NCBI GenBank assembly: GCA_034440615.1
Contig: JAOTOM010004350.1
Location: 55,001 to 119,000 of the forward strand
Source of the DNA: Ashinkailepas kermadecensis
Taxonomy: Eukaryota; Arthropoda; Thecostraca; Neolepadidae
Direction of reading: 5' to 3'
DNA length: 64,000 nucleotides
Shown here in pieces: positions 1-64,000 of this stretch. The notes under the pieces are model-generated. The model was not told the DNA's origin. It did no database searches and saw only the letters and a list, made by a program, of their open reading frames with translations. The position numbers and the translations under genes were made by a program. The first letter of the stretch is position 1. Each line of letters starts with the position of its first letter.

Positions 1-364
1 ACGCTTTTGTATCGATGCTGTGGCCCCGATCAGGCTACGCTTAGGCGTACTCGGGCAACTGGTACAGTAAACCCGATTTCAGCCCGAGTTCAGTCCAAGC
101 AATGCTGTAGCAGGCCCGATTCGGGTCAGATTTGGGCATATTTGGGAAGTTACGATCAGGACAAAAATCCATTTAGATTGGGCTGAAGTACGGCTTGCCC
201 GAGGTGTCCAAGCAAAGCGTAGCTCTGCCCAAGCAAATTACTACCTGTGTATGGTCGTGGACCGCTTAGAAAGTCACGCTAACTTCGCATGTAATGGCCT
301 TGCCTCGTGTTTTTTTTGTGTGGTCTACTGACCAAAATATGACGAGCAATCATGTCCTCGATAA
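1..364. other. No gene seen; GCCCGA/GGGC-rich degenerate sequence
   Basis: Scattered GGGC/GCCCGA motifs and a segment (about 200-240) resembling 3190-3325 (AGCTCTGCCCAA) suggest an old repeat. No supported coding region. Confidence 0.4.
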
Positions 365-690
365 TAGTTTAATACTTTGAGCTTTGTGCGTGCATAGTCG
401 CGATACCAATGTGGGTTCTCCGCGGTGGCCCCTTTTCACGGGGCCACCGTTCTTCCCATGTGACTGTCGGCACAGAAGCTGCGTGGACTGCCCAAATGGG
501 ACCAGTGCCGGCTGCCCACGTCTAGCCCTTTCACGGGCTCGTTGTGGGCTGCCCGTAATGGCCCCGCACAACGTGGCCACCATGTTTCCGATGCGATTCG
601 GTGCAAGATCTGCGTGGGCTGCCTTCGTCGGGCCCTCGTTTCAATCCGCGTAGCACCATCGCTTGCCCATCGCATAGTCATTTGCTGGGT
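365..690 (+). repeat. Dispersed repeat, copy 1
   Basis: From TAGTTTAATACTTTGAGCTT to CGCATAGTCATTTGCTGGGT this segment aligns end to end with 3326-3648. It contains several GTGGGCTGCCC-type motifs. It has no recognisable protein or tRNA head, and the family is unknown. Confidence 0.75.
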
Positions 691-719
691 ACGTGTGACA
701 TTTGCGGGGTACAAATGAC

Positions 720-2200
720 ACCGGGGCCCAAAAAATCGCACTTGGGCCCAAAAACGTCGTGTCGCAGCGCTTGAAGGTCACACTGGGGCCCAACAGTTTT
801 CGCCGTGGTCCCAAAGGTCGCACCTGGCCTCAAAAAATAAATTCTTACCCGGAATGTCAGTCACTATGCGGCCCCAAAATTCGCGTCCATCACCCCCAAA
901 ACTAGTCGGGCCCCGAAAAAGAAGCGTTTCTGGGCACCGAAAAAATCGCACCAGGAACTCGAAGAATCGTGCCGGGGCGAAAATATCGCCAGTAGGCTTT
1001 CACAAGATGGAACGAACCACAAAAATCACACCGAGACTCGATCGTGTCGACCCGATCACCGGAAAATTCAGAACAGATTCCGGAAGAAAATCAAAGGGCC
1101 TTTCTACTCTGAAGGATGCCACCGGCTGAAAAAGATCTCGTTGAGTAGCCGCAGTGGCGTACTGAAGGGGAAAATGCACCCCCCCCCGTCCCCATCCATC
1201 CTGAGATGGGTGGGCTCCCAAGAATCACGTCGGGCCCCAAAAAAGCGCTGGGGTCCCAAAAATTCGCGTCGGGGTCCTCACATTTCGCATAGGGGCTCCA
1301 AATAAATACAGCGAGCCCCAGAAAACTCATGCCAGGGCCCGACAATTTGCACTGGGGTCCGCCAAAATCACGCTGGGGCCTAGCTAAGTACAACGCGCCC
1401 CGCAAACACGCGCCCGGCCCCCTAAATATTGCGCCCGCGACCCAAAATTGCCGCCGGTAGACCCAAAAATTTAGCTCGGGGTATCAAAAATTCACGCCGT
1501 GGTTCACAAATATTTGTGTCGAGGGCCCAAAGTAAGCACAGTATGTCCACAAAAATCTCATCGGACCATACAAATCAAACCAGAGCCCTGCAAAATATGC
1601 GGGATTGCGAAAAATAAATCACCGAGCCAAGGAAATCGCTCTGCAGTCCCAAACAAAGCACCAGATGCCTTCAAAAATCGCGTACGGCCGAAAATTTCGC
1701 CGGGACCCCGAGAAATCGCACCGGAGCGCTCCAAAATCGTGCTTGGGCCCACAAATGTGCGTCAGGAGCCCCAAACAAACAGCGGGACCCTAAGAGCACA
1801 ACGGGAGGCCGAAAATGCACCAGGCCCTCCAAAGCGCACAGAGTCTCGCAAAAAGCGACAGCGCCTTGAAACATGCGTTACAGCCCAAAATGAACACATC
1901 GGGAGCTCTAAAAAGGCACACTCGAGGCCCTCAGATCATATCGGGGCCATGAGACCGTATGAGGGCCTCAAAGACAGGCTGGGGCCAGCAAAAAGCGACA
2001 TGGTCTTACAAAAGAGCAAAAATGTCTGGCACTAAATAAACATCGGGGTCTTCAAAAACACGCCGGTACCTTAAAAATCGTCGGTGCACAAAAAAGCAGC
2101 CAAACCTTAAAAAGAGCCGGGTCCCAGAAATGTCCCGAGCCCCTAACAAAAATGGACCGGAGCTCTAAACACATCCGTAGACGAATAAAAATGCAACGGG
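720..2200. repeat. Degenerate minisatellite, GGGGCCCAAAAATCGC core
   Basis: About 50 strongly diverged units of roughly 25-32 bp, each a G/C-rich block (GGGGCCC) followed by an A-run and CGC/CAC. It contains a CAGTGGCGTAC motif near 1152, like a MITE end. The divergence implies an old array. Confidence 0.75.
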
Positions 2201-3325
2201 CTCCAAGAAGGACACCGAGCCAGGTCCTTGGTTCGGTGACCAATCTGGGAGCATATTTAATCAAAGAGATGAGGTGCATCAAAGCTCAAAGGGTATCTGG
2301 ATTTCTTAACTACCAGAAAATGTGGGAAGAGAATCACGTGCAGGGTGTGCACGTGCACGAACGTCGGCGTGGTGGCGATCGGAACTGGAATAACTGAAAT
2401 ATAAAATTTTACATTTTTAAGTGATTGCACAGGTGTAATTTCAGCAGTGTGAGGAAACTTATCAAGGGATACCAAACGAAAAACCTTCGAACAGGGTGGG
2501 GAAGTTAGGGTTGAAATCCGGTGACTCAGGAACGGTTGTAGTTGATTGGCCCCTTCCTAAGAACAATTAACTTGGTCACTAATTATTTTATTGAAAAAAA
2601 TAAAAATGGCCCTGTTGAAAAAAAAAATAATGGTCGAAATTCGGGGACAAAATGGAGGTAGGCTGGTTACCCTCAAAATACGTTCGCCCCCATAACGCAA
2701 ATCCTATGTACGCCACTGGTGGTTCTAATGTGTACCTATACATATGCCTAAGTAAAGCAACTACACAGTATCTGCACATTACACAACATACCGTAAAATG
2801 ATCAAAGAAGCACACTGCATGTTTAATTACCATTCAAAGCCACTGCGCTACGGCACGGCAACCGAAGCTTCCCAGCAAGATTCACAACACGCACCAGTTT
2901 TACCTCACTCTACTCCGTCTCGTCCTTCGGAACCACCGCTCAGCAACGGACACGCCGTTCAGGAGAAGTAATCAGAGACGAATATACTTCAATGTTCTAG
3001 ATAATAATGATCATCAAGTTCTATTTATTTATTTATTCAAAGAAGGCTTGTTTGCTTCTCATAAGAGAGCATGGCACATGTATTTACTTGTAAAACGTAT
3101 GCGCAATTGATTAGTTTCTGAGGGAACCCAGCATCCAGTGACGATTTGTATTTTTGACGATTGATTTTTGACGATTTGTAATGTTTTCGAATGAAAGCGG
3201 GCATAACTGCGCTTAGCTGGGCTCAGCCAAGTTGTGGCTCTGCCCAACATAATGTGGGCTGTGCCCAATCTGGCATAATTGCGCTTAGTTGGACTGAGCC
3301 CAAGTTGTAGCTCTGCCCAACATAG
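2200..3325. other. Mixed unique sequence with a MITE fragment
   Basis: No coding region seen. About 2610-2718 on the minus strand matches the inner part of the hAT-like MITEs at 27664 and 39038: it starts CAGTGGCGTAC at 2718 and shares the TTTCGACCA and GGGCCA segments. The rest is AT-rich with no recognised feature. Confidence 0.5.
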
Positions 3326-3648
3326 TAGTTTAATACTTTGCGCTTTGTGCGTGCATGGTCGCGGTATCAATGCGGGCTGCCCGCGGTGGTCCCCTGTCCT
3401 TTTCAACTGACGTTCGTGTGGGCGTGAATCTGCGTGGGCTGCCCAAATGGACCAGTGTGGGCTGCCCACGTCCAGCCTGCGGGCTTCACGTGCTCACTGT
3501 GGGCTGCCCGCGATGGACCCGCATCATGGGGCCACCAATGCTTCCCTTGTGAGTTTCGGTGCAGGATCTGCGTGGGCTGCCCGCATCGGACCCTCGTTTC
3601 AGCCCGCGTAGCGCCATCGTTGGCCCATCGCATAGTTGCTTGCCGGGT
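3326..3648 (+). repeat. Dispersed repeat, copy 2
   Basis: Direct-orientation counterpart of 365-690, diverged by substitutions and small indels. GTGGGCTGCCC recurs four times within it. The upstream 3190-3325 segment is also related to about 200-250. Confidence 0.75.
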
Positions 3649-4189
3649 GGGTGTTATGCTGGCGTGCGTCACAGGGCCTGTGAAAACTCACAAGGGGCCA
3701 TCATCAAGAAAGGCCAGCACCGGGCCAACGCGGGTTTCTTGTGGGCAGCACTTGCCCACGTTGCCCGTACATGGCCTTCACCTGACCGCCAGGGGCCAGC
3801 GGTAGGTGGTTTGCTGCGTAACGTAGACAGTAGCACGGAATTCATTTATCCTCACAATTCCTCTGAATCAAAATGCCTTCTCCGATCTACTCGATGGGAT
3901 CACTCCACCTTGTGTGTGCTACAACAGCCGCATCCACACCCCTCCGCCCCTGCCGAACTTGTCTGGGAACACGTGGGCACCATACCTGCGGTCAGGCGCG
4001 CACCAAGTAATTTCTCAAGGTCGGTGATGCAAATTTCCCCTATAGGACATAGTCGAACATGTCTCGTTCGCAAGTAAGCCAGCATAGAGAGGTTGAGGTG
4101 AGCCCACCCTGCCGCCTCCCCCTCCGGCGGTGCCCCTCTGTCTGCCACCAGGCACCAGCGACATTCCGGTCACTATGTGCCCCTGCCAC
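3649..4189. other. Upstream flank of the NHERF gene, nothing recognised
   Basis: Unique mixed-composition sequence between the dispersed repeat and the CpG-rich leader. It may hold distal promoter sequence, but no motif is convincing. Confidence 0.35.
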
Positions 4190-4416
4190 ACCGCCCTCCT
4201 CAGTCACGTTCGCACCTGGCATCGGCCGGCCGGCCGACCCTGGTTTCAGACACGCTCACTAGATGTCGCGATGGTCGGTCCGCCGCGGGCGGCGCGGGGA
4301 GACTGCCGGCTGCCGGCGGCGCGCAGTTCTGCACAGTTCGCGGCGCAGGAGGGCGACGGCGTGCGCTGAGCGGCTATAACCTGTTGCGGACCGTGCCAAC
4401 TCACCGCTGCAGCACG
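4190..4416 (+). promoter_or_regulatory. Nherf1: CpG-rich leader / probable promoter-proximal 5' UTR of the NHERF gene
   Basis: This short GC- and CpG-rich block lies immediately upstream of the PDZ exon, in contrast to the mixed sequence before it. The reading frame stays open upstream of the ATG at 4417, but that ATG has A at -3 and G at +4 and is followed at once by NHERF-like sequence, so I take it as the start. No convincing TATA box or Inr was found; the transcription start is inferred only loosely. Confidence 0.45.
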
Positions 4417-4830
4417 ATGGGACGCAAAGACAGCCTCCCCGAGGACGCTCCGGCGCCGCGCCTGTGTGCCGTGGTCAAGTCGCCCAACTTCCAGGGCTAC
4501 GGCTTCAACTTGCACTCGGAGAAAGGCAAAGAGGGCCAGTTCATCGGCAAGATCGACCCGTCCTCGCCAGCCGAGGCGTGCGGACTGCTCGAGGGCGATC
4601 AGATCATCGAGGTGAACAGGGTCAACACGAGTAATGAGAACCACAAGCAGGTGGTGGAGAGGATCAAGGCGGACCCGGCCAAGGTCGGTCTGCTGGTGGT
4701 GGACCCTGCGGCGGCGGAGTACTACAAGAAGCGCGGTATAGTGGTCAGGGGCAGTCTGGCCAACGTGAAGCACATGAGTGCTGCAAGGGGACAAGACCAG
4801 GAGACGGGCGAGTCAGAGACATCCAGCCAG
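4417..4830 (+). CDS. Nherf1: NHERF/EBP50-family scaffold, first coding exon with PDZ domain
   Basis: NHERF proteins are cortical scaffolds: PDZ domains bind C-termini of membrane proteins and a C-terminal tail binds the FERM domain of ezrin/radixin/moesin, under the apical membrane. Here residues about 15-96 form a complete PDZ domain. The carboxylate-binding loop GYGF is at 27-30, the NHERF-like FNLHSEKGKEGQFIGKI stretch follows, then DPSSPAEACGLLEGDQIIEV, and His76 at the start of helix B predicts class I ligands. Strand 6 is VGLLVVD (90-96). The ATG at 4417 has a strong Kozak context. The exon is taken to end at CCAG|GTGAG after 4830, giving exactly 138 codons (phase 0), but that donor is tandemly duplicated (next GTs at 4874, 4915 and 4959), so the end is ambiguous. 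A second PDZ domain, present in vertebrate NHERF1, was not found in the window. Family assignment is strong; orthology is inferred. Confidence 0.9.
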
Positions 4831-4965
4831 GTGAGAGCATCAGGAGACGGGCGAGTCAGAGACATCCAGCCAGGTGAGAGCATCAGGAGATGCGAGTCAG
4901 AGACATCCAACCAGGTGAGAGCATCAGGAGACTGGCGAGTCAGGAGACATCGGGCCAGGTGAGGA
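4796..4965 (+). repeat. Tandem repeat of the exon-1 5' splice site (4 units, 41-44 bp)
   Basis: A unit reading roughly GAGACGGGCGAGTCAGAGAC, then ATCCAGCCAG|GTGAGAGCAT, occurs four times with small indels. Each copy carries a near-consensus donor, with GT at 4831, 4874, 4915 and 4959; a further CAG|GTGAG lies at 5061. Measured from the ATG at 4417, exon ends at 4830 and 4914 are phase 0, 4873 is phase 1 and 4958 is phase 2. Confidence 0.85.
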
Positions 4966-5065
4966 ATGTAGGAGTGCCAGCGGAAGGTGGTGGGGAGTCA
5001 GGAGACATAGAGCAAGGATGGAGCACCAGGATACAGGAGGATGAGGAGACGTCAAGTCAGGTGAG

Positions 5066-6012
5066 AATATCTGAAACGGCGCCTGGGCCACACACAAATG
5101 GATACAAGAGGAGCGAAGGGCCTCCCGCTTAGGACCCAAAAGGCGCTCCCCCCCCCCCCGCAAATGGGGATCCGGTGTCCCTCCAGGATGCTCAAGTACA
5201 CCGCACATCTTGACCTTTTTCGGCGAAAGCTGAGTAGATCAGGCGACTTTCGGTGAAGCTCGAGTGCAGCCCTCCCCCGCCCAAATATTTTTATCCCGCA
5301 GGGCGTCTATGTGAGTGGAAACGCCACCTTATGGGTAGCTCGATTACACCCCCCCCCCCACCCAGCAATGTTTCAGCCGAAGGCCATTTTTTCAGCCACA
5401 CTGCACCCATTCAAAATTAGGCTCCCCTTGACGAGGCGCTAGATCAGTCAATGAACACGACTATGTAGATCAGTGGCGCCGAATCCGGCTCTGGTCCAGC
5501 GGTCCGCAATTACTCAACATCACACACATGGCCATGTTTGACACATTTGCCGGATGAGAAATTGCGGACTCGTTGCTGTTCCTTGCTGCATAGTCCTGGC
5601 AAATATCAGTGGTCAGTGACGGTATCACATGCTCCGTGCGCAGCGAGGGCGGATCCAGGAATTGCCGTGGGGGCCATGTCCGGAGTGGCGCCGGGTGGCT
5701 TTGGCTTCCGAGGGACGCCTCTGATTAAGAATTCCGGGCGGGGGATTGCACTCCAGCCTTTCCAGAAGAGCCCCTCCGGCTGAAAAAAAATCGCGGGTGA
5801 AGGCGGGTTAAGGTTAGGTTAAATGGGGCTGGTTGTTTGGTCAAAAAACATATATTTTTTCCAATTTCAAAATTGTTTTATAACGTTCCAACTTGAGTCA
5901 GTCTGACTACGGATAATAGCTGTTCCGATGTCCCCTCCAGCGAACTGTTCAGTCTACCGACAATGGCATGGCGTTATATGGTTTCGACGCCAATCCTTCC
6001 CTGGGAAAATAT
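5066..6012. other. Start of the giant first intron
   Basis: C-runs at 5149, 5282 and 5350 and GGGCGGATCCAGG near 5648 look like decayed MITE ends. No coding exon or complete transposon seen. Confidence 0.4.
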
Positions 6013-6346
6013 CAGGGGCGGATTCAAACATCTTCATGTGGAGAGAAGTACTCGTCTGGTGGGGCACCATTTCTTCTGAGGGGAAACTCGTGGTGGGAGG
6101 GGGAGTGGACTCGAGCATACTGAAGGGACGTCTTTTCCTGTCAGGAGGGCACCTTTCCCTCTCGGAGGGCGTGTTTACCTCTGAGAGAGGCACCTTTGGA
6201 TGAAAAATCCGCTGAGCAGGATGTGAGGGAAGAGTGGAGGTGGGGTGCACTCAAATCTTCCCGGGATTCACCTCTTATGGGTCAGAAGGGCGTCGTCTTT
6301 CCATGAGGGGCATATTCCGCCAGTAACCCACCTGTATCCGCCCCTA
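6013..6346. mobile_element. MITE, CAGGGGCGGAT family, copy 1
   Basis: Ends are CAGGGGCGGATTC at the left and, reverse-complemented, TAGGGGCGGATAC at the right. Flanks are GAAAATAT and GAAAATGC, an imperfect 8-bp duplication, which fits hAT-type insertion. The 334-bp interior has no coding capacity and carries several GAGGGGC/GAGGGCACCTTT motifs shared with 8202-8617. Confidence 0.65.
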
Positions 6347-6424
6347 GAAAATGCTGCCAAACCTGTGTCGGCAAAAGCTCACTGGTTATCTGGGAGAGCA
6401 CTCCGCTTCGGGTGGGCCGCCTCC

Positions 6425-6590
6425 AGTTGACTCAGACACAGGCAGCTCAGGTGATGCTGATCTTGGAGATTGTCCGACTTCATCAGGTCTTGGAGACTGT
6501 CCGGCTGACTCAGGTCTCTGAGGAAGTCCGGCTGACTCAGATCTTGGTGGCAGTCCGGCTGATTCAGTTTCTTGGAGACTGTCCTCCTGC
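6425..6590 (+). repeat. Degenerate 30-33 bp minisatellite (CTGACTCAGGTCTTGGAGAC)
   Basis: About five diverged units containing TTGGAGACTGTCCGGCTGA. Units carry CAGGTCT/CAGATCT variants. Confidence 0.65.
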
Positions 6591-6599
6591 TGAACCATA

Positions 6600-7360
6600 T
6601 TTGGGGAGTAGAGTCCGAAGTCGGGACCCAGCTCAGCGTTGCGATCAAGACAGCGGACTCTTTATACAGGTCGTGTGGGGGAGCTTACCTGGCTCAATTC
6701 TTCCGGGGTGGATCTGTAGCGCAGTTTCGTATACAGCTCGGACGGTGCAGTCTCGGACACAGCTCGCACGACCCAGTTTCGAGGCTATGCGACTCGAGCG
6801 CGGTTTTCACATGATTGGGGCCGGTTTTCTGTGCGCACATTGGAAAGTGAAGCCGGAACTACGCACGCTTCGTGCGGGGCGCAAATTTCACCCAGCTTCA
6901 GCCGGTATGAGGGTGCGGATGTCCGGCGCCACGGAAATTACCGATTGCACTTGCGCTGGCGTGGCAGCGCGTACTTTCTGCCGTCCAACAGCACGCTGCA
7001 GCGCAGCGCTCATCGAAATGGCACATGAACAGCTTCGCCGTGCTATCGTGGATAAACACGGCGCTGCGGCCTTGAACTGCCTCCGCCCATGCACGGGCCG
7101 GTATCATCGCGGCGGTTTCGCCTCGCCCCTCCCCTCGACACTCGGCCCCGCCGCGCCGAGGCGCCGCTGACGTCGCGGTGATGACGCACTGTAGTCGCCG
7201 CGGGTCATTGGAGAGGAGGTGGGAGCGAGCAGGCAGCGGCAGAGGCGACGCCTGATGGCCGCCGCGGCCACCGCACGGGCAGCGCCCGTCCGCTGCCTTG
7301 CAAGGTCGTCCGGGGGCGGCGGAGCGTCCCGACAGACCGGCGGGTGACGCGACCCGCGGC
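6600..7360. other. Unique sequence rising to a GC-rich block
   Basis: From about 7080 the DNA is CpG-rich, but no frame shows recognisable protein sequence. It could be regulatory or an unrecognised non-coding exon. Confidence 0.3.
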
Positions 7361-7370
7361 CGCACCGGCA

Positions 7371-7752
7371 GCCGGGCCACCGGACCACCGAACCGGCAGC
7401 TAGACCACCGGACCGGCAGCTAGACCGCCGGACCGGCAGCTAGACCGCCGGACCGGCAGCTGGACCGCTGGACCGGCAGCTGGACCACCGGACCGGCAGC
7501 TAGACCACCGGACCGGCAGCTAGACCACCGGACCGGCAGCTGGACCACCGGACCGGCAGCTAGACCACCGGACCGGCAGCTAGACCACCGGACCGGCAGC
7601 TGGACCGGCAGCTAGACCGCTGGACCGGCAGCTAGACCGCCGGTCTGCAGGACCGGCAGCTAGACCACCGGACCGGCAGCTGGACCGCCGGACCGGCAGC
7701 TAGACCGCCGGACCGGCAGCTAGACCGCCGGACCGGCAGCTGGACCGCCGGG
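7371..7752 (+). repeat. 20-bp minisatellite, GACCGGCAGCTAGACCACCG
   Basis: About 19 units of about 20 bp with C/T and A/G variants (AGACC/TGGACC, CACCG/CGCCG). One 12-bp truncated unit occurs near 7600 and a longer variant near 7645. Confidence 0.9.
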
Positions 7753-8201
7753 AGCAGTGGCGGCCGCCCCAACTGGCGCATCACGGTCAGGCGAAAGTAG
7801 ACCGGTATAGTGCGACAGAGCCATGCTGGTGCGGCGCGTGGCGCCCAGATGTGTATCGCCGCATCGCGGCAAGGTCGTGTCAGCCGGCACTGCACTGGCC
7901 GCCGTTCTGCCGGGGTCGGACACGGTCAGGGCAGCGGCGGCGGCGGCGGCCGGGCATCGCATCGCCAGCTCGGGCTGGAACTCCCCAGACCAACCGGTCT
8001 GACCGGTGCCGGCTGACGACCTGCGATGATCTCACAGACGGACTCGCCGCTGCAGCCCTGCACCCCCCACCGGCCGCCTGCCATTCACGTGCGTCCACAC
8101 ACAAGTGTGCGCCGACGGCGAGCTAGCGCCAGCGTAATACCCTGCACAGGACGTGTGTTCGCTCAGCAGCACAAAGCAGACACATAGAACCCACAACAGC
8201 A

Positions 8202-8617
8202 CAGAGGCGGGTGCAGCAATCCTCCTCGATGGGGCAGATTTCCTCGGAGGGGCGCCTTCGGCGGAATTGTTCGTTGATGGGGAGGGACCGCGGTAGCTCA
8301 GTTGGTAGAGCGGCAGACTCTCGATCGCAAGATTGTGGGTTCGAATCTCGCAACCGACGGCATTTACCGAGTCCACCCGCGACCAATCGGCGTGAGAGGT
8401 TGGCGACGCTACATAACCTAGCGGTTGAATGCGTCGTAAAAGAACTCAAGGTTCTTCTTCTTCGTTGATGGGGAGGGTGGTGGTGCACTTGAACATAATA
8501 GTCTCTAAAGCACGTCTTTCCCTCCCAGTGGCTTTTGAAGAGGTTCATTTCCCGGCCGGAGAGCGCCACCTTTCTGTGTGGACACATGCCCGCAGTGCCC
8601 CCTTGCATCCGCCCCTG
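8202..8617. mobile_element. MITE, CAGGGGCGGAT family, copy 2, interrupted by a SINE
   Basis: The left end CAGAGGCGGGTGCA and the reverse complement of the right end, CAGGGGCGGATGCA, agree at 12 of 14 positions. Flanks CAACAGCA (8194-8201) and CAGCAGCA (8618-8625) are a 7/8-matching target duplication. Without the SINE and one copy of its 17-bp target duplication the element is about 225 bp. Confidence 0.7.
8287..8460 (+). mobile_element. tRNA-derived SINE, intact, with perfect 17-bp target duplication
   Basis: The head is tRNA-like: A box TAGCTCAGTTGG and B box GGTTCGAATCT form the internal RNA polymerase III promoter. The body contains CGACCAATCGGCGTGAGAGG and TTGGCGACGCTA, and the 3' end is a short TTC run. 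TTCGTTGATGGGGAGGG flanks it exactly on both sides (8270-8286 and 8461-8477). The anticodon arm is not a clean stem, so this is a retroposon and not a working tRNA gene. Confidence 0.92.
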
Positions 8618-8689
8618 CAGCAGCATGCACGCCCACATAGCATTCACTTGAAACAGCGCAATACAAATCGAACAATAAGCGTCCCAGTA

Positions 8690-9110
8690 GCACGTGATTT
8701 GGACAGATTACCCGCCTGCCGAGACAGAGCGTTGGACCGCTGTTATCGGCAGAGTATTTGAACACATTACCCTACCCGCCTCCTGAGACACAGCGTTGGG
8801 CCGCTGTTATCGCCTGATCACTTGGACAGATTACCCGCCTGCCGAGACATGCAGCGTTGGGCCGCTGTTATCGCCTGATCACTTGGACAGATTACCCGCC
8901 TCCTGAGACAGACAGCGTTGGGCCGCTGTTATCGCCTGATCACTTGGACAGATTACCCGCCTGCCGAGACAGACAGCGTTGGGCTGCTGTTATCGCCTGA
9001 TCACTTGGACAGATTACCCGCCTCCTGAGACAGACAGCGTTGGGCCGCTGTTATCGCCTGATCACTTGGACAGATTACCCGCCTGCCGTTGGGCGGCTGT
9101 TATCGCCAGA
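8690..9110 (+). repeat. About 61-bp minisatellite with alternating subtypes
   Basis: Seven units built on CCTGATCACTTGGACAGATT, ACCCGCC, and AGCGTTGGGCCGCTGTTATC. The middle alternates strictly between CTGCCGAG and CTCCTGAG, so the real higher-order unit is a dimer of about 122 bp. Confidence 0.88.
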
Positions 9111-9344
9111 TCATTTCAGCTTCTTGCCTGAACGGATGTTAGTCCTGCTGCAGAAACGTCTTCAACATGATCTCGTGTGCATATGCTGCCGCAGCGCCCT
9201 TGCTGATCGTTCTGAACGGGCAGGCGTTTTGACCCACAAATCGTCATACGCTAACTTTCAGCGTGCGTAAGCACGTCTGTAGCCGCAGTCGACCGAGTAC
9301 TCCGGCGAGAGCAGATCATGCCGTTACAAGTCTGAGAAACCCTG

Positions 9345-10330
9345 TTGTAATCCCGTGTACAAAAATGGATTCCACTTTTCCACAGATCAGATAACTGGAA
9401 TGCACTTTTGCCGCCGACGATGCTCTCAGAAACTAGAAATGGAAAGCATGGCAAGCGTATTCCAACTCAACGAACCCAAAAGTACGATGGCGCTTGCACC
9501 ACCAATGAGCGCGTCCTTGACTCGGTACACCACGCGGCTCTACGGATCGTTACCGGGAAATTCCGAACCTCGCCGATCGCTAGCTTGCTGGCAGAAGCCA
9601 ACGACCCACTTCTGACGTCAAGACGGGAAATGGCTGGCCTGGGAAATGTCTGTTGCCTACCCATCCCACGTACCAAACGGTGCTCCCGCTTCGCAGGTTG
9701 GCACTCTTCCGCAGTGGACCATATGAGACGAGTTTGCCTTTCTGCGTTCGTATTCGTACGCTTCTTGAAGGCAGCAGAACAAGAGTGCGTCGAGTGATGT
9801 GCGTAATAGCAATTATCTATACCAACTTGAAGCCTGGTTCCTCCTGCGGTTGACCCATCACTCGCAATAATGCGTAGGGGTAGCATCTCACCCGAGCTCT
9901 TCCCATGACCATGCGTTTGTGCTGGACTCCGAGCCACGTCTGAATATCCGGAAGTGAACGAGCCGATTCCACAGCGAAATCGCCAGCCCAGAACTCACGA
10001 ACACACCATTTCCCACTTCCAGCTGGAGATCAGATATCGAAGATTGCATTGTATGCACATTGCAAATGGCGGAGCAGTTGGGATGCAGAGACGAATAAGA
10101 AATTGCACAAAATTAAGCCACGCCCTGGAAATTGGTCGTCGTTTTATCACAGAACCAGGAGGGACGAGGTGACTCATTGTAGACTGCGTATCGGACACAC
10201 CTATGCTACCCACCACTATCTTCTATGCAGCACGGATAAGCCTCGTTAACGACGAGTTCGCGTTTATAGATTCTGGCGATGCGATATGTCCCGTTTACTT
10301 GCCAGCATTTCGCAAGGGAGCGTAGGCTGT
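9345..10330 (+). pseudogene. Decayed non-LTR retrotransposon (I/jockey-group), RT end plus RNase H
   Basis: Three frames carry successive parts of one polyprotein. About 9355-9415 reads NGFHFSTDQITGMHFCRRR, like the RT segment ending in IHFCRRR. About 9480-9650 (frame of 9408) contains LDSVHHAALRIVTGKFRTSP and SLLAEANDPLL, the RT thumb region of this group. From about 9690 a second frame continues, and 9920-10000 reads CWTPSHV, a stop, then ISGSERADSTAK, an RNase H signature. Further on, WDAETNKKLHKIKP and RRDEVTHCRLRIGHT (10090-10200) match the post-RNase H tail. It is 5'-truncated with at least two frameshifts and a nonsense codon at 9941-9943, so it is inactive. An RNase H domain points to the I group; exact clade not determined. 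Confidence 0.85.
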
Positions 10331-10990
10331 ATCATGGGAACCCCACACGGAACTTGGGCGTGGCAGAAAGAAATAGACTTAGACAATTATATGCCTTCAG
10401 TTCAAGTACTATACGAAGGTCAGACATCGACATGACTGAGGTATTATGCTGACGTTCATGCTCATTCTGATGACGATGTTGATGGCGATGATGATGGCGA
10501 TGTTGAAGGTGACCAGTACCTACATAAAGCGACACCGGCAGCGGAGTGGTACTGGTGTGAAATGCGCGTGACCCTGTCAGTTGGGGCGCCGAGCAATAGT
10601 GAATCACGCGGTGAAAGTGACTGCCGAGAAGCCGATGTTTTTCAGCTGTCCAGTGAGCCTATCCAGTGAGCGCATTGGAATGGCCGTCACGAGTCCGAGT
10701 GGTGGCAGCGGTTGCGAGGTCTGAATTTTCTGTCGGCCGACACATTCGACCGGGCGTTGTATGCAGAGCGAGCCTTTTCCAGCCCAGTGGCCGTTCAAAT
10801 GGTGTCGGCGCTGGAGCGTGGGTCAGCGCGCCCACGACAATAATGGACCACTTGTTGGTCGGTCTCGGAGGGGGCGGCCTGTGGTCCCGAATGGAAAGCT
10901 GGAGATGTGGTAGAGCTGTTGGCCTAGAAATACATTCACATATCTCTACTATCTTGTGTGACCCACCCATGTGCCGGAAGGATATTTTAC
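10331..10990. other. Unique intronic sequence
   Basis: It contains a short GATGATG-type triplet patch near 10470-10510 and a poly-G tract at 10995-11013. No coding region recognised. Confidence 0.35.
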
Positions 10991-11012
10991 GGACGGGGGC
11001 GGGGGGGGGGGG

Positions 11013-11173
11013 GACGGGTAGTCTAGGGGTAAGTTGCCCGTCTCACAATCGAAAGAATGTGGGTTCGAGTCTCACCTGTCTCTTCTCTTCGCCCGCGACC
11101 AATCGGCGTGAGAGATTGGCGACGCTATATGACTCAACTGTCGACGTGTCGTAAAACCAATAATCACCACCAC
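11013..11173 (+). mobile_element. tRNA-derived SINE, second family member with a different tRNA head
   Basis: The tRNA-like part is 11013-11080, with a paired 7-bp acceptor stem (GACGGGT with ACCTGTC), a T arm around GGTTCGAGT, and an A box TAGTCTAGGGGTAAG. The body CGACCAATCGGCGTGAGAGA, TTGGCGACGCTA is the same as in the SINE at 8287. The tail is AATAATCACCACCAC. GGACGGGGGCGG (10991-11002) and GGACAGGGGCGG (11174-11185) are a likely 12-bp target duplication with one mismatch. Confidence 0.85.
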
Positions 11174-11189
11174 GGACAGGGGCGGAATC

Positions 11190-11621
11190 CGATGATAGAT
11201 GGGTGACCATGGTTAACTTTGGCTGATCTCGGTGATAGATTGGTGACCATGGGTGACTTTGGCTGACCACGGTGATAGATTGGTGACCATAGGTGACTGG
11301 CTGACCTTTGGTGATAGATTGGTGACCACATGTGACTTCGGCTGACCCCGGTGATAGATTGGTGACCATATGTGACTTTGGCTCATCTAGGTGATATATT
11401 GATGACCATAGGTGACTGGCTGACCCCGGTGATAGATTGGTGACCATACGCGACTTTGGCTAATCTCGGTGCTAGATTGATGACCATAGGTGACTTTGGC
11501 TGATCTCGGTGATGGATTGGTGACCACAGGTGACTTCGGCTGATCCCAGTGATAGATTCCTGACCACAGGTGACGTCGGCTGACCCCAGTGATAGATTGG
11601 TGACCAAAGGTGACTTTGATT
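11190..11621 (+). repeat. 36-40 bp minisatellite, GGTGATAGATTGGTGACCAT
   Basis: About 11 units of GTGATAGATTGGTGACCATA then GGTGACTTTGGCTGACCCC, with 2-4 bp length variation. Units without the TTTGG block are 36 bp. Confidence 0.9.
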
Positions 11622-13372
11622 GCACACGCCACGCTTTATTAAATCAATTTGGACGTCAATGCAAGGTTGACAGAGAGACTACCAAGGATGAGGAGGCGAG
11701 GAGGTGGGCAACTTCACAAGGCACCATGTTCGGCATGCAAGACATCAGGAATAGGAACAAATCGAAATTGTGGTGACAAATGCCTCTCAAGAAGTACGAA
11801 TTAATAAAGCGACACACTCGCTTGACTATCCAGTTGTGGATTCGTCGAACGCAAGGTTTCGTAATTCTGCTGTACCGCGTGACACGATCAAACAACAGCT
11901 GAAGTCCTGCCGATTATTTTCGGGCGAAGTCCTGCCGATCTGGCCGGGTGATGTGACAAACATTGCATCAGTTCTGTGCAGCTTATCTCCCTCCCGTTCA
12001 TAGGTGGAGTTTCCGGCCGTTTTAGCCCCTTCCCTCTCAACAAAAAAAAAAGTTCCTGAAAATGGATATATGGAGCCCTTGACATGGTTTGAGCTATCGA
12101 CTTGATGCACGTATCGGTATCTTTAATCAGTTACATTAGGGCCCTGGCTCGTGTCTAATCATACCGGACCAGATGCACGAGAAGGGTCACGCCAAGCCAG
12201 TTCCAACATTCCCGAGTAATGGAATCCTCGCAGACGACTTGACGAGTCCCAAGGATGACCACTCTCAACACTCGCGCCGTTTCTGTCCCTCTTTCTCCAC
12301 ATTGATAGCGGCATTGTAGCCGCCGGCTCCTCCGCGGGAGATATCTCCGCTGGCTTTCTCGGGCTAACTGTGGCCAGGGTCGATAGCGGGCGGTGGCGCG
12401 CACTTATTCAGCACCAGTCTGGTCGAGAGACACCTGTAGCGCGGTGGTCTCCCGCGCCGGCGGCGTCGCACCGTGTGAGCTTCCCAGTCTCCGCCGCCAC
12501 CGGACTGTCTTGCTCAGTGGAGTGTGGCCCATGCGACGCTTTGACTTCACTTGCCGAGCTCCGGCGCAGTAAGTGGAGCGTCGCACAGCCTCGCGCCGCG
12601 CGACGCCTACGAGAGGGATGGCACTCCTCGGCACTCCTCGGCACAGCTCGGCACAGCCTCGTGCCGAGGAGGGGGGGGGGGGTGAGTGAAGCTGCCGTGT
12701 CGCCCCCTCTGTCTGGGCAGCGACGACACTGACAAACATCGGAATGGCGTGCGAAATGCCAGAGAGTCACGGAGAAGGCCCGGGTGTCACGGGAAGCGTC
12801 TCGGTTCGTCACGAAATGTCGACCGTCTGAGAGAGCCTCCGGTCGCCTGGGATTCTTCCGTGTTCTCGGTGCCCGTGGCCGGCTACGACCGCGCTCGTGC
12901 AGTGGTTGCAGGGTGCATTCCACCCGAGTAATCGGAAACCATTCTGCGGTAACCTTGACTCGCCTCCCGGGGCCGGCGGACACCGTTAAAGCTGCGTAGA
13001 GCGGTCAATTGGATTGCGCGTGCGCTGACCTTTGACCTCTGGTGCGGCGCCGGCTGCAGGTGATTGGCGGCCTCTGTTCACCAAACGCATGGAGGTCGAC
13101 CTCCGATCCCATGCTGACCTCACACGGGCGGACAGCTCCACTCCGCTGCTTACCGGGATAAAGGGTGGATGGTTGGTCGTGATGTGGTGGGCGCTGCCCA
13201 GCCCAACCGTTGTCTCTGCAGCGACAGAGGAGGCATCCGATTGCCTGTCTGTGGTACCCTGCCCTCAGTGCCTGTCTCCCGCCCCCGGCTGCACGCGATG
13301 GTGGTGCGTCGGCATCGCAGCGACTCGCCGGCCACCTGCCGCCGCCACCAGCTCACCCTGACTCGAGACAGT
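11622..13372. other. Intronic sequence with a GC-rich portion, no gene recognised
   Basis: 12370-13360 is GC-rich with open but uninformative frames, and carries a small GGCACTCCTCGGCACAGC repeat near 12620-12660. No homology recognised; it could be a regulatory block. Confidence 0.3.
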
Positions 13373-14330
13373 CCACACCAGACCAGACCACACCAGACCA
13401 CACCAGACCACACCACACCATACCACACCACACCAGACCAAACCATACCACACCAGACCAAACCACACCCACCCACCAGCCGACACCACACCAGACCACA
13501 TCCACCCACACCGGCCGACACCACACCAGACCACACCACAATACCACACACCACACCAGACCAGACCACACCAGCTCAGGCCAACCCACACCTCACCAGA
13601 CCACACCACACCAGATTACACCAGATCACACCAGATCGCACTAGATTACGCCATACTGCACCAATCATATCAGATCACACCCGATCACATCAGACCAGAG
13701 AACACCAGATCACACCACACCACGCCAGACTACACCAAGCCAAATCAGATCACACCAGGTCACACCAGAACACGCCAGATCATGCCAGCTCACACAAGCA
13801 CACACCACGCCAAACTACATCAGACCACACCAGAACACCAGACCACACCAGAATACCAGACCACACCAAAACACCAGACCACACCAAAACACCAGACCAC
13901 ACCAAAACACCAGACCACACTAGAACACACCAAAACACCAGACCACACCAGAACACCAGAACACCAGACCACATCAGAACACCAGACTACATCAGAACAC
14001 CAGACTACACCAGACTACACCAGACCACACCATAATACACCAGACCAAACCAGACTACACCAGACCACGCTAGATCACAACATATCCTACACCAGACTAC
14101 ACCACACCAAGTCAGACCATACCAGACTACACCAAACTACGCTATATCATGTCAGACCATTTCAGACCATACTAGCTCACACCAGACCATACTAGCTCAC
14201 ACCATGCCACCCCACACCAAACCACACCACACTACACCGGACCACACTAGACTACACCAGACCACATTAGACCATGTCAAACAATTTCAGACCACACAAG
14301 GCCATACTAGCTTACATTATGACCAGACCA
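13373..14330 (+). repeat. CA-rich satellite, ACACCAGACC unit
   Basis: Nearly a kilobase of 5- to 15-bp units combining CACCA, GACCA and CACCACA. The plus strand is dominated by A and C, with G mostly in CAGA and T scarce except near the end. Both strands stay open over long stretches only because of the simple sequence. Confidence 0.9.
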
Positions 14331-14652
14331 TCAGTTGAGCTGACAGTTTTCTCCGGGTGGTGCTCGATGGGAAGAAGTGACGCCTGACGCGTCCTTTGTT
14401 GTGCGGTGAATCGTGCCAGCTGATGGTAGTTTGCTCGAGCATCATTGAGTTTTCATATTGCAGTTCTGCTTATCATGCGAATTGAATTTCAACACCATTG
14501 CAAGAACTGTGTGTCACGTGCGACTTTCACCTTACTGCGATTCTGACCGCGGTATGCTGGTCGTCGGCGTTGCCTATAGATGCGTTGTTTCGAGTTGTGG
14601 CCAGGCCAATGGCTGTGCGACATACCGAAGTGGGTGCTTATCGTGAACAGGG

Positions 14653-15119
<467 letters not shown>

Positions 15120-15221
15120 GCAGGGTCCTGCTCCAGTCCTGTTTTTGTCTTCTCCTTCCCCACCATGGTAGGTAGGGAGCAATGCAAACCTTTTCCCTCC
15201 CCACACACTGTTCAATGTTTC

Positions 15222-15703
15222 CGAAGGGAAGATGAACAAAGTAATCGGGGCAATGTTGTTACGGCTTGCTGAAGGAAAGATGAACAAAGTAGTCAGGGCA
15301 ATGTTGTTACGGCTTGCTGAAGGAAAGATGAACAAAGTAGTCGGGGCAATGTTGTTACGGCTTGCTGAAGGAAAGATGAACAAAGTAGTCAGGGCAATGT
15401 TGTTACGGCTTGCTGAAGGAAAGATGAACAAAGTAGTCGGGGCAATGTTGTTACGGCTTGCTGAAGGAAAGATGAACAAAGTAATCGGGGCAATGTTGTT
15501 ACGGCTTGCTGAAGGAAAGATGAACAAAGTAGTCGGGGCAATGTTGTTACGGCTTGCTGAAGGAAAGATGAACAAAGTAGTCGGGGCAATGTTGTTACGG
15601 CTTGCTGAAGGAAAGATGAACAAAGTAGTCGGGCAATGTTGTTACGGCTTGCTGAAGGAAAGATGAACAAAGTAGTCGGGGCAATGTTGTTACGGCTTGC
15701 TTA
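15222..15703 (+). repeat. 48-bp minisatellite, ten near-identical units
   Basis: The unit is GAAGGAAAGATGAACAAAGT, AGTCGGGGCAATGTTGTTAC, GGCTTGCT. Differences are AGTC/AATC and CGGGG/CAGGG/CGGG. The period is divisible by three, so both strands show long open frames that are not genes. Confidence 0.93.
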
Positions 15704-16271
15704 CAATAGAGGGACGCTCCACTAATCCACCTTGCTAACGTACCCTACGTTCCGGAATGGGTGGTAATTACAGCTCAGTTAATGCGTTTAGTTAATTTCA
15801 CATTGGGAGCACGCCCCCCAGCGTCACTCAACACCGCTTCTTTCGATCGAGTCATATCGCTCCGATGTGGACCCGACCAGCCAGTTCTGGAAACGCTGCT
15901 TAACGCTCATGATGATTTTCACATTCGAGTGTTTTTTTTTCTGATCTTGAAGTATTTTCAAAGCTGATGAATTTGGTGCCTCGAAACGTGCCTATGTTTT
16001 GACATTATAGGTATCTGTCACCGCGGCGTAAAGAACACCACCAGATATCACGGGGCCGCACCACTTCACAGCAGCCCACACCATCCCACACCATCCCACA
16101 CCAGCCTACACCAGCCCACATCACCTCATATCAGCCCACCCCGCCCCACACCAGCCCACTCCACCAATCGGCAGCCCATACCGATGGGCAGTCCATACTA
16201 ACACACAACAACCATTACGAACCCACACCAGAAAAAAAACTAACAAAATTCGCTAGTATTTGTCTAATCAT
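15704..16271. other. Unique sequence with a degenerate CACACCAGCC patch
   Basis: 16066-16180 contains about ten diverged CACACCAGCC units, related in composition to the satellite at 13373. Nothing else recognised. Confidence 0.45.
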
Positions 16272-17284
16272 TTAACCCGCGCACGTCCGGGGGGCAGATA
16301 TCTGCCCCCCCCTGCGGTTTTTCCTACTTTGCCCCCATACTAATCGGGTTAGCAAGGCCAAACCTCGCATGGCTGCTCATTGGTCTTTTCCGCATATCCT
16401 CAGAAATGTTTGACCCTGGGTCATCTCAAGTCAGGTCACCAGGTCAGGCGAAGTGACCTAACGTCCCTCAGAGTTCTAGGTGGCATCACTCCCACAATAA
16501 TTGGGCGATTGATTTCAAACTTATATCACGTCATGATTTTATCAGGGTCTATAATATGTATATCACGGTTTTTTCGTAGCGTTGACCTGAGGTCAGGTCG
16601 TGGCCATGGCTTACCCATTATAGGCCTATGGAAAAATATACAAATGTTTCCTGCTTACATATTTGCTCTCGGAATGACCTCCAACCGTTATGGCGTGTAG
16701 TTGGAAGCTATTCGCAATGCTATCGCTGACTTTTTTGCTCAGTGGCCCCACCAAGGTCAGCTGAGGTCACCTGAAATCACTAGCACATTTCTGCGCATTA
16801 TATCGCAATGCATTGAGCTAGAAGGCTGAAATTACCGTCATTGTGCTTGTATCGCCAAGACGTGTCGATTGATATATTACATGACCTCCTTACTCTACAC
16901 CATGACCTTGACCTGAGGTCATTGTTTCGGTGACCCATCTGTTGACCTGACCTTAAATTACACACCGTATGTCGATAGCACATTTCAAGGGCTGTCGAAT
17001 AGCATTTGCAGTTTGTTTCTATCTGTTACAGGTCCTGAGATATGTGCCAATATCTGAGGGTCCCACCCGATCTGGTCGAATTTGACATATGATGACCCAG
17101 TGACCTAAATATTGACCTGAACGGGAAAATGACCGAAATACTTTCGATAGAGCTTGTCACCAGCTATCCAAAGCCATTTTCCGTTTGTCGCTACCTAGCA
17201 TAGTTCTCGAGATCTTAGGGGGGCAGACATCTGCCCCCCCGGACATGCGAAGTTGGCGCGGACCGCCGGACGTGCGAGTGTTAA
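16272..17284. mobile_element. Non-autonomous piggyBac-type DNA transposon (1005 bp between TTAA sites)
   Basis: TTAA stands at both ends (16272-16275 and 17281-17284), as piggyBac insertion requires. Terminal inverted repeats are CCCGCGCACGTCCG at the left and, reverse-complemented, CACTCGCACGTCCG at the right (12 of 14). Just inside each end is a perfect hairpin, GGGGGGCAGATATCTGCC-type at 16289-16310 and its counterpart at 17218-17240. The interior has no transposase frame. It is packed with AGGTCA/TGACCT hexamers. Confidence 0.8.
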
Positions 17285-17579
17285 GTTCTGGTGCCAGTTT
17301 CTACACACAAGATTGACCAGGACATACACCTGATCATATATCTCAAAGCAGAGTTCCTCAAGCGTTGAAAGCCGCATTTGTGAACATTAAGTATCATGGA
17401 TAATGATCAGCCCTCATTCCTGAAGCTTGCACGTGCTGAATTCGCAGAAGTGCTGCTATGGTTCATCAGATCATGTTCCCAGATGTGTTCCTTCGTGATT
17501 CTAACATCTTAGAAAGAACGATATTGTATTCTGACCTGGCCACGCCTTGCACGTAAGCCGTTACGTGTACTGTCAGTGC

Positions 17580-17875
17580 TGACTATTAACACTTGATCAG
17601 TCATGTCGACCGACCATTAGTGCTGAAGTTGCCCTCTTATCAGTTATGTGAACAATTAGCTCTCAAGTTAACTCTAATCAGCTATGGGAATCATTGGTGC
17701 TGAAGTTTTGACCTCCTGATCAGCTTTGTGAATAATTAGCTCGGAAGTTAACTCTGTACTCGGCAATGAGAATCATTGGTGCTGACGTATTAACCTCCTG
17801 ATCAGCTATGTGAATAATTTGCTCTGAAGTTAACCAACTGATCACCTACGAGAATCATTGGTGGTGAAGGTATGT
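17580..17875 (+). repeat. Degenerate 65-80 bp tandem repeat
   Basis: Units contain TGATCAGCTATGTGAATAAT, TAGCTCTGAAGTTAACTC and GAATCATTGGTGCTGAAG. About three to four diverged copies. Confidence 0.7.
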
Positions 17876-18089
17876 ACCATCGATGTTTATGGGAACAGCT
17901 AGTGCTGACTGTGACGTGGATACTGGCTTTCCATTCCTGGGATATTCTTTCCATTTCATTTTGATTTTATCTAGATACCATAGATTGCATTGAGAAAGGG
18001 CACAGACTTTGCCAACACAATGATCATTTTACTCCCATTACCACTATCCTTAATTAGCTACCAATGTACTCGCAGTGCTTTGCTTCTTC

Positions 18090-18575
18090 CTTCCTTTCAC
18101 CACCACTATGCTGCTCTCATCACCACTACACCGCTCTCACTACCAATATGCTTTTCTTGTCATCACCACTACACCGCTCTCACCACCACTATGCTGCTCT
18201 CACCATCACCAGCCGGTGATAACCTCTACCCTGGCCTCGCCACCAATACACCGCTCTCACCACCATTATGACGCTCTCACCACCATGATGCTCCTCCCAC
18301 CATCACCAACCGGTGCTAACCACCACCCCTACCCTGCCTCGCCACCAATACACCACACTCACCACCATTATAACACTCTCACCACCATGATGCTGCTCTC
18401 ACCATCACCAACCGGTGCTAACCACCCCTACCGTGCCCTCGCCACCATTACACCGTGCTCATCACCACTATACCGCTCTCACCACCGCTATGCTGCTCTC
18501 ACGAACACCAGCCGGTGCTAACCACCGTTATGCTGCTCTCACCATCACCAGCCGGTGTTGACTACCACGATCAAC
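18090..18575 (+). repeat. Complex minisatellite, CACCACTATGCTGCTCTCAC with ACCAGCCGGTG
   Basis: A short CACCACTA/ACACCGCTCTC unit alternates with a longer CACCATCACCAGCCGGTGCT block about every 90-130 bp, a nested repeat. Confidence 0.8.
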
Positions 18576-19904
18576 AGCTGGTGTAGGCCAGCGCCGTGAA
18601 CTCCGAAGGCGACCGTGCCAGGCCTCTCAAAACAGCTGTGTCCGTCCTCCTCAGCCTCGCATTGGTTAAAGTTAGCGGTCCAAATGAGCACAAAAACAAA
18701 TCCCATGAGTCACACTCCCGCACTCGAATTCCGACACATGTTCCTCTCACCGCCAGCAAGACGATTATCCTCGTGAATGATGTAAGAGCACGCGCCATGG
18801 TTGTTGTGCAAGTGAGATTGTCTTAAAACGTTGTCTGGAACAGGGGCGTCGTTTGGTGAAAATGATTGGATTGGGTTGGCTGAAATGTTCGAAGGTATAT
18901 GTTGCGATTGATGTGGACGGGACACCTGGAAAACCGTCCCGAACACATAGCCACGGAAGATATGTGTTGAGCGTATATAAGCCGCATTACTTGGCCGCGG
19001 CAGACACCAAGCACGCAAAATATGAATCAAAAGGCGAGCACTAGCATACAGATCCTGTTATTTACTTCGCATTTCACGGCATGCCTCTTCTTGCGCATAC
19101 GATAATCTGAGCTTGTTGGTTCAACTCCGATTACACTATCTCCTCGCTAAATTCAACGGCGCCGCCGCTGTGCGGCATGTGACGGGCACGTTCCACACAG
19201 TCATTTTCCTGTGTGGATCGTCCGTCACAGTCGAAAAAGCCGACCCATCTCCGACTGTAGATGGACCCTACTTGCGTACCCTACGTAACCAGAAGACGAA
19301 CGAACTGTTGGCACATGACGAGCGAGAATTGCTAGTTCGAAGTCTTCAACGGCAGATGCGTCGTGCGGACAGTGATGTGTTACGCATTTTCCAATTGCGA
19401 TACAGAGCATGGACCATGTGTTTTGCGATACTCCATTAATTTTAATCATTATGGTTAGGGATGTAACTAAATGTAAGCACTGGCGTTTATTTCTGAGAAA
19501 AAAATATATTCGGGGAGCATAACACATGAAGGCAATGGACGGACTCAAATGGATTGGGAACACGCTCTACGTCCAATTTTAGAAGTTGAAATTGTTGGGT
19601 GAAAAACCAACATCGAGGGAGTGCTTGCTACCTCAAAGCTATATAAAACAACACTCATGAATGTAAGTATGCCAGTTCGGAACAAACATGATCAATGAGA
19701 CACATATAAACTTGTTCTGCATCTACAAATACAGCTTAAGTTGTCCACTGCGGGTGAACAGGATTTTCGGACTCGGAATGCCAAGCAATGTAGCTGTCCA
19801 TTATTTTGGTCGGGTTATATTGTTTGCAAGATAAAGCACACGCAAGCATGATCGTCAACATTGTGCCGCAGAGATGCTAATGGTTTGCACAACTTAATAG
19901 TATG
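18576..19904. other. Unique intronic sequence
   Basis: Mixed composition; open frames are short and unrecognised. No transposon ends identified. Confidence 0.3.
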
Positions 19905-20205
19905 CTCAGATGCGTGAGCTGTTCATGTCTGGCTGTCAGAGACAGTTCTCAGATGTGTGAGCTGTTCATGTCTGGCTGTCAGAGACAGTTCTCAGATGTG
20001 TGAGCTGTTCATGTCTGGCTGTCAGAGACAGTTCTCAGATGTGTGAGCTGTTCATGTCTGGCTGTCAGAGACAGTTCTCAGATGTGTGAGCTGTTCATGT
20101 CTGGCTGTCAGAGACAGTTCTCAGATGTGTGAGCTGTTCATGTCTGGCTGTCAGAGACAGTTCTCAGATGTGTGAGCTGTTCATGTCTGGCTGTCAGAGA
20201 CAGTT
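19905..20205 (+). repeat. 43-bp minisatellite, seven almost identical units
   Basis: The unit is TCAGATGTGTGAGCTGTTCA, TGTCTGGCTGTCAGAGACAG, TTC. Only the first differs (ATGCGTG). Each contains a small inverted repeat CTGTC-AGA-GACAG. Confidence 0.95.
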
Positions 20206-21170
20206 CAATAATTTTGTGTTTGATTTGGTGTAATTGCCATTGGCAATCGTCGTGGTAATGCTGGCGAAGGTACCAGCCCAGTAATGATAGCAAAACACGG
20301 CAGTTAAAGGGTTGCTAACTAGGAGCAACCAGATACATTCACACTGTGCAGAGGACACGTAAGCAAGGAAATAGTGACTGCTATTCATATCTGGATATGC
20401 TTGCAATATACACTGTTGCTTTGATGTTTGTTTTCTTCAAAACCATTGGGATGACACAAAGCCTTGTTGGAATGGCTCAGAAGAAAGTTGGAGTAGCTTG
20501 AGCCATCCCAAAATATACAAAACGACATCCCTAGTCTGGAGGTTGCATTGAAATATACGCAAACCTGTGGCAAGAAGGAAAAACAATGTGTGTGGGTTTA
20601 GAGCGTGTTCCAACGTGCTCTGTGCAACAATATAACCGCACTACACGTGCAGCAGATCTATTTTACGGGAGGAAAATTACCCGCTTAAACCAAAAACACA
20701 GCCGCATAGTTTGCAGGCGTCAAACTAGAACTTGTAACCGTTTGTCAAAGGGATCAAGCCAAATACCCAACTGACCGGAAGTTGCAGGTACTGACCGGAA
20801 CGTTCGCCCTACAGCACAGCCGCAGCTGAACCAACACGTCAGGTAGTTATTCAACTATATTTTCCACCTCTTGAGTCAAGGCTGAAATAAAGTAAAGTAT
20901 CTAAGTTTTTATATCATCTCTCACATCGTAAATCTTATCCGTCGCAATGCATAGGTATAGGTTTCTGGAAATTATTGTGAGGACACAATATATGAAAGCA
21001 ATGGACGGGGATATAAGCCCAAGTGGATTGGGAAACATACCGTATAGGGTCCCATACTAAAAGTCAAAACTATTGGATGGAGGGTGGGAAAGCCAACATT
21101 GGAGGGGGCAAATGCCCTCTCAATGGAGTACAAAGTTACACCCCTGGTGAAATGCATGGGTCGAGTGGAA
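20206..21170. other. Unique AT-rich intronic sequence
   Basis: About 20970-21080 resembles 19500-19580 (ACACAATATATGAAAGCAAT..GGACGG..AAGTGGATTGGGAA), so an unclassified dispersed repeat occurs twice here. No gene seen. Confidence 0.4.
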
Positions 21171-21678
21171 AGCTTTACGGCAGCTGTGTGTCGGGCGGCG
21201 CGTACCGACGTGAACCGTCGACCAGACAGCCTGTGCTGGCGTCAGTCACGGAGATGTATCATAACCTCCACAGTTCATAACCTCCACAGTTCAGCTGTGT
21301 GTCGGGCGGCACGTACCGACGTGAACCGTCGACCAGACAGCCTGTGCTGGCGTCAGTCACGGAGATGTATCATAACCTCCACAGTTCAGCTGTGTGTCGG
21401 GCGGCACGTACCGACGTGAACCGTCGACCAGACAGCCTGTGCTGGCGTCAGTCACGGAGATGTATCATAACCTCCACAGTTCATAACCTCCACAGTTCAG
21501 CTGTGTGTCGGGCGGCACGTACCGACGTGAACCGTCGACCAGACAGCCTGTGCTGGCGTCAGTCACGGAGATGTATCATAACCTCCACAGTTCATAACCT
21601 CCACAGTTCAGCTGTGTGTCGGGCGGCACGTACCGACGTGAACCGTCGACCAGACAACCTGTGCTGGCGTTAGTCACG
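21171..21678 (+). repeat. 95/111-bp minisatellite, five units
   Basis: The unit starts CAGCTGTGTGTCGGGCGGCA and ends ATCATAACCTCCACAGTT. Three units duplicate the last 16 bp (CATAACCTCCACAGTT), giving 111 instead of 95 bp, so there is a repeat inside the repeat. Confidence 0.93.
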
Positions 21679-21849
21679 ATTGTCGCCCTCCCCTCTGGGG
21701 GCGACCCCGGGCCGCCCGCCGTGCTTTATGGTTGTGGCGGCAGCATGGGGCACCGTGTGGCACTGTAAGCCGGTCCGGTGCATACCGGCTGACCTCAGCT
21801 GCGCGTGCCTACAGGCGGAATGCCATGGTGTAGCAGCCGACACGTTGAC

Positions 21850-22453
21850 TTTGTGTCACTGCCTCACGTGGGTGTCACTGCCTGACGGGGCCTTTGTTGG
21901 CCGACGAGGCTGTGCCATTGCCTGAGATGACATTGCCACTGCCTGGCGTGACATTGTCACTGTCTGACGCGACTGTGTCACTGCCTGAAGTGACTGTGTC
22001 ACTGCATGGCGTGACTGTGTTGCTGTCTAGCATGTATGTGTCACTGCATGATGTGGCTATGCCACTCGTGACGCGTCTGTTTCACTGGGTGACGTGGCTA
22101 TATCACTGCCCGACGTGACTATGTCACTGCCTGACGTGGCTGTGTCACTGCCTGACGTGGCTGTGTCACTGCCTGACGTGGCTGTGCCACTGCCTGACGT
22201 GGCTGTGTCACTGCCTGACGTGGCTGTGTCACTGCCTGACGTGGCTGTGCCACTGCCTGACGTGGCTGTGTCACTGCCTGACGTGGCTGTGTCACTGCCT
22301 GACGTGGCTGTGTCACTGCCTGACGTGGCTGTGTCACTGCCTGACGTGGCTGTGTCACTGCCTGACGTGGCTGTGTCACTGCCTGACGTGGCTGTGTCAC
22401 TGCCTGACGTGGCTGTGCCACTGCCTGACGTGGCTGTGTCACTGCGTGGCGTG
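21850..22453 (+). repeat. 21-bp minisatellite, CTGACGTGGCTGTGTCACTGC
   Basis: About 15 nearly perfect units from 22130 to 22445 (GTGTCAC/GTGCCAC the only common variant), preceded by a degenerate approach from 21850 with ACTGCCTGA-type units. Confidence 0.93.
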
Positions 22454-23447
22454 GCTAAGTCGAGACAGTCCGCCAGCATGTGGACAGTGCCATGATCCTG
22501 CCGTGCCATTGCCGGAGCTCGCTGGCACGCGCCGCCGTCGCCACCTTCAACTGTCGACCATCGGCCGCCTTTATCTCGTCGCCGGATCGGCGGCTGTTTT
22601 ACAGCGCCGTCGCCGCGCCGCCCGCCGCGACGCTATCGCCGTCGCACGCGCCGTATCCGTCCGATAGCGCGCCCGTCCGCCGCAATTATCGGCGACAGAA
22701 ACGACGCAGATTGCACGCTTCCGATGCGGTCGACGCGACGCGATAGGCGTCTGTCGATCATGCAACGCGGCGCGGTGCACCGCCGCGGTGGTGCTGAGGA
22801 GAGGGGCGGGGGCTGAGCGCGTGCCGTCAGGTCGAGGCGGGGGAGGGAGCAGCGTTTGCGGCCAGGGCAGGATGGCCGTCTAACCCACACCAGAGCGTGA
22901 TGGCGTGCGCTCGGCTCGGCTCATTGTTTGCTCTGGTTGCGGTGCGCGACGTGTTTTATGCGGGTACCTGTGCCTGACTATGGATGGCTGAGATCTGAGC
23001 GTGGCCAAGCAGCCCGACGCAGGAGACTGTGCTGCGTTCAACGAAGCGGTTCTGATCGAATCATATCTACGTTATTCAGGAAAAACAACGTTGCACATTG
23101 TGTTTCTCACAGCTTCGATCGCGATAAAGACGTAGATCGAGTGAGCTTTAATTTAACTGACTGGGTCGTTCTTCGAATTGAATATCGAAGCCACTTTAGA
23201 GCCGAAAGGCGGAAGAACGTTCGAAAAAGTCAGGTTCCAATGGCTTCTACAATATATTCTTTCCATGTAGCGCCCATTGCGTTCATCGTTAAAAGGTCCT
23301 GGAAAGTGGGCGCGTATAATCATCACCGCGTGCATTCCTCGTCAAGGTCTAGTCTTAACGACATGAGCTGCTGTCAATTCGACGTGGTGTGCCCGACACT
23401 ACAACCACCGCAGTCGCGGTAGTCACAGAGGAGTCATAGAAGAGTCC
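22454..23447. other. CpG-rich block then AT-rich sequence, no gene recognised
   Basis: 22480-22900 is very CpG-rich with several open frames giving Arg/Ala-rich sequence without family signatures. 22930-23420 has one long frame, also unrecognised. Confidence 0.3.
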
Positions 23448-23662
23448 CATCGCAGTCCCAGTGCAGTCTCAGCGCAGTCCCAGCGCAGTCCCAGCGCAGT
23501 CCGGCGGAGACATTGCGGAGTCATGACGGAATTATAGCGGAGTCCCGGCCGAATCACGGCGCAGTCCCGGCTCAGTCCTGTCGGAGTCACGGCGGAGCGC
23601 CGGCGGAGTCACGGCGGAGTCATTGCGGAACCATGGCGAGTCATGGCGCAGTCCCGGCGCAG
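23448..23662 (+). repeat. 10-12 bp minisatellite, GCAGTCCCAGC / GGAGTCACGGC
   Basis: About 18 units of 10-15 bp; the first part uses CAGTCCCAGCG, the later part GAGTCACGGCG. Confidence 0.8.
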
Positions 23663-23811
23663 TCCCTGCCGGGTATTACCGTCGTGCAGGCGAGCCTGGC
23701 GACACAGCGTACAATTCACATGCCTCTGTCGCAAACAGCCCATTGAGAGCCGGCGCCGTTAGTCGTCAGCGCCGTCGGGGGCCAGAGTCCGCCGGTCGAG
23801 GCCGGCTTGCC

Positions 23812-24045
23812 GCGGTCTGGGTTGCATTGTCCGGACGGCCGCACCAGGGAATAGGTCATGTTGGCCGGGCGGACGCGCCAGGTTGTTTGTTGTATTGTCC
23901 GGGCGGCCGCACCAGGACGTGGGTTGCATTGTCCGGGCGGCCGCACCAGGACGTGGGTTGCATTGTCTGGGCGGCTGCACCAGGACGTGGGTTCTGTTGT
24001 CCGGGAGGCCGCGCCAGGACGTGGGTAGCATTCAGGCGGACCCAG
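23812..24045 (+). repeat. 34-bp minisatellite, left part
   Basis: Units such as GGGTTGCATTGTCCGGGCGG, CCGCACCAGGACGT. The same unit resumes at 24478 after the purine tract. Confidence 0.9.
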
Positions 24046-24236
24046 GATTTTCAGGGGGGGGGGGGGAAAAAAGGGGGGGGGGAAAGGAAGGGAGCGGGGG
24101 GGGGGGGGGGGGGGGGGGGAAGGGGGGGGGGGGGGGAAATGAAATAAAAAAAAAATAAAAAAAAAAAAAAAAAAAAAAAAGGAAAAAAAGGAAAAAAAAG
24201 AGAAAAGAAAAAAAGGGAAAAAAAAAGGAGGGGGAG

Positions 24237-24280
<44 letters not shown>

Positions 24281-24476
24281 GAAGGGGGGGAGGGGGGGGG
24301 AAGAAAGAAGAGGGGAGGGGAAGGGAGGAAGAGAGGGGAGAGGGGGGGAGGGGGGAAAAAAAAGGAAAGGAAGGGGAGGGGGGGGGGGAAGAAAGAAAGG
24401 GAGGAAAAGGAAAGGGGAGGGGGGGGGGGGGGATAAGGGGGGAGGGGAAGGGGGTGGGGGGGGGGGGGGGGGGGGC
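24046..24476 (+). repeat. 430-bp homopurine tract (G-runs and A-runs only)
   Basis: Almost every base is G or A, with T at only a few positions and no sustained period. It interrupts a 34-bp minisatellite that continues on the other side. Either an extreme purine tract or poor consensus sequence. Confidence 0.85.
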
Positions 24477-24575
24477 GGTAGCATTGTCCGGACGGCCGCA
24501 CCAGGGCATAGGCTGCATTGTCCGGACAGCCTCACCAGGATGTGGATCGTACTGTCCGGGCAGCCGCAGCAGGAT
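24477..24575 (+). repeat. 34-bp minisatellite, right part
   Basis: About three units of GCATTGTCCGGACGGCCGCA, CCAGGGCATAGGCT, the same family as 23812-24045. Confidence 0.85.
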
Positions 24576-25382
24576 ACCGGCAGAGCATGGGCCAGGTGCT
24601 TGCTCATCACATGGCGTAATGACTCCGGTGCAGCTGCAGCAGACCATGCAGTCAACACCCACCCACGTGCCCACCCGGTGGGAGGCCAGGTGTGACGCCT
24701 CTCGGCCTGATCGGACGCGTGACGTCGCGTGCTGTGACTGGTGGGGCCACTGGGTGGCACTGTGCCGGCCGTCGGTCCGGCCTTTCACCTGGCGCCTGCA
24801 CTGTCTACCTTCTCTCCCACGAACAGAGGAGGTGTTTTGCGGCCTGTTTTGGCACGTGGTCTTGTCGCGGTGGCCCATCACATGCTGCTGAGCTCCGCGA
24901 CACGCGCAGGGTATAGGCTAACCAGCTTGCTGTATAACCCATGCAGGTGATGACACCCCCCTCCCCCTCCACGCCCCAAAGCTAATTAGCTTTGCACGGT
25001 CCTGCGGAACAGGGGTGAACACTGAACAGTAGGGACTATGTGGCCCGCTATTGCCTCCCGTGCACGTGTTGCTGTGACCGCGTCTGCCGAATTGCCGTGC
25101 TGAGGGACGGGTCCGTGCAGTCGAGGAAATGCTGAGGTTCTCTACAAACAGCCAAGCATCACGCGCCCAGTATGCATAAGCAAAACACTGAGCACAACAT
25201 GCGGTATTACAATTGAAATCAAACCGAGCTGGAATGCCGCTTGTTTTTCGTGGTCCCTGAACTCATCAGCCTCTCCGAACCAAGCCGACAGCAGATGGCT
25301 AAGCGAGAGTGTGGCGTGCTGACACCGCCCAGAGTTCCGGTAGCGCTGCTCCGCCGCCGAATCTCGATCGTATCAGACCAGT
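24576..25382. other. Unique intronic sequence
   Basis: Moderately GC-rich; no coding region, tRNA or transposon recognised. Confidence 0.3.
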
Positions 25383-26515
25383 TTCCAACTGACCCTCTCA
25401 CCTGGACACTGAACACCAGCCGGCTGACCCTCTCACCTGGACACTGGACACCAGCCGACTGACTCTCACCTGGACACTGGACACCAGCCGACTGACTCTC
25501 ACCTGGGCACTGGACACCAGCCGGCTGACTCTCACCTGGGCACTGGACACCAGCCGACTGACTCTCACCTGGGCACTGGACACCAGCCGGCTGACTCTCA
25601 ACGGGGCACTGGGCACCAGCCGACTGACTCTCACCTGGACACTGGGCACCAGCCGACTGACTCACCTGGGCACTGGACACTAGCCGACTGACTCTCACCT
25701 GGACACTGGACTCCAGCCGGCTGACTCTCACCTGGGCACTGGACACCAGCCGACTGACTCTCACCTGGGCACTGGACACCAGCCGGCTGACTCTCACCTG
25801 GACACTGGACACCAGCCGACTGACTCTCACCTGGGCACTGGACACCAGCCGACTGACTCTCACATGGGCACTGGACACCAGCCGACTGACTCTCACCTGG
25901 GCACTGGACACCAGCCGGCTGACTCTCACCGGGGCACTGGACACCAGCCGATTGACTCTCACCTGGGCACTGGACACCAGCCGACTGACTCTCACCTGGG
26001 CACTGGACACCAGCCGACTGACTCTCACCTGGGCACTGGACACCAACCGGCTGACTCTCACCGGGGCACTGGACACCAGCCGATTGACTCTCACCTGGGC
26101 ACTGAACACCAGCCGACTGACTCTCACCTGGGCACTGGACACCAGCCGACTGACTCTCACCTGGGCACTGGACACCAGCCGGCTGACTCTCACCTGGGAC
26201 ACTGGACACCAGCCGACTGACTCTCACCTGGGCACTGGACACCAGCCGACTGACTCTCACCTGGGCACTGGACACCAGCCGACTGACTCTCACCTGGGCA
26301 CTGGACACCAGCCGGCTGACTCTCACCTGGGCACTGGACACCAGCCGACTGACTCTCACCTGGGCACTGGACACCAGCCGATTCTCCTGGGCACTGAACC
26401 AGCCGACTCCTCACCTGGGCACTGGACACCAGCCGACTGACTCTCACCTGGGCACTGGACACCAGCCGACTGACTCTCACCTGGGCACTGGACATCAACC
26501 AGCTGACCCAATTAC
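25383..26515 (-). repeat. 33-bp minisatellite carrying antisense 5' splice-site consensus
   Basis: About 34 units of CACTGGACACCAGCCGACTG, ACTCTCACCTGGG. On the minus strand each reads CCCAGGTGAGAGTCAG, a near-perfect donor consensus resembling the exon-1 donor at 4831. Variants include ACCGGGG for ACCTGGG and a few short units near 26380. Confidence 0.93.
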
Positions 26516-27655
26516 ATGGGTCAGCTGAACACCAGCTGAACACGTCTTGCCTTGTTGGGAGAGCGGACACCAGCGCTGGTCGATTCTTTACCACCTGAGG
26601 CATTAGAACGATGGCCGACCTCGTTTCAGTACCGCACCACACATCCTGCCGCCCGCCACCTTCGACGCCACATATCTATTGGTGACGTCAACGGAAATTT
26701 ACATTTCAATGCCTAATGAAGACCGCCTACCTCACAGCTTTATGGGGCAAGTAAGTCACCGTCTGGGTTACATCCCCACGGACAGCATTATTCAGATGTA
26801 TGCTTCGAATAGTAGCGTTTAAGGCGATACACAATCTATGCCTTGATTCGTAAGAGCAATAAATCTTAAGGCAGGCAGTCGCCATCTACGGTGTCTCCAT
26901 TGAGGAGACAGATAGCACTTGTATCGTGGAGACGTCTCGCCACTTCCCTACAGTGGCATCACTGATACGGCTCGACTAAGTCTCTGTTAGTACCGGACAA
27001 AAGAGGACAGGTCAGGTCAGGCCAGGCTGGGAAAGGGAGAGCCAAAGTTAGTAAGTTTCGTCTAGTAAGCGGGCTCAACCGGTATTAACCATGATTAAAA
27101 CCGCCTGGGCAAAAGTTGTTGTGTCCACCTTTGTCGCGAAAGAGGACAAAACTGAAATTCAGCTGATGTTTGATTTGAAGACGCATGCCATTTATGAATT
27201 CGTTTGGGATGACCATATTCATTCATAAAGTTCATGAAGTGTTAAGGCTCAATAAGGGCCACAGAGGCCCATCTGGGGTGAGCCTATCTAGAAAAGATAC
27301 CAGAAACGTAAATGCTCACACCCCAATCAATCCATTATCTCAAGTTCCAAGGGAACTATATATCCCAGCCTATCTAGCACCATTCACCTGATATTGCATA
27401 ACACCTCCTCAACAATTCCAAACTCTTCCAATCATGCCCCATTGTGCTACCGTAGCCAATCTCATCAGTATCACATCCCGAAGGAAGGTACTGGTGGATT
27501 CACCATCCCGAAGGAAGGTGAATCCACTGCTAGGTACACCCTATATAGTATAATATAATACTAGTTGTATAATATACCCTATATAGCTAGTATAATACTA
27601 AATTTATTAGCATGATCAAAAACATAAAAGTCCAAGTTTCAACAATAACACAGGG
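26516..27655. other. Unique sequence with a LINE 3'-end fragment
   Basis: 27240-27290 holds the motif AATAAGGGCCACAGAGGCCCATCTGG, which recurs at 44850 and 57244 as a LINE 3' end (minus orientation); sequence to about 27440 also resembles 57480-57600. 27480-27600 has short tandem duplications. No gene seen. Confidence 0.5.
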
Positions 27656-27663
27656 ACCAGCAT

Positions 27664-28319
27664 CACTGGCGGATCTAGCCCACCGGTTTGGGGGGAGGGG
27701 CCAACTTTCGATTTTCGGCGTCAGCCCCCCCCCTCCCCCTCCACCAGTGGCGTACCTAGGAATTGCATCAGGGGAGGGGTCGAACGGATTTGGAGGGTGC
27801 CCATTCTCCCACTATTTTTAGTTAAAAGCACCGGATTTCGACCACTATTTGGCAAAGGGGCCCATTAAAAAAAAACATTAATGACAACATAATTTCCTGT
27901 GTAGGGGCCACAGCCTACCTCCACCGTTTCTAAGTTACCGGAATTTTGTTCTTGTTTACCAAAACGTTCGCGTTCACGTTCAACGTCTTGTACCACGTCA
28001 ACGTTCGTGCACGTGTACACACTGGTGGATCCGATTTTGTCAACTCTTGCTGTAAGCAGAACTTGAGCAGCATGAAACCCTCGATATGTGTCAGAATCTA
28101 CTATGCTACTATATTGGCTTCCAAATAATTATTAAAAAATACCTTTAAAATTGGAGATTCTTTCATTCCGACGCTATTTTTTAACCTCGGCAAAGGTTAC
28201 TGCATTTTAATGTAGTTTACTTCCGTTGGTTTCGGGGAGGCCAAAAGACACTATGCTCCCCCCTTTTAAGCGCTTCGGGGGGGCATGGCCGGAATGGCCC
28301 CTCCCTGGATCCGCTAGTG
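27664..28319. mobile_element. hAT-like MITE, CACTGGCGGATC family, copy 1
   Basis: Ends CACTGGCGGATCTAG and, reverse-complemented, CACTAGCGGATCCAG. A perfect 8-bp target duplication ACCAGCAT lies at 27656-27663 and 28320-28327. The interior includes CAGTGGCGTACCTAGG at about 27746, itself a MITE-like end. No transposase. CACTG-type ends with 8-bp duplications indicate the hAT superfamily. Confidence 0.9.
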
Positions 28320-28327
28320 ACCAGCAT

Positions 28328-30856
28328 CCCCACACTCATCAATGTCTTTCTACCATACCTATCCATCCCTATTTACTTGATCTCATGTAACAAATGTGAC
28401 CCTACCAATAATTTTCAAACTTCATCATTATATTCTCTTCTCTGTTCCGCTCTGCTTTTCCTCGATATATTCTCTGCTCTACCTGTATACATGAACTCTA
28501 AAAACAGTGGTATCTAACGGCGCTAACTTTGAAATGCGATCAGTACGGCGTAGAATAGTGGAAAATGAGAGAAGTAAACAAGCATTGAGGTCGGAAATCT
28601 TGAAGGGGACGTAGATGGAAGGGCCCAGGAACACTAAAATCAGGAAAATGTCTGACAAATTGTCAGTTTGTAGACCAAAGCCAATCTGTAATACTTTCAT
28701 ACAATGGTACAGAGCAACTGAAGGAAGCTCAAAACTGTTGCCTTTTTCATTCTTGGTGTGCTATTGTACGAATGGACATACTTTGTAGCTGAAACCCCTC
28801 AACCTTGAAATCTAGAAACACGAGTGTAGAGCATAGAGCAAAGAGCGTAGAGCATGATTGTCTTCACCGTACCTTTTTGACATCAACTAGGGACATCGAT
28901 AATGTGAGATTAGCTAGACCTCTCCGGAATAAGATGGACAAAGAGTCCGAGTTATGCCCAAATGGAACTCTCTTTTCGAATGTTGTTACTGCTCCTTCGC
29001 TACCTGCATTCAAGAGTTTACTGGACTAGAACTGTATCTAGCAGCAGAGTTACCAGTCCGGGGAGAAAAGCAAGGCAATGAACCAACAGAAAAATTAGAC
29101 GATGGACTAACAAAAACTCCGCCAAAATATGGTATAGTAGTAATTTCTAGGTAGGTAGGTATGTGCTTTTTAATTCCCATATTTTTATATTTCCCATATA
29201 TTTTAGTCCCCATATCAGATGCAGTAGCGTCTCCTATTTAACCACACACACATTCATAGGGTCTTTCAGTGTGAGGCTTCCCTTGGTGAGCTGCCGATAA
29301 ATTAGGACAGACAGCCAACAAAAGATGTGCCTCGGGAGGAAAACAAGAGATGTCATGGAATGTGAGCACACAGCCGATTCAATTTGCATCCTTTTTTTGT
29401 TTTGCTTTCGCTGATAGGCCACCACCAGTCAGTAGTAAGAAATGCGACCCTGGGAAACTGGGCAAATGTGGGAAACTGTGGGCAAGCAAGCTAGTAACGC
29501 CCGCAGCATTCCCAAGGTCACAAGATGAATGCGTTAGGGAGCATAGAATTGATGAAAGCAGACTCATATAGAGAAACCTCATGCAGAATGTACATAGCGG
29601 ATGTAGGTATACAATCATATCAGCATATTCGACCACACATAGAAACAGCAAAAAAGAAAACACTTATTCATACACCAACATATTTTTTAATGTTGTCACA
29701 ACTCGTAACCACTGTTACCTTCCGTAGCAAGACACATTTTTAAACTTAGCAATGACAATCATGTAGACCATATTCTATCTTCAGTTTTCATTTCATGTGA
29801 TAATGTCATAAAATAATGTCGAATGCATATCTGTACGGCTCCTTTTTTCTGGACACTGTTCTATACCGCGAAATACTTCGTAAATTATATTGGTCCGGGA
29901 TTTTGGTGCAGAGTATATAATATCATGCAGCCTAAGTTACCTTACAAGTAAATGGTACAAAGAAATGTTGAATGATTCTTGTATTATTATGTGTTGCAAG
30001 TTAAAACAAATTAGCTATAGCAAGTGACAATGTACAATGAACAAATTTGTGCAGTTTGAATATGCTTTGTTCCTGTACCCTGTTGTTCTTGTTCCTGATA
30101 AATAATTAATTTGTAGTACATTTGTAGTACATTTCATACATGAATCCCATATCGGATGATTACATATGAAATTTTATTGTGATAAGCATGTAAATTGCTC
30201 GTAATGCATTTGCTATGTGCAAACACGTTTTCAAAATTGTCATGCTACGGGTTTTGTCTAGCTTTCTCCGGTTCTGACCAGTTAAAGCCGGTTAAGGCCG
30301 GTTAACACCACTGGTCAGGATATAGCTAGGGTTTTTTGGCTTGTTGCCAACCGTGGAAGGTCTATCGAAAGTCGTCGAATGTCTATCGAATATGCTCCTG
30401 ATTCTTATTACATTTGTGCGGACCAGGTGTGTGGTAGAGGCAGGCTAGACGTCCATTTTCGCCGCCGCACGACATGAAGCTCTACTGATGGGAACAACAG
30501 GTTGAGGAGCCATTCTCTCCCCAAGAGTAGCCATCGTTTTCCCTAGAGCATTCATCGTCTGCCCTCGTGCCTGCCCAGGTAGTTGCCAACTCGGGTGTGT
30601 GGAAGGCTGGTGCAAACGTACTGTGCAAACGTTGCACAGCGCGATGTGTCAACCCGGCCGTCTGCATAAACCACCGCAGGCGGAGCTGGTGAGAATGCTC
30701 GCTGTCGAGGGCCTCCCATTGCCGTGGTCTTTTCTCATCCGTATCGTCCGAGTCTTTTTCTCTACACGCTTCTCAACTTCTGTCCGTTCAGTGGGTCTAT
30801 CGTTGCTCCGGACTTCTCCGTATTGCGGACTCCTGCTTCCCGCCTGAACTCTCTCC
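28328..30856. other. AT-rich unique intronic sequence
   Basis: No coding exon or complete element recognised over about 2.5 kb. 28318-28440 resembles the LINE-associated flank at 57360-57600. Confidence 0.35.
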
Positions 30857-31312
30857 GCTGTCACGTGTCCTCGGACCAGTCAGGCTAATGCGGCAGACGC
30901 CGTGCCGTCTACGTGTCTTTCACGTGTCCTCGGACCAGTCAGGCTAATGCGGTAGACGCCGTGCCGTCTACGTGTCTTTCACGTGTCCTCGGACCAGTCA
31001 GGCTAATGGGTAGCGCCGTGCCGTCTATTTTACGTGTCCTCGGACCAGTAGGCTAATGCGGTAGACGCCGTGCCGTTACGTGTCTTCACGTGTCCTCGGA
31101 CCAGTCAGGCTAATGCGGTAGACGCCGTGCCGTCTACGTGTCTTTCACGTGTCCTCGGACCAGTCAGGCTAATGCGGTAGACGCCGTGCCGTCTACGTGT
31201 CTTTCACGTGTCCTCGGACCAGTCAGGCTAATGCGGTAGACGCCGTGCCGTCTACGTGTCTTTCACGTGTCCTCGGACCAGTCAGGCTAATGCGGTAGAC
31301 GCCGTGCCGTCT
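30857..31312 (+). repeat. 59-bp minisatellite, about eight units
   Basis: The unit is CACGTGTCCTCGGACCAGTC, AGGCTAATGCGGTAGACGCC, GTGCCGTCTACGTGTCTTT. Two units near 31010-31080 are shortened. Each full unit has a hairpin (GTAGACG-CCGTGC-CGTCTAC) and two ACGTG cores. Confidence 0.93.
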
Positions 31313-32037
31313 CTGTGGAGTGATTCCTGCAGCCTGGGTGACAATGACTCCGCCGTAACACATCTAGCACCATTATCAACCCACCGCCTAAAAGCCGCCA
31401 ATGCCTGGGATGTTCTCGGTCCATCGTGGAGGATTTGTTCCCTGATAGCACAGGCTCTGAAAGCTGTTTAAAGTGGTTCTTGAATACTTAAATTCATTAC
31501 TGAGAAATACAATCGAAGCAGCAACACCGACTGCCAATGGAGAGGATTTTTGCAAAGTTGTTTCGGGTCAAGCTTCACACCCTTGCATCTGATTTTAATA
31601 AACCATTTTTCACTTCAATTTGTTTGCAGGTTAATCGGAATGTTTCCACGGGTGGTAAGTGGTAAAATATATGCAGGAATGCGTTCAGGTATGCATTTGC
31701 TGTGAGACCCCAACAGTGTTAAAATAATGGTTTTTCGTTAGGTGTGAGATGTCGAAGCAACCACAGTATATGGAAATTCGCGCCATGAAAATAATGCTAT
31801 TTAGTTACTGTGTATACTTTATGAACACACATGAAGGAAAATGTCGATGCTTCTTTGGGAAGGATGTCGATTCAGTGTTCAAAAAGTGGTATGTTCCACC
31901 CTATTTCACCAATAATTTATCACTGGACCCCAAGCATTAGGGTAGGTGGACAGTAGCCCTCTGGCAATATCTTCAAAAAGGAAACCCATGAATCCATCCA
32001 TATATTCCGGCAATGTGTTTAAGTACACCAGTGCGAA
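31313..32037. other. Unique AT-rich sequence
   Basis: An acceptor-like TTTGTTTGCAG|G at 31629 has no supported exon after it. Nothing else recognised. Confidence 0.3.
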
Positions 32038-32974
32038 CAAAGGCGTCACGCTGTGCTTTGTCAAAGATCCGCGATGATCAGGATGTGCGTTGAAGGCCGA
32101 CACTCCTGCGCCAATCAAAGGCGTCACGCTGTGCTTTGTCAAAGATCCGCGATGATCAGGATGTGCGTTGAAGGCCGACACTCCTGCGCCAATCAAAGGC
32201 GTCACGCTGTGCTTTGTCAAAGATCCGCGATGATCAGGATGTGCGTTGAAGGCCGACACTCCTGCGCCAATCAAAGGCGTCACGCTGTGCTTTGTCAAAG
32301 ATCCGCGATGATCAGGATGTGCGTTGAAGGCCGACACTCCTGCGCCAATCAAAGGCGTCACGCTGTGCTTTGTCAAAGATCCGCGATGATCAGGATGTGC
32401 GTTGAAGGCCGACACTCCTGCGCCAATCAAAGGCGTCACGCTGTGCTTTGTCAAAGATCCGCGATGATCAGGATGTGCGTTGAAGGCCGACACTCCTGCG
32501 CCAATCAAAGGCGTCACGCTGTGCTTTGTCAAAGATCGGCGATGATCAGGATGTGCGTTGAAGGCCGACACTCCTGCGCCAATCAAAGGCGTCACGCTGT
32601 GCTTTGTCAAAGATCCGCGATGATCAGGATGTGCGTTGAAGGCCGACACTCCTGCGCCAATCAAAGGCGTCACGCTGTGCTTTGTCAAAGATCCGCGATG
32701 ATCAGGATGTGCGTTGAAGGCCGACACTCCTGCGCCAATCAAAGGCGTCACGCTGTGCTTTGTCAAAGATCCGCGATGATCAGGATGTGCGTTGAAGGCC
32801 GACACTCCTGCGCCAATCAAAGGCGTCACGCTGTGCTTTGTCAAAGATCCGCGATGATCAGGATGTGCGTTGAAGGCCGACACTCCTGCGCCAATCAAAG
32901 GCGTCACGCTGTGCTTTGTCAAAGATCCGCGATGATCAGGATGTGCGTTGAAGGCCGACACTCCTGCGCCAATC
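32038..32974 (+). repeat. 78-bp minisatellite, twelve virtually identical units
   Basis: The unit is AAAGGCGTCACGCTGTGCTT, TGTCAAAGATCCGCGATGAT, CAGGATGTGCGTTGAAGGCC, GACACTCCTGCGCCAATC. The one difference I saw inside the array is C to G near 32537. As 78 is divisible by three, both strands have long open frames (32053-33006 plus, 33015-31906 minus); I do not call them genes. Confidence 0.96.
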
Positions 32975-33884
32975 ACTTTTGTTTCGAGGTCGAGGTCTTC
33001 TATTGAGGGCTGCACAGAATGGAGTGAATCACCGGTTCTGTTGCGAATTCGCTATCCAGCTTTCTCATATCAAATGGCAGCGGCGTGGCGGGCCGAACGG
33101 CGAGTGTAGCTGCTGGGAAATGACCTCGTGTGTGGGTGTCTGTTAGACTGGCGGTAACCTGCGGCTGACCTGTCGAGTAGGCGTACAGCTAGCACGCCAG
33201 TCACACGCCATGTGGCCAGTGACGTCAGTCACGGGATATCATGGTATCAATCGAGAACAAAAACAAGGCGGAGGGAAATAGGCTGAATGTTTGTAATTAG
33301 TTGAAATGGCTCACGAATAGCTGTGCGACCAATGGAAGAAGGTTTTTGCCTACTAATTTCGATCATTTGACTATTCCGTTTTTGTATCGTTGTTTGCACC
33401 TATTAGCTTCTTGTCTTATGTTTCTCCCCTTAATCACCACATAATATCGGCGACTAATTTTTGCGCATCTCTCGTATCGTGTGGTGAATGATGACTTCAC
33501 TATCAGTAGGAACTGGGAACATCAGGCTAAAACCTAACCCTGCCTCGACGGAAAAGACCAAAACTGGAAGTTGTCCTCGCCCACCGACGCTATTCCAAAC
33601 TAGGCAATTATCTCCGGTACTGACGAGTAGCTGAGAGATACTTGTTCCTAAGTGTCTTGCGTACCACTACGATACTGAAGCAAGGGACATGTCGACTTCA
33701 ACACATATTTGTCGTTCGCACGGTCCTGGGGTGTCGCAAAGCTTGAACACATCGCATGTGCCACCTGGGAGCGCCTGCGGTGGCCTGTTCACCCCGCGCG
33801 CGGCAGACCGCAGTGTCGCAGATGGTTCCCGTAATGTCCGTAATGTTTGCATGTCAGTTGAATTAGGTATACTCATCCGCCCCA
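32975..33884. other. Unique intronic sequence
   Basis: Mixed composition; no exon or transposon recognised. Confidence 0.3.
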
Positions 33885-34100
33885 CAGACAGTTCTCGCAG
33901 GTGTGTCCGTCCGCACCACATGAATGGTCGTCCGCCCCGCAAGGATTTTAGTCGCTGCACAAGGATGTCCGTTTCTCCACAGGGATATCCGTCCGCCCCA
34001 CAGAGATATTTGTCCGCTCCGCAGGGATTTTGACCCGCCGCTGCAAGAATATCCGTCCGCCCTGCAGGGATATCTGTTGCTCCGTGTGGGGATACCCGTT
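33885..34100 (+). repeat. Degenerate 20-24 bp minisatellite, GTCCGCCCCACAGGGATATC
   Basis: About nine diverged units; GGGATATCCGTCCGCC is the best-kept core. Confidence 0.75.
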
Positions 34101-34379
34101 CTTTTCCCATCCATGGAGCTCATAACCAGAGCGAAGCTTGCTCCTGTCCCAACATGAGCGATCGCTACATCGCGCCAAACTGTCATACCGACTCAGTTTT
34201 TGCATATGGCATCTCAAGGTGAACCAGTGACTCCCGAGATGGATGAGACGAATGCGCTCTCCTGGGCAGGAGTTCTGGGTCAGGAGTGAGGAGTGGACGA
34301 CATGTCCAGTTGCGATGCCCGAAGGGTGTCTTGGCTGTCGGAACCCAAATAAGATCAGTCCTCCGAAATTGGCGCCCTG

Positions 34380-34680
34380 CGTCCATACAGCCAGAAAGCT
34401 GCACATGTTGGCACCCATGCTGGCGCCCACACTGCCGGGAAGCTGCCCATGCTGGCGCCCCTACTGTCAGGAACCTCTTCATGCTGGTAAGCATTCCCTG
34501 GGCAGCTGTACATACTAGCGCCCATACGGCTAGGACACTGTCCGTCCACACTGGCGTCTATACTGCCAAAGAGCTGCCCATACTGGGGTCATACTGCGAG
34601 GCAGAGCTGCCTCGCAGTATAACGGTAGTATTGGCAGCTGTGCCCATACTAGCGGGAAGCTACTCATATTGGCGGGGTGT
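34380..34680 (+). repeat. Degenerate 27-33 bp minisatellite, CATGCTGGCGCCCACACTGC
   Basis: About eight diverged units with CAGGAAGCTGCCCATACTGG-type cores; near 34590-34620 there is an inverted repeat around GAGGCAGAGCTGCCTC. Confidence 0.65.
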
Positions 34681-36239
34681 GGTGTGGTGTGGGCAGCTTC
34701 AGAGCAGTATGAACAGCGGCCAGGCTGCCCCACCAGCGCCCATACTGTCAAGCCAGACAGCCAGTCTGTGGTCCTCATCTGTGCATGTGTAGGTCGCCAT
34801 AGATACTCTTTAAAGGTGCTGAAGAAGAACGTGTGTTGGGAAGGGGGCTGTACCGGATTGGGCCCATACTGAGCACGGCTCAGGCGCAGCGCCTGAACCG
34901 ACCAGCCGATCTGAGCATTAAAAGTGCAGGGGCAGAATTTCAACGGGGGTTTTAAATGATGTCAGTGCTCCGACACGGCCGCCCTCGATTGTCTTCCAGG
35001 TCGTATGGGTCTAGTTGACAGCTGGCCCTCTGAGCCAGGGTTGGTGGCCAATGGCCAGTACGTGTGCCGACTCGAGCTTGTCCCGCCAAGACGTGGGAGA
35101 AATTGATGAAAACATACGCTCCATGATACTGGGTCGTCAGGGTACCACACCAGAGCTAAGTCTATGCAAACGCTTTGCTTAGACCACTGTTGGAGATCTG
35201 TGCTCTTTTTGAGTGTTTGGGTGCCGCTGATGTGAGTAATGCACCATTTAACACGGAACACACATGCAGTGAATAGTGGTCACCCATATTGATCTTAGCC
35301 CCTTCAGTACTTAGATGTAAAAGGACTCCAAATCAATTATGTGGTCATTCCCTAGTGATATCGATATCTGATAGTGGATTGCACATCCACTGCGTCTGAA
35401 GAAGTCAATGAAGTCTTGATATTTTTCGGTGTTTTAATAAGGGGGCGCTAAATGACCTACCATGGTCGATGCACCCTAAAACCCAAATCACACACAGGTG
35501 TTTTAATAAGCATTTAGGACCTTGCAGCCACTGATATATGGGTGTCATGTCCTAACGACGCCATTGAACTATGAAATAGCTTTCAGGCGTGCCGGTGCAT
35601 GGAATATTTTGTGCGGATTCACCGTGCGAATGTTTATCTATTCCCAGAGTACATAACCATAATTCACACTCGACTGCTATGACGGGTCTCAAACACACTG
35701 TGCTCCACTTTCACTTTCTCCACTCAATGTTACTCACTGCGGCCCTCGACGAGCTTGGCCAGTCATAGTCGTTCGGCTCGCTATATTTCACGGAGAATAA
35801 ACACGCTCATCAAAAACAAACACGTCATTGAAGGTACCAGGATCATAGCGACCCGATAGGCTTAGCCGCTGATGCTCTGCACCGGATTGTCAGAGTCCTG
35901 TGAGAACAGCCACGGTACGGGGTGGTTGGGTTTGCCAGCCAGGTGACTGGGACCGGGATGCACACACAAACAGCTGACAGGCGTGTAAATGTTGGCCGAT
36001 GAGCGGTCACACCATGTGTGCCTGCCGCACTGGCCACTCGGTCATGTCAGTGCAGCGCTTACCCGCATCGTTTATGGGACGTTTCGGTGGCATCGTAACC
36101 AACTTCAGAGAAGCCGCGGCGGCCTTTTTCATGAGAAAAGAGGCCACCGCAGCGCTGAGCCGCGAGGCAGCTAATCAGTGAGAAACCGGCAGCTGAGCGG
36201 CCCCAGCTCCAGATATGGCCGCCGTGTTCTGCGTGATTC
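34681..36239. other. Unique sequence, one short uncharacterised open frame
   Basis: 35999-36181 (plus) could encode about 60 residues including GRFGGIVTNFREAAAAFF; composition looks protein-like, but I recognise no family and see no splice context. The rest shows nothing supported. Confidence 0.25.
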
Positions 36240-36700
36240 TCACCGCCTGGTCACTCCCACAGGAGCCGCTGTTGCCACTCCTGCAGGAGCCGCCACGGTC
36301 ACTCCTACAGGAGCGGCCATGGTCACTCCCGCAGGAGCCGCCACGGTCACTCCTACAGGAGCGGCCATGGTCACTCCTGCAGGAGCCGCCACGGTCACTC
36401 CCACAGGAGCCGCTGTTGCCACTCCTGCAGGAGCCGCCACGGTCACTCCTACAGGAGCGGCCATGGTCACTCCTGCAGGAGCCGCCACGGTCATTCCCGC
36501 AGGTACCGCCACGGTCACTCCCGCAGGAGCAGCTATGGTCACTCCCACAGGAGTCGCCACGGTCACTCCCGCAGGAGCCGCTATGGCCACTCCCGCAGGA
36601 GCCGCTATGGCCACTCCCGCAGGAGCCGCTATGGTCACTCCTGCGATAGCGGCTACGGTCACTCCTGCAGGGGCGGCCATGATCACTGCTGCAGGAACCA
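36240..36700 (+). repeat. 24-bp minisatellite, CACTCCTGCAGGAGCCGCCA
   Basis: About 19 units of 24 bp (CACTCCTGCAGGAGCCGCCA CGGT). The period is divisible by three, so several frames on both strands stay open (Thr/Pro/Ala/Gly/Val repeats). Each unit holds a CCTGCAGG palindrome, often degraded to CCACAGG or CCGCAGG. Confidence 0.93.
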
Positions 36701-37159
36701 CTGACACATCGCCCTCCGCGAAATAGTTCACTTTCCGGTGACAAATGGTCACGAATCACGGTATGAATTGCCGGATGGCGTGGTCCGCTTGGATCCGGCC
36801 TTTCCATAACTGCGACAGTGGCGTCAGAGCCACTTCATGTCCTGCCTGGTGGCACCAGTCCGTCGAACAGCTACCTTCGTGACTTGCAGTGCGCTTGCGT
36901 GGATGCAGAGGAGGGAGGCGTCAGTTCTCCGACGCGTTGTCACGCCAGTAAGACGACCGATATGTCGGCATTGCCGTGTTACGCTGCTGCTCGGTCTGTT
37001 TACTTCAGCATTCAGTGCTCCTCCAGCCGTGACCGAGAGGTTCAGGTCTGCTGGCCGTCGGCTCGACGTTGGTCGGATTGTGTGCTGCGGCTGGCGATTA
37101 GGACTTGTGTCGTGCACAGCGCTCGGTACTCCGCCGGCCACCATCGGCAGGGCGGGTAC
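36701..37159. other. GC-moderate unique sequence
   Basis: Open frames exist on both strands, none recognisable. Nothing else seen. Confidence 0.3.
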
Positions 37160-38190
37160 CAGCGCCGCCAGCCGGGCATGGCTGGCCGCCCCAGCTGTCT
37201 TAGCCACTATTACAGGCCGCCCCCTTCCCAACTATCTTAGCCACTACCACAGTCAAACGATAGCTGTCACCGTCGCCAGCCGGGCATGAAGGCTGGTCGC
37301 GCCGGCAGCGTTGTCTCACCCACTACCACAGTCAAACGATAGCTGTCACCGTCGCCAGCCGGGCATGGCTGGCCGCCCCAGTTGTCTCAGCCACTACCAC
37401 AGTCAAACGATAGCTGTCACCGTCGCCAGCCGGGCATGGCTGGCCGCCCCAGTTGTCTCAGCCACTACCACAGTCAAACGATAGCTGTCACCGTGGCCAG
37501 CCGGGCATGGCTGGCCGCCCCAGTTGTCTCACCCACTACCACAGTCAAACGATAGCTGTCACCGTCGCCAGCCGGGCATGGCTGGTCGCCCCAGTTGTCT
37601 CACCCACTACCACAGTCAAACGATAGCTGTCACCGTCGCCAGCCGGGCATGGCTGGCCGCCCCAGTTGTCTCAGCCACTACCACAGTCAAACGATAGCTG
37701 TCACCGTCGCCAGCCGGGCATGGCTGGCCGCCCCAGTTGTCTCAGCCACTACCACAGTCAAACGATAGCTGTCACCGTCGCCAGCCGGGCATGGCGGGCC
37801 GCCCCAGTTGTCTCACCCACTACCACAGTCAAACGATAGCTGTCACCGTCGCCAGCCGGGCATGGCGGGCCGCCCCAGTTGTCTCAGCCACTACCACAGT
37901 CAAACGATAGCTGTCACCGTCGCCAGCCGGGCATGGCGGGCCGCCCCAGTTGTCTCACCCACTACCACAGTCAAACGATAGCTGTCACCGTCGCCAGCCG
38001 GGCATGGCTGGCCGCCCCAGTTGTCTCAGCCACTACCACAGTCAAACGATAGCTGTCACCGTCGCCAGCCGGGCATGGCTGGCCGCCCCAGTTGTCTCAG
38101 CCACTACCACAGTCAAACGATAGCTGTCACCGTGGCCAGCCGGGCATGGCTGGCCGCCCCAGTTGTCTCAGCCACTACCACAGTCAACAG
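37160..38190 (+). repeat. 71-bp minisatellite, about fourteen units
   Basis: The unit is CTACCACAGTCAAACGATAG, CTGTCACCGTCGCCAGCCGG, GCATGGCTGGCCGCCCCAGT, TGTCTCAGCCA. Sites CAGCCA/CACCCA, GCTGGCC/GCGGGCC and CGTCGCC/CGTGGCC define unit subtypes; the first units are degenerate. Confidence 0.95.
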
Positions 38191-38284
38191 ACAGTTGCCA
38201 CCGGTACCAGTGCCAACCACACGTCGTGAGTCGCCAGTTCGGTATCGGATCCGGCCCAGCATCAGCTCGCATCAGGTCACATGT

Positions 38285-38430
38285 CTATAGAGCACTGGTG
38301 TCGGGGGCAGTCATATGTCTATAGACGGCTGGTGTCGGGGGCGGTCACGGGTCTAGACGGCTGGTGTCGAGTACGGTCATAGTTATATACACGGCTCTGG
38401 TGTCAGGGGCGGTCACAGGTCTAGGATGTG
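38285..38430 (+). repeat. 36-bp repeat, four units (GGTGTCGGGGGCGGTCA)
   Basis: Units TATAGACGGCTGGTGTCGGG then GGCGGTCACATGTC, diverging rightwards. Confidence 0.8.
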
Positions 38431-38630
38431 GTTTCCAATTAAGCACAAGACTCATACAATCCTGGCTGTCTCTCATCTGCATATTGTTGGTTACTTATGT
38501 GCATACTTTTGGTCGCTTATGTGCATACCTCTGTCTTCCCTACAAGACGTGCTCCAACAGAAACAGTCCTTGGTATGCACCTAAGCGGATTTGTGTTGGA
38601 AGACGTGCAGCAGCGTTCCTCCGGACGATG

Positions 38631-40280
38631 ACAATTACCCCATGTACATGAGCAGGTCAACCGTAAACGGAAATTTCTGATCTGGTCGATTCGCAAAAGT
38701 TCCGGTCGCGCGGTCCGTTTACAAGAGCAAAACAGCCACCTAATCGGATTTTTGCTATTTGACGGCTGACGCAATGTGGTGAAAAGTTCCGAATATTTGG
38801 CGCATTTTTGCGCTGCTTCGAGCAACGAAGCACCTGCTTCGAGCAACGGCGTGCACAGGCACAAGGTACCATCAATGATCCACGTAGTTAGAGGTTGTTG
38901 AGCAGAGATATAGGGAATCTGTGAATTCGAAGGATTCACGTAGCCGATGACACGTTGTCGATGCCAACGTAGCCCTTTCTTCTTCGTGAATCAAACGGTG
39001 CATTGTTTCCAGGCCAGACTGTTATATAGTATAGGGTCACTGGCGGATCTAGCCCACCGGTTTGGGGGGGGGGGCAACTTTCGGTTTTCGGCGTCAGTCT
39101 CCCCCTCCCCCTCCCTCAGTGGCGTACCTAGGAATTGCATCAGGGGAGGGGTCGAACGGATTTGGAGGGTGCCCATTCTCCCACTATTTTGGTTAAAAGC
39201 ACCGGATTTCGACCACTATTTGGCAAAGGGGCCCGCCCCATTAAAAAATAATAATAAAAATAAAAATAAAATAAACAATAAAATAATAATTGACAACATA
39301 ATTTCCTGTGTAGGTGTAGGTCCCAGGTTACATCCACCGTTTCTGTTCCCGGATTTGTGTTCTTGTTTACCAAAACGTTCACGTTCACGTTCAACGTCTT
39401 GTACCACGTCAACGTTCGTGCACGTGGACACTGGCGGATCCGATTTTGTCAACTCTTGCTGTAAGCAGAACTTGAGCAGCATGGAACCCTCGATGTGTGT
39501 CAGAATCTACTATGCTACCATACTGGCTTCCAAACAATTATATCAAAAATCGTTTAAAATTGGAGATTCTTTCATCCAGACGATATTTTTTTACCTCGGC
39601 AAAGGTTACTGCATTTTAATTTAGTTCACTTCTGTTGGTTTGGGGGGGCCAAAAGACACTATGGCTCCCCCCTTTTAAGCGCTTCGGGTGGGGGGGCCAT
39701 GGCCGGAATGGCCCCTCCCTGGATCCGCCAGTGTATAGGGTCCAGACTATGTAATGGTGCATTGTCCCAGACGGCTTTGTTCCAGACTGTGAAATAGTCA
39801 AATAAACAGGGTTAATCAGGTTCACTACGCAATCCAAGAGATAAATCAGCAAAACCCAAACGCTGTCACAAATCCGCAAGTTGAACACTCCGCCACATCG
39901 TAAAACTAACGGTTGGGGCACGCACTAATAACGTGACGTCTCAGCGCCGACTTCAGCTGTTACGTCTGATTTTTTTTGTTTCATAACTAGGGTTACAATT
40001 AGAATTAAAAACAAGACGTTTATTTTTCATAATTACCCTAAATTTACTCAAAACTTAGCAGAGAATAGCCTCCAGAAGTGTCGTGACTCTTACAGCCGTA
40101 CCGTTATTTGTTCATGATTAGCGCTAATCGCAAACTTCCACCTACCGAAGTGTAAATTTACGTTAAGTTTTTCGCATGTTTTGCTACGCAAAAGCCCGTT
40201 TACAAGAGCATTATTTTCGCAAGTTTTCCTAATCGCATCGTATTCGGAAGTTTTGCTGCTCATGTAAACGGGGTAATTGT
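38631..40280. mobile_element. DNA transposon with 25-bp terminal inverted repeats, host of a nested MITE
   Basis: The left end begins ACAATTACCCCATGTACATG (then AGCAG) and the reverse complement of the right end begins ACAATTACCCCGTTTACATG (then AGCAG); 23 of 25 positions agree. Sub-terminal CGTTTACAAGAGCA motifs occur near both ends (38718 and 40193). With the hAT-like MITE at 39038 removed it is about 0.95 kb. No transposase recognised and no clear target duplication (GATG near both ends). Confidence 0.6.
39038..39733. mobile_element. hAT-like MITE, CACTGGCGGATC family, copy 2
   Basis: Ends CACTGGCGGATCTAG and, reverse-complemented, CACTGGCGGATCCAG. A perfect 8-bp target duplication TATAGGGT lies at 39030-39037 and 39734-39741. 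It aligns along its length with 27664-28319, including the inner CAGTGGCGTACCTAGG. It adds an A/T-rich (TAAAAA)n-like patch at 39240-39290. Confidence 0.92.
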
Positions 40281-42832
40281 TGATGTTCCCATTTTGGGTC
40301 ACGCTGCGATCGCAGCTGATCTGCGAGGGATTCGAACGGCTTCGAAGACGCGTTGTTCTGGGACAACATTCTTAATCTGGAAAATGGTTTCTGTCACGTG
40401 CAGTATCATACGTTACGTTCGTTAACCAAAGGGATCGTACCGAACCGTTGGGCAGCCGGTGCACATAAGGCGTCACACCACTGCTCCCAGCAGGGATGCG
40501 AGGTGTCACTAGGGTACTGCCTGACAATGCTGTCCTTTCGGGGACAATGCTGATATTGGCAAATGCGTCAGCTTAGCATCCAATATCCAGCTGTTTTGAG
40601 GCAAAGTAGTATTCGCTGACTATAAATTGAATGCACGGCATATTTGATTTGATTGAAAAATGTAGTGTAGCAACTCGATTATATGTAGCCAGATGGAGGG
40701 GCGCTACACTGTCCGAACCTGATTACAGTTGGTGCTGAGATCGGATTATAGTTGATTCTGTGTAATTCTGAGACAGTGACGACACGTGAAATATTCCGAG
40801 CTGCCACTTCCCTACATTGCTGGTGAAAATCACTATGAACGGCTGGTGTAGGGTGGTTCGGTGGTGAGCTCTGTTCGTGGAGCTCTGCCAATGATGAGCT
40901 CTGGTTTGGCGATGAACGTTAGCTCAGTGATTGACCCTGGTTCATTGTGGGGGGGGGGTGCTGTGGCAACTGCGTCGACGTCCAGTGGATAGGACTCTCT
41001 TGGGTTGTTCTGTTTTGCTGTCAGATTATTATGGCCTACTGTGGAGATATAGCAAAAATACGATGGTGCGGAATATCTCCAAGCCGGGTGACATGTTCTT
41101 GCATTCGACTTTGAGTGCGTGCCGACATTGCGCGGTATCAAGGACGCCGAAACCTCAGTGATACACGATTAGCAGAGACAGCCGAAGGCTCAGGAGTGGT
41201 GAACGTCTTCAGGTGTTTGGATATCTCAAGTCGTTGTCTGCGACACCTTAGCCTTAATGGTTTTCCTTGGGCCACTTCCCATTCCACTCTTCGTTTCCAG
41301 AGACGTCCACTTGTTTCTTGGAGGCTGTCACAAAATATGGTGGAGATGTTCACTCAATGGCATACGTTTCGTACATACTGTTGCCCAGCCCCCTGATAAC
41401 GGCGCTGCAGAGCTCTGCAAACTGGCAGAGTGCCAATAGACGCCAATCCTGGCTGCAGGGGCTTGGCGGATGTTTGGGTGTAGGTGGTGGTAAACTTCAT
41501 ACGTCCTGATAGGCGCATCCATGGAGGGCGCTTGTTGGTCATGCGCTGGTGCCCCTTGAAGCTCGATCTTTTTGCGTGCGATTTTATAAAAATAGAAGAT
41601 ACGTGCCAACAATAAGCTTATGATGCTAGTAACATCGCTCTATGCACCTTCATGTTTGTAGTGTGGGTTCCATATGTAGCATTGGAGCACGCATTTCGAT
41701 ATGCTTCCAATCAATTGCGGCATAGAAGTGATCGTGCTTAAAAGCGGCTCATTGATATAGTCAACATATCTGACTGTTAGTACTCTGGGGCGACATTGCA
41801 AAGCAATTATTATTCGTTGCTAGAATTGGTGCATTGCCATCGAAATGAGATGCTGGAGGGTGTAGCACGTGTTGAGCCAGGAGAGCCTGACTTGCGGCGA
41901 GGGTAACCATGTGGAACGGAGTTGAGGAACTCGGCCTACTTCTAATGGATGCCTTCAGCCGTCGGGGATATCTGCTGCGGTCGAGGATTGGTGTCAAGCT
42001 TGAGTTAAGACTCAGCTGCATAGGGAACTTCTGATGCATTCGCTGCGAAGGTCTGGAAACTCTTCTTAGTTGTCTCGGTTCAATAATAGGGAAGGTGGGC
42101 TACCGTGGATCTTTTTAGGAATGTCATCGCGCTGTATTCGCTGGAACTCCTCTCCAGCATATTGGCGGCACTAGTTCAGTGGGCATAATATCATGGGTAT
42201 GAAGTTTTTTTCTGTCATAATTTGTTGGAACGTCTCTGTAGTTGAAGGGTACAATTTCCATTTTCACATTTTCCCCAGCATGTCAAAACTGGTGTTTCCA
42301 AAACTCGCGGGATAACTGGTCCACCAGTTGGCCACGCCATCCCGTGCCAATTTTATGCTGTTTAGCCTATTACTCAACTCCATGCAGTTTCAGATCTCCA
42401 CCAGACACCTAGATGATAACAAATTAACATTTTTTAGATCATGACACATGACGAGTACATAGTAGATACTGCAGGTACGCTTTTACCTGAACGTCAAACA
42501 CTAGAAAACAAATTGGACCAAGAGGTACATGCGTCTCTCCCCTGCCACGATCAAGGACTTTGTTGGCGCCACCCACGGGTTGTTGGAGCTATTGATGGCA
42601 CCCCTCGACGGCCCGACTGAACACCCTCACTCCCTACCACCCCACCCACCCCTCCATGAAGCAGCACAGCCCAGTATTCCAGAGTGAAGGCATCGCTCGG
42701 GCTGTCCCGACGACGGACCCCACATTCCCCAGTCTCTATAGAAACTGAAGGCGTTTTCACAGCCACTGATCTGCACGCCTCCGACCATTAGTGACACCTC
42801 CTCCCCCACTCTCCCATTCTCCCAGGGGGATG

Positions 42833-42878
<46 letters not shown>

Positions 42879-43352
42879 AAAACCAAGTGCTCAAAATCCA
42901 ACGAGTATTGGAAATGTGTGGGATGAACTAGGGAGGGAAAACCCCTTGAACCAAATCCTGGCTACGCCACTGCTCTACAGCAAGGTACGTCAACTGCTTT
43001 CGTTGAAATTATGTAACAAAAAAGATGTGTGTAAAATTCCTCGATGATTGCAACTATTAGGGGTGATGCTCTGCAGTTGTCAGGTGCTGGCCACGGGTAC
43101 CAACTGCAGCTGCGCACAGCCGTGACTGGATGGCATCGAACACTGAACATGTCACTCAGAACGGCGAGAGCCAAAATAAGGAACCCTTGGACGCTGTCCT
43201 CTTATTTCTTTCCATACGTGGTTTTCCATGTCCGGATGGAAAGAAATGCACTTAAATAATATAATCAAAAGGCTCACTTGAACGCTTTTTCAGAGCATCG
43301 TTTGAAACTGCTTCTACATACTTAATGGAGCTACACGCAGTATAAATTGTAA
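40281..43352. other. Long unique intronic stretch
   Basis: No exon recognised over 3 kb. It holds (TA)n at 42833-42876 and a lone minus-strand CAGTGGCGTAGCCAGG MITE end at 42957-42972. Confidence 0.4.
42833..42876. repeat. (TA)n microsatellite
   Basis: About 22 uninterrupted TA units. Confidence 0.95.
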
Positions 43353-43418
43353 GCACTTTATACATGTGAAGCTGACCACACTGGCAGCCGCTCGATCCAC
43401 CCACTGACCCACAGACAG

Positions 43419-44000
43419 CACACCGAGGTCGCCTGGCAGACTGTCCTGCTGGACTGCCCGGGCCACCAGCCCTCTTCCAGTGACTACACCTCCAATGACA
43501 TCCGCCACGGCGCTAACACCGCCGGCGACTTTCAGACCCATCTGTCGATCGAGGATTGTCTGACGTTCGCGGCGCAGGGCACGTGTGACGACACGCCTCC
43601 GCCAGTGCCGCCCAAGACTGACCTGCTGCTGGAGCAGGGGCATTCCAGCACTGGCCGCAGCTCGCCCCCGCCCGCCCCCGCCCAGGACAAGCCGCCCAGT
43701 GTCGCGTCCGCAGAGGAAAAGCCGCCTGGCGTCGCGTCCGCAGAGGAGAAGCCGTCCAGCGTCGCGTCCGCAGAGGAAAAGACGCCCAGCGTCGCGTCCG
43801 CAGAGGAAAAGCCGCCCAGCGTCGCGTCCGCAGAGGAAAAGCCGTCCAGTGTCGCGTCCGCCAACGAGACTGTCTCGCCGTCGGCGGCGACGGCAGCAGA
43901 AGCGAAATATGATCCTCCACCGACGGAGAGCACTGCCAACTCGTCCGAGGTCACCGGTGTCACAGGGGTGGCGCAAACCTCCGGGGAGTCGGAGGCGGAG
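43419..44000 (+). CDS. Candidate middle exon (Pro/Ser/Ala/Glu-rich linker) of the NHERF gene
   Basis: One frame is open from 43353 to a TAA at 44088, with strongly GC-biased third positions unlike the AT-rich sequence just before it. In order it shows an acidic/Ser-rich segment (SSSDYTSNDI), a proline motif PPPVPPK typical of SH3 ligands, six copies of a 10-residue repeat like KPPSVASAEE, then a Ser/Glu-rich stretch. A possible acceptor ...CACAGACAG|CAC is at 43418 and a weak donor GGCGGAG|GTTGGT at 44000; both are phase 0, matching the PDZ exon (4830) and the terminal exon (52011). Joining 44000 to 52011 gives a natural ESEAE|VESSSE junction. Alternatives are an alternative terminal exon running to 44090, an unrelated gene, or non-coding repeat. 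I saw no recognisable second PDZ domain. Exon limits are inferred. Confidence 0.4.
43684..43866 (+). repeat. 30-bp in-frame minisatellite encoding a KPPSVASAEE-like decapeptide
   Basis: Six 30-bp units of the form GTCGCGTCCGCAGAGGAAAA plus GCCGCCCAGC repeat inside the candidate linker exon. The period is a multiple of three and the differences are few (PPS, PPG, PSS, TPS), so the frame is kept throughout. Confidence 0.85.
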
Positions 44001-44189
44001 GTTGGTGGACCAGTTCCTCAGACGGTGGCGGTTCTTCAGTCTGTGCGCGCGGCTTCTGAACCCGGCTGTGCTGCCGTAGCTGACGTCTAACGCCGCTGTA
44101 CATATCGTCTAGATAGTGGGACCAAGCTGAGCTGACAGGTCTGGTGACTAGTGGCCAGTGACTAACCGTTGCCTGTCTAACCTCCGACT

Positions 44190-44350
44190 GTTGGGGAACC
44201 TGTGGGCTACCTCTGGGGCGCCTGCGGGCCGACTTCGAGGCACCTGCGGGCTGCCTCTGGGGAACCTGCGGGTCGACTCCGGGGCGCCTGCGGGCTGATT
44301 CCCGGCCACCTGCGGGCCGGCTCCGTGGCCACCAGCGGGCTAGCCGGGCC
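44190..44350 (+). repeat. Degenerate 21-27 bp minisatellite (GGGGCGCCTGCGGGCCGACT)
   Basis: About six units of ACCTGCGGGCTGCCTCTGGG-type, just downstream of the candidate middle exon. Confidence 0.75.
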
Positions 44351-44439
44351 TGGCTGCCACTGCGACTGTCACGTGCGCACATTTCGGCACGTTGTCCGTC
44401 GACAGTCAGCCTGTCAGCCTGACAGGCCGTCGACAGTCA

Positions 44440-44638
44440 GCCTGTCAGGACGGCGTCAGTGACGCGGCGGCGGTCGCGCCCAGCTCCCCGCGGCCCGTCC
44501 CCAGCCGCACCACTCGCTGGGGACGGGCCGCTCCCGGACGCCGGCGGTCGGACAAAAACGCGCGAACGTGACTTGGCGCGAGAGGGACCCGGCGCCGGAG
44601 ATGCGGAGGGGTTGCGGGCGGTGGGGAAGCGACACAGG
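44440..44638 (+). other. CpG-rich block ending in a donor-like site
   Basis: GC-rich and open in two frames, ending ACACAG|GTAGAC at 44638. It might be a small exon, but there is no family signature and no clear acceptor, so I do not call coding sequence. Confidence 0.25.
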
Positions 44639-44847
44639 TAGACGGTAGTGCACACGGGTTCCTGGTGAAATTTCTGAAGCATCTACTTCCTTTTTGTGAA
44701 GTCCGAATTAATGTGGAATTGCCAACCCTAGTTTGCACATTTATTTGCAGGTGCAGTTAGCCCCAATTGTGCTGCTCCAGCCAATACGGTATGGTATGTT
44801 AGGCCACACGTCATAAAGTCATAAAGTCATACAGAATTTAGACTTAA

Positions 44848-44925
44848 TAAGAGCCACAAGGGCCCATCCAGTTAAATCTGTAAATGGAAGAACCATAAGC
44901 CCGGTAAAACAGAGAGAGAGGGCTT
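44848..44925 (-). mobile_element. LINE 3'-end fragment
   Basis: CTTAATAAGAGCCACAAGGG, CCCATC and ATAAGCCCGGTAAAAC match the 3' region of the retrotransposon at 57240 and the fragment at 27240. Confidence 0.6.
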
Positions 44926-45034
44926 ACAGGGACCTTGAAAGGCAGATGGCGGGCACGAACACATCTATAATTTCGCCAAGATGGGATGAACGGTTAATAT
45001 GGAACGAGAAACGAACGTCGACCCCCCCCTGTCT

Positions 45035-45245
45035 CCAGTACATTCCGCCCTCCGACATCCGTTACATGCCGTCCTTCGATCTCCGGTACATTCCGCTCTC
45101 TAGCCTCCGGAACACTCCGCCCCCAGCCTTCGGTACATTTCACCCTCCGATCTCCGGTACATTCCACCATGCTGCTTCTGGCCGGCATCCGGTACATTTC
45201 GCTTTCCGACCTCCGGTGCATTCCGCCCTCCCTCCGGCGCGATCA
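45035..45245 (+). repeat. Degenerate 20-21 bp minisatellite (CTCCGGTACATTCCGCCCTC)
   Basis: About nine diverged units; TCCGGTACATT is the best-kept core. Confidence 0.75.
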
Positions 45246-46109
45246 TTTACTCTGTACCCCTTCCACCATGATGCTGTCATTAAGCAAGCACCTGCAGGAG
45301 CTGTTATGCAATTTCCTGGATTCTTGCAAGCTGACTGGGTGGGCCTTGCTTTTGTCCTTTTGAAGCCTCAGGTCGCTTGTACCCTGTGGCGAGCAGGGAC
45401 GGCACTTCACCGGACCGGTTTAGATGACCGGTGGGAGCGCTACACAACTCTGGACGATTCATCAAGCACGGACCCGCCGACGATGGCGGTCGCTATGACT
45501 AACTAACTCTCCGCCGGGCGAGTGGAAACCGCCTGGGCTCGGGAGACGTTCGCCGTGAAGCCCAGCTGGTCTCGTGGGACGGTTCCAGGCATGCCGAGAG
45601 CGGCGGGCTGGGTTATCAGAACCGCTCGGTGATGCGAGGCTGCTCCCGCCGGCAATGGCGAGCTGCCTCGGCGATTTGGTGGAGGATGCTTGGTGGGAGA
45701 CAGCAGTTGTGTGTATGTGACTAAGGTGTGGTGACGGTACTACAGGATGTTTTTGGCTGCTTCTCTAGGCTGGGTAACTAACGACTGACATTGTTGGCTG
45801 GCTTTGGATCTGCGATTTGATGCGTCGTGCGTTAGCCATGTACTCGCGTCTGAAACATTGGTTCCTCTTGCCCGCTCAAACCCAACGGCTTCCTCCCGGT
45901 TAGATGCGTCGTGTGCTGGCCATGTACTCGTGTCTGAAGCATTGGCTCCTCTTGCTCGCTCGACAAACCCAATAACCTCCTCCCGGTTAGCGACCTTGAC
46001 CCGGTGTGAATATCCTGCTCTTGCCTTACATTGTCAAATAATTGTCCACCTTGATAAAATGACTGATTGAAAATACCCTGATGAATACAAATAATTTTAA
46101 GTACACATA
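45246..46109. other. Intronic sequence with a short duplication
   Basis: 45825-45890 and 45903-45975 are two diverged copies of a segment reading GATGCGTCGTGYGYTRGCCA. Nothing coding recognised. Confidence 0.45.
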
Positions 46110-46480
46110 GATCAGCATCATATTGACACTTCACGCAACGTGTTGGCACATCGCCTGATGCGTTGACATTCTCACCTGACGTGCTGACATTTCGTCTGAC
46201 GCGTCGTGCTGACGTCATCTTACATGCTGACATTACGTCTGACGTGTTGTGCTGACGTCATCTTGCAGACAATTCGCCTGCCGTGTTTCCGTTTCACTTG
46301 ACGCATTAACATTTCACCTGACGAGTTGACATCACCTGGCATGTTGACACTTCACTTGGCATGTTTACCCTTCACCTAACGTGTTGACACTTCACCTAAC
46401 GGGCAGGCATTCTGCACAACGTATTGACACTTCACCTAACATGCTACCGTCATCTGACATGCTAACACCTCCGTTTCGTT
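46110..46480 (+). repeat. Degenerate 20-bp minisatellite (GTTGACACTTCACCTAACGT)
   Basis: About 17 diverged units, TGACATTTCACCTGACGTGT and relatives. Confidence 0.75.
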
Positions 46481-47089
46481 CCGTGTCGTACACCGTGACA
46501 AGCCTAGCAAAGTTGCCGTTTAATGCGCACATTGACAACGACACTGGTACTGGCAGTCTGGCGCAGCGCTGTCGCCAGCTCGTGCCAGCCGTGTCCAGAC
46601 GACGAGCCATGTTAGTCGTGGTCTGCGGACCCATGTCGAGGGATCCCATGTCGTGGTCAGTCGTGGTCTGCGGACCCATGTCGAGGGATCCCATGTCTCA
46701 TGTGTCAGTCTGCGTCCCGTTCGGAGTCGGCAGTCTGGCCATCCAAACGCCTGAAGGTGTGGCACATCGGTCCGTGACTGTCCACAGACCACCGGACAAT
46801 CACTACTTTACGCATAATCAGAAGTAGAAATATGTCTCTTTACCTCATTTTTGCACCTGACCTGACTAAACGTTCAGTAGGGTTACCCACTAGGTATATT
46901 ACTACCAAAGCAATGCTTGTCAGAGTTCCTCTCATGGTGTGTGTCTACCGAGAATAGTCCCGGAGAACTCACCACTGCGAGGTCGCTTCAGCTCGATGGC
47001 AGGCCAGATAATTTGACCACTGGGCCGCACACAGCACAGTACTCTTACCTCCATCAGTCGTTCTCCCTGCCAGTGCTCGCACCTGCGTT
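46481..47089. other. Unique sequence with one tandem duplication
   Basis: 46612-46697 contains two copies of a roughly 44-bp unit, GTCGTGGTCTGCGGACCCAT, GTCGAGGGATCCCATGTC. Nothing else recognised. Confidence 0.5.
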
Positions 47090-47330
47090 GCTTCTGATCC
47101 AGGCACCAACCCAAACCACGATGCAATCATAGTCCCAATCCCAGTCTCGGTTCCAGTTGTATGATCTAAGCGCCAACCCAAACCACGATGCAATCCCAGT
47201 CCCAGCCCCAGTCTCAGTTGCGGTCTTCTGATCCAGGCGCCAACCAAACCTACGATGAACAAACCCAGTCCCAGACCCACGAACGAACCCAGTCCTAATC
47301 CCAGTCTCAGTTCCATTCTCGGTTTCCAGT
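47090..47330 (+). repeat. Degenerate repeat (CCAACCCAAACCACGATGCA with CAGTCCCAGTC)
   Basis: Three to four diverged 55-60 bp units ending in CAGTCTCAGTTCC-type tracts. Confidence 0.7.
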
Positions 47331-49413
47331 CCGGGCCATGATCTCGACTGCCGCTCCGTTGTTTGGTATCTAGTTACGTACTAAATCAGGCCAGGGACAA
47401 ACACAAGCACAGGGAGAGAGAAACAAACACAAACGAGAGACCGGGGACAGAGACAAAGGCAGAGACATTGGGGAAAGAGTAGAGAGATAGAGACTTAGGG
47501 ACTGAAAGGCAGAAAGACAGAGCGACAGAGACACAACGAGAGACCGAGAGCGAGATAGATAAAATAGAGAGCAAAACAATCTCACCAACCATATTCAGCT
47601 GGCGTGCCTTTTTATCCTCGATTGTCACCTGGGTATGCCATGCCACCGTGTTCACATTTCACCAATGACAGCCGTTTCGATTCACAGGGCGGTAAACCCG
47701 AGGGATCAGACAAGGCTGCAAATAAAGAGACAAATGGAAACAAAAATGAAAGCCCTCGTATCGAAGCATCTCTACAGGTAATGAGGAATCACTTCGGTCA
47801 CAGCGAGTACCTCAAAATGTGTCACGCAATGATGGTTTGTTCATGCCTGCTTGTTAATACTGAACTTCGTTTGTATTCGTCATTATAATCATGGATAGAC
47901 ATGGGCGACATCATGCTATACATGCTCATATTATGCTCATTGAACTCGGTTGTATATTCTTGAGTTGTTTTAGTGATCCACGTGTACATTGTACGGTTTC
48001 CATGCACAGCTTTTTCAAGAGGGCGTGGCGCTTCTTCACGAGGGTATGCCTGCTTCGATTTGTGTGGGTGTGTACATGTGCCGGGAGCTCATCACACGAA
48101 GACCACAGCATGTCCACCAGACCTGCCCGCGTCGCCGTGTGTGTGATATGCCCCAAACCATCGGTGTCGGAATGGGCATCCATTGGACTCAATTTTGGAC
48201 TCCCCAGCATGTGTGACAGCCGAGAGAACGGTGCAAAATCCTTGTCGCAGATTACATGACAGGCAGTAGAACCTGCATAATCAATGTTAGAGATAGCCTG
48301 ACACTCTCGGAACAGTATACATTTTCTTGACATCTTAAACAACTTAAAAGGGAATAAACGTGGTCGCCAAAGCATGCATGCTGAATAAGTGCGATCTATC
48401 CTCCAAGTCGGCGGTTATGCCAGGACAGCGATTCGGCTGAAAAGAAAACTAATGGCCTAATTTAATTTAAATGCGTCCAAAATCAAACATCCACCGTGCA
48501 ACTATTTAGAGACCGTATGGCAAGTCTTATTTATCGACAGGCTTCAGAAACGGTATGACAAGCCATGTTTTTTTAAATCATTGAAATAATTGTTCCACAA
48601 AAAAATAAAATTTTTCTTTTTGATGACAGTACGTCTATTTGGGGGGCTTATGTCTGTTGTGGTTAACTTTGTCGTCCCTTCACCTCGGAAGAGAACAAAT
48701 AGTGTAAACCATCGGCTTGGTCCTATGTTGATTTTCATTGGTGCCACCACGTCCATGTGGGGCCTTCGCCCACCTCATTTACCCGCTACCAACCTTTGCG
48801 CCGCAATTACAGGTGAGCTATGTTGAAATAAGTATCCGTATTGAGAAGCAGGACGGTTGTTTTTATTGATAATCCAAGTTGTATATTGCTCGTCTGAAAT
48901 GGCAATGGTGGGGGAAATAGCATGCGATTGAAAATCAGTAAAAAATGCATTAAAATGTTGGTACCAAAGTTCGCATTTTTTCATTTTACGAACTTCCAAG
49001 CGTATTTATTCACTTCATTTGTTACCTTCTTTGTTCTGAGGAAGTCATTTTCAGAAGAAAAAAAATTATTTGCCACATTTATCCACCAAACAAAATCCTG
49101 TTTATTCCTTCCAAGCATCAATGACGTCGGCTTGACGTCTTGCTGGTATCTTGTTCTATCGGTATCGTCTTATTGGTATATGCGCGTGCGCCAGCTGGCG
49201 GATATCTGTGGAACCATCGAATTTGCTAACAGTCAGTCGTCTTATCCTGTCCAATTACCACCTGTCGCCGTGGGCTTCACCATCGGACGATAGGGATGCA
49301 TTCGCAAATAAATGTATCTTAGCTTATCATTGCGTCTGCTGAGGTTCCACAGACATAAGGGCCAAAGAAGCTCTAGCACACCGACAATATGCTTCCGAGA
49401 CTGCGGCCCTGCC
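47331..49413. other. Unique intronic sequence
   Basis: 47400-47575 is a purine-rich GAGA-like patch. No exon or complete transposon recognised over 2 kb. Confidence 0.35.
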
Positions 49414-49690
49414 TGTCCCAGGGCGCCATGATGAACACAACTCAACACTTTGTGTCCCAGGGCGCCATGATGAACACAACTCAACACTTTGTGTCCCAGG
49501 GCGCCATGATGAACACAACTCAACACTTTGTGTCCCAGGGCGCCATGATGAACACAACTCAACACTTTGTGTCCCAGGGCGCCATGATGAACACAACTCA
49601 ACACTGTGTCCCAGGGCGCCATGATGAACACAACTCAACACTTTGTGTCCCAGGGCGCCATGATGAACACAACTCAACACTTTGTGCTGC
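49414..49690 (+). repeat. 39-bp minisatellite, seven units
   Basis: The unit is GGCGCCATGATGAACACAAC, TCAACACTTTGTGTCCCAG; one unit lacks three or four bases (CACTGTGTCC). The period is divisible by three, which explains open frames on both strands. Confidence 0.95.
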
Positions 49691-49809
49691 GATGATTTCG
49701 CGACATACGCACTGGCATGTCACGGGAAAGTGACCTCTGAATTGACGCGGGGTCGCACACGACGCGAGTCTGTTGTGATGAGTCACACTGATATTTTCAC
49801 TTCATCTCC

Positions 49810-50240
49810 ACAACTCCGAAACCAGTCTCGCATGCCTGACTCGACAGCTCCGACACCTCGACACCCGCCTCACATACCTGACTGGACAGCTCCGACACCC
49901 GACACCCGCCTCGCATACCTGACTGGACAGGACAGCCTCGACACCCGCCTCGCATACCTGACTGGACAGCTCCGACACCCGCCTCGCATGCCTGACTCGA
50001 CAGCTCCGACACCCGCCTCACATACCTGACTGGACAGCTCCGACACCCGCCTCGCATGCCTGGCTCGACAGCTGCGACAGCTCCGACACCCGCCTCGCAT
50101 GCCTGACTCGACAGCTCCGACACCCGCCTCACATACCTGACTGGACAGCTCCGACACCCGCCTCGCATGCCTGGCTCGACAGCTCCGACACCCGCCTCAC
50201 ATACCTGACTGGACAGCTCCAACACCCGCTTGGCATCCCT
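49810..50240 (+). repeat. 34-bp minisatellite (CGACACCCGCCTCGCATGCC)
   Basis: About 13 units CGACACCCGCCTCGCATACC, TGACTGGACAGCTC, with GCATGCC/ACATACC and ACTCG/ACTGG subtypes roughly alternating. Confidence 0.93.
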
Positions 50241-50529
50241 AGCTCACCCTAGTAACTGCTTTCCACCTCAGACATGACACCCACATCACATCACAGTGTT
50301 GTCCTGCCGGTACCTGCGCAGCCATGCTCAGCACAAGCACATGCTCGATTTTCGGGTAATCTTTCTTTCCAATCACTATTCACTGATTTCAGTGATGGCG
50401 CCTAACAAAGTCTGGTTAGCATAAACATAAGCATAACATTGCTAATTGAAGTGCGTGAAAACTGTTCTTAAATTCCTAACCAAGTTTGAAAACAAATATC
50501 ACCCTGAAAGTGCACCCCCGGCAACTAAC

Positions 50530-52010
50530 CCTACTGCCGTCTGCCCAGGTTGAGTCAGTGTGACCTGACCAATACCCCTCCGGTGACTGACCCTGCTGCC
50601 GTCTGTCCGGGTGGAGTCAGTGTGACCTGACCGACACCCCTCTGGCGACTGACCCTGCTTCCCTCTGCCCAGGTCGAGTCAGTGTTACCTGACCGACATC
50701 CCTCCGGCGACTGACCCTGCTGCCGTCTCCCCAGGTCGAGTCAGTGTGACCTGACCAATACCCCTCCGGTGACTGACCCTGCTGCCCTCTGTCCGGGTGG
50801 AGTCAGTGTGACCTGACACCCCTCCGGTGACTGACCCTGCTGCCGTCTGCCCGGGTGGAGTCAGTGTTACCTGACCGACATCCCTCCGGTGACTGACCCT
50901 GCTGTCGTCTGCCCAGGTCGAGTCAGTGTGAACTGACACCCCTCCGGTGACTGACCCTGCTGCCGTCTGCCCAGGTCGAGTCAGTGTGACCGACACCCCT
51001 CTGGCGACTGACCCTGCTTCCCTCTGCCCAGGTCGAGTCAGTGTGACCTGACCGACATCCCTCCGGTGACTGACCCTGCTGCCCTCTGTCCGGGTGGAGT
51101 CAGTGTGACCTGACACCCCTCCGGTGACTGACCCTGCTGCCGTCTCCCCAGGTCGAGTCAGTGTGACCTGACACCCCTCCGGGACTGACCCTGCTGCCGT
51201 CTGTCCGGGTGGAGTCAGTGTGACCTGACACCCCTCCGGTGACTGACCCTGCTGCCCTCTCCCCAGGTCGAGTCAGTGTGACCTGACACCCCTCCGGTGA
51301 CTGACCCTGCTGCCGTCTCCCCAGGTCGAGTCAGTGTGACCTGACACCCCTCCGGTGACTGACCCTGCTGCCGTCTGCCCAGGTCGAGTCAGTGTGACCT
51401 GACACCCCTCCGGTGACTGACCCTGCTGCCGTCTGCCCAGGTCGAGTCAGTGTGACCTGACACCCCTCCGGTGACTGACCCTGCTGCCGTCTCCCCAGGT
51501 CGAGTCAGTGTGACCTGACACCCCTCCGGTGACTGACCCTGCTGCCGTCTGCCCAGTCGAGTCAGTGTGACCTGACACCCCTCTGGTGACTGACCCTGCT
51601 GCCGTCTCCCCAGGTCGAGTCAGTGTGACCTGACACCCCTCCGGTGACTGACCCTGCTGCCGTCTGCCCAGGTCGAGTCAGTGTGACCTGACACCCCTCC
51701 GGTGACTGACCCTGCTGCCGTCTGCCCAGTCGAGTCAGTGTGACCTGACACCCCTCCGGTGACTGACCCTGCTGCCGTCTGCCCAGGTCGAGTCGGTGTG
51801 ACCTGACACCCCTCCGGTGACTGACCCTGCTCCCTTCTCCGAGTCAGTGTGACCTGACACCCTCCGGTGACTGACCCTGCTGCCGTCTCCCCAGGTCGAG
51901 TCAGTGTGACCTGACACCCCTCCGGTGACTGACCCTGCTGCCGTCTCCCCAGGTTGAGTCAGTGTGACCTGACACCCCTCCGGTGACTGACCCTGCTGCC
52001 GTCTGCCCAG
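50530..52010 (+). repeat. 58-bp minisatellite carrying tandem 3' splice acceptors, abutting the terminal exon
   Basis: About 26 units of period 57-59 bp. The core is GGTGACTGACCCTGCTGCCG, then TCTGCCCAG|GTCGAGTCAG and TGTGACCTGACACCCCTCC. Most units contain a branch-like ACTGAC, a pyrimidine tract and CCCAG|GTCGAGTC; about 20 of 26 keep CCCAG, the others read CCGGGTGGAG or are shortened. The last unit is the genuine acceptor, after which the sequence diverges into exon coding sequence at GTCGAGTCCAGC. Confidence 0.92.
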
Positions 52011-52256
52011 GTCGAGTCCAGCTCGGAGCGCGCGCAGCCGTCGCCGGCGCCGTCGGCCGGCTCCACGGGCACCGTCGAATCGGCCAAGTCAGCCGAGTCA
52101 GCGCCGTCGGGCGGCGAGACGACCGACAAGTTCGGCCTCAAGCTCAACATGACCGCCGCTGAGATGCGCGAGTACCTCAAGACCAAGAAGCGGCACGACC
52201 CGCGCAACGATAACCTCTCGTTCAAACGGCGCCATGAGATCGTCTCCAACATGTAG
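52011..52256 (+). CDS. Nherf1: NHERF/EBP50-family scaffold, terminal coding exon with ERM-binding tail
   Basis: The exon opens at ...CTGCCCAG|GTCGAG in phase 0 and runs 81 codons to TAG at 52254-52256. Residues 1-40 are a Ser/Ala/Pro-rich linker. From about residue 41, KFGLKLNMTAAEMREYLKTK followed by KRHDPRNDNLSFKRRHEIVSNM matches the C-terminal EBP50 region of invertebrate NHERF proteins. The last residues (F-K-R-R-H-E-I-V-S-N-M) correspond to the vertebrate helix that binds the FERM domain of ezrin/moesin and ends in FSNL. The terminal S-N-M could also serve as a PDZ ligand, as the vertebrate tail does. The exon is CpG-rich and follows directly on the acceptor minisatellite. It is separated from the PDZ exon by about 47 kb; that they form one gene rests on strand, phase and family architecture, not on transcript evidence. 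Confidence 0.85.
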   Translation, partial: VESSSERAQPSPAPSAGSTGTVESAKSAESAPSGGETTDKFGLKLNMTAAEMREYLKTKKRHDPRNDNLSFKRRHEIVSNM

Positions 52257-52640
52257 GGCGCAGCGCGCGGCGAGCGGGAGCGGCCCGCGTGTCGCGGAAG
52301 CCGTCGGCACATGGCGGAGAGTCGGCGGGACGCCGTGCAGGGTCGCCTGCACGAGAGGCAGGGTCACATCAGGAGATCGTCGGAGGATACGCGTGAGATC
52401 ACCCACCACCGGGAGTGATGCGGATCTCGAGGTCAAGGGCGGTGGTGACCCCCGGACGGCGGCGCCTTTGTGCTATGGACCAACCGCTAAGCTTTGACCC
52501 CAACGCCCCAGCCCAGTGAGAAGGGCTGTCGTGTGTCGCAGTGCCGTCGTCTGTTGATGCTCTGGCCGGGCCGACGCATCATGCTCTGGCCGGGCCGAGT
52601 CGGGTCAAGGTCGCGCCAGTGAGCAACGTTTTAAACGACG
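52257..52640 (+). other. Nherf1: Probable 3' UTR start of the NHERF gene
   Basis: GC-rich sequence continues past the stop codon to about 52.6 kb, then composition becomes mixed. I found no clear AATAAA signal within the next kilobase, so the 3' end is undefined. Confidence 0.4.
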
Positions 52641-53000
52641 ACGGTCCATGCCTATGTTGCAGGCGCTTGATGCGTGCGTCGAAAGGCTTCCTTCTGATAC
52701 ACCAGATGCGTCATGCAACCAAAATAGCCTTCTAGTGAAACAGTGTGCACCATCCTCCCGCTCTCCCTCACTGCTTCCTTTCTCTTCTCTTCTGTTCTCT
52801 TTCTCTTTCATTATGTCTCTATGCGCCATTCTATCCTATTTTTCTGTCGGTGCTTATGAATGAATGTCTCAAATATAGGTGTTTTGAGTGTGGTTTATCA
52901 CGTGCATACGTGAGTGGCTTCATAATTGCTCCGTTATTGCCATGGTAGAACCGTGACCAGAGCAAGCTGTGCAGTTATTCTATAACATACGCCTCTCTTG
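52641..53000. other. Downstream flank of the gene
   Basis: Pyrimidine-rich patch at 52750-52810. No gene recognised. Confidence 0.3.
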
Positions 53001-53188
53001 CAGGGGCGCAGCAAGGATTTTCTTAAGGGAGCCCGACCCTTCAAGAATGTTATGAAACACAGGCCGCTGTCGGCGCGTGAAGCGCGCCGAAAATTTCTGG
53101 TTTTGCGTAGAGGAAATGAAAATTTCTTCCTTGACTTTGTGTATTTTTGGTTACTAAGAGGGGGAGGGTCCCCTGGGCTGCGCCTCTG
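53001..53188. mobile_element. hAT-like MITE, CAGRGGCGCAGC family, copy 1
   Basis: The left end CAGGGGCGCAGCAAGG and the reverse complement of the right end, CAGAGGCGCAGCCCAGG, are inverted repeats. A perfect 8-bp target duplication CTCTCTTG lies at 52993-53000 and 53189-53196. 188 bp, non-coding. Confidence 0.9.
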
Positions 53189-54975
53189 CTCTCTTGTTCC
53201 CGACGTATGACGTGACGTGTTGTACCCATCCAAATTATATTGTCCTACCTAATTATTGTATTATTGGTGTGATTGTTTTGTTTTAGTGATCCTTATCCAG
53301 GCCATTTCCAAGTTGTGGAGTCCAAATCTCATACAGGAAACACGAGTTTAGGTACATTGCTTTCATCTCCGAAGGACGATTAGGTTTAATTTGCTGACGT
53401 CAATTAACTTCTTTTCTCTCCGCTCTGATGTCTGACTTGTGAGTTCCTCCCCATTCAGAGTCCTTGAACGGTTAATCTACATCAAAGTGCCAAATGCTAT
53501 CCCTGTAAATAGAGGCAGGCTGCCGGCAGTGCGGCAGTGGGTGCGCGGGACACATGGTCAGCTGGGCTTCTTCGCCAGCTAAGTACACGCCGTCGTGGGT
53601 GCGGTGTTTATTTTACAGCACGCTTGTGCGCCGACTGGCGGTTGGAACTGTGCCCACCGCAGCACCATAGAGCACGTGATGGCCGCAAGTAGAGCATAAC
53701 GTTGATTTGATTATTCGTACGGATTTTGAAATGGTTTTGATCTGATATAATCGGTTTTAGGATTGGGATCGTTATAATTCATCTCGAAGCTACATAGCTG
53801 TTCTACTTGTTGTACAAATAATTTTTTTCTCTAAACGGATTGAATTTGGATTATCGTTGGTGGTTAGTGGATTTTGATTCGACGTGGATTGATCTACACG
53901 GATCCGAACTGGATTGAACCAGTTCAATCCATGCTATGCTCTGGTCCGCAGACGGCCCAGATTCACGGTCAACTGACACTGACCACAGCCACTGAACGGC
54001 TCCATGCCAACCAGAGCACACCCGCACCCACGGCGGAGTCGGTCCGTCGTCGGTCCATGTCAGCTCGTGCTCATCCTTCCTGGTCCCTTGTCGGCCCATG
54101 GCGAGCCTGCGTCCGTTCTTACTGGTCGTCGCGATCCTCGTCGGTTCGCATTGGATCGTCGCGGTCCTGCATCGCTCTGCATTAAGTCTGTCCCGTTAGT
54201 CTCCGTATTATTCCGTACCGTTAGTCTCCATATTAGTTTGTCGACAGTGCAGGTCACGTAATGGTCCCTTGTCAGCGCGTGTTGGTGCCATGCTCCTCTG
54301 TAGGTCGTTTTTGGTCCGTGTCGGTCCGTGTCGGTCCTTGCAAGTTGTGTAGTCTAGATCCAAGGTAGTCCCCGTGGCTGTAGCATAACGGCGTCAAAGC
54401 GTGGCAGTGACGCTGTTCTCGGTGTTCGCTGTGGAAGCAGCGATGTGCTCCAGGTGTGCTGCTGTGACTTCTGTGGCTGCTGGGTTTCTACTGTGTCTGC
54501 CGTATGCCGAGCTGTGCTGTGCGTCTAGCTGTGCAATAGCTGCGCGTCGTATGATCTGTGTGCGTTTCCACTGCTGGGATGTGCTCGGACGGACGAGTTG
54601 CACCAGCAGCGTTTTCCCTCCGTCCACGTGAGGCCCTGTCGCCGTGGCAGTGCGCCATACACTCGTCGGCGGCAGCTGCCCCCCGCTGACGTGCGTCTGG
54701 CCGTGGCGACCGCACCAGCTGTTGCCCGAGTGTCTCAGCGGCAGTGAAAGGGCACATTCCGACCCGAATACTTACATATCAGCACGAGGTACGCTCAGGC
54801 CATCTGAGCGCCAGCCGTTCCCTCCCTGCTGCCTGAGAAGCCGCCTTCCCTTCCCTGCCGCCTGATAATCAGCCTTCCTTTCATGCACCTCAAGAGATCC
54901 GTCCGAACGTCTCTTGCATTTCCATGCCGGCGCAATGTAGCCGAAGCAGCTGGCGCGCCTACAAATACCAACTAC

Positions 54976-55012
<37 letters not shown>

Positions 55013-55851
55013 CATTGTCATGTCGACAGTTACGTTTTCTTGGTTGTCTTGCCATCCGGACACCAAAGAACGGCATCGATTTTACTTTGCACCTGCCGAC
55101 AGGGAGTCAAGCAGCACGGTTGCCTATCCCTTCCACCAACATCGGTCTGAAATCGGCGCCAGAGAGCCAAGCTGGGCACTCTTAGCTCCATGCAGAAGTA
55201 GCGTAGGAGATCTAGATAACTATAAGCTGAGAAACATCCCTCCTTTCCTCCCCAGAAGGACGTTCGCAGGGGGTAGGCTAATTCTCTCCTCGACAGTAAA
55301 GGAACAAGCGACTCGATTCGACTCCTCCCCTTCCAACCAGTAGGGGTGCTAGGGGCCGGGTCATATCTCCTCACCGCCGCGAACAAGGTACCAGAAGGCG
55401 GAACCGACCCTTCATCGCATTAACAATTGCCAGGCGGAGTCGAGCTGCACTCCCTGCCAACAGATAATTCAAACGCTGAAACCAGTCCCTCTAGGATGGA
55501 TACCAAGGGGTGTGACAAAACTAAGACTGTTTGCGTGGAGGGTACCGAGGACTAAGATGACCGCCTACCTTCAAGTGCCACCACTACCCCAGTATATGCC
55601 ACGCGCGTCCGTCCGTTTATGTCAGAGCATCCGCGCTGTATTCTGCGCCGGAGACCGCCGGTCTGCCAACTTCTCACTCCGGTAATATAGGTATGTATCA
55701 TTAATTTGGACCGCATTTATCTTGTGAATTGTTAGAGGAACGGATAAGACTCGAAATCACATGCGTTGCGACAGAATATATTGGGTATGAATGCATACTT
55801 CCTCCATGGGTGCTTGATTCACAATATGACACCCAATCTTCCGATCATATG
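53189..55851. other. Unique sequence downstream of the gene
   Basis: Includes (CA)n at about 54975-55011 and a GTCGGTCCGTGTCGG-rich patch near 54050-54350. No protein family recognised. Confidence 0.35.
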
Positions 55852-56049
55852 CAGTGGCGCGGCCAGGATTTATCTAGGGGGGAGGGCGACCAATACAAAC
55901 ATGAAGAAACATAGAAAGCTTTCGGCAAGCGAAATGCACCGCACATTTAGGATTTTGCGTGGGGAAAATCTGAAAACTTCTCGTTTGATCAAGTGAATTT
56001 TTCGTCGCTAAGGGGACGGCCCCCGGCACCTCCCTTTGCTGCGCCTCTA
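55852..56049. mobile_element. hAT-like MITE, CAGRGGCGCAGC family, copy 2
   Basis: Left end CAGTGGCGCGGCCAGG, right end reverse-complemented TAGAGGCGCAGCAAAGG. Flanks ATCATATG and ATCCAATG are a 6/8 target duplication. The interior shares GATTTTGCGT and GAAAATTT-like segments with 53001-53188. Older copy. Confidence 0.75.
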
Positions 56050-57239
56050 ATCCAATGCTGCGGTCAGGGATAGCAGCTAACTAGCATTGACAAGTCGTGT
56101 CAATAAATATTTCAATGTTTGGACATCAATACTACATAGCTTTGGCGGAAATATTTATATAAGGGAGTAATGGGCTACTGAGCATCGATACTTCTTGAGC
56201 GTCGATCGGATCAGGTGCAAAATATAGCTGTTTTTAATGCGGAGTGCCACCGGGACAAGATTCGGAATCATACGGAAAATAATCCCGGTACAATTGTTAG
56301 GTCTCGCTGTTATCGGATGTGACCTAAAATACATTCAAAGGGTATTTCCATTATTATTTTTACACTGGACGCGTTTGACGGATGGTGTTCGCATATTTCA
56401 TAGACACATGTTTATATTAAATTTAGCACCTTAGATTGCATTGAGTTGGATTTTGAAGGCGCGATGCTTGAATGTGGCCCGCTTGCGGTGCACTGTCCGT
56501 TCGCCACCGTCCGCGCCACGTGACAGGACTGAGTGTCCGGCCCAGTTCACTGCAGGACACGCCCAGTTGGAACGCTTACGACCCAACAATGGTAGCGAAG
56601 CTCAGAGCGGCTCGAGAAGAGCCGACAAGCCCGCACGTCGTGCTGTGTTGCGCACTGTCCACCGTTTGATCAGCGTATGTGGCGCGTCGCCTCGCGCACC
56701 AGGACCGCCAGCTGGTGCGACAACCAAGCCGCTCTGCTGGCGTGGGCGCCGCCATTGTAAGGTGGCCGAGCACACATTCTGAACCGCTTCGCAACCCAAG
56801 CCGAGTCAGGTGATGGCCGACTGGGACACTGGCGAGTCGCAGACAAGTTTGGTCTGTCGACCGCCTCTCCCCTCGGCTCATGTATACATGCATGCGCGAA
56901 CGTGTTCTGTGTCTGCTGATTGGTGTAAATACTTGTGCCGGCTTACGTAATCAAAGCACACCGTGCTACACTGGCCGTACGCTGATCGTGTGTGCCGGTT
57001 TGTGATGGTTGTCCAGCGCCCATTTCACAAATCATGTATACTCTAATCAATCTGTAAATACATTTATTTCGCCGAGTTATACTCGTCCTGGGCGGTACGA
57101 CGACATATCGGAGACCTCGGCGGCTGTGCCGGACGAGCTGGGAGTTGGCCGCGCTTACGATCCGTCTTCACCACCAGCAAATCTGGAAGTGTTCGGCGAT
57201 TGCCGTTACTGGAAGAAGGATGTTGGCTTAGCGAAATAT
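56050..57239. other. Unique sequence, no gene recognised
   Basis: 57064-57240 has an open plus-strand frame of ordinary-looking protein composition (includes PDELGVGRAYDPSSPPANLE) that runs into the LINE end; no family recognised. Confidence 0.3.
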
Positions 57240-58095
57240 CGAGACTTAGTAAGAGCCGCAGTGGCCCATCTGGATTAAGCCTATAAAGGAAAGAAACCAT
57301 AAGCCTAGGCAAAACGATGCTCAAGACCCTAACCAATGCTATATCCTAAATTATAAAGAAGCTATCTACCAGCATCCTATCCACCCACCAATGCCCATCA
57401 ACCCAACGATCTACTTCAGCATTTCTAGCCCCATTCACTCGATCTCGCGTAGCATGCGCGGATCGAGTGACCGACGCCCCCTCCTCCTCCAATCTGCTCC
57501 TTTCAAGGTATCTTTATACCCAAACTTATCTAGTAGCATTCACTTGATATTGTATAACACTCCTCCACCCATGCCCAATCAATAGTTTTCAAACTCCATC
57601 CATGGCTTCTTAAAGGGGCCTGCAATGCACACCTACTAGCATAAATATCATCCCTTTCCATTTTAAATTATAATTGCGAAAAAACAAGATTCACCAACCT
57701 AAAAACCTTGTCCACCCTATTTGTAAATACATTTAATGAGGGACTGACTTCGCGCAACATCAGCAGGCAGCCTATTCCGTTGGTCAACCATCCTTTTACT
57801 GAAAACCTGTTGTCGCTTAACTGTCCTACACCCTAACGTGTCTAACCTGAATTGATGGCCCCTATGTGATACTCTAAGTAGAAGAGCATCATTCAGGTTG
57901 ACCTCACCTAACTCTGCAACGATTTTATACATTTCAATCATATCACCCCTTAATCTTCCATACTTTGAGTCCATATCTAATGTCATAAGCCATTCTCTAG
58001 ATTCTAAGTTGCCTAGTCCAGTGACTTTGCGTTGCACTTTTCAAGCATATCTATATCTCTTCATGCCATATGACTGTTACAATCATCCCATCGAG
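57240..58095 (-). pseudogene. 5'-truncated non-LTR retrotransposon (CR1/jockey-type) RT C-terminus and 3' UTR
   Basis: On the minus strand 58037-57717 encodes the tail of a reverse transcriptase: YGRLRGDMIEMYKIV, then LRVSHRGHQFRLDTLGC and FSKRMVDQRNRLPADV, the standard C-terminal pattern (RRGDLIE.YKI ... F..R..D.WN.LP). A one-base frameshift just upstream separates it from DMLEK. The 3' UTR continues to about 57240 and ends with GATGGGCCACTGCGGCTCTT, found again at 27240 and 44850. No earlier domains are present, so the copy is dead on arrival. Confidence 0.85.
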
Positions 58096-60114
58096 TAATC
58101 AGATTTGCCTTGCACAGCTTTCTTTTCTGTCCATACAGCATGCTGAATGGTGCATGAAAGACCATATTTGAAGGACCCCGTTCAGACAGTACTTAATTAA
58201 CACAGCACACAGCATGCCTTTATTCCTATAGATAGGTACCATATCACCACAAAGCTCACGAATGTTTCGATAATCGCAGCGGCAGGTTAAAGTTCGCTTG
58301 GTGGCTATTTTGCAAATAGGTACAACTATTGGTTCTTCACGGTGCATGGTTTCAGGCTAACAAAGCCATTATGAACCTGCACTCCAAGCTGCTAGTTACA
58401 GGAGCAGGTTCCCGTCGATGTGGACAGTCGTCATCAAGACATCACAGCTTAGCCGTTCAATGCCGATAAAGCTTGGTCCCGATACGTTCCGTTATACCGC
58501 AAGAAGCAAACATTCGCTGCATTTTCTTACGACGTAGTGGACTCAGCGCTTTACTCCTGCCTGGCTCAGATAGCATTGTGAAGTAAGCTTTCCCGGCCAC
58601 CTTCAGGGAAAATCCTACAGTACTTTTCAATGGTAGGCAACAGGAGTCGAAGACAAGTTCTTTTTGGTTGGCACATTCCACGCGAAATTCCCGAAGGCAG
58701 TACGATACTGCGCTCTTTCAGATTCGGCTCAGAGGTGCATCGAGGACGGCGTGTCCTCGAAACGTCCCAACAGGCAAGTAAGTGCACACGATGTCCCGTA
58801 TGCCATCTACAAACAACAACCAAATTAAATCGTTCGGGATACATCTTGCTTCGATTACCATTGGCAACACCAGTTTGTGTGCAAAATTAAAAATCGATCC
58901 AACAAGATTTAGATGTCGCGACAAAAATCGCCTTTTTGTTTCCCACCCTACGGGGTTTATATAAAAAAGTTGGTGGCTCCCTCCTAGCTTTCTAACTGAG
59001 AGAGCTAGACGAATAACCTTAGCACATTGCATACATCCAAGTTACGTCTCTTTCTAGTATGTCTATGCATGTTGTAGAAGTTGTTAAGCTATCCGTTTGG
59101 ATTTCACCATCTCGCGCCGTCGTGAGCACGTTCACAAAACATGCCCACAGTGTGGACATGAAGACTGAGGCTGCCCCGGAGCTAAATCGGCTGCCGATAT
59201 ACATTGTGCCCAACAAGAAGCATGACATTGGCAAGGCTGTGCGACGTTATCCATGCCCGTCGTGCACACTTTCCGTCATGCACAGCACACGTGGTCACAA
59301 ACTCGTGCAGGGGTCTAAGTTGAAGCGGACAGCTTGACGGAGGTCTTACAACATTCGTGCGCAGACCTAGAAAGGGACGAAACTTGGATGCATGGCATGT
59401 GCTAAGGTCATTTGCCTAACTCTGTCATTAAACAATATACGAGGTGACCAGGCACCTCTTATATAAACCACGTAAGTGACGGTAACAAAAAGACTACTTT
59501 TGTCACGATGTTTAAGTTTCGTTCAATTAACATGTAAATTTGCACTCACACTTGTGTCGCCAATGGTAATCGAACGCAAGATGCATCCATAATTATTTGC
59601 TTTTTGAGGATCTTAATGCACAAAGAACGGGGCCCAAGGCTTCTATTTTCAATTATTGCTGCTGCTGTCAAGTATTCATAATTTTCAATTACTTCCATAT
59701 TTTTCCATGTTTGTCCTTCCCAAGTTCAAAGTGAAGTGACCTAAATCCGAGGAGAAATAAGTTTTCGGCATAGGTTATGTTGAACATGGACGGTTTTGCC
59801 ATTGCCAAATTGTTAGCTGGATCCGCCACTGATGAACCCACCCAATACTGACGACATATTTATACCGCTGAATATATACGCACATGCAACACGCATACAC
59901 ACACGGAACATAAGCCCACATCACGGTGCATATAATTCCTTCACATTCGGATAAGTTCACGATTCAGAATTCGGTGCACATCAGTCAACCCTAGGAGGCG
60001 CAACCAGCTATTCGGTCACAGAGTGGCTGATTGATGCTTTCGTCCGTCAGTGTGTGGTATGTGGTGGTAGTGAGGGGAATATGTGCACGGGCACGCGTGT
60101 ATGTGTGTATGTGA
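58096..60114. other. Unique sequence, no gene recognised
   Basis: Several medium open frames occur on both strands at 58.4-59.3 kb, but I could not match any to a family. A lone minus-strand MITE end CAGTGGCGGATCCAGC lies at 59816-59831. Confidence 0.35.
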
Positions 60115-60135
60115 GAGATAAAGAGAGACAGAGAC

Positions 60136-60185
<50 letters not shown>

Positions 60186-60379
60186 CGAGAGCGAGAGCGA
60201 GAGCGAGAGCGAGAGCGAGAGCGAGAGCGAGAGCGAGAGCGAGAGCGAGAGCGAGAGCGAGAGCGAGAGCGAGAGCGAGAGAGAGAGAGAGTGAAAGAAA
60301 GAGAGAAAGAAAGAGAGAGAGAGAGAGAGATTAAAAAAAAAAAGAAGAAGAAGTGTGCATGAGACACAGGTGTGTGTAT

Positions 60380-60410
<31 letters not shown>
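60115..60410 (+). repeat. Compound microsatellite (GA)n-(GAGAGC)n-(GA)n ... (GT)n
   Basis: GA units, then about 17 GAGAGC/GAGCGA hexamers (60180-60280), GA/GAAA, an A-run, and GT at 60385-60410. Confidence 0.95.
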
Positions 60411-60974
60411 GATGTGGTCATGTGCTGATAACGTGGTTGTCTTAAGCGGTATATGGGACAGGTTTCATCGGGTTCAAGATGCCGTCTGTGTTTAGCGATG
60501 AATTGTTCTTTCAATTTATTTTGGTAATTTTGAGCTCTGCAACATTCTTGCAGACTTACAGAATGGATATGCTTGTTGAGTGTGCTAGGGTCGATAGTAC
60601 TGCTTGAGTGCGTGCTTTTGAAGTTTTCGGTAAAAGAGGTGTTTATGGTTTTGTTTTTGGCGTCTCGTATATGCTCCTTAAATCTGTCCCTGGAGAAATG
60701 CAGCGCATGGTTAGAGACAGATTAAATGAGCACAAATAGACGCCAGAAGCACACACAAACACTCCATTTGGCGAACGCTTCAAAAACACACAAGCAAGCA
60801 GCACTATCGACTCTAGCACACTCCAACTTCTGCAAGGAAGTTGGAGAGCTCAAAATCACCAAAACAATGTAAATTAGAAGCAAAAGGTCATCACTAAGCG
60901 CAATGACGGCATCCTGGATCCCGATGAAATCGGTTCCATACACCGCCTAAGGTAAGCACACATGTAGCACATAA
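60411..60974. other. Unique sequence
   Basis: Nothing recognised. Confidence 0.3.
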
Positions 60975-61019
60975 CCACATTCACACACACACACACACAC
61001 GCACGCACGCACGCACACA

Positions 61020-61055
<36 letters not shown>

Positions 61056-61056
61056 C

Positions 61057-61103
<47 letters not shown>

Positions 61104-61260
61104 ACAAGCCTGTGTCTCATGCACACTCGTTCCACTCCCTCTCTCTCTCTCTCTCTCTCGCTCTTTCTCTCTCACATACACACATGCACGAGCCCCCGTG
61201 AACATACGATCCATCAATACCACCACACATCACACACAAACACACACACACCGACGAAAG
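60975..61260 (+). repeat. Compound microsatellite (CA)n-(GCAC)n-(CA)n ... (CT)n ... (CA)n
   Basis: CA and GCAC blocks 60980-61101, CT 61138-61160, CA-rich to 61255. Roughly the reverse complement in kind of the array at 14653. Confidence 0.93.
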
Positions 61261-61889
61261 CACCGATCAGCCACCCTGAAACAGATTAGCCGACCGCGTA
61301 TCCGTGGGATTAACTGATGTTTATTGTATCATAGCATCTTGAATTGTAAACTGATGTGAATGTGAAGCAATTATATAGATCTTGATGCGGGTTTATCTTC
61401 CGTGTGTGTATGCATTTTGCATGTATGTGCAAATTTATATAATGGTAGAATGAAGGCGGATCACCGTGCTTAGTCTCGAATTACACTTGGCGTGCTTTTT
61501 GAGATCACCACACCTACCTTCCATTTTCATCAGACCTCAGGTTATCCATTGCAGATTATAATTCTTCAGAATTCGCCATCCAGGAGCGGTTGAACCTATG
61601 GGGTGCTGAGGGGCTGGGCCACATCAAACTGCACACATGTAGCGAGTTAAGTGCCCCATGACGTTGATTACACGCAAATGACACGTGGTCCCCTTAGTCT
61701 GGATCTGGTCCTCTTAGATCTGGACATTGTGTCGCCGCTATCACCTGGTGCTGTCGGAAATAGTCAGAGAAGAGCACTCGGCCCGAACTGTCGCCATGTT
61801 GTCGAGTGCCCTAACCTGTGTCGAGTTAACAGAGTTGACTGAGGGCCCCAGCATATTCCCTCAGCTCCAATGATAGCGCACATACACTC
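61261..61889. other. Unique sequence
   Basis: No coding region or repeat recognised. Confidence 0.3.
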
Positions 61890-62180
61890 ACCTACATCCA
61901 CGTCTGCTCACGTACATACATCCACACACACACGCAAGCACACGTTCATATACACTCATACACAGACACACTCCTACATACACACATGCACACATACATA
62001 CACCCACACCCACACGCAAGCATACACTCAACACACACATGCAGCCATCACACACATACTGTATGCGCACACATACCCACATACATAAATACACACCTAC
62101 ATATATGCACAAACGTGCACACACACTCACGCATTCACGCCCACACATGCATACACACATACACTGACACAAACATGGCC
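61890..62180 (+). repeat. Degenerate CA-rich microsatellite (CACACATACATACACC)
   Basis: Imperfect CACA/TACA/CCCA units throughout. Confidence 0.85.
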
Positions 62181-63844
62181 CTCTCCCGAAATGCTTGACC
62201 TCTTCATGGAAGCAAGAACGTTGCTACGTTTGCTACGTTTGCTACGTTTGGTATGATATGTGGGACGACTAACAGCATCGCCTTTTGATTTGTTGGGTTG
62301 CTTAAGCTACATGTTTTTGGAAGTGTTGTTAAAATATCCGTTTTATTGCGCATCGTGTCCCCGAAATAGTTTTCGCATTTCATTTTCGTCCTGTGTCTCC
62401 ATGTGAGCGAACACTTTTGTGTCAAATTTTCATGGAAACCGATTTAATTTCAGCAACAGGTTGGTGGGCATCGTCCATTACCAGAGAAAACGTGGAGACA
62501 CACTGGAAACGGTGCACAGTCGGCACTATCTTCTCACGGTGGATATCCCGTCCGCCTATCCCCACCTAAAGAACTGCCAGTTAAATTGAATACACGAACA
62601 ATCGCTGCACCTCGCCATTAATGTCTTGGCTGACGAGACGAGACTCCTGTCTTCGATCGGAGAACAGCAGGATTCAAGAGCGAAGCGCGCCGCGGGATAT
62701 CCTTCCCACGTGACATTGTCGGCGTCAGCGCCATTGGTGATCGGCTTCGATAGCCCACGGTAGCGGCTGCTGGCCTTACTTGATAGGGGGGGCGGGGGGG
62801 GCTGACCTTCACCGATATCCCATCCAACAGCGGCAGCCTGCACGCGCTTCACAGGGTGCGGCACGCGTCAACAGGTGTTGGGCAACAGGCGGGCCAGCGG
62901 CGCCGCCCTGAGGCGGTCACGTATTGACCGACCACACCACCCCCGTGGGAAGGAGCCGCCGACCACTGGGCCGCCCCCACTGCACGCACCGCGACAAGGC
63001 TGACCACCGCTCCGGTCGACGCGCCCACGAGGAGAGGCCGCCGGCCGGCCTGCCGTCCCACCTGACGACGAAACAACGCTCACCCCATGACTGGTGTCGT
63101 TTTGCATACTGCTGGTAGTGCTTGAACGTGAGCTGTAGCCAATTGATTGATGTTTTCGATGTGTGTACAGTATGTGGATCACATGCCAGTCGTGCTCAAG
63201 ACAACCGACCGGAAAACCGACAACCGACCGACCGGAAAATGAGATCGGCCTTGTCTCCTCTGGCTTTCGGTGGCCGGTCATGTCGGAGAATCACGTTCAG
63301 ACAAGTCGGTTCGAGGTCAGCTCGTGCTGTTTGCATCTCTGCCAGTGATGTGTCAGTAATCTTGGGTGTGTGAGCGGGGTGCTGAGTGCCGCAGCAGTGC
63401 CCAGCGTCAAATGAGGCGCCCGTCTGACGTCACAACACTTCTGCCTGCCAGGTCTTTGTTGCAGCTTCATGCCGCTAAGAACCCAACGACCCGGCCGCAC
63501 GCTGCAGAAACTGCCGTTTCAAGTAGCATCGCATGAGAGCATGGCCCCCCAACGCCAGTAAACAGTGAGAGAGCTATCCGACGGCAAACTCCTCAACATT
63601 GACTCTCCTTTCCCTCCCGCTTACCCCGTTCTCTTCTGGCGAATAAGCTTTCACCCCGTCTGGACGTTTTGCTCCTCTGAGTAATGCGCTTTCATTTTCT
63701 CGCTCGGGGCGACCAGCTGATATCGGACCATAAAAGCGTCAACTCAGTGACTCGTGTGTATTTCAGCGTCAGCAGCACGCACAGATGCAGTGTAAAGCTT
63801 CACAGAGTACATGCAGCACGACACAACAATACATATACGGATGG
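62181..63844. other. Unique sequence, partly GC-rich
   Basis: GCTACGTTT is triplicated at 62221-62250. 62860-63060 is GC-rich. No gene recognised. Confidence 0.35.
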
Positions 63845-64000
63845 GGAGTCCCGGCCCCACACTGCCCAGTCCCGGAGCCACACTGTCCAGTCCCGGCACT
63901 ACACTGTCCAGTCCCGGAGCCACACTGCCCAGTCCCGGCGCCAGACTGTCCAGTCCCGGCGCCACACTGTCCAGTCCCGGAGCCACACTGCCCAGTCCCG
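63845..64000 (+). repeat. 21-bp minisatellite running off the window
   Basis: About seven units of AGTCCCGGAGCCACACTGTC C, with GAGCC/GCGCC/GCACT variants; it continues past the last base. Confidence 0.9.

Follow-up and report, generated by a model that had tools for sequence, protein, structure and literature searches.

A minisatellite, presumably that of the 6-16/IFI6 gene, reportedly supplies, going by the title of the paper, splice donor sites to the transcript. Minisatellite-like duplications of intron-exon boundaries, termed mirages, have been described in lancelets, both in Adh3, BflGb6 and BflGb9 (PMC3087553) and in troponin C and PGBD5 (PMC3902484). According to these reports, mirages seem not to interfere with regular splicing, and the copies could serve as cryptic sites (PMC3087553); those in Adh and troponin C generated no aberrant mRNAs (PMC3902484). 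In two further papers, AGGT sites are reported to act as both donor and acceptor in tandem repeats of UBC and VCX3A (PMC10809524), and tandem repeats at the exon-intron boundaries of human segmental duplicates alter splicing (PMC2812944).

In the present work a 64,000-nucleotide stretch of DNA from the arthropod Ashinkailepas kermadecensis (the whole of it being referred to below as the window) was analyzed. In a putative NHERF-type gene of this window each of the two exon boundaries is crossed by a tandem repeat of its own, which takes in eight exon bases at the acceptor and, ahead of the first donor, 33 (Table 1).

Table 1. Features of the putative NHERF-type gene and of the arrays at its junctions (window coordinates)
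Feature	Position	Strand	Basis	Remark
Exon 1 (first coding), putative	4417..4830	+	PF00595, NHE-RF1 similarity, frame, phase	PDZ domain
43-bp minisatellite, 3.9 copies	4798..4963	+	TRF, donor list	across exon-1 donor
58-bp minisatellite, 26 units	50524..52018	+	TRF, unit splitting, alignment	intron end + 8 exon bases in each unit
Terminal coding exon, putative, VESSS...HEIVSNM-stop	52011..52256	+	EBP50_C match, paralogous tail in genome	ERM-binding-tail-like

Results

A putative NHERF-type gene

The assignment of the gene to the NHERF type, proposed earlier in a sequence-only reading of this DNA, was supported by its PDZ exon and, below the family cut-off, by its tail exon. Exon 1 matched PF00595 with 49.5 bits (cut-off 23.2), and the best matches of this PDZ exon among PDB sequences were to NHE-RF1 (E 1.8e-27). 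Its start codon is probably the ATG at 4417, and its 3' end, placed by frame and phase at the first of several donors, is in phase 0. The terminal exon matched EBP50_C with an E value of 7.1e-4 and 21.0 bits, which is under the family cut-off of 25; the alignment spans profile positions 51-128 of 128, i.e. it runs to the very end of the profile. A second NHERF-type tail exon, 48% identical to that of the window, was found on another contig (locus L004, contig C4378, about 660-1600). Its open frame contains two tandem repeats of 21-bp units (coding repeats), and TRF reported no many-copy array directly upstream of it.

The structure of the gene is taken from frame and homology and should be read as predicted. 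As both junctions are in phase 0, exon 1 could be joined directly to the tail exon, 47 kb away; a crude motif scan of the open frames of the window gave six hits, only exon 1 having a PDZ-like look. The sequence from the stop codon to position 56102 contains no AATAAA. An open frame on the + strand at 43353-44090 (245 residues, ending in TAA) contains 5.9 copies of a 30-bp unit that keeps the frame (10 residues per copy) and has no Pfam match; it might belong to another gene or serve as an alternative final exon.

The acceptor array and its decoys

The array preceding the terminal exon is unmistakable, yet arrays in general are common here, minisatellites making up 21% of the window. TRF described it with a period of 58, 25.6 copies, 90% matches and a score of 2368, and a script split it into 25 whole units (50-62 bp) and a final partial unit which enters the exon. 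As seen in the unit alignment, CTGAC (CTAAC in unit 1) lies about 20 nt upstream of CCCAG as part of a branch-like ACTGAC (ACTAAC in unit 1), most units have a pyrimidine-rich tract ahead of CCCAG, and CCCAG is followed by GTCGAGTC, the first eight bases of the exon, or by a near variant. The unit is thus, as had been proposed from the sequence, a duplicated intron end with its branch-like motif and the first eight exon bases.

The CCCAG was kept in 20 of the 26 units, in agreement with the earlier estimate of about 20; 19 of these are decoys, and the last, which ends at 52010, was taken as the real site (junction 52010|52011) because the frame of the exon meets a TGA (51984-51986) eight codons upstream. 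Between this TGA and 52011 the only AG is that of CCCAG. An exon start at 52011 is therefore supported by the reading frame, although it could conceivably lie deeper inside the exon. The units which have lost CCCAG are 2, 5, 6, 10 and 12, with the CCGGGTGG variant in common, and unit 23, through a deletion. Over positions -25 to +8 (33 nt), five of the 25 upstream units were identical to the real site, and 12 differed from it by at most one base. Variation across the units was uneven: the ACTGACCCTGCT and GAGTCAGTGTGACC blocks are near-invariant, while the intervening tract and the AG vary most, the AG columns having a conservation of 0.86 against 0.97 in the other columns.

The sequence-only reading had every decoy lead to VESV and a stop in phase 0. 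This held for 16 of the 19; the decoy of unit 3 would yield VESVLPDRHPSGD-stop, and those of units 18 and 21, in which one G is absent, SSQCDLTPLW/R-stop. All 19 nevertheless met a stop within 13 residues in phase 0, a translation which supports the predicted loss of the tail upon use of any decoy. When the four stop-free donors were combined with the 20 acceptors, the tail frame was kept in only two of the 80 combinations, those of exon ends 4830 and 4914, each with acceptor 52011.

The donor array at exon 1

The mirror image of the acceptor array, absent from the earlier reading, was found at the donor of exon 1. Copies of CAG|GTGAGA have their GT at 4831 (phase 0), 4874 (phase 1) and 4915 (phase 0), and a fourth copy, CAG|GTGAGG, at 4959 (phase 2); GT was retained in 3/3 copies. 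An additional CAG|GTGAGA at 5061 lies beyond the 43-bp array and behind in-frame stops. The five exon-1 donors scored alike (6.7-6.9 on an approximate matrix).

A further array, of 33-bp units, occupies 25395-26494 on the - strand; most of its 33.6 copies carry CAG|GTGAGAG on that strand, and no coding exon adjoining it was seen by inspection. Either chance or a former junction array, now orphaned, could account for it.

Arrays at other junctions in the genome

The assembly searched comprises 907.7 Mb in 4,689 contigs. Its arthropod origin is shown by 150 scored matches to PF00379, a cuticle domain characteristic of arthropods. In a DNA search of it that skipped very common words, no second allele with a different unit number was seen. 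Minisatellites with a period of at least 10 occupied 0-56% (mean about 20%) of 16 stretches of 10 kb from three contigs (L009-L024).

Splice junctions were surveyed in kinase genes. From 138 matches, 72 exons with 450 bp on each side were hand-picked (both ends inside the domain, no internal stop, room on the contig; matches in long open frames were mostly omitted), and approximate weight matrices served to call the splice sites. A near-identical copy (L055) was dropped, leaving 71 distinct exons, among which one acceptor (L032) and three donors (L028, L041 and L087) were uncalled. Arrays ran across five of 70 acceptors and nine of 68 donors, i.e. 14 of the 138 called junctions. The spanning arrays have units of 27-95 bp, each array holding 2 to 14 copies. 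By eye, two of the 14 calls (L088 and L090) appeared weak; in the survey as a whole, the donors called at L040 and L049 were open to doubt. Long donor arrays in kinase genes were seen at L091 (614-1070, 14.2 copies) and L092 (624-975 on the reverse complement of the locus, 11.1 copies). L055 (contig C1771) and its counterpart L054 (contig C3231) carry the same 3.3-copy donor array and differ at the called donor, which reads GTACGG in L054 and GTAGGG in L055; they may be haplotypes or a recent duplicate.

Two more arrays were found on contig C4648, where the exons were assigned by reading frame alone. At L002 (1-3320), 60 copies of a 55-bp unit, each with CCCCAG| and 24 exon-like bases, stand immediately before an open frame, and at L014 (2141-2336, - strand) about four copies of a 46-bp CAG|GTGAG unit, with variants in some, sit at the end of an open frame resembling a membrane protein. 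Junction arrays are not specific to NHERF: roughly a tenth of the sampled junctions are spanned by an array, and the sample suggests that they are frequent in the genome. Their presence at 14 of 138 kinase junctions points to a general mutational process rather than to a switch particular to NHERF.

A general enrichment of splice motifs in array units was not counted as proof. CAGGTRAG occurred in three of 100 arrays (0.37 per kb, compared to 0.07 in non-repeat DNA and 0.006 in shuffled units), but the exon-1 array accounts for one of these three.

Chance or focus at junctions

With arrays so common, some junctions are bound to fall inside them. Among 60 exons, array coverage on the acceptor side was 21-30% beyond 40 nt and dropped to 7% at the junction itself; at donors it was 13% at the junction compared to 12-21% deeper. 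A simple junction hot spot is contradicted by this coverage, which is not higher at junctions; what is enriched there are array ends. Within 45 nt on either side of the junction 33 exon-proximal array ends were counted, against 27 in the next 205 nt (46-250 nt), a density ratio of 2.75 (bootstrap 1.81-4.29; p 8e-5, array ends being treated as independent in this and the following p values). The 45-nt zone was picked after the first 60 exons had been viewed; these gave 25 ends vs 23 (p 0.0017), and the 12 later exons 8 vs 4 (p 0.011). By side, the density ratio was 5.2 at donors and 1.9 at acceptors, where the interval touched 1.0; the combined excess persisted under five threshold sets. Gaps between neighboring kinase matches (17 pairs picked from the listing) were 263-3930 nt long with a median of 954, so that the control zone is mostly intronic. 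Taken together, these data support, with moderate strength, a higher rate or a better retention of tandem duplications at splice junctions, and above all at donors.

Discussion

Origin of the arrays and choice of the splice site

The analysis shows the repeat, the copied sites with their reading frames and the recurrence of such arrays at other junctions. We believe, with fair though by no means full confidence, that the NHERF array is a mirage: a minisatellite born on the junction, in which the decoys are mostly ignored and splicing takes the exon-proximal site. Tandem duplication of a stretch across the intron-exon junction would have started the array, which would then have grown and been homogenized by unequal exchange or slippage. 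Such a history would leave most copies with a branch-like CTGAC, a pyrimidine-rich tract and CCCAG, and an intact exon behind the last copy; the exon-1 donor would have gone through the same process. The choice would mostly fall on the site closest to the real exon, probably by exon definition, and leakage to decoys would give tail-less VESV-stop products at a low level at most. Exon definition pairs sites across the shortest exon, which would yield an exon-proximal rule; in a last exon, the 3' end/poly(A) machinery would take the partner's role. We infer a mutational origin of the array, an exon-proximal choice and a low leak.

Because the real site shares its sequence over 33 nt with five decoys, a local signal cannot explain the choice. 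RNA structure marking the real site was likewise rejected: in the predicted folding the real AG was unpaired at 0.37, compared to 0.19 +- 0.14 for the decoys with one decoy higher, and there was no clear distinction at 52010. Since local sequence does not set the real site apart from these five, and folding does not do so clearly, what remains is position, i.e. adjacency to the exon, which holds for both kinds of site. A more sweeping proposal is that minisatellites are born preferentially on junctions, leaving about one junction in ten with a tail of decoys, that the exon-proximal copy is chosen by a distance rule, and that the unit number in NHERF tunes a small tail-less fraction; as a whole we hold this to be rather unlikely.

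Selection against decoys was set aside as well, AG/GT having been kept in 118 of the 135 decoy copies of 14 arrays (59/59 in L002 and 59/76 in the others). This set consists of the NHERF acceptor and donor arrays, L002, L014 and 10 kinase arrays, those kinase arrays found later not being part of it. The AG columns of L029 have a conservation of 0.60 vs 0.82 elsewhere, AG being intact in one of five copies, and this lower conservation, together with that of the NHERF array, could reflect some selection against decoys. In most remaining arrays the AG/GT columns are conserved equally well or better than the others. The five CCGGG units of the NHERF array have a single variant in common and so do not represent five separate losses, which partly accounts for the lower AG conservation there. 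The survival of most decoys implies that they do little harm, or that homogenization outruns selection.

Other explanations

One possible explanation for the decoys is a rheostat, in which their use grows with the number of units and gives rise to a PDZ scaffold lacking the ERM-binding tail. The five decoys identical to the real site agree with it, as do the early phase-0 stops of all 19 (within 13 residues) and the mere two of 80 combinations which keep the tail frame, and as far as the sequence goes a copy-number-tuned, tail-less NHERF is possible. The recurrence of arrays in many kinase genes speaks against it, as it indicates a general process, and so do the lancelet junction arrays, which are reported not to disturb splicing (PMC3087553, PMC3902484); we therefore regard the rheostat as distinctly improbable. 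The intron might instead be removed stepwise (recursively), a decoy being used first and the rebuilt CAG|GT then serving as the donor for a splice to the real site, whereby errors would be repaired. AG|GT is present in most units, and two-way AGGT sites are documented in tandem repeats (PMC10809524). However, CAG|GTCGAG is a weak donor, and the best of the other donor-like sites inside the array score 2.4, compared to 6.7-6.9 for the exon-1 donors on the approximate matrix, which makes recursive removal very unlikely in our eyes.

It may also be argued that the array is an ordinary intronic minisatellite which merely abuts the exon, its likeness to a splice site being incidental. Minisatellites make up about 20% of the sampled genome, the window holds an array of some 33 units, most of them with CAG|GTGAGAG, on the other strand without a visible adjoining exon, and array coverage at junctions is not above that inside introns. 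Yet the repeat contains the first eight bases of an exon whose frame is closed eight codons upstream, and the density of array ends is raised in the 45 nt around kinase junctions on either side (ratio 2.75, 1.81-4.29); we give such a coincidence very little chance.

Significance

Identical sites which differ only in their distance from the exon are what minigene studies build by hand. A natural, repeated supply of them, at donors as well as acceptors, would make the rule of choice measurable by RNA-seq of a single species. If the birth of arrays is truly focused on junctions, it bears on changes in intron length and on the origin of introns, and gene models in such genomes may put exon ends wrongly.

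Comparison with known systems

Like the minisatellite of 6-16/IFI6, the acceptor array repeats a splice site, but the sites there are said, by the title, to be donors provided to the transcript, whereas here they are putative acceptors. As in UBC and VCX3A, tandem repeats here multiply splice signals, with AGGT in most units. The introns of UBC and VCX3A are whole multiples of the unit, spliced at both ends (PMC10809524); here, in contrast, each unit is intron-derived except for eight bases, and its donor half scores weakly on the approximate matrix. The human segmental duplicates resemble our case in that their exon-intron boundaries carry minisatellites, of about 30 bp, and splicing patterns there are changed; they are recent primate paralogues with transcript evidence, while the arrays described here are known from DNA alone (PMC2812944).

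The closest likeness is to the lancelet mirages, in which tandem repeats also lie over a 5' or 3' boundary, AG/GT are copied and the exon is intact. Those occur in a cephalochordate and these in an arthropod, and the BflGb6 haplotypes have six and three units compared to 26 here. Unlike the lancelet mirages, the arrays here affect both the donor and the acceptor of one gene, and 14 of 138 sampled kinase junctions. No arthropod junction array was found in the literature at the level of titles and the beginnings of abstracts, a coverage far from complete, and the main text of a Daphnia repeat survey (PMC3152781) contains no word beginning with 'splice'. The mirage is a known kind of structure; what may be new is its occurrence in an arthropod and its frequency of about one in ten sampled junctions.
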